A stretch of DNA of 52,391 nucleotides from Enterococcus viikkiensis (GTDB lineage: Bacteria > Bacillota > Bacilli > Lactobacillales > Enterococcaceae): contig NZ_BJDW01000016.1 in assembly GCF_005405345.1 (NCBI RefSeq), forward strand, positions 1 to 52,391. Reading direction: 5' to 3'. The notes below the pieces were generated by a model, which was not told the DNA's origin, did no database searches, and saw nothing but the letters and a program-made list of their open reading frames with translations. The position numbers and the translations under genes were made by a program. Positions 1 to 52,391 of the stretch are shown here, one piece after another. Position 1 is the stretch's first letter. Each line of letters opens with the position of its first letter.

Positions 1-10
1 TTTGACAAAT

Positions 11-40
11 AAAAAAGCAAGCTCTCAGGCTTGCTGTTAC
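11..40 (-). terminator. Terminator of the SRP RNA gene
   Basis: On the minus strand the arms AGCAAGC and GCTTGCT enclose a short loop and are followed by a run of six T. It lies just past the SRP RNA and ends that transcript. Confidence 0.75.
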
Positions 41-47
41 GCGGTTT

Positions 48-136
48 ATAAAAGACACATGCCGGATCCCACTTAGTGCTGCTTCCTTCCAGACCTGACA
101 CAATTCACAGGCCCGGCATTGTCCTGCCTTTCGGCA
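48..136 (-). ncRNA. ffs: Small bacterial SRP RNA (4.5S/scRNA type)
   Basis: The minus strand carries the universal SRP domain IV signature GTCAGGTCTGGAAGGAAGCA, with both the asymmetric loop and the GGAA tetraloop. It is flanked by complementary arms (ATGCCGG and CCGGCAT), giving a hairpin of about 90 nt. The RNA is the Ffh-binding scaffold of the signal recognition particle, which targets nascent membrane proteins. It follows tadA, as in many Firmicutes, where dnaX usually comes next; that gene would lie beyond the left edge. The 5' end is set from a TATACT -10 at 143-148 and the 3' end from the folding arms, so both are approximate. Confidence 0.93.
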
Positions 137-142
137 AAAAAT

Positions 143-151
143 AGTATAACA
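143..151 (-). promoter_or_regulatory. Extended -10 promoter element of the SRP RNA gene
   Basis: The minus strand reads TGTTATACT, an extended -10 (TGn plus TATACT), about 7 nt upstream of the inferred RNA start. No good -35 was seen. It lies just past the tadA stop codon, so the RNA probably has its own promoter. Confidence 0.5.
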
Positions 152-155
152 AACT

Positions 156-659
156 CTAGTCCATTTGGCTAGTCTTTTTTTTTCGCGCTCGTAGCTGGCG
201 GAAAAAGTTTGTCAAAAGCTGACCACATTCCTCTTCTAAAATACCGCCTTCTACATAGGCGCGATGATTGAAGCGTTCATCGGTCAGCAGATTCATTAAC
301 GTGCCTGCAGTTCCACCCTTAGGATCATAAGCTCCAAAATAAACCTCTTCAATCCGTGACAAAATCATGCCACCGCTACACATTGGACAAGGTTCTAACG
401 TAACAAACAGCTGGCAGTCTTCTAAACGCCAATTTTCTAATGCTTTACAGGCTTCACGAATCGCAAACATTTCCGCGTGACTCGTGGCGTCTTGGCTATG
501 CTCTCGCAAATTATGTCCACGTCCGATAATTTCCCCTTGGTAGACGACTACCGCCCCAATCGGCACTTCGGCAATCGCCTCCGCCTGCTTTGCTTCATGG
601 ATTGCCGCCCGCATAAAAACGATTTTTTCTTCTTCCGTCAATTGACTTTCTCGTTCCAT
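156..659 (-). CDS. tadA: tRNA-specific adenosine deaminase TadA
   Basis: A 167-residue cytidine-deaminase-fold protein. The zinc and catalytic motif HAE is at residues 61-63 and PCPMC is at about 90-94, giving the His-Cys-Cys zinc site and the proton-shuttle Glu. TadA converts A34 of tRNA-Arg(ACG) to inosine, which allows wobble decoding of CGN codons, and is normally essential. Length is typical of the family. The ATG follows a GAGG-type ribosome site about 7 nt upstream. The SRP RNA lies 20 nt downstream in the same orientation, an arrangement conserved in Firmicutes. Confidence 0.95.
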   Translation of the reverse strand: MERESQLTEEEKIVFMRAAIHEAKQAEAIAEVPIGAVVVYQGEIIGRGHNLREHSQDATSHAEMFAIREACKALENWRLEDCQLFVTLEPCPMCSGGMILSRIEEVYFGAYDPKGGTAGTLMNLLTDERFNHRAYVEGGILEEECGQLLTNFFRQLRARKKKTSQMD

Positions 660-745
660 TTTTTTCCTCGCCTATCGCTCATTGATTAACCTACTTTAGC
701 ATATCCGAAAAAAATAAGCAGTAATAAATTTATGCAAGCTACGCC

Positions 746-793
746 AAAAAAACGATCATCAAGTAATCGCTTAATAGCCACCACTTGATGATC
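746..793 (-). terminator. Terminator of the 111-residue membrane-anchored protein gene
   Basis: A perfect 11-bp inverted repeat (GATCATCAAGT and ACTTGATGATC) with an 18-nt loop is followed on the minus strand by seven T. Confidence 0.7.
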
Positions 794-803
794 CGTACGA
801 CTT

Positions 804-1139
804 TTACATCATTTTATCTACAAAATCCATCAATTTACCTTTCAAGTCTTCGGTCGTATCTTTGATGGACTCCCCGTAGACAGACACACGCTTTTTTCCG
901 CTTTTAATCTTGTCCAAAATACTCATGATGTTATCTAAATCATCATCTGAAAGTTTGTCAACGATTGAAAGCAACGGCTCGTTGCCATCAAACTTATCAT
1001 TAACAAAACGTTTCACTTTATACCGATTCGAAACATGACGAGCTTTTTCAATTACTTTTCCCGAAGCAATCACGGCTGTCGCTGTACTAGCAGCTACAAC
1101 AACGCCCACTCCGATTTTGACTTTAGTCGATCTTTTCAT
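804..1139 (-). CDS. Small membrane-anchored protein, function unknown
   Basis: A 111-residue protein that I do not recognise. A basic start (MKRSTKVK) is followed by one hydrophobic segment at about residues 9-27, rich in Gly, Ala and Val. The rest is a charged, largely helical tail with many Lys and Asp. This fits a single-pass membrane anchor with a cytoplasmic or surface tail, loosely like YtxH-type stress proteins, but no diagnostic motif supports that assignment. The AAAGGAG ribosome site is well placed. The gene has its own terminator and appears monocistronic. Confidence 0.75.
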   Translation of the reverse strand: MKRSTKVKIGVGVVVAASTATAVIASGKVIEKARHVSNRYKVKRFVNDKFDGNEPLLSIVDKLSDDDLDNIMSILDKIKSGKKRVSVYGESIKDTTEDLKGKLMDFVDKMM

Positions 1140-1268
1140 GGTATCAGCTCCTTTCTTTCATGATACCACACTCTTAAAATTAACAATAATGAGAGCTACC
1201 GGTAAATGAAAGCGCGAACGCAAAAACAGAAAACGAATTGATTTGGCTCATCTACCAGAGGATGGTTT

Positions 1269-1315
1269 AAAAAAAAGTCACGTCCAAACTCCCTAAGAAG
1301 TTTAAACGTGACTTA
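1269..1315 (-). terminator. Terminator of the YugP-like peptidase gene
   Basis: On the minus strand the arms AAGTCACGT and ACGTGACTT, with inner AACTTC/GGGAGTT pairing, are followed by a T-run. It lies directly downstream of the stop at 1320. Confidence 0.8.
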
Positions 1316-1319
1316 ATTT

Positions 1320-2033
1320 CTAATCACGACTGCGATTACCACCAAATAGCAGAATCAAACGCAGTAATTGTAAAAAGGTTGCTAAGGCGGCGGCAACATA
1401 CGTCAAAGCCGCGGCAACTAAAACTTTGCGGGCTGCTGCTAATTCTTCATCATCTAACAGCGCGCCTTCGCGTAAAATACCTAAGGCTCGGCGTGAAGCG
1501 TCAAATTCCACCGGCAAGGTCACTAATTGGAATACTAACGCTAGTGAAAAAGCCAAGATTCCAATATTAATCAACGTTTGATTCCAACTCATAAATACAC
1601 CTAAAATAATCAACGGAAATGATAAAGTTGATCCAATATTTGCGACTGGAACAATCGCTGCCCGCAAACGCAACGGAAAATAATTTTTCGCGTCTTGAAC
1701 TGCATGCCCACATTCATGGGCCGCGACACCAATCGCTGCTACCGAAGTTGATTGGGCGGTCGCTTCTGAGAGGCTTAGCATTTTATTCCCGCTATTGTAG
1801 TTATCCGTCAAATCTCCAGCAATTTGCTGTACACCCACATCATTGATCCCTTGACTGTGCAAGATATATTCTGCCGCCGCGGTTCCAGTTACTCCTTTAC
1901 GGCTGCGGAAATCATCATATTTCCGAAACGTCGAATTTACATAAGCTGACGCCAGACCTGAGATCACTAAGCCTGCGATGACTAATAAAAACGTGGGATC
2001 GAAAAAATTATAAAACATTCCATTCCCATACAT
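1320..2033 (-). CDS. YugP-family zinc metallopeptidase, membrane-bound
   Basis: About 237 residues. A hydrophobic N-terminal segment (about residues 14-32) precedes the zincin motif HECGH at residues 106-110, where the two His bind zinc and the Glu is catalytic. Two or three further membrane segments follow in the C-terminal half. This architecture matches the Zn_peptidase_2 family (B. subtilis YugP), whose substrates are not well defined. I chose the second ATG (2031-2033) because GAGGAG sits 7 nt before it; the ATG at 2037-2039 is only 1 nt from that site, and the frame opens earlier only at a TTG inside it. It is monocistronic with its own terminator. Confidence 0.88.
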   Translation of the reverse strand: MYGNGMFYNFFDPTFLLVIAGLVISGLASAYVNSTFRKYDDFRSRKGVTGTAAAEYILHSQGINDVGVQQIAGDLTDNYNSGNKMLSLSEATAQSTSVAAIGVAAHECGHAVQDAKNYFPLRLRAAIVPVANIGSTLSFPLIILGVFMSWNQTLINIGILAFSLALVFQLVTLPVEFDASRRALGILREGALLDDEELAAARKVLVAAALTYVAAALATFLQLLRLILLFGGNRSRD

Positions 2034-2150
2034 AAACATTCTCCTCAAATCAAAGATAAATGACTATTCTAATGAATAGTTTCCTGATTACAGTTTACCA
2101 TGAAAGCCGTGAATTTTTTATGAATACAACTCTAAGAATCTCTAGCAAAC

Positions 2151-2474
2151 TTACAGTTTCTTAACAAATTCCGATTTTAATTTCATCGGACCGAAGCCGT
2201 CGACTTTACAATCAATATTATGATCACCTTCGACTAAACGAATGTTTTTTACTTTGGTTCCTTGCTTGATTGCGCCTGAAGCACCCTTAACTTTCAAATC
2301 CTTGATCACGCTGACACTATCACCGTCTTGCAATTGGTTGCCATTGCTGTCTTTCACAACAAGACCTACTTCAACAACCTCATTTTCCGACCATTCGTGC
2401 CCACATTCGGGACAAACAAATAAACCGCGATCCTCATACGTATATTCTGATTGACACATAGGACAATTTGGCAT
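2151..2474 (-). CDS. yjdM: YjdM/PhnA-family zinc-ribbon protein
   Basis: A 107-residue protein with an N-terminal four-Cys zinc ribbon (C4, C7, C21, C24) and a C-terminal beta-rich domain carrying the family's [22 protein letters not shown]-like stretch. It matches the YjdM family, formerly called PhnA. The name came from proximity to phosphonate genes in E. coli, and a role in phosphonate use is not supported. Its biochemical function is unknown. It is a single gene on the minus strand with a GGAGG-type ribosome site and no clear terminator in the following 100 bases. Confidence 0.88.
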
Positions 2475-2571
2475 GTTCTTCCTCCAATAGTTTTTCTGAA
2501 TCCTTAGTGTATCGAAAAAAATGCGACTTGAAAAGCTTTTCTCAAACTATTTTAACAACGGATCTTAACGC

Positions 2572-2612
2572 AAAAAAATAGAAGGCTCCAGAATAATCGG
2601 CTCCTTCTATTT
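2572..2612 (-). terminator. Terminator of the spxR-nrnA operon
   Basis: The minus-strand arms AATAGAAGG and CCTTCTATT are followed by a T-run, immediately after the nrnA stop codon. Confidence 0.8.
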
Positions 2613-2616
2613 ACAA

Positions 2617-3567
2617 CTATTCGTTTCCGCGATAATTTTCACACAATGTTTGGATTTTATGATAGATTTCTTGACACATCGCCTGATCTTTCGCATTGGC
2701 CCCACTAGCTAACGGATGACCACCGCCGTGATATTGCTTTGCCAGCTCATTAATGACCGGTCCTTTTGATCGTAAGCGAACGCGGTAGTACCCTTCCGGC
2801 TGTTCAACAAAGACTGCCCAAGCAAGTACCACATCGATCGTTCCAGGCAGTGGCACGAGGGCTGCCGTATCTGAATCCTTGATGCCATATTTATTCAAAA
2901 TGGCTTGATCTAAAATCACATAACCCGCACCATTTTCATCAATTTTTAAATTTTGATACAGGTAACCAGAAAGCTTTGCGACTTCCAATGAAACCTGATC
3001 GATCTCACGATTCAATTTAGCTGCATCAAATGGATAATCTAGCAGTTTGGCTGCGACTTGCAAGGTATGTGAAGTCGTCGCTGGATATAAAAAGCGGCCT
3101 GTATCACCGATAATCCCGCCATATAATAAACGGGCCGCGTTTTTGGTTACAACTAACTCTTCCGCAAATGCCAAATCTGCAATTATTTCGCTACAACTAC
3201 TAGCTTTAGTATTGACCCACAAAAGATCACCGTAAGGATCATCATTGGGATGATGATCGATCTTAATTAATTTGTCTCCCAGCTTATAGCGTTCATCGCT
3301 GATTCTAGGGACATTAGCGGTATCTGTGACAATCACCAACGCGCCTTCATAGAGTTCATCTGCAACCTGATCCATCTCCGCTAAAAAGGCTAGCCCTTCT
3401 ACTGATCCACCCACTTGGTAAATTTCTTTTTCTGGGAAGGTTGCGCGTAAGATCTCCGCCAAGCCACACTGTGAACCAAGCGCATCTGGGTCAGGGCGCA
3501 TGTGACGGTGAATCATGATTCGATCATATTGTTTAATCATTGCTACTATTTCTGCTGTAATTGTCAT
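2617..3567 (-). CDS. nrnA: Nano-RNase/pAp phosphatase NrnA (DHH-DHHA1)
   Basis: A 316-residue protein. The DHH domain shows HMRPDPDALGS (residues 22-32, metal-binding D26 and D28), TDT at 81-83 and the signature DHH at 104-106. The C-terminal DHHA1 domain has the substrate-binding GGGHPLASGA. NrnA degrades 2-5 nt RNA fragments to mononucleotides and dephosphorylates pAp, the 3',5'-bisphosphate nucleotide from sulfur and CoA metabolism. The start at 3567 follows GAGGAAATGGT; the frame extends 13 codons further upstream without a ribosome site. It lies 14 bases after spxR, so the two are almost certainly cotranscribed. Confidence 0.93.
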   Translation of the reverse strand: MTITAEIVAMIKQYDRIMIHRHMRPDPDALGSQCGLAEILRATFPEKEIYQVGGSVEGLAFLAEMDQVADELYEGALVIVTDTANVPRISDERYKLGDKLIKIDHHPNDDPYGDLLWVNTKASSCSEIIADLAFAEELVVTKNAARLLYGGIIGDTGRFLYPATTSHTLQVAAKLLDYPFDAAKLNREIDQVSLEVAKLSGYLYQNLKIDENGAGYVILDQAILNKYGIKDSDTAALVPLPGTIDVVLAWAVFVEQPEGYYRVRLRSKGPVINELAKQYHGGGHPLASGANAKDQAMCQEIYHKIQTLCENYRGNE

Positions 3568-3581
3568 ACCATTTCCTCTTT

Positions 3582-4913
3582 CTAAGAACGCTCCATCACT
3601 TGGCATACCACGATCGCTTTCGCCACGATCACATTATCAATGTAGACTTCCAAGTCAACTTTGGCAGAGCGCCGTCCTAATTCTAATGTTCTTGAATGAA
3701 TCTCAATTTCGCTTTCTAATTGGATTAGACGTAAATAATGTAGGTTCATTTGTTCAATTAAAGTATTTCGCCGTTGATCCATTAGAATACTTCGCTGTGC
3801 GACATTTGCCACTAGCTCACTAAGGACCCCAAAAGAAATCGTGCCAACACTGTTGACCATCTGAGGCGTAACTTCAAATTTGAAGTACGGTTTTTCCAGT
3901 GGATTATCCTCGCGATCTGTATCAACTGTCACAATGTCACCAACAACTTGATCCGAGATCGTATTTGACATTTGCGGCTGGCGTTGAACTAACTGCATGG
4001 CCTTCATTACGTCTTGACGACTGACCATCCCCACTAGCGAAAGATCATCCTTGACTACCGGCATCATTTCAAGTCCATCCCAGATCATTTGGTGACTGAC
4101 TGATGCCACACTCATACTAGGCTTCACAACATTCGGATCCCGTGTCATCACCCGATCAATCATTTGACTATCCGCTTTTCCTAAAACATCCTTCGCCGTC
4201 ACTACTCCTAAAAGCCGCATACTTTTATTCACCACAGGAAAACGTGAATGACCCGTTTTTTCCGATAGGCGATGGTAGTTGGAGATCGTGTCGCCCGCCT
4301 GTAAATAAACGGTTTTCTCCAAAGGCATATAAATATCACTGACTTGCATAATATCTTTTTTGATCAATTGATCGCTTAAGGCCCTATTAATCATCGTCGC
4401 TACAGTGAACGAATCATAGGTTGTACTTAAAACCGGCAATTCTAAGTCATCGGCAAGTTGTGCAATCTCAGGTGTTGTATCAAATCCCCCAGTAATCAGC
4501 ACCGCAGCACCATCTTGTAACGCTAATTTTTGCGCCCCTTCCCGATTTCCGATGATCAATAAAGAGCCGGGCGTAATATAGCGTCGCATGGCATCCTCAG
4601 TCATGGCACCGATAACAAATTTATTCAAATCCTTATCCAGTCCGTTGGATCCGCCTAAAACATCGCCTTCGATAATCCGTACAACTTCCCCAAAAGTCAG
4701 TCGTTCGATATTTTTCTTTAGCTTTCGTTCGATTCGGATCGTTCCTACTCGTTGAATCGTTGAGACCAAACCAATATTCTCCGCGTCCTTAATCGCCCGA
4801 TAAGCCGTCCCTTCACTAACGCCTAAATTTTTCGCGATACTGCGGACAGAGATACGCTCGCCCACAGGCAAATTTTCAATATGTTCTAAAATCAGATCGT
4901 GTTTTGTCGCCAT
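3582..4913 (-). CDS. spxR: CBS-HotDog transcription factor, YtoI/SpxR type
   Basis: A 443-residue cytoplasmic regulator with four parts in order: an N-terminal winged helix (about residues 1-65, recognition helix near SVRSIAKNLGVSEGTAYRA), a DRTGG domain (about 70-175), a pair of CBS domains (about 190-310), and a C-terminal HotDog/thioesterase-like domain (about 330-440). This is the architecture of B. subtilis YtoI and pneumococcal SpxR, the latter a regulator of the pyruvate oxidase gene spxB. CBS and HotDog domains suggest sensing of adenine nucleotides and acyl-CoA, but the ligand here is not known. GGGAGG precedes the ATG. nrnA follows in the same operon. Confidence 0.9.
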   Translation of the reverse strand: MATKHDLILEHIENLPVGERISVRSIAKNLGVSEGTAYRAIKDAENIGLVSTIQRVGTIRIERKLKKNIERLTFGEVVRIIEGDVLGGSNGLDKDLNKFVIGAMTEDAMRRYITPGSLLIIGNREGAQKLALQDGAAVLITGGFDTTPEIAQLADDLELPVLSTTYDSFTVATMINRALSDQLIKKDIMQVSDIYMPLEKTVYLQAGDTISNYHRLSEKTGHSRFPVVNKSMRLLGVVTAKDVLGKADSQMIDRVMTRDPNVVKPSMSVASVSHQMIWDGLEMMPVVKDDLSLVGMVSRQDVMKAMQLVQRQPQMSNTISDQVVGDIVTVDTDREDNPLEKPYFKFEVTPQMVNSVGTISFGVLSELVANVAQRSILMDQRRNTLIEQMNLHYLRLIQLESEIEIHSRTLELGRRSAKVDLEVYIDNVIVAKAIVVCQVMERS

Positions 4914-4984
4914 AGTTACCTCCCGATTTAAAATTTATCTATTATAATAGTACAGCTAAGCAAAACTAGTATAACAGAGTCCTT

Positions 4985-5034
4985 TAAAAAAAAGAAGTCA
5001 ACCGTTACCATTCACGTAACAATCCACTTCTTTT
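4985..5034 (-). terminator. Terminator of the drug exporter gene
   Basis: The arms AAAGAAGT and ACTTCTTT with an inner GTTAC/GTAAC pair are followed by a T-run on the minus strand. Confidence 0.8.
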
Positions 5035-5049
5035 GTACTATTGAGCTGT

Positions 5050-6477
5050 TTAATTCACTGCCCTTTTTCTAAACCGGAACAGTGAAATCATCAAAGCAAT
5101 GACACAGATCGCTAAAGAGGCTATAAAAGTTACTCGCATGCCGAAGATAAAAATATCTGGCCGATTCGTGATATAGGTTGTCACCCGTTGACCGTAAGAC
5201 GCACTCATCCCGCTATATAGAATCGTTGTCGATAATGCAATCCCGATAACCATCCCTAAATTACGAGCAAAGGAGTTCAAACTACCGGCAACCCCCAGAT
5301 TTTCTTTTTCAACGCTGCTCATAACGATCGTATTGTTGGGCGATTGGAACAATGCATTGCCCATTCCCATGATCGCCGTTGCTAAAACATAGTACCAGAT
5401 CGGACTTGTTTGATTCATAAAAACATACATTAATTGAGTGATAGACAGCAGCAACAATCCTAGTAAAACCAATCTTTGCGGTCCAATTTTATCTGTCAAA
5501 TAGCCGCTAAGCGGGGAGCCAATAACCATCAAAAAAGGGAAAACCATCATCAATAAACCAGCGTAACTGGCAGTTAAACCGCGTGCATCTTGCAAATAGA
5601 ATGGCATGACGACATTCACAAAAAAATTGGCCGAAAAAATCAACAGCGCCGTAATCAAACTCATAGTAAACAACTTATTTCGCAAAATACTGAAAACCAA
5701 AAGAGGGTTCTCCTTCCGCTTTTCCACTTGTAAAAATGAGAAAAAAAAGATCCCCGCGATGACAAATAAAAGCAGCGGTAGTTGATGAATGTACCCTACC
5801 TCTTGACCAATAAAGACAGCTCCAAAGAAGCTCATGATCGTCATGGCAAATGTTACAAAACCTAGCCAATCGATTTTCTTCTTCGACATCGTAATATCTT
5901 TTGGTAAAAATTTTTCACCGATTAAGATCGTCAGAATGCCGACAGGAACGTTAATCCAAAATATATAGGACCAAGAAAAATGAGCTAGGATCAATCCACC
6001 GATCCCCGGCCCGGCAATCGAACCTAATGACACAAAGGCACCAATCGCACCTAACGCTCGTCCCCGCTCATTCATAGGGAACACTTCGGTGGTAATACCG
6101 GTATTTGTCGCCATCGTCATACTGGCACCGATCCCTTGAATCACCCGCCCAAAGAGTAGCATTGTTAAAGAATGATTGAAACCACACAAAAGTGAACCTA
6201 CAGTGAAAATCACGGTTCCAATTCGATAGACCTTGATCTTGCCAAAGCTGTCACCAACTTTCCCAAAAAGTAGCAAACAGGCACAGACAACCATCAAATA
6301 AATCGAGACAACCCATTCTGCTTTGTTCATCGGTACGACCAAATCTTTGGAGATCGTTGGCAAGGCAATATTTACAATACTGGAATCTAAGGTAGACATG
6401 AAGGTAAACATCGCCACTGAGACTAAAATCCACCAGCGATTTTTTTGAACTACCGGATCTTCTTGATATGTTTTCAT
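5050..6477 (-). CDS. MFS drug exporter, DHA2 (14-TM, EmrB/QacA) family
   Basis: A 475-residue integral membrane protein with about 14 hydrophobic segments. TM1 is followed by the DHA2 signature TLDSSIVNIALPTI (motif D1), motif A-like GKVGDSFG is in loop 2-3, and motif C-like GPGIGGLI is in TM5. The family exports hydrophobic drugs and dyes by proton antiport; the substrate cannot be read from sequence. The ATG at 6475-6477 follows GGAGGG by about 10 nt, while the frame opens 22 codons earlier without a ribosome site. It is a single gene with its own terminator and no adjacent regulator. Confidence 0.9.
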   Translation of the reverse strand: MKTYQEDPVVQKNRWWILVSVAMFTFMSTLDSSIVNIALPTISKDLVVPMNKAEWVVSIYLMVVCACLLLFGKVGDSFGKIKVYRIGTVIFTVGSLLCGFNHSLTMLLFGRVIQGIGASMTMATNTGITTEVFPMNERGRALGAIGAFVSLGSIAGPGIGGLILAHFSWSYIFWINVPVGILTILIGEKFLPKDITMSKKKIDWLGFVTFAMTIMSFFGAVFIGQEVGYIHQLPLLLFVIAGIFFFSFLQVEKRKENPLLVFSILRNKLFTMSLITALLIFSANFFVNVVMPFYLQDARGLTASYAGLLMMVFPFLMVIGSPLSGYLTDKIGPQRLVLLGLLLLSITQLMYVFMNQTSPIWYYVLATAIMGMGNALFQSPNNTIVMSSVEKENLGVAGSLNSFARNLGMVIGIALSTTILYSGMSASYGQRVTTYITNRPDIFIFGMRVTFIASLAICVIALMISLFRFRKRAVN

Positions 6478-6605
6478 TAATGCATTTCCCTCCACTAAAA
6501 AACGATTACTTGTATGAATACTCTTTTTCTCTGACGTCCACAAAAGTCAACGTGTAAAAATGAACCATAGCTAGTTTACTGGATTCCTTTAAGAAAAAGC
6601 AAATC

Positions 6606-6632
6606 AAAAAAAAACGAGAGATTACTCTCCCG
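6606..6632 (-). terminator. Terminator overlapping the stop of the zinc-ribbon gene
   Basis: GAGAG-TAAT-CTCTC followed by nine T on the minus strand. The stop codon lies in the hairpin. Confidence 0.75.
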
Positions 6633-6867
6633 CTCTTCCTGTATATTTTCCGTCTTCACGATCTTCGAAAGTCATGAAATAGCCATTCGTAATTCTTGTT
6701 TCATAAACGTGATGGCAATTAGGACATTCAACCGGCATCGCTTCTTTCGGATGCTCCTGAACATTCAATACTTCATCAACAAAAAAATGGGTGCCACAGT
6801 TTGGACACTTTAATGGTTTTTCTAACATTTGACCAGCCCTCTCTAACAATTCTTCTTCTCTTATCAT
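6622..6867 (-). CDS. Small zinc-ribbon protein, function unknown
   Basis: About 81 residues. CPNC (about residues 20-23) and a second CPNC (about 48-51) form a four-Cys zinc ribbon, followed by an acidic and basic tail. I do not recognise the family. The start is uncertain. The ATG at 6865-6867 is only 1 nt from AAGGAG, and the frame opens at a TTG five codons earlier. A later ATG at 6829-6831 has AGAGGG about 8 nt upstream and would give a 69-residue protein that still contains both CPNC pairs. Its terminator overlaps the stop codon, so the gene is probably monocistronic. Confidence 0.65.
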   Translation of the reverse strand: MIREEELLERAGQMLEKPLKCPNCGTHFFVDEVLNVQEHPKEAMPVECPNCHHVYETRITNGYFMTFEDREDGKYTGRAGE

Positions 6868-6903
6868 ACTCCTTTTTCTCAAAAAAATTGAGTGGAAAGT
6901 ATT

Positions 6904-6940
6904 AAAAAACTTCTCAAGTCCGTGGTGACTTGAGAAGTTT
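6904..6940 (-). terminator. Terminator of the RNase J2 gene
   Basis: A perfect 10-bp stem (CTTCTCAAGT and ACTTGAGAAG) with an 8-nt loop and a T-run on the minus strand. Confidence 0.85.
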
Positions 6941-6951
6941 GAGCTTTTCGT

Positions 6952-8631
6952 CTATTTACGACGACCACGACGCTGATTTGCTTCCATGATCACTGGTAAG
7001 ATCACCGGACGACGTTTTGTTTGTTCAAACAAGTAACGACTTAAATGATCGCGAATATCTTGTTTCAATTTGCTCCATTCAAAATCATCGGAATGCAAAT
7101 GCTTTTCAACAATCTCGCTGGTCGCTTCTGCACTCTCTTTGATCAAATCACGGCTAGCCTTGATATAAACAAACCCGCGCGACGTAATTTGCGGAGCTGA
7201 GACAATTTTTTTCAGTCTACGATCGATCGTCACCACGATGACAAAAATACCGTCATCGGATAAGACTTTACGATCCCGTAAGACAATATTCCCAATATCT
7301 CCAACACCGATCCCATCAATCATGATATTATCAGCTGGAACACTGCCTGCGGTACTCATATGTTTGTTTTTATATTCCAATACATCCCCGCGACCAGTAA
7401 TAAAAATATCTTTGAACGGAATTCCCAGTTCATTGGCCAAGCTTGCGTGAGCCGCTAATTGACGGTATTCTCCTTGGACTGGAATAAAATATTTCGGTGC
7501 CATAAAGCTCATCATCAATTGTAAATCTCGCGGATTGGCATGACCAGAAACCCGTAAGTTTTCAGAGATGCTCTTGACGATTCCCCCTGCTCGATAGATC
7601 ATGTCTTCCGTTTTTGCTACCGTTGTTTCCATAGCAATCGTTGGAGTAGTCGTGATATAAACTAAATCCCCCTCTTCGATCTTCACATTGCGATGAGATC
7701 CATTCGCCATTTTCTGTAAGGACTTAATTGGCTCACCCATCCGACCAGTTTCTAATATAATCAATTCTTCTGGCTGATATTTTTTCATTTCTTTGATAGT
7801 CACTAAAATATCTTCTGGCACTTCTAACTTCTTTAAGCGCATCGCAGTTTTAATGATGCGATCCAAGTCTTGCCCGGTCAAGACAACTTTGCGGCCTGCT
7901 TTTTCAGCAGCATTCAAGATTTGTTGAATCCGTTGTAAATTACTTGCGACAGAAGCGACGATGATCCGACCATTCCATTCATTAATGGTGTCATAAACCT
8001 CGCCAGCAATTTCCCGCTCAGAAGCGACTTGAATCGCATTCTCTGCATTTGATGATGAACTTAATAAGGCTAGTACACCTTCTGAACCAATCTCGGCTAA
8101 ACGACGATAGTTCGTCGCATACATCGGAATTGCTGTTGGATCGAATTTGAAATCCCCCGTGTAAACAATACTTCCTTCATCCGTCTTCAAACTAATCCCC
8201 ACCGAATCAGGAATCGTGTGTGTTGTTCGGAAGAAGCTGATTACTGCGGTACCGAAATCAATTTCGGTATGCTCATCAATCACGTGGAAATCCTTAAAGC
8301 CTTTGCTTTCTTCATTTTGATCTACGTTTAGTTTTGCCAATTCAATCGTCAACTCAGTCCCAAAAACCGGCACAGCCACTTCTGACACCAAATAGGGTAA
8401 GGCCCCGATCGCATCTGCATGCCCATGCGTTAAAAAGACTCCCGCAACCCGCTCTGCATTTTCAATTAAATAGGTAAAATCAGGAATCACAACATCGATC
8501 CCTAACAGTTCATTTTCTGGATATTTCAGTCCGCAATCTAGGACAAAAATATCATTATCCACTTCAACCGCATACATGTTTTTACCATTTTCACGTACAC
8601 CGCTGAAAGGAATTATTTTGATTGTACTCAA
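6952..8631 (-). CDS. rnjB: Ribonuclease J2 (degenerate metallo-beta-lactamase site)
   Basis: About 559 residues: a metallo-beta-lactamase domain, a beta-CASP domain, and a C-terminal domain. RNase J enzymes process and degrade mRNA and rRNA 5' ends. The canonical HGHEDHIG motif reads HGHADAIG here (about residues 69-76), losing two metal ligands. That substitution is characteristic of J2 paralogues in streptococci and enterococci, where J2 acts mainly as partner of J1. I start at TTG 8629-8631, which sits 8 nt after AGAGAGG and gives MSTIKIIPFSGVRENGKN; an in-frame GTG at 8640 lies inside that ribosome site. The upstream leader can fold (see 8687-8711). Confidence 0.92.
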   Translation of the reverse strand: MSTIKIIPFSGVRENGKNMYAVEVDNDIFVLDCGLKYPENELLGIDVVIPDFTYLIENAERVAGVFLTHGHADAIGALPYLVSEVAVPVFGTELTIELAKLNVDQNEESKGFKDFHVIDEHTEIDFGTAVISFFRTTHTIPDSVGISLKTDEGSIVYTGDFKFDPTAIPMYATNYRRLAEIGSEGVLALLSSSSNAENAIQVASEREIAGEVYDTINEWNGRIIVASVASNLQRIQQILNAAEKAGRKVVLTGQDLDRIIKTAMRLKKLEVPEDILVTIKEMKKYQPEELIILETGRMGEPIKSLQKMANGSHRNVKIEEGDLVYITTTPTIAMETTVAKTEDMIYRAGGIVKSISENLRVSGHANPRDLQLMMSFMAPKYFIPVQGEYRQLAAHASLANELGIPFKDIFITGRGDVLEYKNKHMSTAGSVPADNIMIDGIGVGDIGNIVLRDRKVLSDDGIFVIVVTIDRRLKKIVSAPQITSRGFVYIKASRDLIKESAEATSEIVEKHLHSDDFEWSKLKQDIRDHLSRYLFEQTKRRPVILPVIMEANQRRGRRK

Positions 8632-8686
8632 AATATCCACCTCTCTAGTTCTCTTTTATTTATGTTCTCTTTCGTCTCAGCGTGCT

Positions 8687-8711
8687 CAGACCCCGAAATC
8701 AGTACGGTCTG
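8687..8711 (-). other. Hairpin in the rnjB 5' leader
   Basis: CAGACC and GGTCTG pair around a 13-nt loop, with further GC pairing outside, about 55-80 nt upstream of the rnjB start and downstream of a possible TATAAT at about 8733. It has no T-run, so it is not an intrinsic terminator. A structured leader on an RNase gene could serve feedback control, which is inference. Confidence 0.4.
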
Positions 8712-8825
8712 TGCCAATACTCATAAGCTATTATACATGATTTTTTCTGAAAAACCATTGATTAAAGAAAGGCTTCATGAACTCGTTGGCCTTTTGCCAG
8801 TTCTGCTGCACACTTTAGCGAGAAA

Positions 8826-8861
8826 AGAAAAAGCTTATGACTGAACTCAGTCATAAGCTAG
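8826..8861 (-). terminator. Terminator of asd
   Basis: AGCTTATGACTGA and CAGTCATAAGCT form a long stem followed by TTTTTCTTTT on the minus strand, directly after the asd stop. Confidence 0.88.
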
Positions 8862-8867
8862 ATTTGA

Positions 8868-9917
8868 TTATTCAAATAGGCCCATCTCATACATCGTCTC
8901 GGCAATCTGCAAAGAATTCCAAGCAGCGCCTTTTAATAAATTATCAGAGACAACCCACAAATGAACACCTTTTTCTTCATCTGGATCTTTGCGAATGCGA
9001 CCCACGAAGGTTTCTTTTTTTCCGACACTATTTAAAGCTTGCGGATAAATTTGTTGGCTCGGATCATCTTCCAGAACTGCGCCAGGTGCCTTAGCAATCA
9101 GCGCTTTGATTTCTTCTACTGTTGCGGTTTTTTCCGTTTCAATGTAAACCGACTCCGAGTGTCCCGTAATTACAGGAATTCGAACACACGTCGCAGAGAC
9201 GTTAATGCCGTCAGCCGCCATGATTTTCTTCGTTTCATTGATCATCTTCCACTCTTCGTTCGTATAGCCTGCTTCAGCAAAGACATCAATTTGCGGCAAC
9301 GCGTTAAAAGCAAGCGGGTAATGTTTCTTATCCCCACCGCTAGGTAAAATATCTGCTGTCCATTCACTTACTGGTTTCTCTGCTAAATACTCCCTAGTCT
9401 GTTGTTTCAATTCTTCCACTGCTTGATTTCCCGCTCCCGACACCGCTTGATAAGTGGAAACAATGACTCGTTTTAAGCCAAAGACTTGGCGGATCGGTTC
9501 TAAGGCCACCATCATTTGAATCGTTGAACAATTCGGATTTGCGATAATTCCGTGGTGCTCCCTTAAAGCCTCAGGATTGACCTCAGGAACGACCAATGGC
9601 ACTTCCGGGTCCATCCGAAAATGACTCGTATTGTCTACCACGACTGCCCCACGTTTTACAGCTTCCGGAGCAAACTTCGCTGAAATCCCACCGCCGGCTG
9701 AAAACAACGCTAAATCGATTTCCTCGAAAGAATCCGCTACTAATTCTTCAATCGTTTGGGGCTCTCCTTTAAATGAAAGTTGCTTACCGGCTGAACGTTT
9801 GGAAGCTAACAATTTTACCACTCCCAATGGTAATGAACTGTCTTCTAGCATTTTAATCATTTGTGTTCCTACAGCACCCGTCGCACCGACAATCGCAACA
9901 TTCATTTTTCTCATCAT
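8868..9917 (-). CDS. asd: Aspartate-semialdehyde dehydrogenase
   Basis: About 349 residues. The N-terminal Rossmann motif GATGAVG binds NADP. The catalytic Cys is in ANPNCST (about residue 130), and the C-terminal dimerisation domain carries an RIPV.TGHSE-type region with the active-site His. The enzyme reduces aspartyl phosphate to aspartate semialdehyde, the branch point to lysine, diaminopimelate for the cell wall, threonine and methionine. The start is ambiguous between adjacent ATGs at 9917 and 9914 (GAAAGAG upstream) and an ATG at 9905. It stands alone, without dapA or lysC nearby, and has its own promoter (9948-9975) and terminator. Confidence 0.95.
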
Positions 9918-9947
9918 AATCACTCTTTCGCTTCACATTTTTTTAAT

Positions 9948-9975
9948 ATTCTACCACAATCCCTCTGAAACGCAA
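9948..9975 (-). promoter_or_regulatory. Promoter of asd
   Basis: The minus strand shows TTGCGT, a 16-bp spacer and TAGAAT. A small AAACGC-5nt-GCGTTT palindrome (9968-9984) overlaps the -35. I saw no lysine-riboswitch core in this leader. Confidence 0.55.
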
Positions 9976-10158
9976 GAAGCGTTTATCCCCCTTCGTTTAA
10001 ATCTTTATAATTAGAAAAATTCTTTAACTATTTTTCAGTGTCAGCATTTTTAACTTCCTTTTTGAAATAATTAGATCTATTTAATAAACATAAAACAACT
10101 TTATTAGCCAAAATATTGTAAAATAAATTAAAAAAACACGTTTTTTTGAATATTTTTA

Positions 10159-10187
10159 TTGTGGTTTTCTAATAAAAGATTTAGAAT
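10159..10187 (+). promoter_or_regulatory. Promoter of the TPR protein gene
   Basis: TTGTGG, a 17-bp spacer and TAGAAT lie about 33 bases before the ATG at 10220. The rest of the interval back to 9976 is AT-rich with no gene. Confidence 0.55.
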
Positions 10188-10219
10188 TAATATGTAAACG
10201 TTATTCACAGGAGGCCACT

Positions 10220-11038
10220 ATGGATGTTAACGGGTATATCATTAGACAAAAGCGCGAGAAAGAAAAACTGAATAAAGACGCCTTTGAAACGATTTGCTCC
10301 TCAACTGATTTGGAAGTGATCGAAGAGACCAGCGAAGGTATTTTAGAGGTTATTTTAGATCTTTGCAAAACATTAGAGATTCCTTATCAACAGGCTTTTC
10401 CAGAACGTATTCTTTTAGTAGAAAATTCTTTATTAAATATTGTTCGCGGTCTACATTTACGCCAGCAATATTCAGCCGTCTTACATTTATTAGATACCTT
10501 TGGTAAAAGAATAGATTATCAGAATCCTCGTATCGTGGGCCACCTAATGTATTTCCGTGCCTACGCAAATTTATTCGGCAACCAAGACCCACAAAAGGCC
10601 ATCCATTATTTTCAACGAGCCTACACCTTTTTTCATGATGAGCGACGCTATGAACTATTGGTTTTGAAAGGCTTAGCCACTTGTTATCAAGCAAATGAAG
10701 AAAATAAGCGCGCGCGTATCTTTTTTGAGCGCGTCAAACACATGGAGGATGAAATGAAAACTCAAAAACAGTTAGGCCCATCTTATTATCAAGCTGCTTG
10801 CTTCTTCGCTGATCGAGGCAATCCAGAGAAAGCACGTGCTATTTGCGATGAAGGCATCGAAACGTTATTGGAAGTCAACATGACAGACGGCTTAGAAGAG
10901 CTTTACTTTGAAAAAGCGATCATTCAAGACGACCAGAGAGAACAAATCGAATTATTGAAACAAGCGGATTATTACGCGAAGCTAAATGAAAACCTTAGTT
11001 TAAAACAATTGATCAACGAAAAATTGAATAGAATTTAA
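10220..11038 (+). CDS. TPR-repeat protein resembling RRNPP/Rgg-type regulators, HTH degenerate
   Basis: A 272-residue protein. The first 60 residues (MDVNGYIIRQKREKEKL...) have the length and placement of an XRE helix-turn-helix but are acidic and poorly matched. The remainder is helical with TPR-like pairs (for example about residues 110-135 and 150-175), as in peptide-responsive Rgg/PlcR regulators. The domain reading is inference and the function unknown. The ribosome site AGGAGG is good. The gene has its own promoter and ends in a terminator shared with the convergent MFS gene. No short peptide gene with an export signal was seen beside it. Confidence 0.7.
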   Translation: MDVNGYIIRQKREKEKLNKDAFETICSSTDLEVIEETSEGILEVILDLCKTLEIPYQQAFPERILLVENSLLNIVRGLHLRQQYSAVLHLLDTFGKRIDYQNPRIVGHLMYFRAYANLFGNQDPQKAIHYFQRAYTFFHDERRYELLVLKGLATCYQANEENKRARIFFERVKHMEDEMKTQKQLGPSYYQAACFFADRGNPEKARAICDEGIETLLEVNMTDGLEELYFEKAIIQDDQREQIELLKQADYYAKLNENLSLKQLINEKLNRI

Positions 11039-11040
11039 AA

Positions 11041-11087
11041 AAAACACTGAGACAGGTTCGATTTTTACTACCCGTCTCAGTGTTTTT
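11041..11087. terminator. Bidirectional terminator
   Basis: AAACACTGAGAC and GTCTCAGTGTTT form a 12-bp stem with T-runs in both directions between convergent genes. Confidence 0.88.
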
Positions 11088-11099
11088 AATGCCTAATCG

Positions 11100-12332
11100 T
11101 TATTCAGCGACACTCGTACTCTTTTCAGTATTCTTAACCCCGCGGATTTTTGCCGGCTTATCCGGATGATAAAAAATCATGTACAGTACCGCTACGATTA
11201 TCGGGATGACTGCACAAAAGATATACAAGTGCTGATATGAACCAAGTATTCCTTTTATACCACCTAAGAAGTACGGACCCACACCAAGTCCTAAATCAAG
11301 ACCAATGAAGTACGTAGATAAAGCCACTCCGATTCGTGCCTTATCAACTAATTTTAAAGTAACTGCTTGACCATTAGCCATAAATGTTCCATAGCCCAGG
11401 CCGATAAATGCACCTGCGATCAGCAGAATTGGTGCATTATTAGCGATAGCCAAAAGAATGAGACCAATCGTTAAACAGATAAAACTTGGGTACATCACCG
11501 CATTTTCCCCATGCTTATCAAAAATTTTGCCTGACATCGGTCTTGTCAGTGTTACTACCAATGCATAGACAACAAAGAAGAAAGCCCCTGTTGTAGCTAA
11601 GTGTAATTGATCGGCATAAATTGATAAAAAGCCTAAGACACTTGAATAGGCTATCCCAATCAGAAATGCTATTCCAGCAATGAATACTACTTTTAACTCA
11701 ATAAAACTTTCTAAACTAAAGGTATTAATTTTTGCTCGATGTTCTTCCGATAAAACAATATTGCTGACATCAAATTTTAAGCACGCAAGCAAAGTAATAA
11801 AGGCAAGTACCACTGCAAGGATAATGATGGCTTTGAAGCCGACTAACGGTAAAAGTAGCAACCCGATAAAGGGACCGATGGCGGCAGCCAAACTGGTACT
11901 CAATCCGTAGTAATTGATTCCTTCTCCGTATTTAGCTTCCGGAATATAAGCCGTAACAATCGCATTGGCTGCCGTAGAAACCGCCCCGTAACCAAATCCA
12001 TTCAGAAAACGAACGCCGTCTAAAATTAGAATATTGCTGCTGATTAAATAAGCTGCTGTTGTAATCAGGTAAAACAATGCACCGTAGCGTAAGACCGCTC
12101 GACGACCGAATAATTCCAATTTTTTTCCAATGTATAAACGTGCCAATAAGGTTCCAATGATATAAATTCCTACTGCAAAACCAGCTTGGGCTGTTGATGC
12201 GCCTAAGCTTTGCGTCGCATATTTAGCCGTGATTACAACAAAACAATAGTAAACTAAAAATACGACAAAATTGATCAATGTAATCGTAATAAATCCTTTA
12301 TTAAATAGCTTTTCTTTTTCTTTAATTGTCAT
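11100..12332 (-). CDS. MFS transporter, 12-TM
   Basis: A 410-residue membrane protein with about 12 hydrophobic segments and a motif A-like LYIGKKLELFGRR between TM2 and TM3. Substrate is unknown. It lies 13 bases after a 96-residue gene, so the two form an operon. That operon is divergent from a PrfA/Ers-like Crp-Fnr regulator. From memory, the E. faecalis Ers regulator controls an MFS gene (ef0082), so this transporter is a natural candidate target. The ribosome site is weak (AGGGA almost touching the ATG), which may indicate translational coupling to the upstream gene. Confidence 0.85.
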   Translation of the reverse strand: MTIKEKEKLFNKGFITITLINFVVFLVYYCFVVITAKYATQSLGASTAQAGFAVGIYIIGTLLARLYIGKKLELFGRRAVLRYGALFYLITTAAYLISSNILILDGVRFLNGFGYGAVSTAANAIVTAYIPEAKYGEGINYYGLSTSLAAAIGPFIGLLLLPLVGFKAIIILAVVLAFITLLACLKFDVSNIVLSEEHRAKINTFSLESFIELKVVFIAGIAFLIGIAYSSVLGFLSIYADQLHLATTGAFFFVVYALVVTLTRPMSGKIFDKHGENAVMYPSFICLTIGLILLAIANNAPILLIAGAFIGLGYGTFMANGQAVTLKLVDKARIGVALSTYFIGLDLGLGVGPYFLGGIKGILGSYQHLYIFCAVIPIIVAVLYMIFYHPDKPAKIRGVKNTEKSTSVAE

Positions 12333-12345
12333 TCCCTACTTTCGT

Positions 12346-12636
12346 CTAATACGCGAAGCTTTCACTTAATTTTTTTAAATCAGAAATTTTTTCTGCGACT
12401 TTGTTATAATTCGACGGATACCGGTCGACTGCTTGGCTAACAAACAAGTCCCGGGTATGATCAAACTCTTCTAAAAAAGCATCATAGCGATCATTTTGTT
12501 CTCGTAGTTCCTCGCTTCTTAACATTAAGGCATTTTGATACGCATCGTTTAAAAAAATCAACACTGCTTCTTTATCAAACCGAACCTTATAAGCTGATTC
12601 CAACCGTTCGATCATTGCGTATGTCCATTTGTTCAT
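12346..12636 (-). CDS. Small conserved-looking protein upstream of the MFS gene, function unknown
   Basis: A 96-residue soluble, mostly helical protein (MNKWTYAMIERLE...) with many aromatic and charged residues and no membrane segment or Cys motif. I do not recognise the family. AAGGAG is 8-10 nt before the ATG. It is the first gene of the operon with the MFS transporter. A TATAAT on the minus strand at 12708-12713 and a palindrome at 12664-12680 lie in its leader, suggesting local regulation. It could be a small accessory or sensor protein, but nothing in the sequence decides this. Confidence 0.75.
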   Translation of the reverse strand: MNKWTYAMIERLESAYKVRFDKEAVLIFLNDAYQNALMLRSEELREQNDRYDAFLEEFDHTRDLFVSQAVDRYPSNYNKVAEKISDLKKLSESFAY

Positions 12637-12663
12637 AGATAACCACTCCTTATAATTCCAAAC

Positions 12664-12680
12664 ATTCTAGCGACTAGAAT
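12664..12680. promoter_or_regulatory. Palindromic candidate operator in the leader of the MFS operon
   Basis: ATTCTAG-CGA-CTAGAAT is a perfect palindrome of 7-bp arms. It lies just downstream of a minus-strand TATAAT (12708-12713), where a repressor would block transcription. The protein that binds it is unknown. Confidence 0.4.
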
Positions 12681-12786
12681 AGTTGGTTTGTTTGACTTAC
12701 CTGACCGATTATACGGATAAAAAGAAAAGAAAAAATCAGTTTTCATATTAGGAAAAGTCTTTGCAAAATCCTAGCAAAAAAAGACA

Positions 12787-12829
12787 TTAACATTTGTTAA
12801 TATCTTTTCTATACATATTTTTTTATAAA
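12787..12829 (+). promoter_or_regulatory. PrfA-box promoter of the Crp/Fnr-family regulator
   Basis: TTAACATTTGTTAA (12787-12800) matches the 14-bp PrfA-box consensus TTAACANNTGTTAA at every defined position. It is followed by exactly 23 bases and then TATAAA (12824-12829). PrfA-activated promoters in Listeria have 22-23 bp between box and -10, so both sequence and spacing fit an activator site near -41. It drives the PrfA-like gene itself, suggesting autoregulation. Confidence 0.8.
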
Positions 12830-12887
12830 ACTAATCTGTGCATATGATATGATAATCTCAGCAAACAACGGAAGGAATACAGAAAAG

Positions 12888-13544
12888 TTGAATAATATAG
12901 CCTTAACAGACTACTTAGCACAAAAAAATTTCCCTATCGTCACGAAAGAATACAAAAAATATTTACTCTATGAAGGAATTCAAGATCACCACGTCTACAT
13001 TTTAAAGAGTGGCGTGATCAAAACCAGTGTCATCTCAAAAGACGGCAGAGAATTCAATTTAGAATACATTAACGATCTCGAAGTAGTCTCAATATTAAAG
13101 GACGAATATTCTCAATTTATCGACGCTCCCTTCAATATTCGCGTAGAATCACCCAAAGCAGAACTTTATCAAATCGATCGTGTCGAATTTTGGAAAGACA
13201 TTAATCAGAATTTTGATCTGCAAATTTATGTTAAAAACTATTATCGTGAACGTCTGATGAAATCCATGAAGCGTACTCAGCAAATGCTGATGAATGGGAA
13301 ATTCGGCGCCGTTTGTACCCAAATCTATGATTTATATGACAAATTTGGAATTGAAGTACATGAAGGGGTTTTGATTGATTTTGTTGTCACAAATGAAGAT
13401 ATTGCCCATTTTTGCGGGATCAATGCGGCAAGTAGTGTCAGCCGTATCATGAATCAGTTAAAGAGTTGTGGCGCAATAAAGATGCACAACCGAAAAATAT
13501 TAGTTAAAAATATTGAATTAATTAAGGACAATATTATTTTTTAA
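12888..13544 (+). CDS. Crp/Fnr-family transcriptional regulator, PrfA/Ers-like
   Basis: About 218 residues: an N-terminal cyclic-nucleotide-binding-like beta barrel (about residues 25-110), a long dimer helix, and a C-terminal winged helix with VTNEDIAHFCGINAASSVSR (the Crp-type recognition helix). There are no Fnr-type Cys clusters. It resembles PrfA and E. faecalis Ers, which act on virulence, stress and metabolism genes. The start is uncertain. TTG at 12888 has GGAAGGA 11 nt upstream, whereas an in-frame ATG at 12849 has no ribosome site. Its promoter contains a perfect PrfA-box consensus, and it is divergent from an MFS operon that is its likely target. Confidence 0.85.
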   Translation: MNNIALTDYLAQKNFPIVTKEYKKYLLYEGIQDHHVYILKSGVIKTSVISKDGREFNLEYINDLEVVSILKDEYSQFIDAPFNIRVESPKAELYQIDRVEFWKDINQNFDLQIYVKNYYRERLMKSMKRTQQMLMNGKFGAVCTQIYDLYDKFGIEVHEGVLIDFVVTNEDIAHFCGINAASSVSRIMNQLKSCGAIKMHNRKILVKNIELIKDNIIF

Positions 13545-13556
13545 AGATACTTATAC

Positions 13557-13627
13557 AAAAAAAGTTCAACCAGAATAACGCTCCTAAAACTAGACAATAA
13601 GAGGAGCATTTCTTGGTTGAACTTTTT
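13557..13627. terminator. Bidirectional terminator
   Basis: GTTCAACCA and TGGTTGAAC form the outer stem and GCTCCT/AGGAGC the inner stem, with A-run and T-run flanks. It separates the convergent regulator and ldt and overlaps the ldt stop codon. Confidence 0.85.
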
Positions 13628-15035
13628 AAATCTCCGTTCCGTATTCCACTGGCTTATCAAATTCTCCCGGCGCTTCATCATAACTATGTCCATAAATAAA
13701 AACCGGCATCCCAATAAAACTATATTTAGATATTTTTGCCATTTCAACCTTGGGTATGTTGACGCAGCCATAGCTCCCTAAATCCGTTTTGAACGCACCC
13801 GGTTGCCCAAAATAGTTCCGCTTATGGTCTGTGTCATGAAGGCCAATTTCCGTAATGGTCTGTCCATAGCTTAGTAACGGCAGCCAATAATCAACCGGTA
13901 CACTGTACGTGCCATCGCCAGTCGTCAATACCCCACTCAAATCGACATTCCGCCGTTTATCCATGATTGTATGAAACCCTGGAACCGTAGCGGTACCTTT
14001 AGCGTAACGGCCAGTAATTACATCCGTCTCAACCACTATCTCGCCTTTGTTAAAGCAATACATTTTTTGATTGTCTAAGTCCACTTCTACATAATTCTGA
14101 GTGATGTGCAATGGCTGCTTTTTCGTTTCCCCTTGAATGACCAGCGAAATTTCACTGGTCTTTGGCTCTTTCAATTCTTCTCGCATTTTTTTTGCTGATT
14201 GTTTGATGTCAATAAACCAACCGTAGTTCCCAACATTTTTATAGCGCAGCGTTTGCCCATGAACATTCGTAAAGGTTACCTTTTTGTAAATTGTTGAATA
14301 TTCTTTTTCCAAATTCGCCACCCATTGAGTGATCTGCGCGTCATCAAAATTTCCTTGGTCATCGATCAGCCCAATCACTATCGGTGGCGTCACAGGAATC
14401 TTTTTTTTAGTCACTTTCACGTTAATTTTTCGATCAGTCAATGCTTGGAGTTTCTGAAGGACTTTCTTTTTTTCTAAGTCTTTAGTCGTTACTTCTGCTT
14501 TGTGATAAAAGTCGCTCAAGGCATATTCTGCCCGTAATTCACCCTTCTTCAGGTCTTTCCATAATTTCTTTTTGATGTGTGATGAATCGATGGCGTTCCC
14601 CTTTTTTTCCGGTTGAATAGTAAACTTTTTATTTTGATAAATGACCTTCGCGTTTCCCGCCATTTTCCCGGACGGAAAAGTTGTCTGGTTGACGGCGTCA
14701 ATCACTCGTTTTTGTGCATCTTTTTTTATCGGCAGACTAAGCTGTCCTTTACGAATATTCTTTTTTAGATAGTCATTAGTTATTGAATACGGTGTAATAA
14801 GTTGAATGCTTCGCGTTTGCTTTTTCTCAACCATTTTTATTTCTACTTGTTTCGTTTCTGCTTTTACTTTTGCTGCCGCCTTACTAACTGAAAGTCCGCC
14901 TACTTCAACATTCGCCACGGTCGAACCAAAGAAGAAATGCGAGCCAAAATACAGATAGATTAACCAAAAAAACATCATTGCCCCCGCAACGATCCCAACA
15001 ATCACCAACACCCGTTTATTTTCATACTCCTCCAA
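13626..15035 (-). CDS. L,D-transpeptidase (Ldt(fm)-like) with altered active-site motif
   Basis: About 469 residues: an N-terminal membrane anchor (about 8-31), two PG_binding_4-like regions (about 40-310), and a C-terminal YkuD domain (about 313-450). This is the layout of E. faecium Ldt(fm), which makes 3-3 peptidoglycan cross-links and can bypass beta-lactam-sensitive transpeptidases. The catalytic Cys (424), upstream His (400) and Asn (426) are present, but the usual SHGC is SYGC (Tyr 422, codon 13770-13772). The start is also odd. The frame opens only at TTG 15035, inside the GGAGGAG, while the ATG after that site is one base out of frame. Confidence 0.85.
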   Translation of the reverse strand: MEEYENKRVLVIVGIVAGAMMFFWLIYLYFGSHFFFGSTVANVEVGGLSVSKAAAKVKAETKQVEIKMVEKKQTRSIQLITPYSITNDYLKKNIRKGQLSLPIKKDAQKRVIDAVNQTTFPSGKMAGNAKVIYQNKKFTIQPEKKGNAIDSSHIKKKLWKDLKKGELRAEYALSDFYHKAEVTTKDLEKKKVLQKLQALTDRKINVKVTKKKIPVTPPIVIGLIDDQGNFDDAQITQWVANLEKEYSTIYKKVTFTNVHGQTLRYKNVGNYGWFIDIKQSAKKMREELKEPKTSEISLVIQGETKKQPLHITQNYVEVDLDNQKMYCFNKGEIVVETDVITGRYAKGTATVPGFHTIMDKRRNVDLSGVLTTGDGTYSVPVDYWLPLLSYGQTITEIGLHDTDHKRNYFGQPGAFKTDLGSYGCVNIPKVEMAKISKYSFIGMPVFIYGHSYDEAPGEFDKPVEYGTEI

Positions 15036-15140
15036 TCATATTCACCCGCTTTATGTCCATTAATTATTCCTATTATAAAACGAACGAGCTTTATTTTATT
15101 CAAAAATCTTAATAATTAATATTATTTAGTATTTTTGGTA

Positions 15141-15186
15141 AAAAAAAAACGATTTTGAATCTGCTATGAGATTCAAAATCGCTTTT
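15141..15186 (-). terminator. Terminator of pflB
   Basis: GCGATTTTGAATCT and AGATTCAAAATCG form a long stem with a T-run on the minus strand, after the pflB stop. No pflA gene intervenes. Confidence 0.88.
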
Positions 15187-15214
15187 TAAAATTTACTTCA
15201 TACAAAACTGGTTA

Positions 15215-17512
15215 TTACATCTTTGTGTGGTCTGTCCGTGAAATCACGTCACGACGTTGTTCTGGTGTTAAGTCGCGGAATTTAACCGCATAACCTGATA
15301 CTCGGATCGTGAAATTAGCATATTTTGGATTGTCGATATCTTTATCCATTTCTTCCAACAATTCACGGCCAAAGACATTGACATTCAAGTGGTAACCGCC
15401 TTTGTCAAAATAGCCATCTAAAACTTGACGTAAATTATCCACTTGCATCGCTTCATCATCTGTCCGGCCTAAGGCACCTGGGTTGATGGTTTGGGTATCA
15501 GAAATACCGTCTTGTGCGCAAGAATAATTTAATTTTGCTGTCGAGTTCAATGAAGCCAATAAGCCATTTTTCTCGCCTAAGAATTTGCCATCTTGATAAC
15601 TTGGATTCGCACCTGGTGCCAATGGCTTACCAGCACGACGTCCGTCTGGAGTATTCCCAGTATTTTTACCATAAACCACATTTGAAGTGATGGTCAACAA
15701 TGACAAGGTTGGTGTTGATTCACGGTACGTATGTTGACGTTTGATTTGCGTCATGAAGTACTCAAGAATCCAGTTCGCCATTTCATCCGCTTCGTCGTTG
15801 TCATTTCCGTAAGTTGGGAATTCATTTTGTGGCACATAATCAATCGCTAAGCCATTTTCATCACGGATTACTTTTACATTCCCGTGTTTAATCGCCATTA
15901 ATGAATCTGTCGCATGAGAAATACCAGCGATCCCCGTTGCGAAAGTCCGTTTCAAGTCTGTATCCATTAAGGCTAATTGTGGTGCTTCATACGCGTATTT
16001 ATCATGCATGTAGTGAATCACGTTTAAGGTGTTCACGTATAATTCAGCTAACCAATCCAAAACATCCTTGTAGCTATCCATAAATTGGTTGAAGTCGATG
16101 CTGTCGCCTTCTAACGGACGGAAACGCGGCCCAACTTGCATCTTAGTCATTTCGTCAACGCCACCATTGATCGCGTATAGCACTGCTTTGGCTAAGTTGG
16201 CACGGGCGCCGAAAAATTGCATATCTTTCCCAATCACTGTTGCAGACACACAACAAGCGATCGCTGCGTCATCTGAGCCCCAGTGTTGACGTAATAAATC
16301 ATCGTTTTCTAATTGGATCGAAGAGCTTTCCTTCGCAACTTTTGCTGCATAAGTACGGAAACCTTCTGGTAAATGAGACGAATATAAAACCGTCAAGTTT
16401 GGTTCTGGTGAAGGCCCCATATTTGTCAAAGTGTGTAAGATCCGGAAATCATTCTTCGTTACTAATGAAGAGCCGTCCATATTCATCCCTGCTAATGACA
16501 GTGTCGCCCAAATTGGATAACCTGAGAATAACTGGTTGTACTCAGGCGTCCGAGCAAATTTCACCATACGTAATTTCATGATCAAATGGTCAATCATTTC
16601 TTGTGCTTCAAATTCTGTGATCACGCCATTGTTTAAATCCCGTTGGATATAAATATCTAAGAAGGCAGAGATCCGACCAATTGACATTGCCGCACCATTT
16701 TGTGATTTAATTGCCGCAAGATACCCAAAGTATAACCATTGGATTGCTTCTTGTGCGTTAGCCGCTGGTTTTGAAATATCGTAGCCGTAGCTGGCAGCCA
16801 TTTCTTTCATTTCTAGCAATGCGCGATATTGTTCAGAAACTTCTTCACGTAATTGGATCACGTCGTTTGTCATAACTTTGCTGCCGACATTTTTCCAATC
16901 TTTTTTCTTTTCTTTCATTAAGAAATCAATGCCGTATAATGCAACACGACGGTAGTCACCAATGATTCGACCGCGGCCGTAAGCATCTGGTAAACCAGTA
17001 ATAATTTTGTTTTTACGCGCTAAACGCATTTCATCTGTATAAGCATCAAACACTCCTTGGTTGTGTGTTTTGCGCCATTTATTGAAAATGAATGACATTT
17101 CGTCGTCCACGTCATAGCCATTTGATTCTAATGCTTTGTTGGCCATATTAATACCACCAAAAGGCATGAATGCTTGTTTCAATGGTACATCTGTTTGTAA
17201 GCCAACAATTTTTTCTTCTTCTTTAATCAAGTAGCCGGGTGCATGAGAAGTAATCGTTGCAGGAACATCACTATCCATATCGTACACGCCATTTTTTTTA
17301 TGTTGTACTTCAAATAGTTCTTGTAGTTTTTCCCATAATTTTTCCGTACTTGGTGCTGCGGCTTCTAAAAAGCTGTCATCACCTTTGTACTCTGTATAAT
17401 TTCGTTTAATAAAATCTAGCGTATTAACCTCATGCTGCCAACGTCCTTCGTTAAATCCTTCCCAAGGTGAAGTTGTTTGTTTAACAGTTTTATCCATTGT
17501 AGTAGTTTCCAT
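15215..17512 (-). CDS. pflB: Formate acetyltransferase (pyruvate formate-lyase)
   Basis: A 765-residue glycyl-radical enzyme converting pyruvate and CoA to acetyl-CoA and formate under anaerobic conditions. The catalytic Cys pair is C420-C421 (AIACCVSA) and the radical Gly is G740 in RVSGYAVKF. Length is normal. AAAGGAG precedes the ATG at 17510-17512. The partner gene pflA (radical-SAM activase) usually follows directly in lactic acid bacteria. Here a strong terminator and then ldt follow, so activation must come from a pflA elsewhere. The promoter has an extended -10 (17556-17564), and a large palindrome lies 140 bp upstream. Confidence 0.96.
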
Positions 17513-17555
17513 AAGAACACTCCTTTGTTAAATAGTTTCAAGCTAATTTAAAATG

Positions 17556-17584
17556 ATTATAACAAAGGTAACAGTTTTAAGAAA
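17556..17584 (-). promoter_or_regulatory. pflB promoter, extended -10
   Basis: The minus strand reads TGTTATAAT (extended -10) with a weak -35 (TTTCTT) 17 bp upstream. The -10 is about 44 bases before the pflB ATG. Confidence 0.6.
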
Positions 17585-17651
17585 GGGCTTTTTTACTCTC
17601 TGTATACCGGAAAATCTTTTAAAATAATGACGGTTATTCTAATTTTAACTA

Positions 17652-17683
17652 TCTTCTGTTATAGTTTTCACTATAACAGAAGA
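17652..17683. promoter_or_regulatory. Large palindrome, candidate operator
   Basis: TCTTCTGTTATAG and CTATAACAGAAGA are perfect 13-bp arms around a 6-nt loop. No T-run follows on either strand, so it is not an ordinary terminator. It lies about 70 bases upstream of the pflB -35. Confidence 0.45.
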
Positions 17684-18156
17684 CGTAATTGAGAAAGACA
17701 GAATCTCATTGAACGTCTCTTTTGCTCATCAAAACACATTTCCCTGACAGAGGTAAAACCAAAAAACAGATGACTGCTACAGAAGCGTTTGTGAATCTTA
17801 TAAACCACAAACTCTCATAAAAAGAAAAAAAGATTTAAGAAAATTTAATCTCATTATTCTAGTACTTCCTTCTAATTCACTAAAAATGCAAAAATATTGT
17901 TATTCAAAATACTGTTAAAAGAGCGTTGCTAGTAAAACACTTTGCTATAAAGAGCTTTGTTCTCAATAATCATTATTACTTAAAAATAATTTAAATTATT
18001 CAATATATAGCTATTTAGCAAATAAAATCGGCTGATCTTAATTATTTTATTTCTATCTCTAAAAAAATGACAAGATATTACCTGTAAAAATACCTAAAGG
18101 AGTTAAATTGGTATACAATATCAACCATATGTATTTGTCCATCCAGGAGGCTCTTT

Positions 18157-19644
18157 ATGTTAAAAAGGTATATTGAAAAAAATATTTTTCGCCAAGTCTA
18201 TCTTTGCCAACAGTTGTATCAGAAAAAAAGAATTTCGATCCAACTAATGGCCGAACGATTAAACGCTTGTACCATGACTATCAACAATGACCTAGATCTA
18301 CTAAAGGAAACTTTCGGACAGGAAATTGCTACGTTTGAGCGAACAAGAGACACCTGTTTTATTGCTTTTGATTCTATCTATCCTTTGTTAGAACTAACGC
18401 AGCGAATTTATCGGCGCTCAGATTTTTTACGAGTATTAAATGAGTATTTAAAGGGGAATACCCATTGGTCGGAAATTGCAGAAAAAGAATTTCTTTCTAC
18501 TAGTAAAATTTACCAAATCCGTAAAGATATTTTTAGCTTCGCAAAGGAACTAGGGTATCCTTATTCTCCTCACGCCATTGATTTTCCTGAAAAAGACATT
18601 CGCTACTTGTTGTTAGCCATTTCGCGATACACAGGCGATATTTCAACAATCCCCTTTAACAAAATGATTGCACACGCCGCAGAGGAATTAATTACTTATG
18701 TAGAAGAACATTTTTTTGCTCGAGCGTATCCTGAAAATGAACGAGCAATTATCATCTCCGGTATCTTACTAAGCAGCCAGCGCGCACGGTGCTTTGCCAT
18801 TCACTTCTCTGAAGAGGAAAAGCAGATGGCGCAGCAAACACCTTTATTTGCGCTATTGCAAAACGGCGTAAACGAGTTAACTTCGTCTATTTTTACAAAC
18901 GAAGAGGAGCTGTATTTTATCTATTCACTCTTCAACGCACGAAATTATACCTGCAATAATTACGAGTTGCTTCAGAAGGATTTTGAAGTTGTGTACCAAA
19001 ATCATATCAAACGTTATCCTGAAATTGAACAATTGCTTTAACAACTCCGTTCTTCCTTAGAGATTCCAGCAGAAAATGAACTGTTACTAAAAAAAGCTTT
19101 TCTTCCTTTTATTCGCTCCACTTGGGCCAATTTGCAACTATTTCAACCAGATTTAATCTATCTGAAAGATAGGCATCAATTACAAACGTATCAAGAGATT
19201 AAACAGGTCTTGAATCAATGGTCAGACACTTGTTGCACAAATATTCAATGGAACGAAAACCTCATTTGTAAAATGACGCTGATTCTTGATCTATTACGGA
19301 AAAATACTTTCAAACAAAAAATCGAATTATATATCGTCACACCCTCTGACTTCAATTTTTTATATTATCAGAAACATCTAAGTGATTTGCTAGATGAACG
19401 ACATTTTGTCATTAGCACTATGATTTATCACACCTTACATGACGTAATCGATGATGTATTCTTTTGTTCAAGACGTATTATTGTTTGCGATAGCGCCCTT
19501 TACCAACAAAATTTAGGCAGTGAAAACACCTTGATCTTCCCTGTTTCGCTTCAAACAATCGACGAAACGTGTATTAAGATCAATCAACTTATGCATCCGA
19601 CTGAAAAGGAGGTTGGGACAGAAGTGTTCGGCTTCGAGACATAA
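18157..19644 (+). pseudogene. Mga-family virulence-type regulator split by an in-frame stop codon
   Basis: A reading frame of 496 codons interrupted only by TAA at 19039-19041. The same frame then runs on for 200 codons without a stop, so one base change (probably CAA to TAA) explains the break. The N-terminal part has tandem helix-turn-helix domains (about residues 10-60 and 90-135, QLMAERLNACTMTINNDL), and the middle is PRD-like. The piece after the stop has an EIIB-like fold pattern. Total length matches Mga/AtxA-type regulators, which respond to PTS phosphorylation. AGGAGG precedes the ATG. The last 10 or so codons read into an intergenic repeat. It lies convergent to gadB. The truncated 294-residue product might still bind DNA. 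Confidence 0.85.
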
Positions 19645-19732
19645 GACGGGACTTCCGAAAATTACGCCACAAATTTTTGTGAAATTTCGGCTTATTTACG
19701 AAAAAGCGACTTCTAGACCACCGTTTATCCAT
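19608..19732 (+). repeat. Probable enterococcal intergenic repeat element
   Basis: Starts near AGGTTGGGACAGAAGTGTTC and continues through a CCGAAA...TTTCGG palindrome (about 19656-19690) to the GGGAGCTGGGAT hairpin. From memory, elements with a TGGGACAGAAG start and a CCCAGCTCCC end recur between genes in enterococci. Only one copy is in this window, so repetition itself is not shown here. The element encodes the last codons of the Mga-like frame. Confidence 0.4.
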
Positions 19733-19778
19733 AAAGTAAGGGAGCTGGGATTATATAATATCCCAGCTCCCTTACTTT
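19733..19778. terminator. Strong bidirectional terminator between Mga-like pseudogene and gadB
   Basis: AAAGTAAGGGAGCTGGGAT and ATCCCAGCTCCCTTACTTT form a 19-bp stem with a short AT loop. It ends the gadCB operon from the right. Confidence 0.88.
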
Positions 19779-19779
19779 A

Positions 19780-21180
19780 TTAATGAGTAAATCCATATGT
19801 CTTGATTTCAGTTTTTTCATGGTAGACAACATGTGCTTTATTTAATGCATCAATTGCTTCTTGCATATCTTGAACATAATCACACGCCATGTTCATCCCA
19901 AAATCAGCACGAATGACCAGCCGTTGAATGATTTCTTGATCCAAGTTCTTAGGAAGCGGATAAGCAGGGACTTGCCACCCTTTCATTAAGAGACGGTCCG
20001 CCAAATCATACAGATTCCATTCACGAGTTGCATCTTCTTTCAATTTGTAGCAGACAATCGGTAATTGAGCCCCATCATTCACAATTTCAAATAATCCTGT
20101 TTCTTCAATCGCCTTTGCCAAATACAGCGCTACGTTATGTGTACGTTCATGAATTGCTTTATAGCCGTCAAATCCATAACGTACAAAATTATAATATTGG
20201 CCGATTAATTGGGCTGCGCTATGAGAAAAATTAATCGCCATTGTTGGTAGTTCACCACCTAGATAGCTGACTTTGAAGATTAATTCTTTAGGTAAATATT
20301 GTTGATCACGCCATAGCACCCAACCCACACCAGGATAAACCAATCCATATTTATGACCAGAAGAATTAATCGAAATCACATTTTTCAAGCGGAAATCCCA
20401 AACTAGATCAGGCTCAGTGAAGGGAGCGTAGAAACCACCTGATGCTGCATCAACGTGGATGTAAACCTTATAATCCGTCTGTTTGTTGTATTCTTCAACT
20501 AGATTATTTAACCCTTTAATATCATCGTAGCGACCTGTATAAGTGATACCCATGATCCCAACGATTCCGATCGTATATTCATCAACATAGTCCATTACCT
20601 TGTCCAAATTGATCGACATATGTTCTTGATCTAACGGTACTTCCCGCATTTCAACATCCCAATAAACACAGAATTTTTCCCAGCAGACTTGATAGCCAGA
20701 TGAGATGACCAAATTTGGTTTTTTCGCATTAAGATCCAACCCTAACTTTTCTGCCCGTTTTCGCCAAGCGAATTTCATCGCCATCCCGCCTAACATACAG
20801 GCTTCGGAGGACCCAATTGTTGATGTTCCCATAAATTTTTCCTGCTCACTAGCATGCCATAAATCGGCAATCATATTCACACAACGATTTTCTATCTCTG
20901 TCGTACGAGGATATTCTGATTTATCAATAGCGTTTTTTTCTAGCGTTTGACTCATCAGCTTAACTGCCTCTGGTTCCATATACGTTTGGCAGAAAGTAGC
21001 TAAGTTTAAACGAGCATTCCCTTCATCCAACATTTCGTCTTGTACCAATTGATAGGCGACACGCGGCTCAATAGATTCTTGATTCAATTTATATTTAGGT
21101 AAATCAACTCGTTCACTTTCTGATCCAAAAATTGGTTCTAAATAGTCTGCTTCATCACGATTTTCTTTTCCATATAACAT
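19780..21180 (-). CDS. gadB: Glutamate decarboxylase
   Basis: A 466-residue PLP enzyme converting glutamate to GABA and CO2, consuming a cytoplasmic proton. The PLP Lys is K277 in SSGHKYG, and the cofactor Asp is D244 in HVDAA. The C-terminal tail ends TYGFTH and contains the conserved region that in GadB closes the active site at neutral pH. Length matches E. coli and lactic acid bacterial GadB. AGGAGG lies 8 nt before the ATG. It follows gadC by 33 bases in the same direction, forming an acid-resistance operon. The neighbouring Mga-like regulator is broken and is convergent, not upstream. Confidence 0.97.
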   Translation of the reverse strand: MLYGKENRDEADYLEPIFGSESERVDLPKYKLNQESIEPRVAYQLVQDEMLDEGNARLNLATFCQTYMEPEAVKLMSQTLEKNAIDKSEYPRTTEIENRCVNMIADLWHASEQEKFMGTSTIGSSEACMLGGMAMKFAWRKRAEKLGLDLNAKKPNLVISSGYQVCWEKFCVYWDVEMREVPLDQEHMSINLDKVMDYVDEYTIGIVGIMGITYTGRYDDIKGLNNLVEEYNKQTDYKVYIHVDAASGGFYAPFTEPDLVWDFRLKNVISINSSGHKYGLVYPGVGWVLWRDQQYLPKELIFKVSYLGGELPTMAINFSHSAAQLIGQYYNFVRYGFDGYKAIHERTHNVALYLAKAIEETGLFEIVNDGAQLPIVCYKLKEDATREWNLYDLADRLLMKGWQVPAYPLPKNLDQEIIQRLVIRADFGMNMACDYVQDMQEAIDALNKAHVVYHEKTEIKTYGFTH

Positions 21181-21213
21181 ATCTATATCCTCCTAAAAAT
21201 CTTTTTGTCTTAG

Positions 21214-22725
21214 TTAATGTTTCAATGTATGTTCTTCTTTTTGGACGATTTCATGTTCACCACGAGCTGCTGGATAAACCGCTGCATTCATATCTCCTGC
21301 TTTCATATGAACGGGTTCTTCCAACTTTTTATGACCTTGCTTGTCATGTAGCTCGTAAATAATAAACGGTAAAATCACTGTGATTACAAAACTTATCAAT
21401 AGTATGACTTGGTAGGTTCGGTCCTCACTCTTTGCAATTGATGCGGGTGGAACAAAAGAAATTAGCAAAGCAAAAACTGATAATAGTAGTCCGACACCAG
21501 CAATGATTGTCTTTCCGATTGTTTTTCCCGGCACGTTATAAGAGCGTTCCAAATTTTTCTTTTTATACAAGAGTACGAAATATCCGATAAAGAATAATAA
21601 GTACCCGACCAAATAGATAACTACGGTCAAGGAGATGGCGACTAAAAAGGATAAATTATTTCCGCCACCACCAAAGGTCAGTACCGCACCCCAAATCGTT
21701 ACGATCACTCCTTGAATCATAATCAACGGTACTGGCACTCCATGAGTATTGGTTTTACGCAAGAAGTTGGGTAACAGCCCCCGTTGTGCAGCTGCAAACA
21801 TCCCACGAGAAGGCCCGACTACCCAAGAACTTACTTCTCCCATTACACCAAAAGCAATCATCAACGCGATAACTTTCACTAGCCAACCTAAATGACTGTT
21901 AAAATGCAAAATCAATAATTGGAACGTTTGGATCACTCCAGCGCTTAACGATAATTCATTTTGGGGAATCACTGCAGCAACTGAAAAACCACCAATCGCA
22001 TCTAAGGTAATCGCTAAAACAACCAATAGAATCATAGCTAACGGATAGTTTTTCTTTGGATTTTCCAGCTCATTAATATGGGAAGCTGATGCTTCAACGC
22101 CCATGTAAGCCAAGATAAATGACACAAAAACTACGAGTGTCGACACTTGCGAAAAATCTGGAATAAAGGCTTTTTTACTAATAGCGATCTCTATTGGATT
22201 GCCACCGATGAAATACGCTGCTGCCAATCCGAACAAAATTACGGATGGAATAAGAATTCCAATCACAAAGCCAGCTTTCGCAATTTTCGCTGTCCGCTGT
22301 GTTCCACCCAATTGTGAAAAGGTCAGTCCCCAGAAAATGATCAAGAGACCAATATATTTCAGTAAAGGATCCGTATTTAATGCTTGAACATTCAATACAT
22401 ATGATAATGCTCCTAGAATGAAATAGATCATCGTGACGAACCCCACTGTGATTTGAAACCATTGAAAAAAGATGGCCGCAAATCCAAATCGTTCGCCTAA
22501 TGTTTGGCTAACCCAGCTAAAGATCCCACCATTCTGCCAACCTTCTACCGTAGACATCTCAGCCGCACATAAAGCTACCGGTAAAAACCATAAGATTCCA
22601 CCTAGCAATAAAAAGAACACTAGGTGCAACTTGGAAGTTGCAAATGTTGGATATTCATATACGGTTAAAACCATCGAGGCCGTCAATGCAAAAAAGCCAA
22701 ATAAAGTTAATTTTTTCTGATCCAT
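21214..22725 (-). CDS. gadC: Glutamate:GABA antiporter
   Basis: A 503-residue APC-superfamily transporter with about 12 membrane segments. TM1 has the family pattern ALTASMVLTVYEYPTFA. A hydrophilic C-terminal tail of about 45 residues (several His: GHKKLEEPVHMKAGDM) corresponds to the C-plug that blocks the channel at neutral pH. It imports glutamate and exports GABA, completing the GAD proton-consuming cycle. It is the first gene of the gadC-gadB operon. The ribosome site is weak (AAAGAAGCGG). A TATACT -10 candidate lies at about 22840 on the minus strand without a convincing -35. Confidence 0.95.
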   Translation of the reverse strand: MDQKKLTLFGFFALTASMVLTVYEYPTFATSKLHLVFFLLLGGILWFLPVALCAAEMSTVEGWQNGGIFSWVSQTLGERFGFAAIFFQWFQITVGFVTMIYFILGALSYVLNVQALNTDPLLKYIGLLIIFWGLTFSQLGGTQRTAKIAKAGFVIGILIPSVILFGLAAAYFIGGNPIEIAISKKAFIPDFSQVSTLVVFVSFILAYMGVEASASHINELENPKKNYPLAMILLVVLAITLDAIGGFSVAAVIPQNELSLSAGVIQTFQLLILHFNSHLGWLVKVIALMIAFGVMGEVSSWVVGPSRGMFAAAQRGLLPNFLRKTNTHGVPVPLIMIQGVIVTIWGAVLTFGGGGNNLSFLVAISLTVVIYLVGYLLFFIGYFVLLYKKKNLERSYNVPGKTIGKTIIAGVGLLLSVFALLISFVPPASIAKSEDRTYQVILLISFVITVILPFIIYELHDKQGHKKLEEPVHMKAGDMNAAVYPAARGEHEIVQKEEHTLKH

Positions 22726-22952
22726 AGAACCGCTTCTTTCCCTTTTTTTACATGATTATTGTTGACTGGCTTCAGGGAAAAGACATTGATACACACTGAC
22801 TAAACATTTTTAAGCACCTTCTTTCTTACACGAATTAGTATAGTCAGCAGTTAGGCCGTTTTTTTCCTTACTTTTTTAAGTTGAAGCACGAAAGTTTAAA
22901 AAAATAAAAAATAAACGCTGGTGCTCCATTAACTGAGCCAGGCTTGCTAAAA

Positions 22953-23001
22953 CAAAAAAAGCTTCGATCCTCTCCCAATTTAGGAGAAGACCAAAGCCTT
23001 T
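22953..23001 (-). terminator. Terminator of the winged-helix regulator gene
   Basis: AAGGCTTTGGTC-TTCTCC and GGAGA-GGATCGAAGC pair, followed by eight T on the minus strand, just after the stop at 23007. Confidence 0.75.
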
Positions 23002-23006
23002 TTATT

Positions 23007-23705
23007 TTATACACTATATTCCCTAATATGATCATTCATTAATCCATTGGGAACATCATGTAACCGATACCCATTTCCCCAGTACGTAATGATCCGCACG
23101 TTATCAATATGAGCATGAGCGATTTTCTTACGAATATTCCCTACAGCGGTTGACATCTGTACGAGGCGGGACTTACTCACTTCATGATTCCAAACCTTAT
23201 TACATAGCTCATCTCTTGAAATAATTTTACCGGCACCTTCAGCAAGCGCCGAGATAATTTTCTTCTCGATATTATTTAATGAACTGTAAAAAAGCACCAA
23301 GTCCTGTTTTTTCTGCTCCGATTGACGAACCAAGCCTTTGGAAATCGTTTCTGACTGGCCTTGACGTTTATCACCTAACAATAAAAACTCACGCAATTCC
23401 GTCAAGGTACACTCAATCGACAAACAATGATTGTCATCAATATTCGGTACTGGTTCATCTGTTCTTCTCAAATAGTGTAATTCCTTTTCAAGTACGATCG
23501 GTAAAATATCAGTAAATTCCTGATTCGTCAACGTTTCACTAAAAATCACAATATCAAAAAGAGATAAGATCTCCTCAAAATATTGCGGCTTATCCGCAGC
23601 AAAAAATTCTTTTAGGACAAAAACTTCGTAATCCAGTCGTTGCAATTCATTTTGAAAATCCTGCTCAATAATAATATTTCTAGTCAGAATAATCACTTTT
23701 TTCAT
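23007..23705 (-). CDS. Orphan winged-helix (OmpR/PhoB-type) regulator with atypical receiver-like N-domain
   Basis: A 232-residue protein. The C-terminal about 95 residues form an OmpR-type winged helix (ISRDELCNKVW..., ending ...ITYWGNGYRL). The N-terminal 110 residues look like a receiver fold (alternating beta and alpha), but the strand that should end in the phosphorylated Asp reads DIVIFSETL, with Ser and Glu instead. No histidine kinase is nearby. The protein shares IVIFSETL, a following RR motif and L..LREFLL with the product of the gene at 25675-26373, so they are paralogues. A coiled-coil gene lies 43 bases upstream and is probably cotranscribed. Confidence 0.82.
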   Translation of the reverse strand: MKKVIILTRNIIIEQDFQNELQRLDYEVFVLKEFFAADKPQYFEEILSLFDIVIFSETLTNQEFTDILPIVLEKELHYLRRTDEPVPNIDDNHCLSIECTLTELREFLLLGDKRQGQSETISKGLVRQSEQKKQDLVLFYSSLNNIEKKIISALAEGAGKIISRDELCNKVWNHEVSKSRLVQMSTAVGNIRKKIAHAHIDNVRIITYWGNGYRLHDVPNGLMNDHIREYSV

Positions 23706-23748
23706 CTTTCATCACTCCCATCTTCCTTTTTACTCACTTTTTCAACCA

Positions 23749-24387
23749 TCAATGGTCCCACTGATCTATCTCTAAAGAACGAATGCCTTTTTTTATCTCA
23801 TCTATGACTTCCCGAGGCAGCTCATTCTTTCCCTCAATGATTTCCATCAATTGATTTTTTAAGTTCAATCCAATTATTCGCGCTTTTTCTTCTGCACTTT
23901 GGATGATTCTACGGCTCAAAGTCGTCGCTTCCAGCAGCTTATCAGCAGCATCTTCACGAATAAATAACTCTAGTGCAGCCTGCTCTTCCTTCGAAAACAA
24001 GCAATGGAACAATTCCTCGTTTCTTTCCTGTAAGTACATGTATTGTTCTAAAAGTTGATCGTACTTTTCTTGTAAGCTGTCCTGCTCAGTATTATCTACA
24101 AATGCTTGTGGCTGCTTCAAAATAAGGCTCCGCCTTTTCAAACTGTCCTTGCTGTGATAGACAACTTTAGCTATTAAAACTCGTTCATTCATTGCTTCTA
24201 ACTGGCTATTCAATCCTTTGCAATGACTACGATAAGCAGAAGTTTGCTCTTCTAGCGCACTGCTTATTCCTGTCAATCGCTCTACTTCTTCGGTTAGTTG
24301 CTCATTCTCTATTTCCAATGATTCAACTTTTTCATTTAATTGTTGGATTGACTGTTCTTTTAGCTTAGAGATGTTCCAATCCCCCAA
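23749..24387 (-). CDS. Coiled-coil protein, function unknown
   Basis: A 212-residue soluble protein. Residues about 8-60 and 100-125 are strong heptad coiled coils (QLNEKVESLEIENEQLTEEV). The C-terminal helix (SRRIIQSAEEKARIIGL) recalls DivIVA/GpsB-type or SMC-like helices, but there is no N-terminal DivIVA signature. I cannot assign a function. It starts at TTG with GAGG 8 nt upstream (24385-24387). It precedes the winged-helix regulator by 43 bases in the same direction, so a protein partner of that regulator is a reasonable guess but unproven. Confidence 0.72.
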   Translation of the reverse strand: MGDWNISKLKEQSIQQLNEKVESLEIENEQLTEEVERLTGISSALEEQTSAYRSHCKGLNSQLEAMNERVLIAKVVYHSKDSLKRRSLILKQPQAFVDNTEQDSLQEKYDQLLEQYMYLQERNEELFHCLFSKEEQAALELFIREDAADKLLEATTLSRRIIQSAEEKARIIGLNLKNQLMEIIEGKNELPREVIDEIKKGIRSLEIDQWDH

Positions 24388-25674
24388 TTTCTCTTCCTCA
24401 TTTCATCCTAATTTTCTATTACAATTTTTCTATGATATGTATTTTTTGACTATCTATTAGTAAAAAATAGAAGCGACACTGCACTATTCTATAGTAGAAA
24501 AACTTATTTTCTCACTTATTATCGAACAATTTTCTGACTATCTTTGCTAGTCCTTTTTCTTAATAGAACAGAATCAACCTCACTATAAAAAAATAGAGTG
24601 CTATCTGGGAAGCTTCTACTAATCAAAGAATAGAGATTTTTTTCGATATTTGAATCAATAGTCTATTGAGAATATTCGATTTTCTCATGAGAGACTCTTT
24701 CGATAACCCCAGTTATATAATCACTAAAAAAATATAGTCCTGATTTAACCCAAAAAGTATAATAATTATTTTTATTTCAAACAAATGATATTTATGTTTT
24801 ATTATACATCTATTTTCAAAAAATTATAAAATATTTTTTATAATAAATCAACAGCATAGTAATTTTTAAAGAAACCTTTTTTTTAAAATGTTTTTTAGTC
24901 TACGAAATATCTAATTTTTTTATCATTGAAAATACATAAAATTTCGTTTAAGAACTATTGCGTATTCTTTCTTATGTTTTTGGATGAGTCATCGCGAAAA
25001 ACCTCACATAATAATCATCATCTCTAAATAAGTGTTACGTATTTTCGTCAACCTAGTAAAGCAAAATGGTTTTTTCACATTAAAATTAAGAGTATTTTTA
25101 TGTGGAGCCTTTTTATGACAAAAAAAGATTAATATATTTTCACATAAAAAATTATAATTATGGAGAAATTATATAGTAAGCTCAAAAAAGGATATTTATT
25201 CATTTTTTTAAATCTTTATTACTTGTATGATTTGTCCATTTTTTGAAATGCTGGTTATTTTTCAACTTTTGATTGCTTAGTTGCTATTTAAAACAATTCC
25301 AACCACCCCATTCTTATTTATAATTGCGGTAAGGATTATAAACTAGAAATGAAATAAAACACCTAAAACCTTGATAGGATACTTTTCCCAGCTTTCCACT
25401 CTTTAATAAGAATTATTCTCTTTTTCTAAAATCCTCATAGATTCTTTTGTATTTCTACCAGGCAGTTAACTTATAGAACGCGCTACAATGATTCTTACGA
25501 ATGGATTAGTCGAAGCAGCGACTTAATAGTGCTGTATTAATATGAAATTCTTTCCACTAACAAACCTACGCCCTAATAGCTTGTTAGATTTAAAAGAACC
25601 ACTTCATTAAACTTATGCTTAATGAAGTGGTTCTCTTTAAGAAGGAATCATTTTTTTGAAAAACTTTCTTAACT
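24388..25674. other. AT-rich 1.3-kb region without a recognisable gene
   Basis: About 1290 bases of very AT-rich sequence between the two paralogous winged-helix loci. I found no frame with a ribosome site and sensible protein, no known RNA and no IS remnant. TGACTATCT occurs twice (near 24447 and 24536), and several short AT palindromes are present. The right end carries the terminator of the 25675 gene. It could be a large regulatory region, a decayed gene past recognition, or an unrecognised RNA locus. Confidence 0.5.
25589..25635 (-). terminator. Terminator of the second winged-helix regulator
   Basis: AGAACCACTTCATTA and TAATGAAGTGGTTCT are perfect 15-bp arms with a T-rich 3' flank on the minus strand. 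Confidence 0.8.
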
Positions 25675-26373
25675 CTAAGGCAAAGAAACGTCTGTTTCGA
25701 CCATTTCTTCCTCTAAATAATCAAAAATTCTTTTATTCAAACGATAACCTTGTCCCCAAACAGTTTGGATAGCATCATCGCCTAGTTCATTTTCTAGCTT
25801 CTCATTTACTTTTGAAACTACTTTAGACAAGCTCGCTAAAACGGATTTCGTTGGGTCTTTCCCCCAAATTTGGCGGCTAATTTCCTCTCTTGAAACCGTT
25901 CGATCACCGGACTTAATCAAATAGTAGACAATTTCTTTTTGCTTCAATTTCAAATTCAAATCAGATAATTTTTGCTTTACCGTAATTTGTTGCACGCGTT
26001 CCACATCCTTCAACACAAGCCGGGACAGCTCTGCTGCTAATAAGACTTCACGCAATCGCTCCAAATTCACCCCTATAGGAATCCTAGCATCAAAAATAGT
26101 CTCAGAATCTTGACAATTAATCTCACTTGAACGACGAAAAGTTTTAAAATTTCTATGAGGCAGCATCGTGATTAACTCCTCTGCTTCCTTATCGTAAAGT
26201 GTCTCGCTAAAAATAATTGCTGCAAATTGATAAAGAAAATCCTCATTGTATGATTTATTCCGAATCAAAGAAATCATAGTACTGGAACAATAGACTTCAT
26301 GTCCTAACTGCTTCAATTGGCGTTCGAAATTTTCTTCATATAGTGGGACTTTAGTCAAAAGTAATAATTGCAT
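25675..26373 (-). CDS. Orphan winged-helix regulator, paralogue of the 23007-23705 gene
   Basis: A 232-residue protein of the same length and layout as its paralogue: an atypical receiver-like N-domain (AAIIFSETL in place of the phospho-Asp strand), an RR motif (FRRSSE), L..LREVLL, and a C-terminal OmpR-type winged helix (VSREEISRQIWGKD... ending ...VWGQGYRL). Sequence identity between the two looks low to moderate, so the duplication is not recent. AAAGGAG precedes the ATG. It is monocistronic with its own terminator. No histidine kinase is adjacent, so its signal is unknown. Confidence 0.82.
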   Translation of the reverse strand: MQLLLLTKVPLYEENFERQLKQLGHEVYCSSTMISLIRNKSYNEDFLYQFAAIIFSETLYDKEAEELITMLPHRNFKTFRRSSEINCQDSETIFDARIPIGVNLERLREVLLAAELSRLVLKDVERVQQITVKQKLSDLNLKLKQKEIVYYLIKSGDRTVSREEISRQIWGKDPTKSVLASLSKVVSKVNEKLENELGDDAIQTVWGQGYRLNKRIFDYLEEEMVETDVSLP

Positions 26374-26636
26374 GATCTGCTCCTTTCGATGGCTTCAACT
26401 TCCTATTTTTTCAGAGCGGCAGCTAAAAAAATTCAGTCTTAACACTAAGACAGTCATTTTTGAAGAACACCTCTATAATATAATTTATTTTTAATAAAAA
26501 TAATTATATTATAATGTTCATCACAGGTCAAATTTTATTTTTAATCATTTTTTGTTTTTTTATTTTGATTAAATAATTATTTCATTGTTACAAATATAAT
26601 AATAGCTTATCACTATTTTACCGAAAGTTTTTACCA
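26374..26636. other. AT-rich intergenic region
   Basis: Between the winged-helix gene and the permease terminator the sequence is very AT-rich, with a palindromic stretch near 26490-26515 (AATTATATTATAAT). No gene or known RNA was seen. Confidence 0.5.
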
Positions 26637-26679
26637 TAAAAAAATGCCTCGCTCTGAACCAGTCAGAGCGAAGCAGCTT
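26637..26679 (-). terminator. Terminator of the purine permease gene
   Basis: TCGCTCTGA and TCAGAGCGA with outer GC pairs, followed by ATTTTTTT on the minus strand. Confidence 0.85.
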
Positions 26680-26682
26680 CTT

Positions 26683-27996
26683 CTATTTTACATTCAAGAT
26701 CCACATAAAACCAATAAAGACGAAAAATAATGCATACATGATCGGTGACACTTCCTTGCCACGTTTAGCTGCGATCATGGTAATTGGATAAAAAATGAAG
26801 CCTAGCGCGATTCCATCTGAGATACTATAAGTCAATGGCATGCCGATTAAAATCAAGAAGGATGGGATCGCAATCTCTAACTGATCCCATTTGATTTGAC
26901 GTAACGATTGTGCCATTAACACACCAACTACAATCAATGCTGGTGCGGTAACCTGTGAAGTAACGACGGATAATAGTGGTGAAAAGAACAATCCAAAGAT
27001 AAAGAAAATTCCGGTAGTAATTGCTGTTAACCCAGAACGCCCACCGACAGCTATCCCTGCTGAAGATTCAACATAAGCCCCGACAGGTGAAGTTCCTAAT
27101 AATGAGCCAGCTAACATTGCAGTAGAGTCAGATGCTAACGCTTTTCCGACCCTTGGCATTTTATTATCCTTCATAAATCCAGCTTGGTTGGCTAATCCAA
27201 CTAAAGTCCCTGCTGTGTCAAAAAAAGTAACCAGCAAGAATGTCAAGACAACGACCCAAAGCTGCAATGTATTAATATCTTTTACATGCTTCAAGGCTAC
27301 TAAAAAAGTTGGCTTTAAGCTCGGTGCTGCTGAAATGATTTGGGTCGGCGCATGGATCAAACCAGTTGCTAATCCTAATAAAGTCGTCGCCACCATACCA
27401 ATAAAGATTCCGCCAGGCACACGACGAACCATCAAAATTGCGGTCGCAATCAAACCAAAAACAGTCAGCCAAGTAGTCCCTACGCTCAAGGATCCCAAGC
27501 CCACTAGGGTAGACTTGTTGGCGACGATGATGCCACCTTCACTTAAACCTAAGAAAGCAATAAATAAGCCAATCCCACCAGAAATCGCATATTTTAAATC
27601 TGAAGGAATTGCGTCAATGATCATTTCTCTAAGTTTAAAAATCGTGATCACGATAAAGATTAGTGACGCAACAAAAACGCCGGCTAATGCCGTTTCCCAA
27701 CGTATCCCCATGCCGATACAAACCGAATAAGCAAAGAATGCATTGATTCCTAAGGCAGGTGCAGTTGCAATGGGATAACGAGCCAAGACACCCATCAGAA
27801 TACAGCCTAAGGCACTGGCTAAAGCAGTTGCGGTAAAGACTGCTCCTTCATTCATTCCTGAAGCGCCAAGTACACTAGGATTGACGAATAGAATGTAAGC
27901 CATCGAAATAAAGGTTGTAAAGCCCGCCAATATTTCTCTTTTTACTGTCGTATTTAATTTTTCAAGTTCAAAATAGGAATTTAATTTCCCTTTCAT
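26683..27996 (-). CDS. NCS2-family purine permease (AzgA/PbuG/PbuO type)
   Basis: A 437-residue membrane protein with about 13-14 hydrophobic segments. The family patterns TTFISMAYILFVNP near the N-terminus, APALGINAFFAY at about residue 82 and FFDTAGTLVGLA at about 277 mark the AzgA-like branch that takes up hypoxanthine, guanine or adenine. The ATG at 27994-27996 follows AGGGGGA; the frame opens 20 codons earlier without a ribosome site. There is no purine-riboswitch core upstream. Two inverted copies of CGAACATT, the PurR-box core, lie in the leader (28021-28127), so PurR control is possible. Confidence 0.9.
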   Translation of the reverse strand: MKGKLNSYFELEKLNTTVKREILAGFTTFISMAYILFVNPSVLGASGMNEGAVFTATALASALGCILMGVLARYPIATAPALGINAFFAYSVCIGMGIRWETALAGVFVASLIFIVITIFKLREMIIDAIPSDLKYAISGGIGLFIAFLGLSEGGIIVANKSTLVGLGSLSVGTTWLTVFGLIATAILMVRRVPGGIFIGMVATTLLGLATGLIHAPTQIISAAPSLKPTFLVALKHVKDINTLQLWVVVLTFLLVTFFDTAGTLVGLANQAGFMKDNKMPRVGKALASDSTAMLAGSLLGTSPVGAYVESSAGIAVGGRSGLTAITTGIFFIFGLFFSPLLSVVTSQVTAPALIVVGVLMAQSLRQIKWDQLEIAIPSFLILIGMPLTYSISDGIALGFIFYPITMIAAKRGKEVSPIMYALFFVFIGFMWILNVK

Positions 27997-28020
27997 GAAT
28001 GATCCCCCTAAAATCGAAAT

Positions 28021-28127
28021 AATGTTCGTAATATAATTGCATGTTTTTCCAAACAACGAGGATAATCATATAATAAACAGGATAATAAGTAAACAATAAT
28101 GTTGAAAATCCCCAAAACACGAACATT
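28021..28127 (-). promoter_or_regulatory. Promoter region of the purine permease with two PurBox-like sites
   Basis: AATGTTCG (28021-28028) and CGAACATT (28120-28127) are opposite-orientation copies of the CGAACWWT core of the Firmicute PurR box. They are 91 bases apart and AT-flanked. A TTGTTT/TATTAT-type promoter could lie between them near 28070-28100. The extended consensus is imperfect (A instead of C before CGAA) and the spacing is larger than in B. subtilis, so this is tentative. Confidence 0.35.
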
Positions 28128-28306
28128 CGCTACAATGGTTCTCTCTTTTTAATTTTTTGATGAACATATTAGTGGACAAATGGGGCAATCCTCGATAACT
28201 TGATTAAGGATCAAATCGACCCATTAGACCAATTTTTTTATTACTATTACCAGCAGAAAGTTAAAAATAGTTTTGAAAATTATTAGGAAATTAAAGGAGA
28301 GTCACT

Positions 28307-29218
28307 GTGAAACAATTGACCTTCAAGCAATTTTGGGAACTGTCTGAAATTTATACTGCACCCTTGAATCTTTTTATTATTTTGTTAGGCTATGGGATTG
28401 CAAAATTTCAATTTAATAGTCGCCCTAGTCCGGAATTTTTTCTTTTTATTTTAATTATCGTGATGTTTCATATTACCGTGAATGTCTTCAACCACTACAT
28501 GGATTATCAAAATGCTTCGGATGAGAACTACAAACAACAGACAAACATCATCGGACGAGATCACTTGGATCTACGTTTTGTCCGCAATCTTTATTTAGCT
28601 AATTTGATTGTTTCTTTTTTATTGGGATTGCTTTTAGTTTGGCAAACGAATTGGGTGATTGGGGTTTTAGGGGGAATCGGATTTTATATCGGATTGTTCT
28701 ATTCCTATGGTCGACGACCGCTGAATAGTTTGCCAATCGCTGAAGCGTTAACGGGGACCGCCAGTGGCTTTTTTATTACCGTTGTCAGTTACTATCTTGC
28801 CGTTTATCAACATCAGGTCGTTACCGTTACGATGGTCGGCAAAGTCTTTCTGATCAGCCTACCGCTCGTCTTGATGATGTTTAATAATTTATTGGCGAAT
28901 AACACTTGCGACTTGGAAGAAGACATTGAAAACCATCGGAAGACGCTCGTTTACTACTTAGGGAAGCCCTTAGCCGTCAAGGTCTTATTAGGTGCCTATG
29001 TCTTCAGCTTTATTTGGTTGGCTGTTTTAGTATTCACAGGACTCGCTCCGTGGACTATTTTGTTTTTACTTTTACTTTTTCCAAAAAATTGGCAAAGCCT
29101 AAAAAAATATCGAGCCTTACAAGACAAAAAAACAACCTTCCCCATCGTGTTGAAGGCTATGTCAGCAATCATGGTACTTTATCCGCTGCTTTATTTTATT
29201 GGAACACTTTTTTATTAG
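28307..29218 (+). CDS. menA: UbiA-family prenyltransferase, MenA-like
   Basis: A 303-residue protein with about 8-9 membrane segments. The first Asp-rich motif is NHYMDYQNASD (about residues 63-73) and the second is NNTCDLEEDIENHRKTL (about 200-216). Both bind the Mg-diphosphate of the prenyl donor. MenA attaches the polyprenyl chain to 1,4-dihydroxy-2-naphthoate, giving demethylmenaquinone, which enterococci make for electron transfer. Other UbiA reactions cannot be excluded. It starts at GTG with AAAGGAG 8 nt upstream. It stands alone, without other men genes, and ends in a strong terminator. Confidence 0.85.
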   Translation: MKQLTFKQFWELSEIYTAPLNLFIILLGYGIAKFQFNSRPSPEFFLFILIIVMFHITVNVFNHYMDYQNASDENYKQQTNIIGRDHLDLRFVRNLYLANLIVSFLLGLLLVWQTNWVIGVLGGIGFYIGLFYSYGRRPLNSLPIAEALTGTASGFFITVVSYYLAVYQHQVVTVTMVGKVFLISLPLVLMMFNNLLANNTCDLEEDIENHRKTLVYYLGKPLAVKVLLGAYVFSFIWLAVLVFTGLAPWTILFLLLLFPKNWQSLKKYRALQDKKTTFPIVLKAMSAIMVLYPLLYFIGTLFY

Positions 29219-29258
29219 CCAAACGTCTGCTTGAACAATCAAGCAGACGTTTTTTTGA
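29219..29258 (+). terminator. Terminator of menA (also usable from the deoC side)
   Basis: AACGTCTGCTTG and CAAGCAGACGTT form a perfect 12-bp stem with a 6-nt loop and seven T. Confidence 0.88.
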
Positions 29259-29936
29259 CTAGACGAAACGTTCTTTATATTCTTCAATAATCTGGATTCC
29301 CGAGCTGGTACCAAGACGCTCGGCCCCAGCTTCAATCATTGCTAGTGCCGTCGTCAGATCACGAATGCCCCCGGCCGCTTTGACTTTCACTTCTTCACCG
29401 ACAACTTTTTTCATTAGTGCCACATCTGCTAGTGTCGCCCCACCAGTTCCAAAGCCGGTCGAGGTTTTGACAAAATCTGGTTTGATTGCTCGAGCGATTT
29501 CACAAACAGTGACTTTTTCTTCATCCGTTAAATAGCAATTTTCTAAAATGACCTTGCTTAGGATGCCACCCGCCCGAGCGGCTTTGACAATCGCAGACAT
29601 TTCTTCGTTTATATACTCATTATCGCCGGCTTTCAATTTGCCAATATTGATCACGTAGTCAATTTCATCTGCACCATTTTTAATTGCGTCTTGGACCTCA
29701 AAAACTTTTGTTGCAATCGTTGTTTGTCCTAGTGGAAATCCAATCGCTGCCCCTACGTGGACTGAGCTGTCTTGTAAAAATTCTCGGCACTGCTTTACGG
29801 GAAACGAATTGATCGCGACCATTTTAAAGCCATAGCGATCCGCCTCTTGGCACAACTGGCGAAGTTCCTTTTCAGTCGCATCTGCTCGTAATAAGGTATG
29901 ATCGATTTGATTCGCTAACTCTTTTATTCCAATCAT
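29259..29936 (-). CDS. deoC: Deoxyribose-phosphate aldolase
   Basis: A 225-residue TIM-barrel aldolase. The Schiff-base Lys is K157 in FVKTSTG and the second catalytic Lys is K186 in KVKAAGG, with an Asp at about 93 (EIDYVIN). It cleaves 2-deoxyribose 5-phosphate to glyceraldehyde 3-phosphate and acetaldehyde, salvaging deoxynucleosides. Length is normal. Other deo genes (deoB, pdp, nucleoside permease) are not beside it. The ribosome site is weak. It is convergent with menA. Confidence 0.96.
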   Translation of the reverse strand: MIGIKELANQIDHTLLRADATEKELRQLCQEADRYGFKMVAINSFPVKQCREFLQDSSVHVGAAIGFPLGQTTIATKVFEVQDAIKNGADEIDYVINIGKLKAGDNEYINEEMSAIVKAARAGGILSKVILENCYLTDEEKVTVCEIARAIKPDFVKTSTGFGTGGATLADVALMKKVVGEEVKVKAAGGIRDLTTALAMIEAGAERLGTSSGIQIIEEYKERFV

Positions 29937-30000
29937 TCTGACTACTCATTTCAGGATTTACTAATACCTTTATAGTATCATGGACTCCTCTTTTTTTTGC

Positions 30001-30036
30001 TAAAAAAAAGGTACTCGAGCTATTCGAGCACCTTTA
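30001..30036 (-). terminator. Terminator of the rhodanese operon
   Basis: AAAGGTGCTCGA and CTCGAGTACCTTT pair with one mismatch, followed by a T-run on the minus strand. Confidence 0.8.
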
Positions 30037-30040
30037 AAAA

Positions 30041-30337
30041 TTACACCAATTCGCTTGGCCAAGCAGAAGTTCCACCCTCGACATTGATGACATCGTAGCC
30101 TTTGGCAGCTAAAAAAGCACAAGCTCTAGCTGAACGAGCACCTGATTGGCAAATAACATAATATTCTTTAGTCTGATCAAGCAGTTGGCTGCGTTCACCT
30201 AATTGACTTAACGGGAAATTTTCTGCTGTCGGAACATGACCGGAGAAAAATTCTTCCGGCTCTCGAACATCGAGAATGGTTAATGGTTCTTTTTGACTTA
30301 ATGGATAAAAAGTGGACATTGCAATTGTCTTAATCAT
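30041..30337 (-). CDS. Single-domain rhodanese (sulfurtransferase)
   Basis: A 98-residue cytoplasmic protein consisting of one rhodanese domain. LDVREPEEFFSGHVP is the CH2A-type motif and C63 in CQSGARS is the persulfide-carrying loop. Such proteins move sulfane sulfur between low-molecular-weight and protein thiols. The ATG at 30335-30337 follows AGAGGAG and overlaps the end of the upstream chimeric rhodanese gene by 8 bases, indicating translational coupling. Together with the divergent cstR/dsrE-like genes and the CstR-type operator it belongs to a reactive-sulfur response locus. Confidence 0.9.
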   Translation of the reverse strand: MIKTIAMSTFYPLSQKEPLTILDVREPEEFFSGHVPTAENFPLSQLGERSQLLDQTKEYYVICQSGARSARACAFLAAKGYDVINVEGGTSAWPSELV

Positions 30338-30825
30338 AAATGAGCTCCTCTGGTAGAACGGTTCTATATAAAACAAAGGCACCGTTTAAATTTTTAACAT
30401 TGAATCCGTTTTGTTTCAGCATGCGTTCGGCGACGTAGCTACGAAGGCCACTGTGACAGCTCACAATATACTCCTTCGTGGGATCTAATTCATTCATCCG
30501 TTCCCGTAATTGATTCAAAGGAAGATTGATGGCCTTAGGAAAGCGTCCTTTCGCTAACTCAGCAGGGTTCTGGACTTCAATTAATTGTCGCCTTTTTTCT
30601 TGTTCTGCTTTTAATTCGTACCATTGAATCGATTCGCTGATCCCTTCTGCTAAATTGATTGCTCCGTAGCCCAGCAAATTGACTGGATAATTGATTGCTT
30701 GGGTAATATGCCCGCTCTGGTACTCATTCGGGGGTGCGAACATCTAACAAAACAATTGATTGTTCCAGTTTTTCAGCCAATTTCTGTGTTGAAATGGTCG
30801 GGATCTTTTGAAATAAATGAAACAT
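30330..30825 (-). pseudogene. Chimeric, frameshifted rhodanese: rhodanese N-terminus joined to a CoA-disulfide-reductase-type C-terminus
   Basis: From ATG 30825 the frame reads MFHLFQKIP...LLDVRTPE and stops at TGA 30724-30726. One base over, it continues EYQSGHITQAINYP, exactly completing the rhodanese motif DVRTPEEYQSGHI, so a single extra base breaks it. Shortly after, the sequence changes to PVNLLGYGAINLAEGISESI and a full second rhodanese domain (VSCHSGLRSYVAERMLKQNG). That arrangement matches the end of CoA-disulfide/persulfide reductases with a fused rhodanese (CoADR-RHD). The simplest reading is a deletion that fused two neighbouring genes. The C-terminal domain with its Cys could still be made if translation restarts. 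It overlaps the downstream rhodanese gene. Confidence 0.75.
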
Positions 30826-30853
30826 ACTTGCTTTTTCCTCGCATTCTTTTTAA

Positions 30854-30899
30854 TATACCTGCAAGGGTATGTTTATCATAAAAAAATTAATCATGTCAA
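30854..30899 (-). promoter_or_regulatory. Minus-strand promoter with CstR-type operator
   Basis: On the minus strand TTGACA (30894-30899) and GATAAA (30872-30877) are 16 bp apart. Directly downstream of the -10 lies TATACCTGCAAGGGTAT (30854-30870), a near-perfect CsoR/CstR-family operator (TATACC and GGGTAT half-sites). A repressor bound there would block the rhodanese operon. Confidence 0.75.
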
Positions 30900-30937
30900 T
30901 TATTCTGTTTAGTCCACTTTCCCACAGATCATAACAT

Positions 30938-30967
30938 TTGACGAAGGATACCTTAAGTAAGTATATT
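30938..30967 (+). promoter_or_regulatory. Plus-strand promoter of cstR with a second, weaker operator
   Basis: TTGACG (30938-30943) and TATATT (30962-30967) are 18 bp apart. The spacer contains ATACC TTAAGTAA GTAT, a degenerate version of the operator seen at 30854. This places CstR binding between -35 and -10 and suggests autoregulation. Confidence 0.65.
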
Positions 30968-30993
30968 CTTATAGAAATAGAGGAGTGTCTACC

Positions 30994-31254
30994 ATGGAAT
31001 TAGAAAAAAATAAAATGCTGAATCGTTTAAAACGAACAGAAGGCCAGATTCGCGGTGTACAAAAAATGATTGATGAAGAACGGGAATGTATCGATGTAAT
31101 CACCCAATTAAGTGCCGTACGTTCCAGTATTGATCGGGTGATGGGAATGATCGTCGCCGAGAATTTAAAAAATTGTTTTGAACATCCCGACAAAAACCCC
31201 ACTGAACAAGCAGAAAAATTAGAACAAGCCATCAATATGATTATTAAGAAATAA
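30994..31254 (+). CDS. cstR: CsoR-family persulfide-sensing repressor (CstR type)
   Basis: An 86-residue all-helical protein with the CsoR fold. It has two conserved Cys, C32 (ERECIDV) and C61 (AENLKNC). The His that Cu-sensing CsoR has four residues before the second Cys is Asn here, which points to CstR, whose two thiols form polysulfide cross-links with reactive sulfur and release DNA. The ATG at 30994 follows AGAGGAG by 8 nt; the frame also has a GTG at 30985 inside that site. It is divergent from the rhodanese operon and 9 bases before a DsrE-like gene. Confidence 0.88.
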   Translation: MELEKNKMLNRLKRTEGQIRGVQKMIDEERECIDVITQLSAVRSSIDRVMGMIVAENLKNCFEHPDKNPTEQAEKLEQAINMIIKK

Positions 31255-31263
31255 GGTGAGCCT

Positions 31264-31578
31264 ATGAATGTCGTCTTCCATATCGACGAATTAGCAAAGT
31301 GGTCAGAGACCGCCAGCAATGTCAAAAATTTATTAAAAGAGCCCGTAGACGTTGAAATCGTTGTCTTAGTTAACGGTGGTGCAATTAAAGGCTACCTGGA
31401 TCCAGAAAATCAATCATTCATTTCAACTACTGCAGTCACATTCCACGCCTGCAACAACGCTATGCGAGCAAATAAAATCGAGGCTGCACAGCTCCCCCAA
31501 AACGTTGAAGTCGTTCCCGCTGGTGTACTGGATTTGATTGAGCTTCAGGCGAAAGGCTATGCGTACATCAAACCGTAA
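31264..31578 (+). CDS. DsrE/DsrF-like sulfur-carrier family protein
   Basis: A 104-residue protein with the alternating alpha/beta pattern of the DsrE family (MNVVFHIDE..., VDVEIVVLVNGGAIKGY) and one conserved-position Cys, C63, in TFHACNNAM. Members relay persulfide sulfur or act as sulfur-transfer partners. The ribosome site AAGGTGAG is adequate. It is cotranscribed with cstR (9-base gap), so its expression is expected to rise with reactive sulfur species. No terminator was seen right after it. Confidence 0.82.
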   Translation: MNVVFHIDELAKWSETASNVKNLLKEPVDVEIVVLVNGGAIKGYLDPENQSFISTTAVTFHACNNAMRANKIEAAQLPQNVEVVPAGVLDLIELQAKGYAYIKP

Positions 31579-31678
31579 ATGACAGCATCAGAAACGGCAA
31601 ATTGCTGAAAGATACCGTCAAAAAAGGAGTATTATTCTTTAAAAAACACTTGGCTTTTTACATAGCAAAGAGGTACTA

Positions 31679-31707
31679 TTGATTGACAGAACACTTCGGT
31701 TTATAAA
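31679..31707 (+). promoter_or_regulatory. Promoter-like sequence before the 31721 frame
   Basis: TTGATT, a 17-bp spacer and TATAAA. Transcription would begin only a few bases before the ATG at 31721, leaving the ribosome site at the very 5' end, so its use for that gene is doubtful. Confidence 0.35.
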
Positions 31708-31720
31708 ACGGTGAAGGAAG

Positions 31721-32059
31721 ATGACTCTTTTGGTCACACAAACTATTTATTTTGTTATTCCTGCGATGGTCCTTTCCAGTTCCCCTTTTGTTCAAAGGCC
31801 CTATCGACAGCCCTTATTACAGCTAGAACGTAGACTAGGTAGTAGTTTTTCAATCAAGCTGATTTCATTACGAGAGCTTAGCGACAACCTTAATCCAGAA
31901 GGCCTTTATCTCGTCCCTGAAAATGGTCTCGCCGCGTTAGCCGCTCTTGAGATTGATCTTCCAAGAATAATCAACGTTCCTTCAAATATTTTTGCCGTTG
32001 AAGCACAAGCAGATATCGTCAAAAAAATATTTGTTGCACTGAGCCAAAAACAACTATAA
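31721..32059 (+). CDS. Unrecognised 112-residue protein, possibly a gene fragment
   Basis: I do not recognise this protein. It starts with a hydrophobic stretch (about residues 1-20) followed by SSPFVQRPYRQPLLQLE and an alpha/beta-like part with EGLYLVPENGLAALAALEID. GAAGGAAG sits almost against the ATG. The short length, tight ribosome site and unusual N-terminus make a truncated gene possible. The 140 bases before it have an AAAAAAGGAG at about 31620 with no start codon after it, which could be a relic. It ends at a terminator shared with the convergent PTS operon. Confidence 0.45.
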   Translation: MTLLVTQTIYFVIPAMVLSSSPFVQRPYRQPLLQLERRLGSSFSIKLISLRELSDNLNPEGLYLVPENGLAALAALEIDLPRIINVPSNIFAVEAQADIVKKIFVALSQKQL

Positions 32060-32103
32060 AAAAAAATCCCGCTCCATGAATGAGATTCATGGAACGGGAT
32101 TTC
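32060..32103. terminator. Terminator at the end of the PTS operon, bidirectional
   Basis: AAATCCCG-TCCATGAAT and ATTCATGGA-CGGGATTT form a long stem with a strong T-run on the minus strand. It is intact although the preceding IIA gene is a remnant. Confidence 0.85.
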
Positions 32104-32245
32104 TTATACCCTGATTTTTTTGTAAACATCGATGAGTTCTTTAGCCAAATCGGTAAAGACAATGGACGTCATTAAATGATCTTGACTGTGCACCGTCACC
32201 AAATTTAAGCGTATGTTGTTCACCCTGCACTTCTTGGATCGCTTC
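32104..32245 (-). pseudogene. Remnant of a PTS lactose/cellobiose-type IIA gene
   Basis: Directly after the IIB stop the minus strand encodes AIQEVQGEQHT and then, one frame over, LNLVTVHSQDHLMTSIVFTD, LAKELIDVYKKI and a stop at 32104-32106. This is the C-terminal half of a lactose/cellobiose-family IIA, including the phospho-His motif VH.QDHLMTS. The N-terminal half is missing and there is at least one frameshift near 32205, so no functional IIA can be made. The deletion point is at or next to the IIB stop. Confidence 0.82.
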
Positions 32246-34037
<1,792 letters not shown>

Positions 34038-35393
34038 TTAAACCGTTGCATTACCGTCGGCTGTTTTATCTTCGTTTGCTAAATCTTTTTCGATTTGTTC
34101 TACGCTTTCTCCTTGTTCTTGCAAGTAGTTCAATGAATCGACTTTACGAACAAATGGTAGATAGATGAAGAACCCTAGTGTTAGAACAAATGCTTGTAAT
34201 ACAGCTGTTCTCCAACCACCGACTAAGAAACCTGAAATAATTGGCGGTGTGGTCCACGGAACTTGAACCGCTGTAAATAAGGGTACTAAGCCTGTGTATA
34301 GTGAGAAGTACGTTACTACACCAGAAACCATTGGGGTCAAAATAAATGGTACTGCCATGATCGGATTCATCACAACGGGTGTTGCAAATAGAATGGGTTC
34401 ATTGATATTGAAGAAGGCTGGCAGTAAAGCCAAACGTCCTAATTGTTTGAACTGAGCAGATTTTGCGAACATTACCATGAACATCACGTTTCCAATCGTC
34501 ATCCCTGCACCAGTAACTGTCATAAATTGATCTAAAAATTGTTGTGTTACGATGTGTCCGCCGTTCGCAACCGTCAGCTCTTTTCCTGAGTTTAAAATCG
34601 TTGTATTTTGTAAAGAGTTGGCTTGTAGAATTGGGCCCATGATCCCCCCGACTAATGTTGATCCATGCACGCCGAAGAACCACAAGAATGGGACTAAGAA
34701 ACCTAACATCATGGCACCACCAAAGGTATCGGTTACTCCTTGCATTGGTGTTTGGATCACTTTATAAATCGCTTCGACCACTGTTGTATTGAAAACTTTA
34801 TCAAAGAGGATATAAACCACTAATGAGAAAGTGGTAATCACTGCTGCTGGAATCAAGGCCGTAAATGAATTGGCTACGTTTGCTGGAACTTGTTCAGGCA
34901 ATTTGATGCGAATGTCGCGTTTCAAGAACCAAGAGTACGCCCACCCAACGAACAAACCAACTAAGATCGCGCTGATCATTCCTTGACCGCCTGTCCATGT
35001 TTTATCGATAACATTCGAAACCATTGCTTTAGTGTCTGCGTTAGTTGCCGTTGAATGTTGTGTTAAAAGGAAGACAACTAAAGAAATCATTCCTGCTGGC
35101 AACCCTTCAAAGCCTTCTTCTTTAACATATGAATTTGCGATACCCATAACAGCAAAAATTGACATAATAGCAAATGATGCGCCGTACGCTTCGTTAAAAT
35201 AAACATCTAAACCACTGTTGGTCACCCATTCCGACACAGCTGGAACCGGAAAATTCGCTAACAATAAGAAAACTGAACCAACGATCGTAAAGGGCATCGT
35301 ATATAGCATCCCATTACGTAACGCCGTAATTGCTTTGGTATTTACAAATTTTAAAATAGGGGGTAATAATTTCTCGTTAATCCACTGATTCAT
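34038..35393 (-). CDS. PTS lactose/cellobiose-family IIC permease
   Basis: A 451-residue membrane protein with about 10 hydrophobic segments. Family marks are the N-terminal LRNGMLYTMPFTIVGS, NINEPILFATPVVMNP (about residues 335-350, the sugar-binding loop) and FGVHGSTLVGGIMGP. It is the membrane channel for an aryl-beta-glucoside or cellobiose-like sugar. It is the first gene of the operon, with AAAGGAG before the ATG. A cre site and a palindromic operator lie upstream, and an RpiR-family regulator is encoded just beyond. Confidence 0.93.
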   Translation of the reverse strand: MNQWINEKLLPPILKFVNTKAITALRNGMLYTMPFTIVGSVFLLLANFPVPAVSEWVTNSGLDVYFNEAYGASFAIMSIFAVMGIANSYVKEEGFEGLPAGMISLVVFLLTQHSTATNADTKAMVSNVIDKTWTGGQGMISAILVGLFVGWAYSWFLKRDIRIKLPEQVPANVANSFTALIPAAVITTFSLVVYILFDKVFNTTVVEAIYKVIQTPMQGVTDTFGGAMMLGFLVPFLWFFGVHGSTLVGGIMGPILQANSLQNTTILNSGKELTVANGGHIVTQQFLDQFMTVTGAGMTIGNVMFMVMFAKSAQFKQLGRLALLPAFFNINEPILFATPVVMNPIMAVPFILTPMVSGVVTYFSLYTGLVPLFTAVQVPWTTPPIISGFLVGGWRTAVLQAFVLTLGFFIYLPFVRKVDSLNYLQEQGESVEQIEKDLANEDKTADGNATV

Positions 35394-35442
35394 AAAAGAT
35401 TCTCCTTTAAAAAGTTATTTTACTGCGATGGCCACTCCGCAT

Positions 35443-35457
35443 TGTATCCGTTTACAA
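35443..35457 (-). promoter_or_regulatory. Catabolite-response element (cre) of the beta-glucoside PTS operon
   Basis: The minus strand reads TTGTAAACGGATACA, matching the cre consensus WTGNAANCGNWNNCW at every defined position. It lies about 50 bases before the IIC start, downstream of a TATGAT -10 candidate, where CcpA would repress. Confidence 0.75.
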
Positions 35458-35495
35458 GTTCATCATAAGTGATAGCCTCGCTGATTGAAATACTT

Positions 35496-35521
35496 TTGGA
35501 ACAGTGAGAAACATGTTCCAA
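35496..35521. promoter_or_regulatory. Palindromic candidate operator of the RpiR regulator
   Basis: TTGGAACA and TGTTCCAA are perfect 8-bp arms separated by 10 bases, between the PTS operon and the rpiR-family gene. Position suggests the binding site of the neighbouring regulator, which is inference. Confidence 0.5.
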
Positions 35522-35561
35522 ACAAAAAAACAATTTTCCGTTTCTTACAAAAAAATCCATA

Positions 35562-35603
35562 AAAAAAGCAATACCAAGACTGTTTATTCAGTCTTAGCAT
35601 TGT
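35562..35603 (-). terminator. Terminator of the RpiR-family gene, overlapping its stop codon
   Basis: AATGCTAAGACTG and CAGTCTTGGTATT pair with wobbles, followed by seven T on the minus strand. Confidence 0.75.
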
Positions 35604-36345
35604 TTTCTTGTTGATAGGCTTGGTGGGCAAGAATTTCTAGCAGAGCAATCACCGGAACTTGAGTCGTTAAATTAATTGCCGCATCGGTGGGATCAGGGCC
35701 AGAGACTTCCGGCATATAATAGGAAATATTGAAATCCGCCATTTGTGCAATCGTAGAGTGCTGATCGTTGGTGATGCTTAGTATTTTTGCCCCATAACGC
35801 TTAAAGTCCTCGATTTGTTTAATGATTTCCGTCGTTTCGCCGGAAACAGACAACGTAATCACTAAGGTTGTATCTAATCCTTTCGTTGGAACTGGAATAA
35901 ACGGATCCGTAATCGCGTAGGCATTAAATTTCAAATTAGAAAAGTAGCGGCTGCCGTAGGTTCCTAGCGTTCCGCTTGTTCCAATACCAGTAAAAACCAG
36001 ATGCTTACTGGTTAAAATTAAATCCACCGCTGGATCAAGGACTGCGTGATAGCTTTCGTTATTGACTTTTTTGAGAAAGGCATCCACCTGGACATTCGCA
36101 TCATAAAATGCTTCAAATGATTGCCGGTTTTGCGACAGCTCCGTCTTTAAAGCGTATTTAAATTCTGAATAACCTGAATACCCCAGCTTATTCAGACCTC
36201 GTAAAATTGTCGAAGTGGACACGTGACAATTATCGGAGAGCTCTCGAATCGTCATGTTGTAGACTTTTTCCATATGCTCTAAAATGTAGCGGTAAACCAT
36301 CAGCTCCAGTTCATTTAATTCTTTAACCTTTTGCGAATCAAACAT
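35584..36345 (-). CDS. RpiR/MurR-family transcriptional regulator (HTH + SIS)
   Basis: A 253-residue protein with an N-terminal HTH_6 domain (about residues 5-75, MTIRELSDNCHVSTSTILRG) and a C-terminal SIS sugar-phosphate-binding domain (about 105-235, FTGIGTSGTLG and VSGETTEIIKQ). It lies directly upstream of and in the same direction as the beta-glucoside PTS operon but has its own terminator. It is the likely local regulator, sensing a sugar phosphate. The start ATG at 36345 has only a weak ribosome site (AGGAG about 11-15 nt upstream). Confidence 0.9.
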   Translation of the reverse strand: MFDSQKVKELNELELMVYRYILEHMEKVYNMTIRELSDNCHVSTSTILRGLNKLGYSGYSEFKYALKTELSQNRQSFEAFYDANVQVDAFLKKVNNESYHAVLDPAVDLILTSKHLVFTGIGTSGTLGTYGSRYFSNLKFNAYAITDPFIPVPTKGLDTTLVITLSVSGETTEIIKQIEDFKRYGAKILSITNDQHSTIAQMADFNISYYMPEVSGPDPTDAAINLTTQVPVIALLEILAHQAYQQENNAKTE

Positions 36346-36441
36346 TCGTTTTCAACTCCTAACAATGATCCTCTTTATTCTTGTCATTATCTCATAAAAA
36401 TAAAAAATGACACAGCGTATTCAAACATCAATTGGCTTAGT

Positions 36442-36479
36442 TAAAAAAAGAGCTGCGATCACTCTTTGACCCAGCTCTG
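36442..36479 (-). terminator. Terminator of the 88-residue/365-residue gene pair
   Basis: AGAGCTG and CAGCTCT with a 16-nt loop and seven T on the minus strand. Confidence 0.75.
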
Positions 36480-36487
36480 CTACTTTT

Positions 36488-37585
36488 CTATTTTTTTGGA
36501 TGACGTCTTTCTTGTTTGCGCTTAATGGCTTGGCGAATTCCAACACGATAAACTTTAGGAATAGCAAAAAAGAAATTTTTAGTGAATTGATACGCTTCAT
36601 ATTTATTAATAATAAAGGGAATGATTGTTTGTCCCTCGTATTTTTTTACATGATAGGTAATGAAATTACGAATGGCTTTATCCCGTGCAACACCTACTTT
36701 TCCTTTTAGCGATAAGCAAAAGGACAGGATTTCATCAAAATAGCGGTTCTTTGCTGCTTCATAACTTTCATTCACGAATGGATCCAATTTAATAAAATCC
36801 GTGAGTCTGCGCGCAAAAAAGATCCGCGTTTGATACAGCGGCGTCACGATGTCTTGATCAAAATCAGTTAAATATTTTTCAAAGGCCTGCTTATCCGCTA
36901 AAAATGACGTCTCCTTTTTATCAAAGACTTCTCGATCAACTTGGTTGATTTCGCCTAAGACCGCCAGATAATCCGTAATAAATAAAGGCATCTCCACTTG
37001 GCGAAAGACTAAGACGCGATCCGCCAGCTTTTGATTCAAAGCAATTGGTCGCCGTAATGTGTTGTTGCGATAATAAGCAAAAACATAGCGTTGCCATAGG
37101 TCTTCTGGAAATGGGATTGGCTTTGCTGTCAACCATAAAAGTTCATCTAACGCCAAATCAACATGAGCCACGCCCTTTTTGATATCCTCCGCGACGCTCT
37201 GGGGAATCCCTAAATGATCTTTGAAATGCTGAATTCCTAAATGAACCTCTTGACCGGTCTGCTTCGACTCAATCACAAATTGATACTTCAGCGGTCGTCC
37301 ACAATCGCATTTCAGCTGACTGCGTTTGCCTCGTTCGTAATCATCGTCAATATTCAGACGAACAAATTCCCAGTCCGAGGTAAATAAATATTGATTTTGC
37401 AAAAACAGAGAACGTACCTGATATTTCTTTTGCTGATTAATTAGTTCTTGCTGTGGTTTCGTTAATTGCTGAAATAAGCTTTTTCTTTCATTATTGTCAT
37501 AGGTCACATGACATTCCAATGGGTAATCATTTAATCCATAATTGTTTGGATACCACTGGGTATAAACTTCTAAATAATTGTCCAT
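36488..37585 (-). CDS. Conserved-looking cytoplasmic protein, function unknown
   Basis: A 365-residue soluble protein that I do not recognise. A CDCGRPLKYQF motif at about residues 93-103 could be half of a zinc site or a small fold resembling replication or recombination proteins. Before it is a basic, aromatic-rich N-terminus, and after it a long helical part rich in Tyr and Phe, ending in a very basic tail (RQAIKRKQERRHPKK) that suggests nucleic-acid contact. The ribosome site is weak. The 88-residue gene lies 20 bases upstream in the same direction, so they are probably cotranscribed. Confidence 0.7.
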   Translation of the reverse strand: MDNYLEVYTQWYPNNYGLNDYPLECHVTYDNNERKSLFQQLTKPQQELINQQKKYQVRSLFLQNQYLFTSDWEFVRLNIDDDYERGKRSQLKCDCGRPLKYQFVIESKQTGQEVHLGIQHFKDHLGIPQSVAEDIKKGVAHVDLALDELLWLTAKPIPFPEDLWQRYVFAYYRNNTLRRPIALNQKLADRVLVFRQVEMPLFITDYLAVLGEINQVDREVFDKKETSFLADKQAFEKYLTDFDQDIVTPLYQTRIFFARRLTDFIKLDPFVNESYEAAKNRYFDEILSFCLSLKGKVGVARDKAIRNFITYHVKKYEGQTIIPFIINKYEAYQFTKNFFFAIPKVYRVGIRQAIKRKQERRHPKK

Positions 37586-37605
37586 TGCTTGCCTATTTTC
37601 AAAGA

Positions 37606-37872
37606 TTATTTCTTAGAGTCAAATTTTTCTTCAACGTCTTCGATCAGCTCTTTTACTTCTTCTTTCAATGATTTGTGGGGAAGCTCTTCATCTACGGCAT
37701 TTGAACCAGCGCGAGCAACTTCTTTTGGTTCACTAGAATTACTACCGGCCATTGCTTCTGATTTGTGTTCTGTTTCGTTAGAATTAGTCCCTGCCAACGC
37801 GACATCGTCATCTGTTTTTGGTGCCATTGAGCCTCTTAATCGGCAGTTTTTTTCGTTATCATAATTCGTCAT
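37606..37872 (-). CDS. Small acidic repeat-containing protein, function unknown
   Basis: An 88-residue, very hydrophilic and probably disordered protein. Three imperfect copies of a motif ALAGTNSNE, AMAGSNSSE and ARAGSNAVD occupy about residues 25-60, followed by an acidic/basic helix (KEEVKELIEDVEEKFDSKK). There is no signal peptide or membrane segment. AAGGAG with good spacing precedes the ATG, supporting expression. It is probably cotranscribed with the 365-residue gene. I do not recognise the family. Confidence 0.7.
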   Translation of the reverse strand: MTNYDNEKNCRLRGSMAPKTDDDVALAGTNSNETEHKSEAMAGSNSSEPKEVARAGSNAVDEELPHKSLKEEVKELIEDVEEKFDSKK

Positions 37873-37973
37873 CTTACTTCACTCCTTATCCTTTGAAAAT
37901 AGTTTACCTGATCCCTTTAAAGAAAGCCAAAGTTAGCCATTTGTCTAAGCTTTATCTTAAAAATCCCCCTGAA

Positions 37974-39122
37974 TCATCCATGAATACGCTGCGTAAAATA
38001 TTTTAATAAAAATGGCGAAGCTAAAGTCGTGAATAGAATAATCAAAATAAAAGCGGAATAATAATCTTGGCGGACTAACTCCGCCTGGTAACCTAGCTGT
38101 AAAATAATTAGCGCCATCTCACCACGAGAAACCATACCAGAGCCTACCATCAAGCTGCTGCTTTTTGAAAAACCAGAAAGCCGACTGCCGATATACCCAC
38201 CTAACAGCTTAGAAGCAATCGCTAAAATGGTCAAAACTAAGATGAAAAAGCCTTGTGGAACCAATCGTGTAAAGGAGACTTCCAACCCGATATTCACAAA
38301 AAAGACGGGGATGAAGACCGCATAGCCGATCGCCTCGACGTTCAACTGAACTTCTTGTCGGACTTTCGTTTGACCGATAGCAACCCCTGCAAAAAAAGCG
38401 CCGACAACAGAACTCAAGCTAACCAAATCAGCGAGATAAGACATTCCTAAACAAATAATCAGCGAAACAATGATCACCGAGGATTCCGCTAATAATTTAT
38501 TGCTTAATTGCATCAAATACGGCGCACCCCAACGAACCAAAAAGAAAATGACGCAGAAATATAAGACTTGCTCCACTAAAATCAACGGTAGCTTAGCAGA
38601 AGTCGTAGGTTCTCCTGTCAGCATTGACATGCTCAAGCTAACGATCAAAATAACTAATAGATCATCCGCTACGGAAGCCCCTAGAATTGTGGATCCTTCT
38701 TTTGTATTGATCGCTCGTAATTCCTTCAATACTTCCACCGAGATACTCACCGATGTCGCCGCCAAGATTAGCCCTAAGAAAAACGATTCATCCCACGCGA
38801 CCCCAAATCCATAGCCGCTTAGTGTGCCTAGCGCCACCGGAAAAACAATTCCTAAAATAGCTACATAGAGACTCGGACGAAGGTATTTTCGTAATAGCTT
38901 CAAATTACTTTCAATCCCTGCTAAGAACATCAAAATAATCACGCCGATCTCTGAAAAATCCGAAACTAAAATATCCGGATGAACCAGCTTTAGTCCCGCA
39001 TTCCCTAAAAGAATCCCGACCAACAGCTGTCCAATCACGGATGGAATGCCCATCCGTCTTGAGAAATGTCCAGCGATCGTTGTTGTAAATAAAATCAATG
39101 TTAAAATACCAATAAATTCCAT
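37974..39122 (-). CDS. napA: Na+/H+ antiporter, CPA2 family (NapA-like)
   Basis: A 382-residue membrane protein with about 12-13 segments and no C-terminal TrkA-N or RCK domain. The paired ion-binding acids of the NapA type are present as ADD (D153-D154) in GASVADDLLVIL. E. hirae NapA is almost the same length (383). It exports Na+ or Li+ in exchange for protons. The ribosome site is moderate (AAGAAGGG). It follows the 549-residue membrane protein gene by 15 bases, so the two form an operon. Confidence 0.88.
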   Translation of the reverse strand: MEFIGILTLILFTTTIAGHFSRRMGIPSVIGQLLVGILLGNAGLKLVHPDILVSDFSEIGVIILMFLAGIESNLKLLRKYLRPSLYVAILGIVFPVALGTLSGYGFGVAWDESFFLGLILAATSVSISVEVLKELRAINTKEGSTILGASVADDLLVILIVSLSMSMLTGEPTTSAKLPLILVEQVLYFCVIFFLVRWGAPYLMQLSNKLLAESSVIIVSLIICLGMSYLADLVSLSSVVGAFFAGVAIGQTKVRQEVQLNVEAIGYAVFIPVFFVNIGLEVSFTRLVPQGFFILVLTILAIASKLLGGYIGSRLSGFSKSSSLMVGSGMVSRGEMALIILQLGYQAELVRQDYYSAFILIILFTTLASPFLLKYFTQRIHG

Positions 39123-39137
39123 GACAATTCCCTTCTT

Positions 39138-40787
39138 TCATTTTTTGAAAAATTGATACCCGATCCAAATAAACAATAGTAGCCAACCGATTCCGCAGCC
39201 GAACAAGAGCCACGCTACATAAACTGGCGGCACGTAACGCAGTTGGATTGTATTTTTACCCGCTAGTTGTTTGATAGTTGGTGTTCCGATATCTGATAAC
39301 GCCTGCGGCTGGATTTCGTGATTGCCTGCATACAGTCGCGTATTTTGATAAACAATCACCGGTACTTGAGTCGTTCCTGGTTTTTGGGCAGTCCAACTCA
39401 CTTGCAACCGCCCATGCTTGACCGTCTTAGAAAAGTCTTTTCTCTCTGCTAAAATCTGCTTCTCATAACTTACGTATTTATTTTCATTGTTGTCGTGATA
39501 GATTGGTAAATAATCCGGGCTGGACTTTTCAACCGACCGCAAGGCCAAATCCAGATCTGCCGCAAAAAAACTGGTCCGTGCTTGCGCTTCCGGCACCCGG
39601 ACAAAAACATGCTTAGCAGCCAAGCTCTGGTTGTCCCAGCGTTGCAACTCTTGTATAAGAACCTGAAGAGTTTGACCGATACTGATCAAACTAATAGTTC
39701 CCAATAGGACCAGTACGCCTTTTTTTCTTGGCAGGTGTTCAAACATCAACGCCGTAAATAAGAAAAACAACACAGTAAAAGGTGCGAAAAAGCGAAAGGG
39801 AAATTGAACGAGTGAAACAAATGGAACGTGGTAGGCGATTAGCCAATCCCATGGAACGATACTAGTGGAAAGAACAAAAAATAAGCCGCTAATGATAACT
39901 ACCTGTTTCGTAAAACGTTCCAGTCTGTGCCAGTAAAAAATACACAGCAAAAAACTGGCAACCAGCAGCAGCCATAAAAATTTAGGATACTGCAACCAAT
40001 AGGAACCGCCAAGATCAATCGCCTTTTCACTCATCTGCTGGTTGGTAAAAGGCATTTTTAATCGGTCCCCAGAGTTAATCAGAAAAAAACTAAGCCAAAC
40101 ATTACTGGATAAGCCAGCATATAGAACGAGCGACTTCAAAAAATCTTTCACCGTTTTAGACCAACTTGCTTGCCTAATCCCATAATCAATGAAAAAAGGT
40201 AGATAAATTAAGCTCACCATCACCGCCGTCAGCATATGGATCTGAGTCATGACAGCGATACTCACCGCGACCTTCAAGATTGGAAAGCGTTGATTCTTCA
40301 TATCGATGATTGGCAGCAGACACAGTGGCATCAAACTGGTTCCCCAACTAGTAAAACCTTGGTTCAAGACCCAATAATTAATCGAATAAGTCGTCATGAA
40401 CATGATGGCGCTCCAAAGAGCTGATGATTCACGAACCTTTGCATAGCTCAGCAATTTAAACAGCGAGCAGCCAGCTATCAAATAAACGAAGAAATTTGAT
40501 ATGACTTGATACTTGAACCAGCTGCCAGCAATCAAGACTAGCACCCCTTGTAAATAAGAAAAAATAGGCCCATAAATCGCATTCACGATACGACCAGATT
40601 GTTGAAAGCCAAATATTGAAATAAAGTAGCTAAACGTTCCGGTTCTGATTTGTTCCGCCGTTTCGTAAAAACGATTGTAATGAAACAACGCGTCCGCGCC
40701 TAGAATCAGCTTATGCGTAACGAGTTGCGGCATCACAAAAAGCCCCGCAATCAACGTTAAAACTAAATAATAATGCCAACGTTTCAT
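39138..40787 (-). CDS. Large polytopic membrane protein, YfhO/GT-C-like
   Basis: 549 residues with about 11-12 membrane segments followed by an extracytoplasmic beta-rich region (about 405-510) and one last membrane segment. An early acidic motif (GADALFHYNRFYE, about residues 30-42) resembles the D-based catalytic loop of GT-C glycosyltransferases and YfhO-type proteins that glycosylate teichoic acids. Function is therefore likely envelope glycan modification, but this is inference. GGAGGAGG precedes the ATG. It is cotranscribed with napA, with no obvious shared pathway. Confidence 0.75.
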   Translation of the reverse strand: MKRWHYYLVLTLIAGLFVMPQLVTHKLILGADALFHYNRFYETAEQIRTGTFSYFISIFGFQQSGRIVNAIYGPIFSYLQGVLVLIAGSWFKYQVISNFFVYLIAGCSLFKLLSYAKVRESSALWSAIMFMTTYSINYWVLNQGFTSWGTSLMPLCLLPIIDMKNQRFPILKVAVSIAVMTQIHMLTAVMVSLIYLPFFIDYGIRQASWSKTVKDFLKSLVLYAGLSSNVWLSFFLINSGDRLKMPFTNQQMSEKAIDLGGSYWLQYPKFLWLLLVASFLLCIFYWHRLERFTKQVVIISGLFFVLSTSIVPWDWLIAYHVPFVSLVQFPFRFFAPFTVLFFLFTALMFEHLPRKKGVLVLLGTISLISIGQTLQVLIQELQRWDNQSLAAKHVFVRVPEAQARTSFFAADLDLALRSVEKSSPDYLPIYHDNNENKYVSYEKQILAERKDFSKTVKHGRLQVSWTAQKPGTTQVPVIVYQNTRLYAGNHEIQPQALSDIGTPTIKQLAGKNTIQLRYVPPVYVAWLLFGCGIGWLLLFIWIGYQFFKK

Positions 40788-40864
40788 AAGGGACCTCCTC
40801 CAATAGACTCTATTCTTACTCTAGCCTATTTTAAAAAGAAGTGAAACTAAAACGCCTAACACGA

Positions 40865-42070
40865 TCAGTGCGTCCGCTGAACTGTCCCCCATACGATTAC
40901 CGTCCCTAAGATCGAGATCACGGTTCCAATCAACAACATGGCTTGAACGGATAGAAAGTTCAGCATTTGACCGCCTACTAACGAACCAATGATACCACCA
41001 ACTGTATTGGCCATCGCCATTAGCGTCTGGCCTTTGACTAAATCCTTTTGGGGAATGATTTGATTGGTATAATAAACCGATGCCATCGTGTGCATCGCAA
41101 AGCCGACCATTTGTAACCCTTGAGCCAAATTAATCATAAAAAGATTCCCTGCAAATAAAATGATCAGCGCTTTGATTGAAAAGAAAAGTGCTGCCCCACG
41201 CATCAAAGAATGAACCTTAAATCGTTTCAACAGCCAAGAAAAGAAAAACATCGTTGGCAATTCACTCAATGCGGCGATAGACAGCGACGTACCGACATTT
41301 GCTTCACTGCCACCTAAAGGCTGCATAATCTGGAACATATAACTATTGACGATCGTATGAAAAACAAATAGTAAAGAGGCGCCTGCCAATAAACCCATAA
41401 AACGTTTGTATTTCTTCATAAAAGAAAAAAGATCAATCGGTTCTTCAAGCAGATCCTCATCCGCCTCCACCACTAACAAAGAGTCCGAATAATTGCCCCC
41501 GTGTTTTCGTGTATCTAAAAACAAGGTCATCACCATAAAGAAAAGAAAAATACCAATCAATAACAACAAAATGATATTCGCCGAAAAAGCTTCAATTAAA
41601 ACCCCTGTTACTGCCGCTGCCCCGGCAAAAGCCAGTGAGCCTAAGCCACGAGCCAAGCCGAAGTTCAATCCGTAGCCACGACTAATAAAAAACGTCCCAA
41701 TCGCAATCGTCAACGGCTGTAGTAAAACCAAACAAGCATACAGCAGTACATATACCACTGCAACAATCAAGAATTCTTTCGGCAAAAGGACTAAGACGCC
41801 GGAAAATAAAACTAACAGCGCCGCCATTCCAGCAGCTAGTTGCGACAGCCGAATACGCGTCATTCGATCAGCAAACGAAGCCAAAAACGGCTGAACAATC
41901 GCCGCCAATAGATTAGCCAGCGCCAATACCATTCCAATCTGCCCATTCGTAAAATTCCTCGATAACAAAAATACAGAAGTAAACGTGCCTAAGACCGAGT
42001 ACCCCATCCAATAAGGAACCTGCATTCCGATATATTGTAAATTTAATTTCAGCTGCTTTGAATTCTCCAT
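40865..42070 (-). CDS. MFS transporter (MFS_1-like/LacY-type branch)
   Basis: A 401-residue membrane protein with about 12 segments. The N-terminal NLQYIGMQVPYWMGYSVLGT and VFLLSRNFTNGQIG resemble the oligosaccharide:H+ symporter-like MFS_1_like family, common in Firmicutes with unknown substrates. The central loop (about 190-215) is acidic. The ATG at 42068-42070 follows GGAGG; the frame opens five codons earlier. It lies 77 bases upstream of the 549-residue gene in the same direction and could be in the same transcript. Confidence 0.85.
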   Translation of the reverse strand: MENSKQLKLNLQYIGMQVPYWMGYSVLGTFTSVFLLSRNFTNGQIGMVLALANLLAAIVQPFLASFADRMTRIRLSQLAAGMAALLVLFSGVLVLLPKEFLIVAVVYVLLYACLVLLQPLTIAIGTFFISRGYGLNFGLARGLGSLAFAGAAAVTGVLIEAFSANIILLLLIGIFLFFMVMTLFLDTRKHGGNYSDSLLVVEADEDLLEEPIDLFSFMKKYKRFMGLLAGASLLFVFHTIVNSYMFQIMQPLGGSEANVGTSLSIAALSELPTMFFFSWLLKRFKVHSLMRGAALFFSIKALIILFAGNLFMINLAQGLQMVGFAMHTMASVYYTNQIIPQKDLVKGQTLMAMANTVGGIIGSLVGGQMLNFLSVQAMLLIGTVISILGTVIVWGTVQRTH

Positions 42071-42167
42071 AGTTCCTCCATACACTCCATTTTAAATTTA
42101 TTATACGTGATAAAAAATTGGAAACCAGAAGAATTCAAAAATAAATTGTCCCTAAAACAGGCGGCAG

Positions 42168-42209
42168 AAAAAAATAAGCTTAGAGAGTTTTTACTCTCTA
42201 AGCTTATTT
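42168..42209 (-). terminator. Terminator of the rhodanese lipoprotein gene
   Basis: AAATAAGCTTAGAGAG and CTCTCTAAGCTTATTT form a perfect 16-bp stem with a T-run on the minus strand. Confidence 0.9.
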
Positions 42210-42211
42210 GA

Positions 42212-42691
42212 TTAGTCGGTCACCCAAAGATTCTGGTCCTCTTTATACGGCCAGTTTTTCGCACCGTTTTCAATGATATGCAGACGTGTTGCATCGACTC
42301 CTTCGTCGATTAAAATCGAAACTGTTCGTTTCGCACCACTGCCACCGCCAGGACACACAACATAAATAGGGTTGTCCCCTTCTTTAAATTGATCTGCGTG
42401 ATCTACGACAATTTTTTCAAGTTTCTCTGTGTCCACTGGATATGCGGGAACACTGATTGAATTTGGCAAATGGCCTTTTTTAAAGTCTGATTCTGGTTGG
42501 ATGTCGATAATTTGATAGCTGTCCTTCGACTCCTTCTCAATCACTTTTTTCATGTCTTTCGGCGCGATCATCTGCCACTCAATGTCGGCTTCAGCACGAT
42601 CTTCCTTCGCTTCTCCTTTTGTACAACCAGTGACTACGACAGCAAAGACTGCCAATAAAATCATTACAATTCCGTTTACTCTTTTTTTCAC
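42212..42691 (-). CDS. Rhodanese-domain lipoprotein
   Basis: About 160 residues. A basic start and hydrophobic signal end in a lipobox VTGC (Cys 23), so the mature protein is anchored outside the cell membrane. A rhodanese domain follows: DIQPESDFKKGHLP is the first motif and VCPGGGSGAKR the Cys loop. It could move or sense sulfane sulfur outside the cell. I start at GTG 42689-42691 because AAGGA lies 6-8 nt upstream and a proper signal peptide results; the frame opens 30 codons earlier with a non-signal-like sequence. It is monocistronic. Confidence 0.85.
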   Translation of the reverse strand: MKKRVNGIVMILLAVFAVVVTGCTKGEAKEDRAEADIEWQMIAPKDMKKVIEKESKDSYQIIDIQPESDFKKGHLPNSISVPAYPVDTEKLEKIVVDHADQFKEGDNPIYVVCPGGGSGAKRTVSILIDEGVDATRLHIIENGAKNWPYKEDQNLWVTD

Positions 42692-43107
42692 TTTCAATCC
42701 TTCTTCCATATCAAATTTTTTTTGCATGGAAAAACTTTCATCAAGCCGAGGATCATCCATATTTTTTTGTTTAACTCTCACTAGTGAACTTAGTCACAAA
42801 TAATATCGTCAAGATAGTGTTGATGAAAGAATTTCTGCACGTCCTTAGAGACTCTAAGTATCCATTTTCCTCATGATCATAAACGATATGCTACCAATTC
42901 TCTCACCTCCACCCGCTTGTATGTAAGGGCTATCTTCAAATAAAGTATATAGAAAGGTGCACGGCTTTTCAATAACTATTTAATCGGTAAAATGAAAAAT
43001 GGCAATAATTATAAATAGCGTTAATTAAACACTTAAATAGGATTTAAAATCGGCAATAACCATTTTTTATAACGATCATTATACTATTAAAAAAAATTAA
43101 AATTACT

Positions 43108-43136
43108 TTGAAGCCTCTCTTGAAATCGCTTATAAT
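43108..43136 (+). promoter_or_regulatory. Promoter of the ornithine-cyclodeaminase-like gene
   Basis: TTGAAG, a 17-bp spacer and TATAAT. The stretch upstream to 42782 is AT-rich, with GGCAATAA repeated at about 43000 and 43051; such repeats could bind a regulator. No gene was seen there. Confidence 0.75.
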
Positions 43137-43182
43137 TTTAATAGTAAGAAGACGATTTCATAAGACCAAAAGGAGGTTTTTT

Positions 43183-44169
43183 ATGCTACTTTTATCCCCC
43201 ACAGACATCCATCAAGTTTTTTCCATGAAAGATGCAATTGAAGCAGATAAGCTCGCCTTTCGATTATTTAGTGAAGGTAAAACCGAAGTCCCACTAAGAA
43301 CGCAAATCGTTTCAGAAAAACAAAACGGAACTTTTTTATTCATGCCGGCTTATGCCCCTGATTTGGATGCCGCCGCTTTGAAGATCATCAATATTTTTCC
43401 TGACAATATCGACAAGGACTTGTCCTCCGCACCAGCGCAAGTATTACTGGTGGATGGAAAAAATGGCTACGTCAATGCTTTGTTAGATGGTGCCACAGTC
43501 ACTCAATTACGAACAGGCGCGGCTTCTGGTGTCGCCCTTGACCTTTTAGGTCGTAAAGACGCGAAAAGTGGCGCATTGATCGGCACCGGTGGACAAGCCG
43601 CTACACAATTAGAAGCCATGCTTTGCATTCGAACGTTAGAAACGGTCTTCGTCTATGACCAAAATCCAGAACGTACCAGAGACTTTGCCAAAAAAATGGA
43701 TCACGAGTTGAAACGTTACGGGACAAAAATTTTACCCGCGGCAACTTCTGATGAAGCCATCCGTGAAGCAGACTTGATCATTACTGTCACCCCCGCGACT
43801 TCTCCAGTTTTTGATGGCAGCAAGGTCAAAGCAGGCGCAACCGTTAGTTGTGTAGGCTCTTATCAACCTCATATGCAGGAGATGGACCCAGTAATTTTGG
43901 AGAGGGCGGCAAAAATTTATTTTGATTCCGAAGAAGCCGTGCTCTCTGAAGCTGGTGATATTTTGATCCCATTGGAAGAAGGACGGATTACTAAAGACGA
44001 TTTCACTGGTGATATTGGTGACGTGCTAACCGGAAAAATCGTTGGCCGTGAACTAGCTGATGAAATCATCGTATTTAAAACCGTCGGCATTGGCGCACAA
44101 GATTTAGTCACGGCACAAAAAATTTATGAGCGTGCCTGTGAAATGAAAATTGGAACCAAATGGTCCTAA
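43183..44169 (+). CDS. Ornithine cyclodeaminase/mu-crystallin family enzyme
   Basis: A 328-residue NAD(P)-dependent enzyme. The substrate domain has PLRTQIV and FMPAYAPD, a catalytic Lys is in AALKIINIFP, and the Rossmann motif is IGTGGQAATQLEA. Members include ornithine cyclodeaminase, alanine dehydrogenase and ketimine reductases, and the exact substrate cannot be set from sequence. AAAAGGAGG precedes the ATG at 43183. The tautomerase gene follows by 26 bases, suggesting that the pair handles an enamine, imine or keto-acid intermediate. A LysR-family remnant lies 270 bases further downstream. Confidence 0.88.
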   Translation: MLLLSPTDIHQVFSMKDAIEADKLAFRLFSEGKTEVPLRTQIVSEKQNGTFLFMPAYAPDLDAAALKIINIFPDNIDKDLSSAPAQVLLVDGKNGYVNALLDGATVTQLRTGAASGVALDLLGRKDAKSGALIGTGGQAATQLEAMLCIRTLETVFVYDQNPERTRDFAKKMDHELKRYGTKILPAATSDEAIREADLIITVTPATSPVFDGSKVKAGATVSCVGSYQPHMQEMDPVILERAAKIYFDSEEAVLSEAGDILIPLEEGRITKDDFTGDIGDVLTGKIVGRELADEIIVFKTVGIGAQDLVTAQKIYERACEMKIGTKWS

Positions 44170-44195
44170 TCACTAGAAAATAGGAGGAAAAAATT

Positions 44196-44408
44196 ATGCC
44201 CCACTTATCCGTAAGATTATATCCCGGTCGTTCGAAGGAAGTAAAACAAGATTTCGCTGACAAACTACAGAATCTAGTCGTAGACGAATTAGGCTGTGAA
44301 CCGAATGTCGTTTCGGTCTCCTTTAAAGAGATCCCTGCTGACAAATGGGCCGATGTGATCGATGATGAAATCGCCGGCGAAGATATTTATATCGATGCTG
44401 ATTTTTAA
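44196..44408 (+). CDS. 4-oxalocrotonate tautomerase-like enzyme (PptA/YdcE type)
   Basis: A 70-residue protein starting MPHLSV, with the catalytic Pro exposed after Met removal, and a beta-alpha-beta tautomerase pattern. The acidic C-terminus (DDEIAGEDIYIDADF) and HLSVRLYPG start match the PptA/YdcE branch rather than the 62-residue xylH type. It interconverts enol and keto forms of an unidentified acid. AGGAGG precedes the ATG. It is cotranscribed with the ornithine-cyclodeaminase-like gene. Confidence 0.85.
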   Translation: MPHLSVRLYPGRSKEVKQDFADKLQNLVVDELGCEPNVVSVSFKEIPADKWADVIDDEIAGEDIYIDADF

Positions 44409-44523
44409 ACGATCCGAGCTTCATTCATTGCTGTCTAATGAAGCGTCTCTATTATTAGACAGCTCTCTATGATAAGAAAAAAACTTCTTTGAATTGAAAA
44501 AAATTTACCAGTAATCACCCTAA

Positions 44524-44571
44524 AATCCGCTAAAAAATCAGTTTATCCTTCTGATTTTAGCGGCTTTTTCT
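44524..44571 (+). terminator. Terminator downstream of the tautomerase gene
   Basis: CCGCTAAAAAATCAG and CTGATTTTAGCGG pair, followed by CTTTTTCTTT. It lies about 115 bases after the stop. A weaker GCTTCATT/AATGAAGC hairpin lies closer (about 44420-44447). Confidence 0.75.
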
Positions 44572-44674
44572 TTAGGTAGTTACTAGCTGAAACTTATCAT
44601 AGGTCACTCAACTATAAAAACGAATGTTTAACATACTTAGCATGGGAAAAACAGATAGAAAGGAGACGCCTATT

Positions 44675-44765
44675 ATGGATATAAATATATCGTCTTCTTA
44701 AAAACTGTTGAACCAGGCCATCTTACCAAAGCGGTGAAGGTTTTAAAATATTCCTAACCTGTGGG
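44675..44765 (+). pseudogene. N-terminal remnant of a LysR-family regulator
   Basis: AAAGGAG and ATG 44675 start MDI, and one base over the frame continues KYIVFLKTVEPGHLTKAVKV then LKYS-stop-PV, with the stop at 44755-44757. This is the LysR helix-turn-helix start (FL.TVE.GHLTKAA..L.YSQP), with CAA (Gln) changed to TAA and one base lost after the third codon. The rest of the gene is not recognisable. A stretch encoding LPFAKELAENDPVQPDIKY near 44775-44830 might be a further fragment. It was probably the regulator of the adjacent enzyme pair. Confidence 0.75.
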
Positions 44766-45086
44766 GTGAATACTCTGCCTTTTGCCAAAGAGTTGGCGGA
44801 AAACGATCCAGTCCAGCCAGACATTAAATATCGGATAAAAGTGAGTCGTCTATCTTGTCTATGGTTGAACGTATTTTACCAAGATAAATTTTGCAGCCAT
44901 TCGCTTACAACCTGGCTCTTCTTCTCGACGTCCCTACATGTGTTGCCAAATTGATTTTTTTATCGTGACCAGCAATAGCTTTTTATCGCAGTCGCGTATT
45001 TCTTAACACTTTCCACTCTTAACCTCACCTTTTCGTTCAATCAATCACAAAATTTTCAGGTTTTGTGGTTTTTCCATTTCATTTCT
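44766..45086. other. Intergenic region after the LysR remnant
   Basis: About 320 bases with no convincing gene. It includes possible further LysR debris (about 44775-44830) and then AT-rich sequence leading to the promoter of the TSUP gene. Confidence 0.5.
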
Positions 45087-45095
45087 TGTTATAAT
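45087..45095 (+). promoter_or_regulatory. Extended -10 promoter of the TSUP transporter gene
   Basis: TGTTATAAT, an extended -10, about 31 bases before the ATG at 45126. The -35 is weak. Confidence 0.55.
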
Positions 45096-45125
45096 TATTA
45101 AAAAACAGGGAAAGTAGTGTGAGTT

Positions 45126-46001
45126 ATGGCACAGATTATTTTTTATATTTTGATTGGGTTAATTATTTTTCAAGCAATTATGCTGGTACGTGACGTGTTG
45201 ATGCATCGTGACGACCTCGGCCCGGGAAATTGGATCATCAACGGAATCATCGGTTTTATCGCCGACTTCGCTGACACGATTGGAATCGGAAGTTTTGCGT
45301 TAACGACCATGATGTTGAATATTACAAAGCAAAACAAGGACGACCGCAAGCTGCCGGGGATTTTAAATGTCGGCCACGCGATTCCTGTGTTGACCGAGGC
45401 AGTGATTTTCGTCACGGTCATCGAAGTTGACCCAGTGACCTTAGTCACGTTGATTCTAGCAGCCATCGTCGGCTCTTGGTTCGGGTCCAAGTTTGTTACA
45501 AAACTTTCCGAAACAGCCATTCAAAAATGGATTGGTTGGGCGTTGCTGATCACGGCTATTCTAATGCTGTTAAGACAAACCGAAGTGATCGCATTATTAG
45601 GAAGAGGCAATACTGCGATGGGTCTGACCGGAGCAAAATTAGCGATCGGAATTGTGGGAAATTTCTTTTTTGGTGCGTTAATGACTGTCGGTGTCGGCTT
45701 GTACGCTCCTTGTATGGCGATGGTTTACATGCTAGGTATGACACCCCTTGCTGCCTTCCCGATTATGATGTGCTCATGTGCTGGACTGCAGCCGGTCGCA
45801 AGTATTAACTTCATTCGTGAAAAAGCGTATTCCAGAAAAATCGCTTTAGCCATCACGCTTGGAGGAGTTCCCGGAGTCATCATTGCCTCGCAATTCTTAA
45901 TGGGACTTGATATTACGATGATTACTTATTTAGTGATTGTTATTATTTTCTATACGGGCATCCAATATATTTTAAAATCACGCAAAACGGTTACTGCCTA
46001 A
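45126..46001 (+). CDS. TSUP (TauE/SafE) family anion exporter
   Basis: A 291-residue membrane protein with about 8-9 segments and the duplicated TSUP pattern (GFIADFADTIGIGSFALTT in the first half and GVGLYAPCMAMVYMLGM in the second). The family exports sulfite, sulfoacetate and other sulfur or carboxylate anions. In S. aureus a TSUP gene sits in the cst sulfur operon. Here it lies 14 kb from cstR and its substrate is unknown. The ribosome site is weak. It ends at a bidirectional terminator convergent with psiE. Confidence 0.85.
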   Translation: MAQIIFYILIGLIIFQAIMLVRDVLMHRDDLGPGNWIINGIIGFIADFADTIGIGSFALTTMMLNITKQNKDDRKLPGILNVGHAIPVLTEAVIFVTVIEVDPVTLVTLILAAIVGSWFGSKFVTKLSETAIQKWIGWALLITAILMLLRQTEVIALLGRGNTAMGLTGAKLAIGIVGNFFFGALMTVGVGLYAPCMAMVYMLGMTPLAAFPIMMCSCAGLQPVASINFIREKAYSRKIALAITLGGVPGVIIASQFLMGLDITMITYLVIVIIFYTGIQYILKSRKTVTA

Positions 46002-46037
46002 AAAAAAACCTCACCCTTTATGGATGAGGATTTTTTA
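46002..46037. terminator. Bidirectional terminator
   Basis: AAAAACCTCA and TGAGGATTTTTT enclose an 11-base loop between the convergent TSUP and psiE genes. Confidence 0.75.
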
Positions 46038-46052
46038 TTTGGGTCTAACTTT

Positions 46053-46463
46053 TTAATGATCGCCCTTATGAAAAGCCTTCACTTTTTCTAAAATCAACAA
46101 CACCACGACTAAAACTAAGATCGAACTGGAAAGCAATAGCGAATGTAGCCCATCGCCTTGAGCTAATAACAACTCCCGTAAAATGGCTGTGATACTGATT
46201 AAAATCAAGTAGCGGACTGGAATGTGATGGCCTTCTTTGATGTAGCGCATCAGCATCAAGATGACCTCAAGTAAAATAAACAGCGTGGCAATCTCTTCAA
46301 TCAATAAAGATAAATCCTCCATTGAACTCAGAGGAATCACGTGTGAGACAATATTAATAATTCCCTCTGCCATGACAATGACTACGACAATCACTAATAA
46401 CGCCAGCATAATATCAACAATTGTGCTAATCATTTTTTCAAATTGTTTAAAGGTCCCTTTCAT
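46053..46463 (-). CDS. psiE: PsiE-family membrane protein
   Basis: A 136-residue protein with four membrane segments. The family hallmark LLEVILMLMRYIKEGHHIPVR sits between the second and third, and the conserved HHIPVRYLILISITAILREL follows. PsiE is induced by phosphate starvation in E. coli; its biochemical role is unknown. The ATG at 46461-46463 follows a G-rich ribosome site (GGGGGG). The frame opens two codons earlier at TTG. It is monocistronic. Confidence 0.88.
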   Translation of the reverse strand: MKGTFKQFEKMISTIVDIMLALLVIVVVIVMAEGIINIVSHVIPLSSMEDLSLLIEEIATLFILLEVILMLMRYIKEGHHIPVRYLILISITAILRELLLAQGDGLHSLLLSSSILVLVVVLLILEKVKAFHKGDH

Positions 46464-46558
46464 AAACAACCCCCCACTCTAATAAATTAATTATAGCGAA
46501 GCTTACGGTTGAAAACAAAATTATATGATTTCTCTCAATTAACGCTTAAAGGCTCTTT

Positions 46559-47437
46559 TTATGAATGCAACTTTGCGTCACGTGCTAAAGCCAAACAGCC
46601 AATCGTTCCGGCATTATTGCCTAATGCTGGCGTGACAATATAGTCCTCTAGAGCAGGTGTTTTCACGTAGTCATTGACCAATTTTTTGAACCGTGCGCGA
46701 ACTTTTTTGACTAAATGTTCTTGTTGCATCACACCACCGCCAAAAATAATTATATCCGGTGAAAACATTAACGTAGTATTATACGCACATTGAGCAATGT
46801 AATCCGCTTCGATCTCCCAGAATGGATCATCTTCACTCAAGTCTTGCCCTTTGCGACCTAACCGTTTTTCAATTGCTGGACCGGCAGCCATGCCCTCTAA
46901 ACAATGACCATGAAAAGGACAGTTGCCCGCAAAATCATCTTCTGGATGACGACTAACCAGGACGTGCCCCATCTCCGGATGACTAAAACCTTCGACAAAG
47001 TTACCTTTCTGTAACGCGCCACCACCGATACCAGTACCGATTGTGTAATAAACTACACTGTTAACACCATCACCGCGGCCTTTCACGTATTCGCCATAGC
47101 AAGCTGCGTTCACATCGGTCGTCCAAGCCATCGGCACATCGAACTGCTGCTTCATCGCACCAACAAAATCAAAATTTTGCCATGCTAACTTCGGGGTTGA
47201 AGTAATGTAGCCATACGTTTTTGAATCCCGATGAATATCGATTGGACCGAATGATCCAATACCGATACTGACTAACTGCTCTTGGTACTGCTTAAAAAAA
47301 TCGATTACTAAGGCTATTGTCTCTTCCGGTGTTGTCGTGGGATAGCTGACCCGTTCAAGAATCTCTAAGTCCTGATTTCCAACAGCACAAACAAACTTGG
47401 TCCCGCCTGCTTCAATTCCGCCAAATAATTTTTCCAC
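46559..47437 (-). CDS. scrK: ROK-family fructokinase
   Basis: A 292-residue sugar kinase. The ATP motif is GIEAGGTKFVCAV near the N-terminus, the ROK signature GTGIGGGALQKGNFVEG is at about residues 131-147, and the zinc site comprises the His of GHVLVSRHP and Cys and His in GNCPFHGHCLEG. This matches the GmuE/ScrK fructokinase branch, which converts fructose (or mannose) to its 6-phosphate. It starts at GTG with TGAGG 4 nt upstream. No sucrose gene is adjacent. Confidence 0.9.
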   Translation of the reverse strand: MEKLFGGIEAGGTKFVCAVGNQDLEILERVSYPTTTPEETIALVIDFFKQYQEQLVSIGIGSFGPIDIHRDSKTYGYITSTPKLAWQNFDFVGAMKQQFDVPMAWTTDVNAACYGEYVKGRGDGVNSVVYYTIGTGIGGGALQKGNFVEGFSHPEMGHVLVSRHPEDDFAGNCPFHGHCLEGMAAGPAIEKRLGRKGQDLSEDDPFWEIEADYIAQCAYNTTLMFSPDIIIFGGGVMQQEHLVKKVRARFKKLVNDYVKTPALEDYIVTPALGNNAGTIGCLALARDAKLHS

Positions 47438-47593
47438 TAAGCCTCACTCACAATCATTTAGTTTTATTCCACATACAGAGTCACGAATTTCGCGTGTCCG
47501 ATGTTTTCAAGCTCTATTGTATCATTATTTATTGGTAGCGGTTCCTTTGTTTTTTCTTTCAAGTCCACTTTTTCTGCTGAATGAAATTTGCAG

Positions 47594-47622
47594 AAAAAAA
47601 GTGAGAGAAAAATTCCCCCACT
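47594..47622 (-). terminator. Probable terminator of the isochorismatase-fold gene
   Basis: GTGGGGGA and TCTCTCAC can pair with G-U wobbles, followed by seven T on the minus strand. Confidence 0.5.
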
Positions 47623-47625
47623 CTT

Positions 47626-48192
47626 TTAAATCATTTCTAAAACTTCTTTCGTCGTTGCCACCTGACCCAGCTTAGTAAACAACTTTTCAAAAAAGATCTG
47701 ATGCAATTCAATATCACGATCGGCGCAAGCATCTTCAACCACGATGACTTTATACCCGTGTTGATACGCATCCAAAGCTGTCGCATAAACACCATTGGCT
47801 GTAGCGACACCTGTCAGAATGATTGTATCAATATCTCGACGTCGTAATTGCAGATCCAAATCAGTTCCAAAGAAGGCTCCGGGATTATGCTTTGTCACTT
47901 TAATAACATTTTTTGCGCTGGAATCCGTTGCGATCGGCATAACAAATTCTGAAAATGCTGCAGGTAAATTTGCGTACCCACTGCTGCGTTCTGGATTCAA
48001 AAATTGCATCGTGGTCGGATCAACGTTAACTAGCGTAACTAAGCCAGCAGTATTTTTTAGCGCTGCTGCTAATTGATTATTTTTTTCAAGCACGGATGAA
48101 GCACTATAAGGCTGCAATTCTCCCGTTCCTATAATTCCCTTTTGTAAATCAATTACGACCAAGGCCGTTCTAGCTAAATCGATTTTTTTCAA
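47626..48192 (-). CDS. Isochorismatase-family hydrolase-like protein lacking the catalytic Cys
   Basis: About 188 residues. The catalytic Asp is in ALVVIDLQKG and a Lys in VTKHNPGAFFGTDL. The loop that holds the nucleophilic Cys in cysteine amidohydrolases reads GVATANGVYATALDA, with Gly instead. Gly at this place also occurs in true isochorismatases and in a widespread IATNIGVESTA subgroup, so the protein may be active on a non-amide substrate. The start is uncertain between TTG 48192 (AAAGCGAG 8 nt upstream) and GTG 48201. It has its own probable terminator. Confidence 0.82.
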   Translation of the reverse strand: MKKIDLARTALVVIDLQKGIIGTGELQPYSASSVLEKNNQLAAALKNTAGLVTLVNVDPTTMQFLNPERSSGYANLPAAFSEFVMPIATDSSAKNVIKVTKHNPGAFFGTDLDLQLRRRDIDTIILTGVATANGVYATALDAYQHGYKVIVVEDACADRDIELHQIFFEKLFTKLGQVATTKEVLEMI

Positions 48193-48299
48193 ACAAAACA
48201 CTCGCTTTCTAACTTAAAAAAGTTCCTTCCGTAATTTACGCCTTTTTCCAAAGTAAATCCAGTTAAAATTTTTTTAATCCTCAGAAAACGATGCTAGGG

Positions 48300-49175
48300 C
48301 TAAGCTTGTTCCGTTAAAAATTGATAGACCGCCCCAATCAAATTCGCTTGATTCAAAAACTTACACGGCATCATCGACGCCTTCAATTCCTTCGCACCAT
48401 TCTTTTGCAGCAATCGTTGGACGCGGACCTCAAGATTTTCCAATAAGTCTGCTCTAGTTGAAATTCCTCCGCCAATCAATATACGATCGGGGTCTAGCGA
48501 GACTAAAATATTATAAATCCCAATACTTAACGCATCATAAAATTGATCAATCTGTTCTTGCGCCAACTCATCACCAGTCGCCGCCAAGTCAAAAACCTCT
48601 TTACTTGTATACTCACGGCCTTCTGCTTTAAGCTTCGAAAACTGCTTCGCCATACTGACCGGGCTGCCAAGATCACTTAAGGTTTCCAAGGTTGTTGGAT
48701 TGATGATTTGATAGCCAAACTCACCACCAAATAAATTCGCACCGGTACGCAGTTTGCCGTCAATTGCGATACCACCACCAATCCCAGTTCCGATGATCAT
48801 GAAAGCCACAGCTTCGATTCCTTGCGCATTTCCTTGCCAAACCTCGGCCAAAGTCGCGCAATTCGCATCGTTTTGGAACGTTACCGGTACCCCCAAGAAA
48901 TCCGTCAATTCTTGCTTGATTGGAAAGCGATGTAGATACGGCACGGCACTCACACCATAAATAATGCCTTCCTCCGCATTGACTGCCCCCGGCGCACTGA
49001 TTGCAACCCCATCTGTAATCTGGTGTTTCTCTACCAATGATTTTAAATACGCTTTCATTTCATTCCACGTCTTAGGTGTAATCAAACTCGGCAGCTCAGT
49101 CAGGCTGTTGTTCTCCCATAAACCACTTTTTATCGTTGATCCACCGATGTCGATCGCTAAAATCTTTTGAGCCAT
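48300..49175 (-). CDS. ROK-family sugar kinase, BglK-like
   Basis: A 291-residue ROK kinase. The ATP motif is IDIGGSTIKSGL (about residues 7-18), the catalytic Asp is in QNDANCA, and IGTGIGGG precedes ELFGGEFGY-like sequence. The zinc-binding Cys cluster of glucokinases is absent, as in beta-glucoside kinase BglK of Listeria and Klebsiella. That supports kinase action on a disaccharide or free hexose but does not prove it. The ATG at 49173-49175 follows GGGAGGAG. A GH125 alpha-mannosidase stump lies just upstream, so it once sat in a glycan-use operon. Confidence 0.85.
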   Translation of the reverse strand: MAQKILAIDIGGSTIKSGLWENNSLTELPSLITPKTWNEMKAYLKSLVEKHQITDGVAISAPGAVNAEEGIIYGVSAVPYLHRFPIKQELTDFLGVPVTFQNDANCATLAEVWQGNAQGIEAVAFMIIGTGIGGGIAIDGKLRTGANLFGGEFGYQIINPTTLETLSDLGSPVSMAKQFSKLKAEGREYTSKEVFDLAATGDELAQEQIDQFYDALSIGIYNILVSLDPDRILIGGGISTRADLLENLEVRVQRLLQKNGAKELKASMMPCKFLNQANLIGAVYQFLTEQA

Positions 49176-49258
49176 TTCTTGCTCCTCCCAGTTCATCACG
49201 TTTATTCAGTAAAAAGGACAAAGGAAAATTTTTCTTCCTTAGCTTCTTCCTCAAAATT

Positions 49259-49296
49259 GTAAAGAAGATACTGCATCATCGCAATATCTTCTTTAC
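49259..49296. repeat. Inverted repeat between the GH125 remnant and the ROK gene
   Basis: GTAAAGAAGATA and TATCTTCTTTAC are perfect 12-bp arms with a 14-nt loop. On the minus strand only a short AATTTT follows, so it may be a weak terminator or attenuator within the former operon. Confidence 0.5.
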
Positions 49297-49323
49297 CGAA
49301 AAAAACAAATTCCAGAGAAAAAA

Positions 49324-49443
49324 TCAGGTCGAATCCTGCTCTTTCAACGCTAAGTCCTGCATTGCCAATTGACAATAGGTCATATTAGCCCACGAGAACC
49401 ATTCCCGAGTAAACTGTTGAGGGTCATTTACATCGACATTGAA
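49324..49443 (-). pseudogene. C-terminal remnant of a GH125 exo-alpha-1,6-mannosidase
   Basis: On the minus strand 39 codons from 49443 read FNVDVNDPQQFTREWFSWAN, then MTYCQLAMQDLALKEQDST and a stop. This matches the conserved C-terminal end of GH125 mannosidases (HESF..DDP..FTR.WFAWAN..F.E). Everything upstream is lost, and the sequence immediately before F is scrambled with a stop. It points to deletion of most of a GH125 gene that preceded the ROK kinase. Confidence 0.72.
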
Positions 49444-49475
49444 TCGTATCTACATTCGTCGTTGTCGATTTATCG

Positions 49476-49916
49476 CTACAATCGAAAGCCGTGAGCTAAC
49501 TGCTGCTCCTGTTTTTCTTTAATGACATAAGCGACTTGGGCATCAATTTTTTCTTTGGCATCAGGAGAATCATAGCGCTCAATCTTCCACTCAATCTCCT
49601 TCAAGTTCTCCATTAGTTGAGCTTGCTGTTGTAACACCGTTTCCTTATGAGACTGCAATAATTGCTTTCGCTGTTCGATTGTCTTTGAACCTTCCATACT
49701 GCACTCGATGTATTCTTTGATGTCATGAATCGGCATTCCAGTATTTTTTAAACAGCAAATCGTGTGTATCAAGTTCAGGTCAGATTCAGTAAACTCGCGA
49801 TAGCCTGATTTGTTTTTTGCGACAAAAGGCAGCAGGCCTTTTTTATCGTAATAACGAATAGTGGAGATCGTTAAGTCAAATTTATCCGCCACTTCTTTGA
49901 TTGAATAAGTCGTCAT
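49476..49916 (-). CDS. MerR-family transcriptional regulator
   Basis: A 146-residue protein with an N-terminal winged helix of MerR type (SIKEVADKFDLTISTIRYYDKKGLLP) and a long dimerisation coiled coil (about 85-125). There is no metal-binding Cys pattern near the C-terminus, so the inducer is likely organic, oxidative or aldehydic (a Cys pair at about residues 54-55, ICCLK, is the only Cys cluster). It is divergent from an SDR oxidoreductase, and the shared region holds a textbook MerR promoter. Confidence 0.92.
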   Translation of the reverse strand: MTTYSIKEVADKFDLTISTIRYYDKKGLLPFVAKNKSGYREFTESDLNLIHTICCLKNTGMPIHDIKEYIECSMEGSKTIEQRKQLLQSHKETVLQQQAQLMENLKEIEWKIERYDSPDAKEKIDAQVAYVIKEKQEQQLAHGFRL

Positions 49917-49941
49917 TTTTTTCCCCCCAGAAACATTTCTC

Positions 49942-49972
49942 TTGCCCTAAACCATGGTTTAGGCTTTATGCT
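49942..49972 (+). promoter_or_regulatory. MerR-type promoter of the SDR gene
   Basis: TTGCCC (49942-49947), a 19-bp spacer and TATGCT (49967-49972). The spacer holds most of a perfect 18-bp palindrome CCTAAACCATGGTTTAGG (49946-49963). A 19-bp spacer with a central palindrome is the hallmark of promoters activated by MerR-induced DNA distortion. Confidence 0.85.
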
Positions 49973-50017
49973 AATCATAGTTCAAAAAGAATAGTTAGTC
50001 AAAATGGAGGATTTATT

Positions 50018-50713
50018 ATGAAAACAGCATTAATTACTGGCGCAAATAAAGGCATCGGCTTTGCACTTGCGAAAGCCTTAGGCAAAAAAGAATGGCACAT
50101 TATCATCGGTGCCCGGAATGAAGAACGGGCGAAAGCCGCTGTTGAAAAACTTCAAGCTGATGGAATCCAACAAGTCGATTCTATTTTAATCGACCTTAGT
50201 GATCCCGCGACGATCACTCAAGCAATCAATACCGTCAAAACAAATTTTTCAAAACTTGATTTACTAATCAACAACGCCGGGATTCCTGGCGGACATGGAT
50301 CAAGCTTGGACGAAAGTTTAGATGATTTGCAAGCGACGATGCAAGTCAATTTCTTCGGTACCTTTCAACTTACACAAGGCTTACTTCCGGTATTAGAAAA
50401 GAACCATGGCCGGATCGTAAACATCACGATTCCAACTACTCCAAATCCTTTTTGGAATCCATTTGCCTACAAAGCGACGAAGGCCGCACAAAATATCATG
50501 ATGCAGTCGCTTGCCATCGACTTTGACAAAGAAAAGAAGGACTTAGAGATTTTCAGCGTTCACCCTGGTCCAACAACTACCGATTTAAATGGCAATATGA
50601 CTGCCGAAGGATTTCACACTGCAGATGATGTTGCGGGGAAAATCTCGGAGCTTCTCCTAGATGGGACTTCACATCAAGGAAAGTTTCTTGAAATCTATAG
50701 CGAATTAAACTAA
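50018..50713 (+). CDS. SDR-family oxidoreductase
   Basis: A 231-residue protein with the classical SDR order: TGANKGIG (about residues 7-14), an NNAG motif (about 87-90), and YKATK (about 151-155) as the catalytic Tyr-Lys pair. The Ser expected about 13 residues before the Tyr is not seen (VNITIPTTPN), so a Thr may replace it. The NADP-type start resembles carbonyl reductases. GGAGG precedes the ATG at 50018-50020. It is controlled by the divergent MerR regulator through a 19-bp-spacer promoter, suggesting a role in detoxifying a carbonyl or aldehyde inducer. Confidence 0.9.
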   Translation: MKTALITGANKGIGFALAKALGKKEWHIIIGARNEERAKAAVEKLQADGIQQVDSILIDLSDPATITQAINTVKTNFSKLDLLINNAGIPGGHGSSLDESLDDLQATMQVNFFGTFQLTQGLLPVLEKNHGRIVNITIPTTPNPFWNPFAYKATKAAQNIMMQSLAIDFDKEKKDLEIFSVHPGPTTTDLNGNMTAEGFHTADDVAGKISELLLDGTSHQGKFLEIYSELN

Positions 50714-50717
50714 ATAA

Positions 50718-50755
50718 AAACAGAGCAACGAAGAAAAATTTCGTTGCTCTATTTT
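50718..50755 (+). terminator. Terminator of the SDR gene
   Basis: AGAGCAACGA and TCGTTGCTCT form a 10-bp stem followed by ATTTTTATTT. Confidence 0.88.
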
Positions 50756-51042
50756 TATTTACCTGCCTACAAATTAATCAGCCAGTGATCTGAAAACTAT
50801 TCTACCTTCGCTGGCTTTTGCATTTATTCCTAGAATCTATTCATAATAAAGCGCTCTTCCCTTGTAGCAAAGATACAGACTAGTATCTTGTTTGGCTTGA
50901 TTCACTATCAGACGTATTTCAACGGCTCAGTGATCCTGAGCATCATTCAAATCATTGCTGTTCTCTGTTTATGATTTGATTGGCTTCATGCTAGTTCTCT
51001 TCATCCATCGCCACGTTTCTACGGTAACTAATTGTCCAATTA
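50756..51042. other. Gene-free region with a possible membrane-protein remnant
   Basis: About 290 bases without an intact gene. On the plus strand, 50930-51040 encodes VILSIIQIIAVLC and, in another frame, YDLIGFMLVLFIHRHVSTV, which reads like the end of a decayed membrane protein. Family unrecognised. A GATAC/GTATC palindrome lies near 50874-50890. Confidence 0.35.
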
Positions 51043-51082
51043 AAAAGGGAGAGCGGACAGAATTTTGTCCGCTCTCCCTTTT
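51043..51082. terminator. Terminator of the lipoprotein gene, bidirectional
   Basis: AAAAGGGAGAGCGGACA and TGTCCGCTCTCCCTTTT are perfect 17-bp arms. Confidence 0.92.
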
Positions 51083-51083
51083 A

Positions 51084-52196
51084 TTAAGTCGCCATCGTGG
51101 TCTTTGCATTCAATGCTTCTTCCAACTGCTTAAATTGCTCATCGGTTAAGTAAGGCTTATATGCACGTTTGACCTGTTCTGCTGATTCGGGTGTAATCTG
51201 TTCATTGCTGTTATTGATATCTGCTAAAATTTCATTGAATTCCTCTTGAGAAAACTGACCTTGCTGCTGCCCTGCTGATATCTTTTCAGTGAATTCTTCC
51301 ACTGAAATCGTGTTACTTTTTTTGGGCAATTCGATTTTTCGCTTCGAATCTTTTGTGTCATTTTTAATCGTCAGCTTCAATGACAGATTCGTACCATTAC
51401 TTTTTGTATTGGCCTGTATAGTAGTTTTTTGGGCATGTTTTTTTGTATTTAACGTTGTTGTTTGTTTATAACTTGATAATTGATCCAGTTGCTTTTCAGC
51501 ATCTTTGATAGATGCCTGTTCTTTTTTACTACCATTTTCCTTCACGTAGTCGAAAAAGCCTTGGATGTCTTTTTTTGTGAAGGTTCGTTGGATCGTATTG
51601 CCTTCTTGCTTAAAGGAATCAGCGTCTAAAGTATCTAAATAATCCACGAAGTGCTTCGAGTTGAAGCTAGCTGTAATATCACTCGTCTGCGTTTTACCAG
51701 CCGTATTTTTTTCAATATCTTCATTGGTTAGGTGGATATATTTCCCTTTGAACTGTTCAAAATCTTTGGCGTTGATCGGTGTCTCTGCATTAAATTCTTT
51801 TGCGATCTCTAACGCCTTCGACATAAATTCTGTGCTTAAATAAACGGACGGATTGTTTTCTTTCATGTCAAAATACATATTCAATGGAACCGTTTGACCT
51901 AACGCTGCAATATTCATATTGATCTTGGCCAACTTTGCTTCTGTGTCCTTTTGATAATCCCCAGTAATTTTAGTGCCGCTGACCATTTTTGCGACCATCT
52001 CCATCGATGTCCGCGTCGGTGCATCTTGCTCCTCACCTTTGATTGCCAGCTCGTCCACTACGATTGAATACTTCCCTGCATTCATTTCATTTTGCTTTGC
52101 GAGTTCCGCCGAAAATTCTTTTTGATTTTCTTTTTTACACCCCGCAAAAAAAATGATCATCAGCGCCATCATTATTACCACTTTAAGTTTTTTCAT
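51084..52196 (-). CDS. Lipoprotein, function unknown
   Basis: A 370-residue secreted lipoprotein with a basic start, a hydrophobic core and lipobox FAGC (Cys 20). The mature part is mostly polar with many Lys, Gln and Thr, beta-rich in the first two thirds (like LppX/DUF-type lipid- or ligand-binding lipoproteins) and helical in the last 80 residues (TISVEEFTEKI... ending NAKTTMAT). I do not recognise the family with confidence. GAGGAG precedes the ATG. It is monocistronic with a strong terminator. Confidence 0.82.
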   Translation of the reverse strand: MKKLKVVIMMALMIIFFAGCKKENQKEFSAELAKQNEMNAGKYSIVVDELAIKGEEQDAPTRTSMEMVAKMVSGTKITGDYQKDTEAKLAKINMNIAALGQTVPLNMYFDMKENNPSVYLSTEFMSKALEIAKEFNAETPINAKDFEQFKGKYIHLTNEDIEKNTAGKTQTSDITASFNSKHFVDYLDTLDADSFKQEGNTIQRTFTKKDIQGFFDYVKENGSKKEQASIKDAEKQLDQLSSYKQTTTLNTKKHAQKTTIQANTKSNGTNLSLKLTIKNDTKDSKRKIELPKKSNTISVEEFTEKISAGQQQGQFSQEEFNEILADINNSNEQITPESAEQVKRAYKPYLTDEQFKQLEEALNAKTTMAT

Positions 52197-52391
52197 TTTT
52201 CTCTCCTCAATATAGACTTTAAGGTAAAAACGTTTTCTTTCATCATATAGTTATTCCTGTTTAGACACAAATCATTTAGCAAACAATGCTTCTTTTTTGA
52301 TAAAATTTATAGATTCGCCGATTGTAAAATTAAGCTAGACAACTAAAAAAGCCATTTGTGCTACACTCAAAATAGTTCTGACCAAAGAATT
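52197..52391. other. Right-edge intergenic sequence
   Basis: AT-rich sequence upstream of the lipoprotein gene. No gene start or known RNA is visible before the window ends. Confidence 0.4.

Follow-up and report, generated by a model that had tools for sequence, protein, structure and literature searches.

An Ers-type control region with a 13-bp register between the regulator box and a divergent promoter in enterococci and Listeria

In Lactiplantibacillus plantarum, the regulator LarR reportedly has a Lar box as its binding site, and two half-Lar boxes ahead of the larA -35 are said to promote its multimerisation, which is reportedly stimulated by L-lactate and opposed by D-lactate. In Enterococcus faecalis, the Ers box is given as AACATTTGTTG in a review, and EF0082-83 and EF0104-6 are reported to be activated by Ers (PMC2824692). 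EF0082 was called a putative glycerol uptake protein in one paper; its expression is reported to fall with bicarbonate, which leaves ers unaffected, and both EF0082 and the lmo1251 gene of Listeria are reported to fall in mannose-PTS mutants, a response which indicates that other regulators act here. Promoters activated by PrfA of Listeria monocytogenes are described as having the box centred near -41.5, with the consensus tTAACanntGTtAa (PMC3443378). In the literature searched no regulator study of lmo1251 was found, and the open-licence papers covered yielded none that connects 13-bp repeats to Ers or to PrfA-like regulators, a result that does not prove their absence.

The stretch of DNA analysed here (the window) comprises 52,391 nucleotides of an Enterococcus viikkiensis contig (NZ_BJDW01000016.1). 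The original prediction described a perfect PrfA-type box in this window, located 23 bp before a TATAAA sequence and in front of a PrfA/Ers-type regulator gene that is divergent from an MFS operon. Each of these elements was recovered: the box is present where it was claimed, the coordinates give the 23-bp distance, the divergent operon consists of a 96-aa ORF followed by an MFS gene of 410 aa, and the PrfA/Ers type of the downstream gene is confirmed by sequence and predicted fold (table 1).

Table 1. Features of the regulator-MFS intergenic region and the flanking genes in the window.
Feature	Position	Strand	Remarks
MFS transporter, 410 aa	11100-12332	-	MFS_1 2.7e-54; orthologue of EF0082 (57%)
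96-aa ORF, first gene of the divergent operon	12346-12636	-	
Predicted -10 TATAAT of the divergent operon	12708-12713	-	Conserved in genus orthologues; gap to box 73
Ladder region, box to divergent promoter	12735-12786	-	
Ladder units 2-5	12774-12786, 12761-12773, 12748-12760, 12735-12747		Counted from the -10
Full palindromic box (Ers/PrfA/Lar-type), ladder unit 1	12787-12800		TTAACATTTGTTAA
Box core AACATTTGTT	12789-12798		Identical in 12/12 aligned genus orthologues
TATAAA, -10 of the original prediction	12824-12829	+	Gap 23 after box
Extended -10 TGATATGAT, second candidate regulator promoter	12845-12853	+	
Shine-Dalgarno-like GGAAGG	12870-12875	+	Conserved in genus alignment
Ers orthologue, likely TTG start	12888-13544	+	ORF-program ATG start 12849

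The regulator, its partner operon and the conserved box

The regulator belongs to the PrfA group of the Crp/Fnr superfamily. HTH_Crp_2 scored above its cut-off (30.2 vs 27) and cNMP_binding below it (21.1 vs 27.5). PrfA was the nearest sequence match in the PDB (4.6e-14) and also the best fold match of the predicted structure (TM 0.81-0.84 at 23-25% identity, model pLDDT 87.5). The single match in the E. faecalis genome, which was taken as such on an exact EF0082 primer match found in 1 of 105 family genomes (G021), is Ers (EF0074, 217 aa) with 71% identity. In the phylogenetic tree the regulator falls among the Enterococcus orthologues, and it is assigned as an Ers orthologue, a protein of the Ers/lmo1251 type. 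The closest relative in L. monocytogenes is 58.6% identical, is encoded divergently from an MFS gene near treR, and is presumably Lmo1251, judged by its context and gene order. The annotated PrfA of L. monocytogenes is 26.7% identical and has a gene of its own in Listeria genomes where the orthologue of the regulator is present too; on this comparison the regulator was rejected as a PrfA orthologue.

Relatives of the locus were collected by a scan of named genomes, from which the best 80 of 175 were retained. A divergent MFS homologue is kept in 72 of the 80 fetched loci (L027-L098), and these syntenic loci span Enterococcus, Listeria, Vagococcus, Bavariicoccus, Bacillus, and Terrilactibacillus. 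A phylum-wide search of 398 genomes returned only distant relatives outside the order, which were left out of the analysis. The family matches of the MFS protein are general only, and the 96-aa ORF, with a homologue in 30 of the 72 syntenic loci, has no Pfam or NCBIfam family above cut-off. One genome that lacks a close Ers orthologue has a 67% homologue of this ORF (L116:7751-8023), which neighbours another PrfA-group paralogue. A perfect palindrome (TTCTAGCGACTAGAA, 12665-12679) lies in the leader of the divergent operon and is partly kept in relatives. Three loci (L028, L030, L031) have some 140 bp more between the divergent promoter and the 96-aa ORF than their sister species. CodY-box-like AATTTTCWGAAAATT sequences directly follow the MFS -10 in EF0082 (L113:8361-8570) and several relatives.

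The core pattern AACAWWTGTT is present in exact form in 52 of the 72 orthologous intergenic regions (0.3 expected from mononucleotide shuffles), and the pattern or one of seven near variants in 71 of them (0.9 expected from the same shuffles). The locus without a core under the permissive pattern is L088; L071 contains Ns. The perfect 14-mer was found in 7 of the 72 regions. Within the 2.55-Mb genome, the perfect TTAACANNTGTTAA occurs once, and with at most one mismatch there are 16 sites vs 21 for a reversed-pattern control, so that the 14-mer is not enriched; in the window alone, 4 sites with at most two mismatches compare with 6.2 expected. The shorter AACAWWTGTT is twice as frequent in the genome as its reversed control (34 vs 17 sites). 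Besides the window box, 32 of these sites were inspected (the 34th, at a contig edge, was left out) and 28 of them fall within ORFs of at least 100 codons. The four sites outside long ORFs are L185, L199, L203, and L207, the last three near contig ends. Near position 583 of L203, AACATATGTT precedes a TATAAT whose distance is one base less than the n = 1 value defined below; a 132-aa ORF follows, and no other site in the genome is a stronger candidate for a second target. The original prediction had proposed a genome-wide motif scan and a comparison with orthologous loci: the former lends no support in this genome to a regulon that could be found by motif search, while the latter upholds the box. 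The case for box function is made by its conservation across orthologues and not by its rarity in the genome.

Candidate promoters and likely translation start of the regulator

The hexamer following the box was compared with TATAAT at 50 gaps (10-59) in 71 loci. Gap 22 gave the best match of all, with a mean of 3.52 out of 6 matches against a mean of 2.18 over all gaps; at least four matches are present in 41 loci and at least five in 19. In 42 representatives the preference for gap 22 reached z = 4.0, calculated with a weight matrix built from assumed frequencies. A box followed by a putative -10 at gap 22 corresponds to the PrfA arrangement, and the part of the original prediction that places a PrfA-type box and a correctly spaced -10 before a PrfA/Ers-type gene is supported, with this layout kept in the orthologues. 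The window itself fits the definition of a PrfA-type promoter in sequence and spacing, but its TATAAA is not conserved within the avium clade (L027-L037), where it is shared by E. devriesei (L027) only; the other ten orthologues of the clade have AATCAA, GATCAA, GACTAA, GATCTG, or TATCCA at gap 22.

The second candidate promoter of the regulator is an extended -10 (TGnTAnnnT at core+56) that is present in 11 out of 11 avium-clade orthologues and in none of the 60 other loci. Its hexamer, at core+59, falls one base before the n = 3 position, perhaps by chance. The ATG start chosen by the ORF program overlaps this extended -10, the upstream frame is interrupted by a stop in two relatives, and the TTG codon stands 12 nt after GGAAGG; for these reasons TTG is the likelier start of the regulator.

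The 13-bp register towards the divergent promoter

On the MFS side, the distance from the start of the box core to the divergent -10 is 13n+21 bases with n = 3-6, corresponding to box-to--10 gaps of 48, 61, 73-74, and 86-87. A total of 68 TATANT hexamers were found 40-105 nt from the core in 71 sequences, and 65 of them are located on the register (54) or one base short of it (11), leaving 3 elsewhere. Among 30 representatives all 27 TATANT hexamers fit (22 on register, 5 one short, 0 elsewhere). A TATANT is present in the expected range in 65 of the 71 readable loci; the other six (L047, L061, L062, L063, L064, and L082) have weaker in-register hexamers instead. For three of these, L064 (initially 43), L047, and L063 (the latter two initially without a -10), the fits to n = 4, 4, and 5 via TAAACT, TAAACT, and TACGCT, respectively, were chosen with the register already known, and the three loci were omitted from the tree. 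No good -35 is present at 17 bp from the divergent TATAAT in the window.

The gap between the box and the divergent -10 is occupied by box-like half-sites in phase. Lag autocorrelation over 33 representatives peaks at 13 (z 6.2) and 26 (z 4.1), with all other lags of 4-30 at z 2.2 or below. Interior 13-mers in phase match AACATTTGTT at 5.42 out of 10 positions compared with 3.51 (sd 0.22) when rotated, and 0 of 5000 rotations scored as high (30 loci); except in the larA set described below, the register had been noticed before it was tested, and the shuffles ignore relatedness. Half-boxes between the full box and the target promoter are present as a sequence pattern in the family, referred to here as a ladder. 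The second and last ladder units retain half-box letters across genera. The last unit is located 24 nt before the -10, which is the place of the full box at the regulator's own promoter, and resembles the box by half only before passing into a T run.

In a regulator tree of 70 rows, nine changes of rung number are required, and the starred branches alone force five changes for the n = 5 class; the register is therefore not one inherited length. Within the Listeriaceae, n = 4 in all 23 readable loci with a core, from species that overlap with the best-80 set; these lmo1251-type loci also have a TATGAT-like hexamer at gap 22. The gap of 73 in the window corresponds to n = 5, one base short. Other members of the avium clade are similar, with gaps of 73 in 8 of the 11 loci, 86 in one, and 74 in two. 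The half-sites are weak in this clade: phase 0 counted from the -10 side scores 4.33 in the window and 4.68 in the clade, and the highest scores (5.67 and 5.34, respectively) come from the phase shifted by one base, which is the register counted from the box. A step of 13 bp amounts to some 1.24 turns of the helix, so that adjacent units face in different directions and full dimers on them should clash; the constraint looks like a sequence register and not like one of helix face. Paralogues were also checked for a ladder, with a TATACT at 46 in L022 and L026 and nothing clear in L021, L023, and L106.

The E. faecalis locus is a natural split of the divergent pair. The orthologous genes share the core and the divergent orientation with the window, where AACATTTGTTA agrees with the Ers box, a consensus taken from a review, in 10 of 11 letters; they differ in that ers and EF0082 (411 aa) are about 3.7 kb apart and have a box each. 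The EF0082 side combines the box with a ladder of n = 4, whereas the box on the ers side stands alone with TTAAAT at gap 22, and no TATANT was found within 120 nt on its far side. Among the AACATTTGTT sites of E. faecalis, 30 of 34 were inspected, and eight, including those of ers and EF0082, are located outside long ORFs. Between the two genes (L113:4830-8564), which are still divergent, lie a dehydrogenase gene and genes that are presumably Asp23-like.

The same register was found opposite lactate genes. Lactobacillus relatives of the regulator sit opposite larABCD, and Metaclostridioides mangenotii has a PrfA-group regulator opposite an L-lactate dehydrogenase gene with n = 2 in two genomes (L099, 4808-5749, and L104); LarA and L-LDH were identified above NCBIfam cut-offs. 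In six larA promoters TATAAC stands at core+60 or core+73 (n = 3 or 4), and the -10 pattern for larA was widened to TATAN[TC] after TATAAC had been seen in these loci. In 23 further larA loci the core is present within one mismatch in 20 and absent from 3, and 18 of the 20 have TATAN[TC] on the register or one short (n = 2, 3, or 4), although two of the 18 (L247 and L252) repeat the earlier-seen L103 and L022. Counted by hexamers, 20 of 26 fit and 6 are off register; a rival -10, TATAAT at 52, is present in three larA loci. The LarR system, of the same family as the regulator, shares the box, the in-phase half-boxes, and the 13n+21 register at larA, and differs in that its partner is nickel lactate racemase instead of an MFS protein and in its rung numbers (n = 2-4).

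Proposed multimerisation along the ladder and alternative explanations

We consider it probable that the intergenic region is an Ers/LarR-type control region in which the activator multimerises along the 13-bp ladder to the divergent promoter. This reading draws on the orthology, the box conservation, the gap-22 preference, the 13-bp register, and the in-phase half-sites, all shown by the sequences, from which we infer binding, multimerisation, activation, and a signal. A PrfA-like dimer would bind the full box and would there occupy a class II position for the promoter of its own gene (22-23 bp before the -10, n = 1); autoactivation of the regulator is suggested by this geometry only. On the MFS side, further regulator subunits would join in register along the half-boxes every 13 bp, until the last subunit takes up an equivalent class II position upstream of the MFS operon's -10 and recruits RNA polymerase. 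The number of rungs would evolve by whole 13-bp units (n = 3-6 for MFS, 2 for ldh, and 2-4 for larA). The ladder is the pattern that a LarR-like multimerisation would need; it may be a family-wide variant of the half-box mechanism reported for LarR, with the ladder as its new element.

Four alternative explanations were considered. A single dimer at the full box might serve both promoters, acting on the MFS promoter from a class I distance, with the 13-bp pattern left as an idle relic of tandem duplication. The box-to-start distances of about -67 to -106 lie within the known range of Crp class I sites, degeneracy affects many interior units (those of the window's clade above all), and the length changes in whole units, as repeat slippage would give. 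However, class I spacing follows the helical repeat in steps of about 10.5 and the steps here are 13. Furthermore, the last and second units keep their half-box letters across genera, and, single bases aside, only indels of 13-bp units are seen, which is not what neutral drift in T-rich DNA would produce. We regard this explanation as unlikely.

It is improbable that another protein reads the 13-bp repeats or a promoter-proximal ACAAAnnGCAT while the Ers-type regulator touches the full box only. The half-likeness of the last unit and its T run would suit such a protein, as would the cre site that has been proposed in the EF0082 promoter (PMC2941500), but it is the box consensus itself that the interior units match in phase, and an identical register is found at larA and ldh, which face regulators from the same family. 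Autorepression, with TTAACA (12787-12792) as -35 and TATACA (12810-12815) as -10 blocked by the box-bound regulator, is very improbable: the two hexamers are separated by exactly 17 bp in the window, but TATACA is not kept in all orthologues, which have GAACAT, TATGTG, GACATA, and others in its place. We give hardly any credence to the PrfA-style virulence switch of the original prediction (box, 23-bp spacing, and autoactivation conserved from PrfA of Listeria and governing a regulon here), for despite the perfect 14-mer, the TATAAA at 23, and PrfA as the nearest solved relative, the Listeria orthologue is not PrfA, the virulence-gene context of PrfA is absent here, the 14-mer is unenriched, 28 of the 32 inspected core sites lie in ORFs, and TATAAA is lost in 10 of 11 clade orthologues.

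The region is best read not as a virulence switch but as the principal site of a metabolic gene pair that enterococci and Listeria share. For the proposed multimerisation along the ladder we lean, as a lead only, towards L-lactate or a related metabolite as the signal, because relatives of the regulator sit opposite lactate racemase and L-lactate dehydrogenase genes. A wider scheme can be put forward tentatively, in which 13n+21 would be the grammar of the PrfA-group activators of Firmicutes as a whole (n = 1 for PrfA-like autoregulation and n = 2-6 for polymerising regulators). The Ers-MFS pair would then form a switch linked to lactate or a related metabolite, which the MFS protein would transport, and the number of rungs would tune cooperativity.

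If true, multimerisation along the ladder would give a countable rule for where the whole activator group acts and would account for the restriction of divergent-spacing changes to 13-bp steps. Two consequences become testable, the polymerisation of Ers-type proteins on DNA and a lactate response of the Ers/EF0082 module. Ers, the lmo1251-type regulator, LarR, and the PrfA spacing would then be joined in one scheme.
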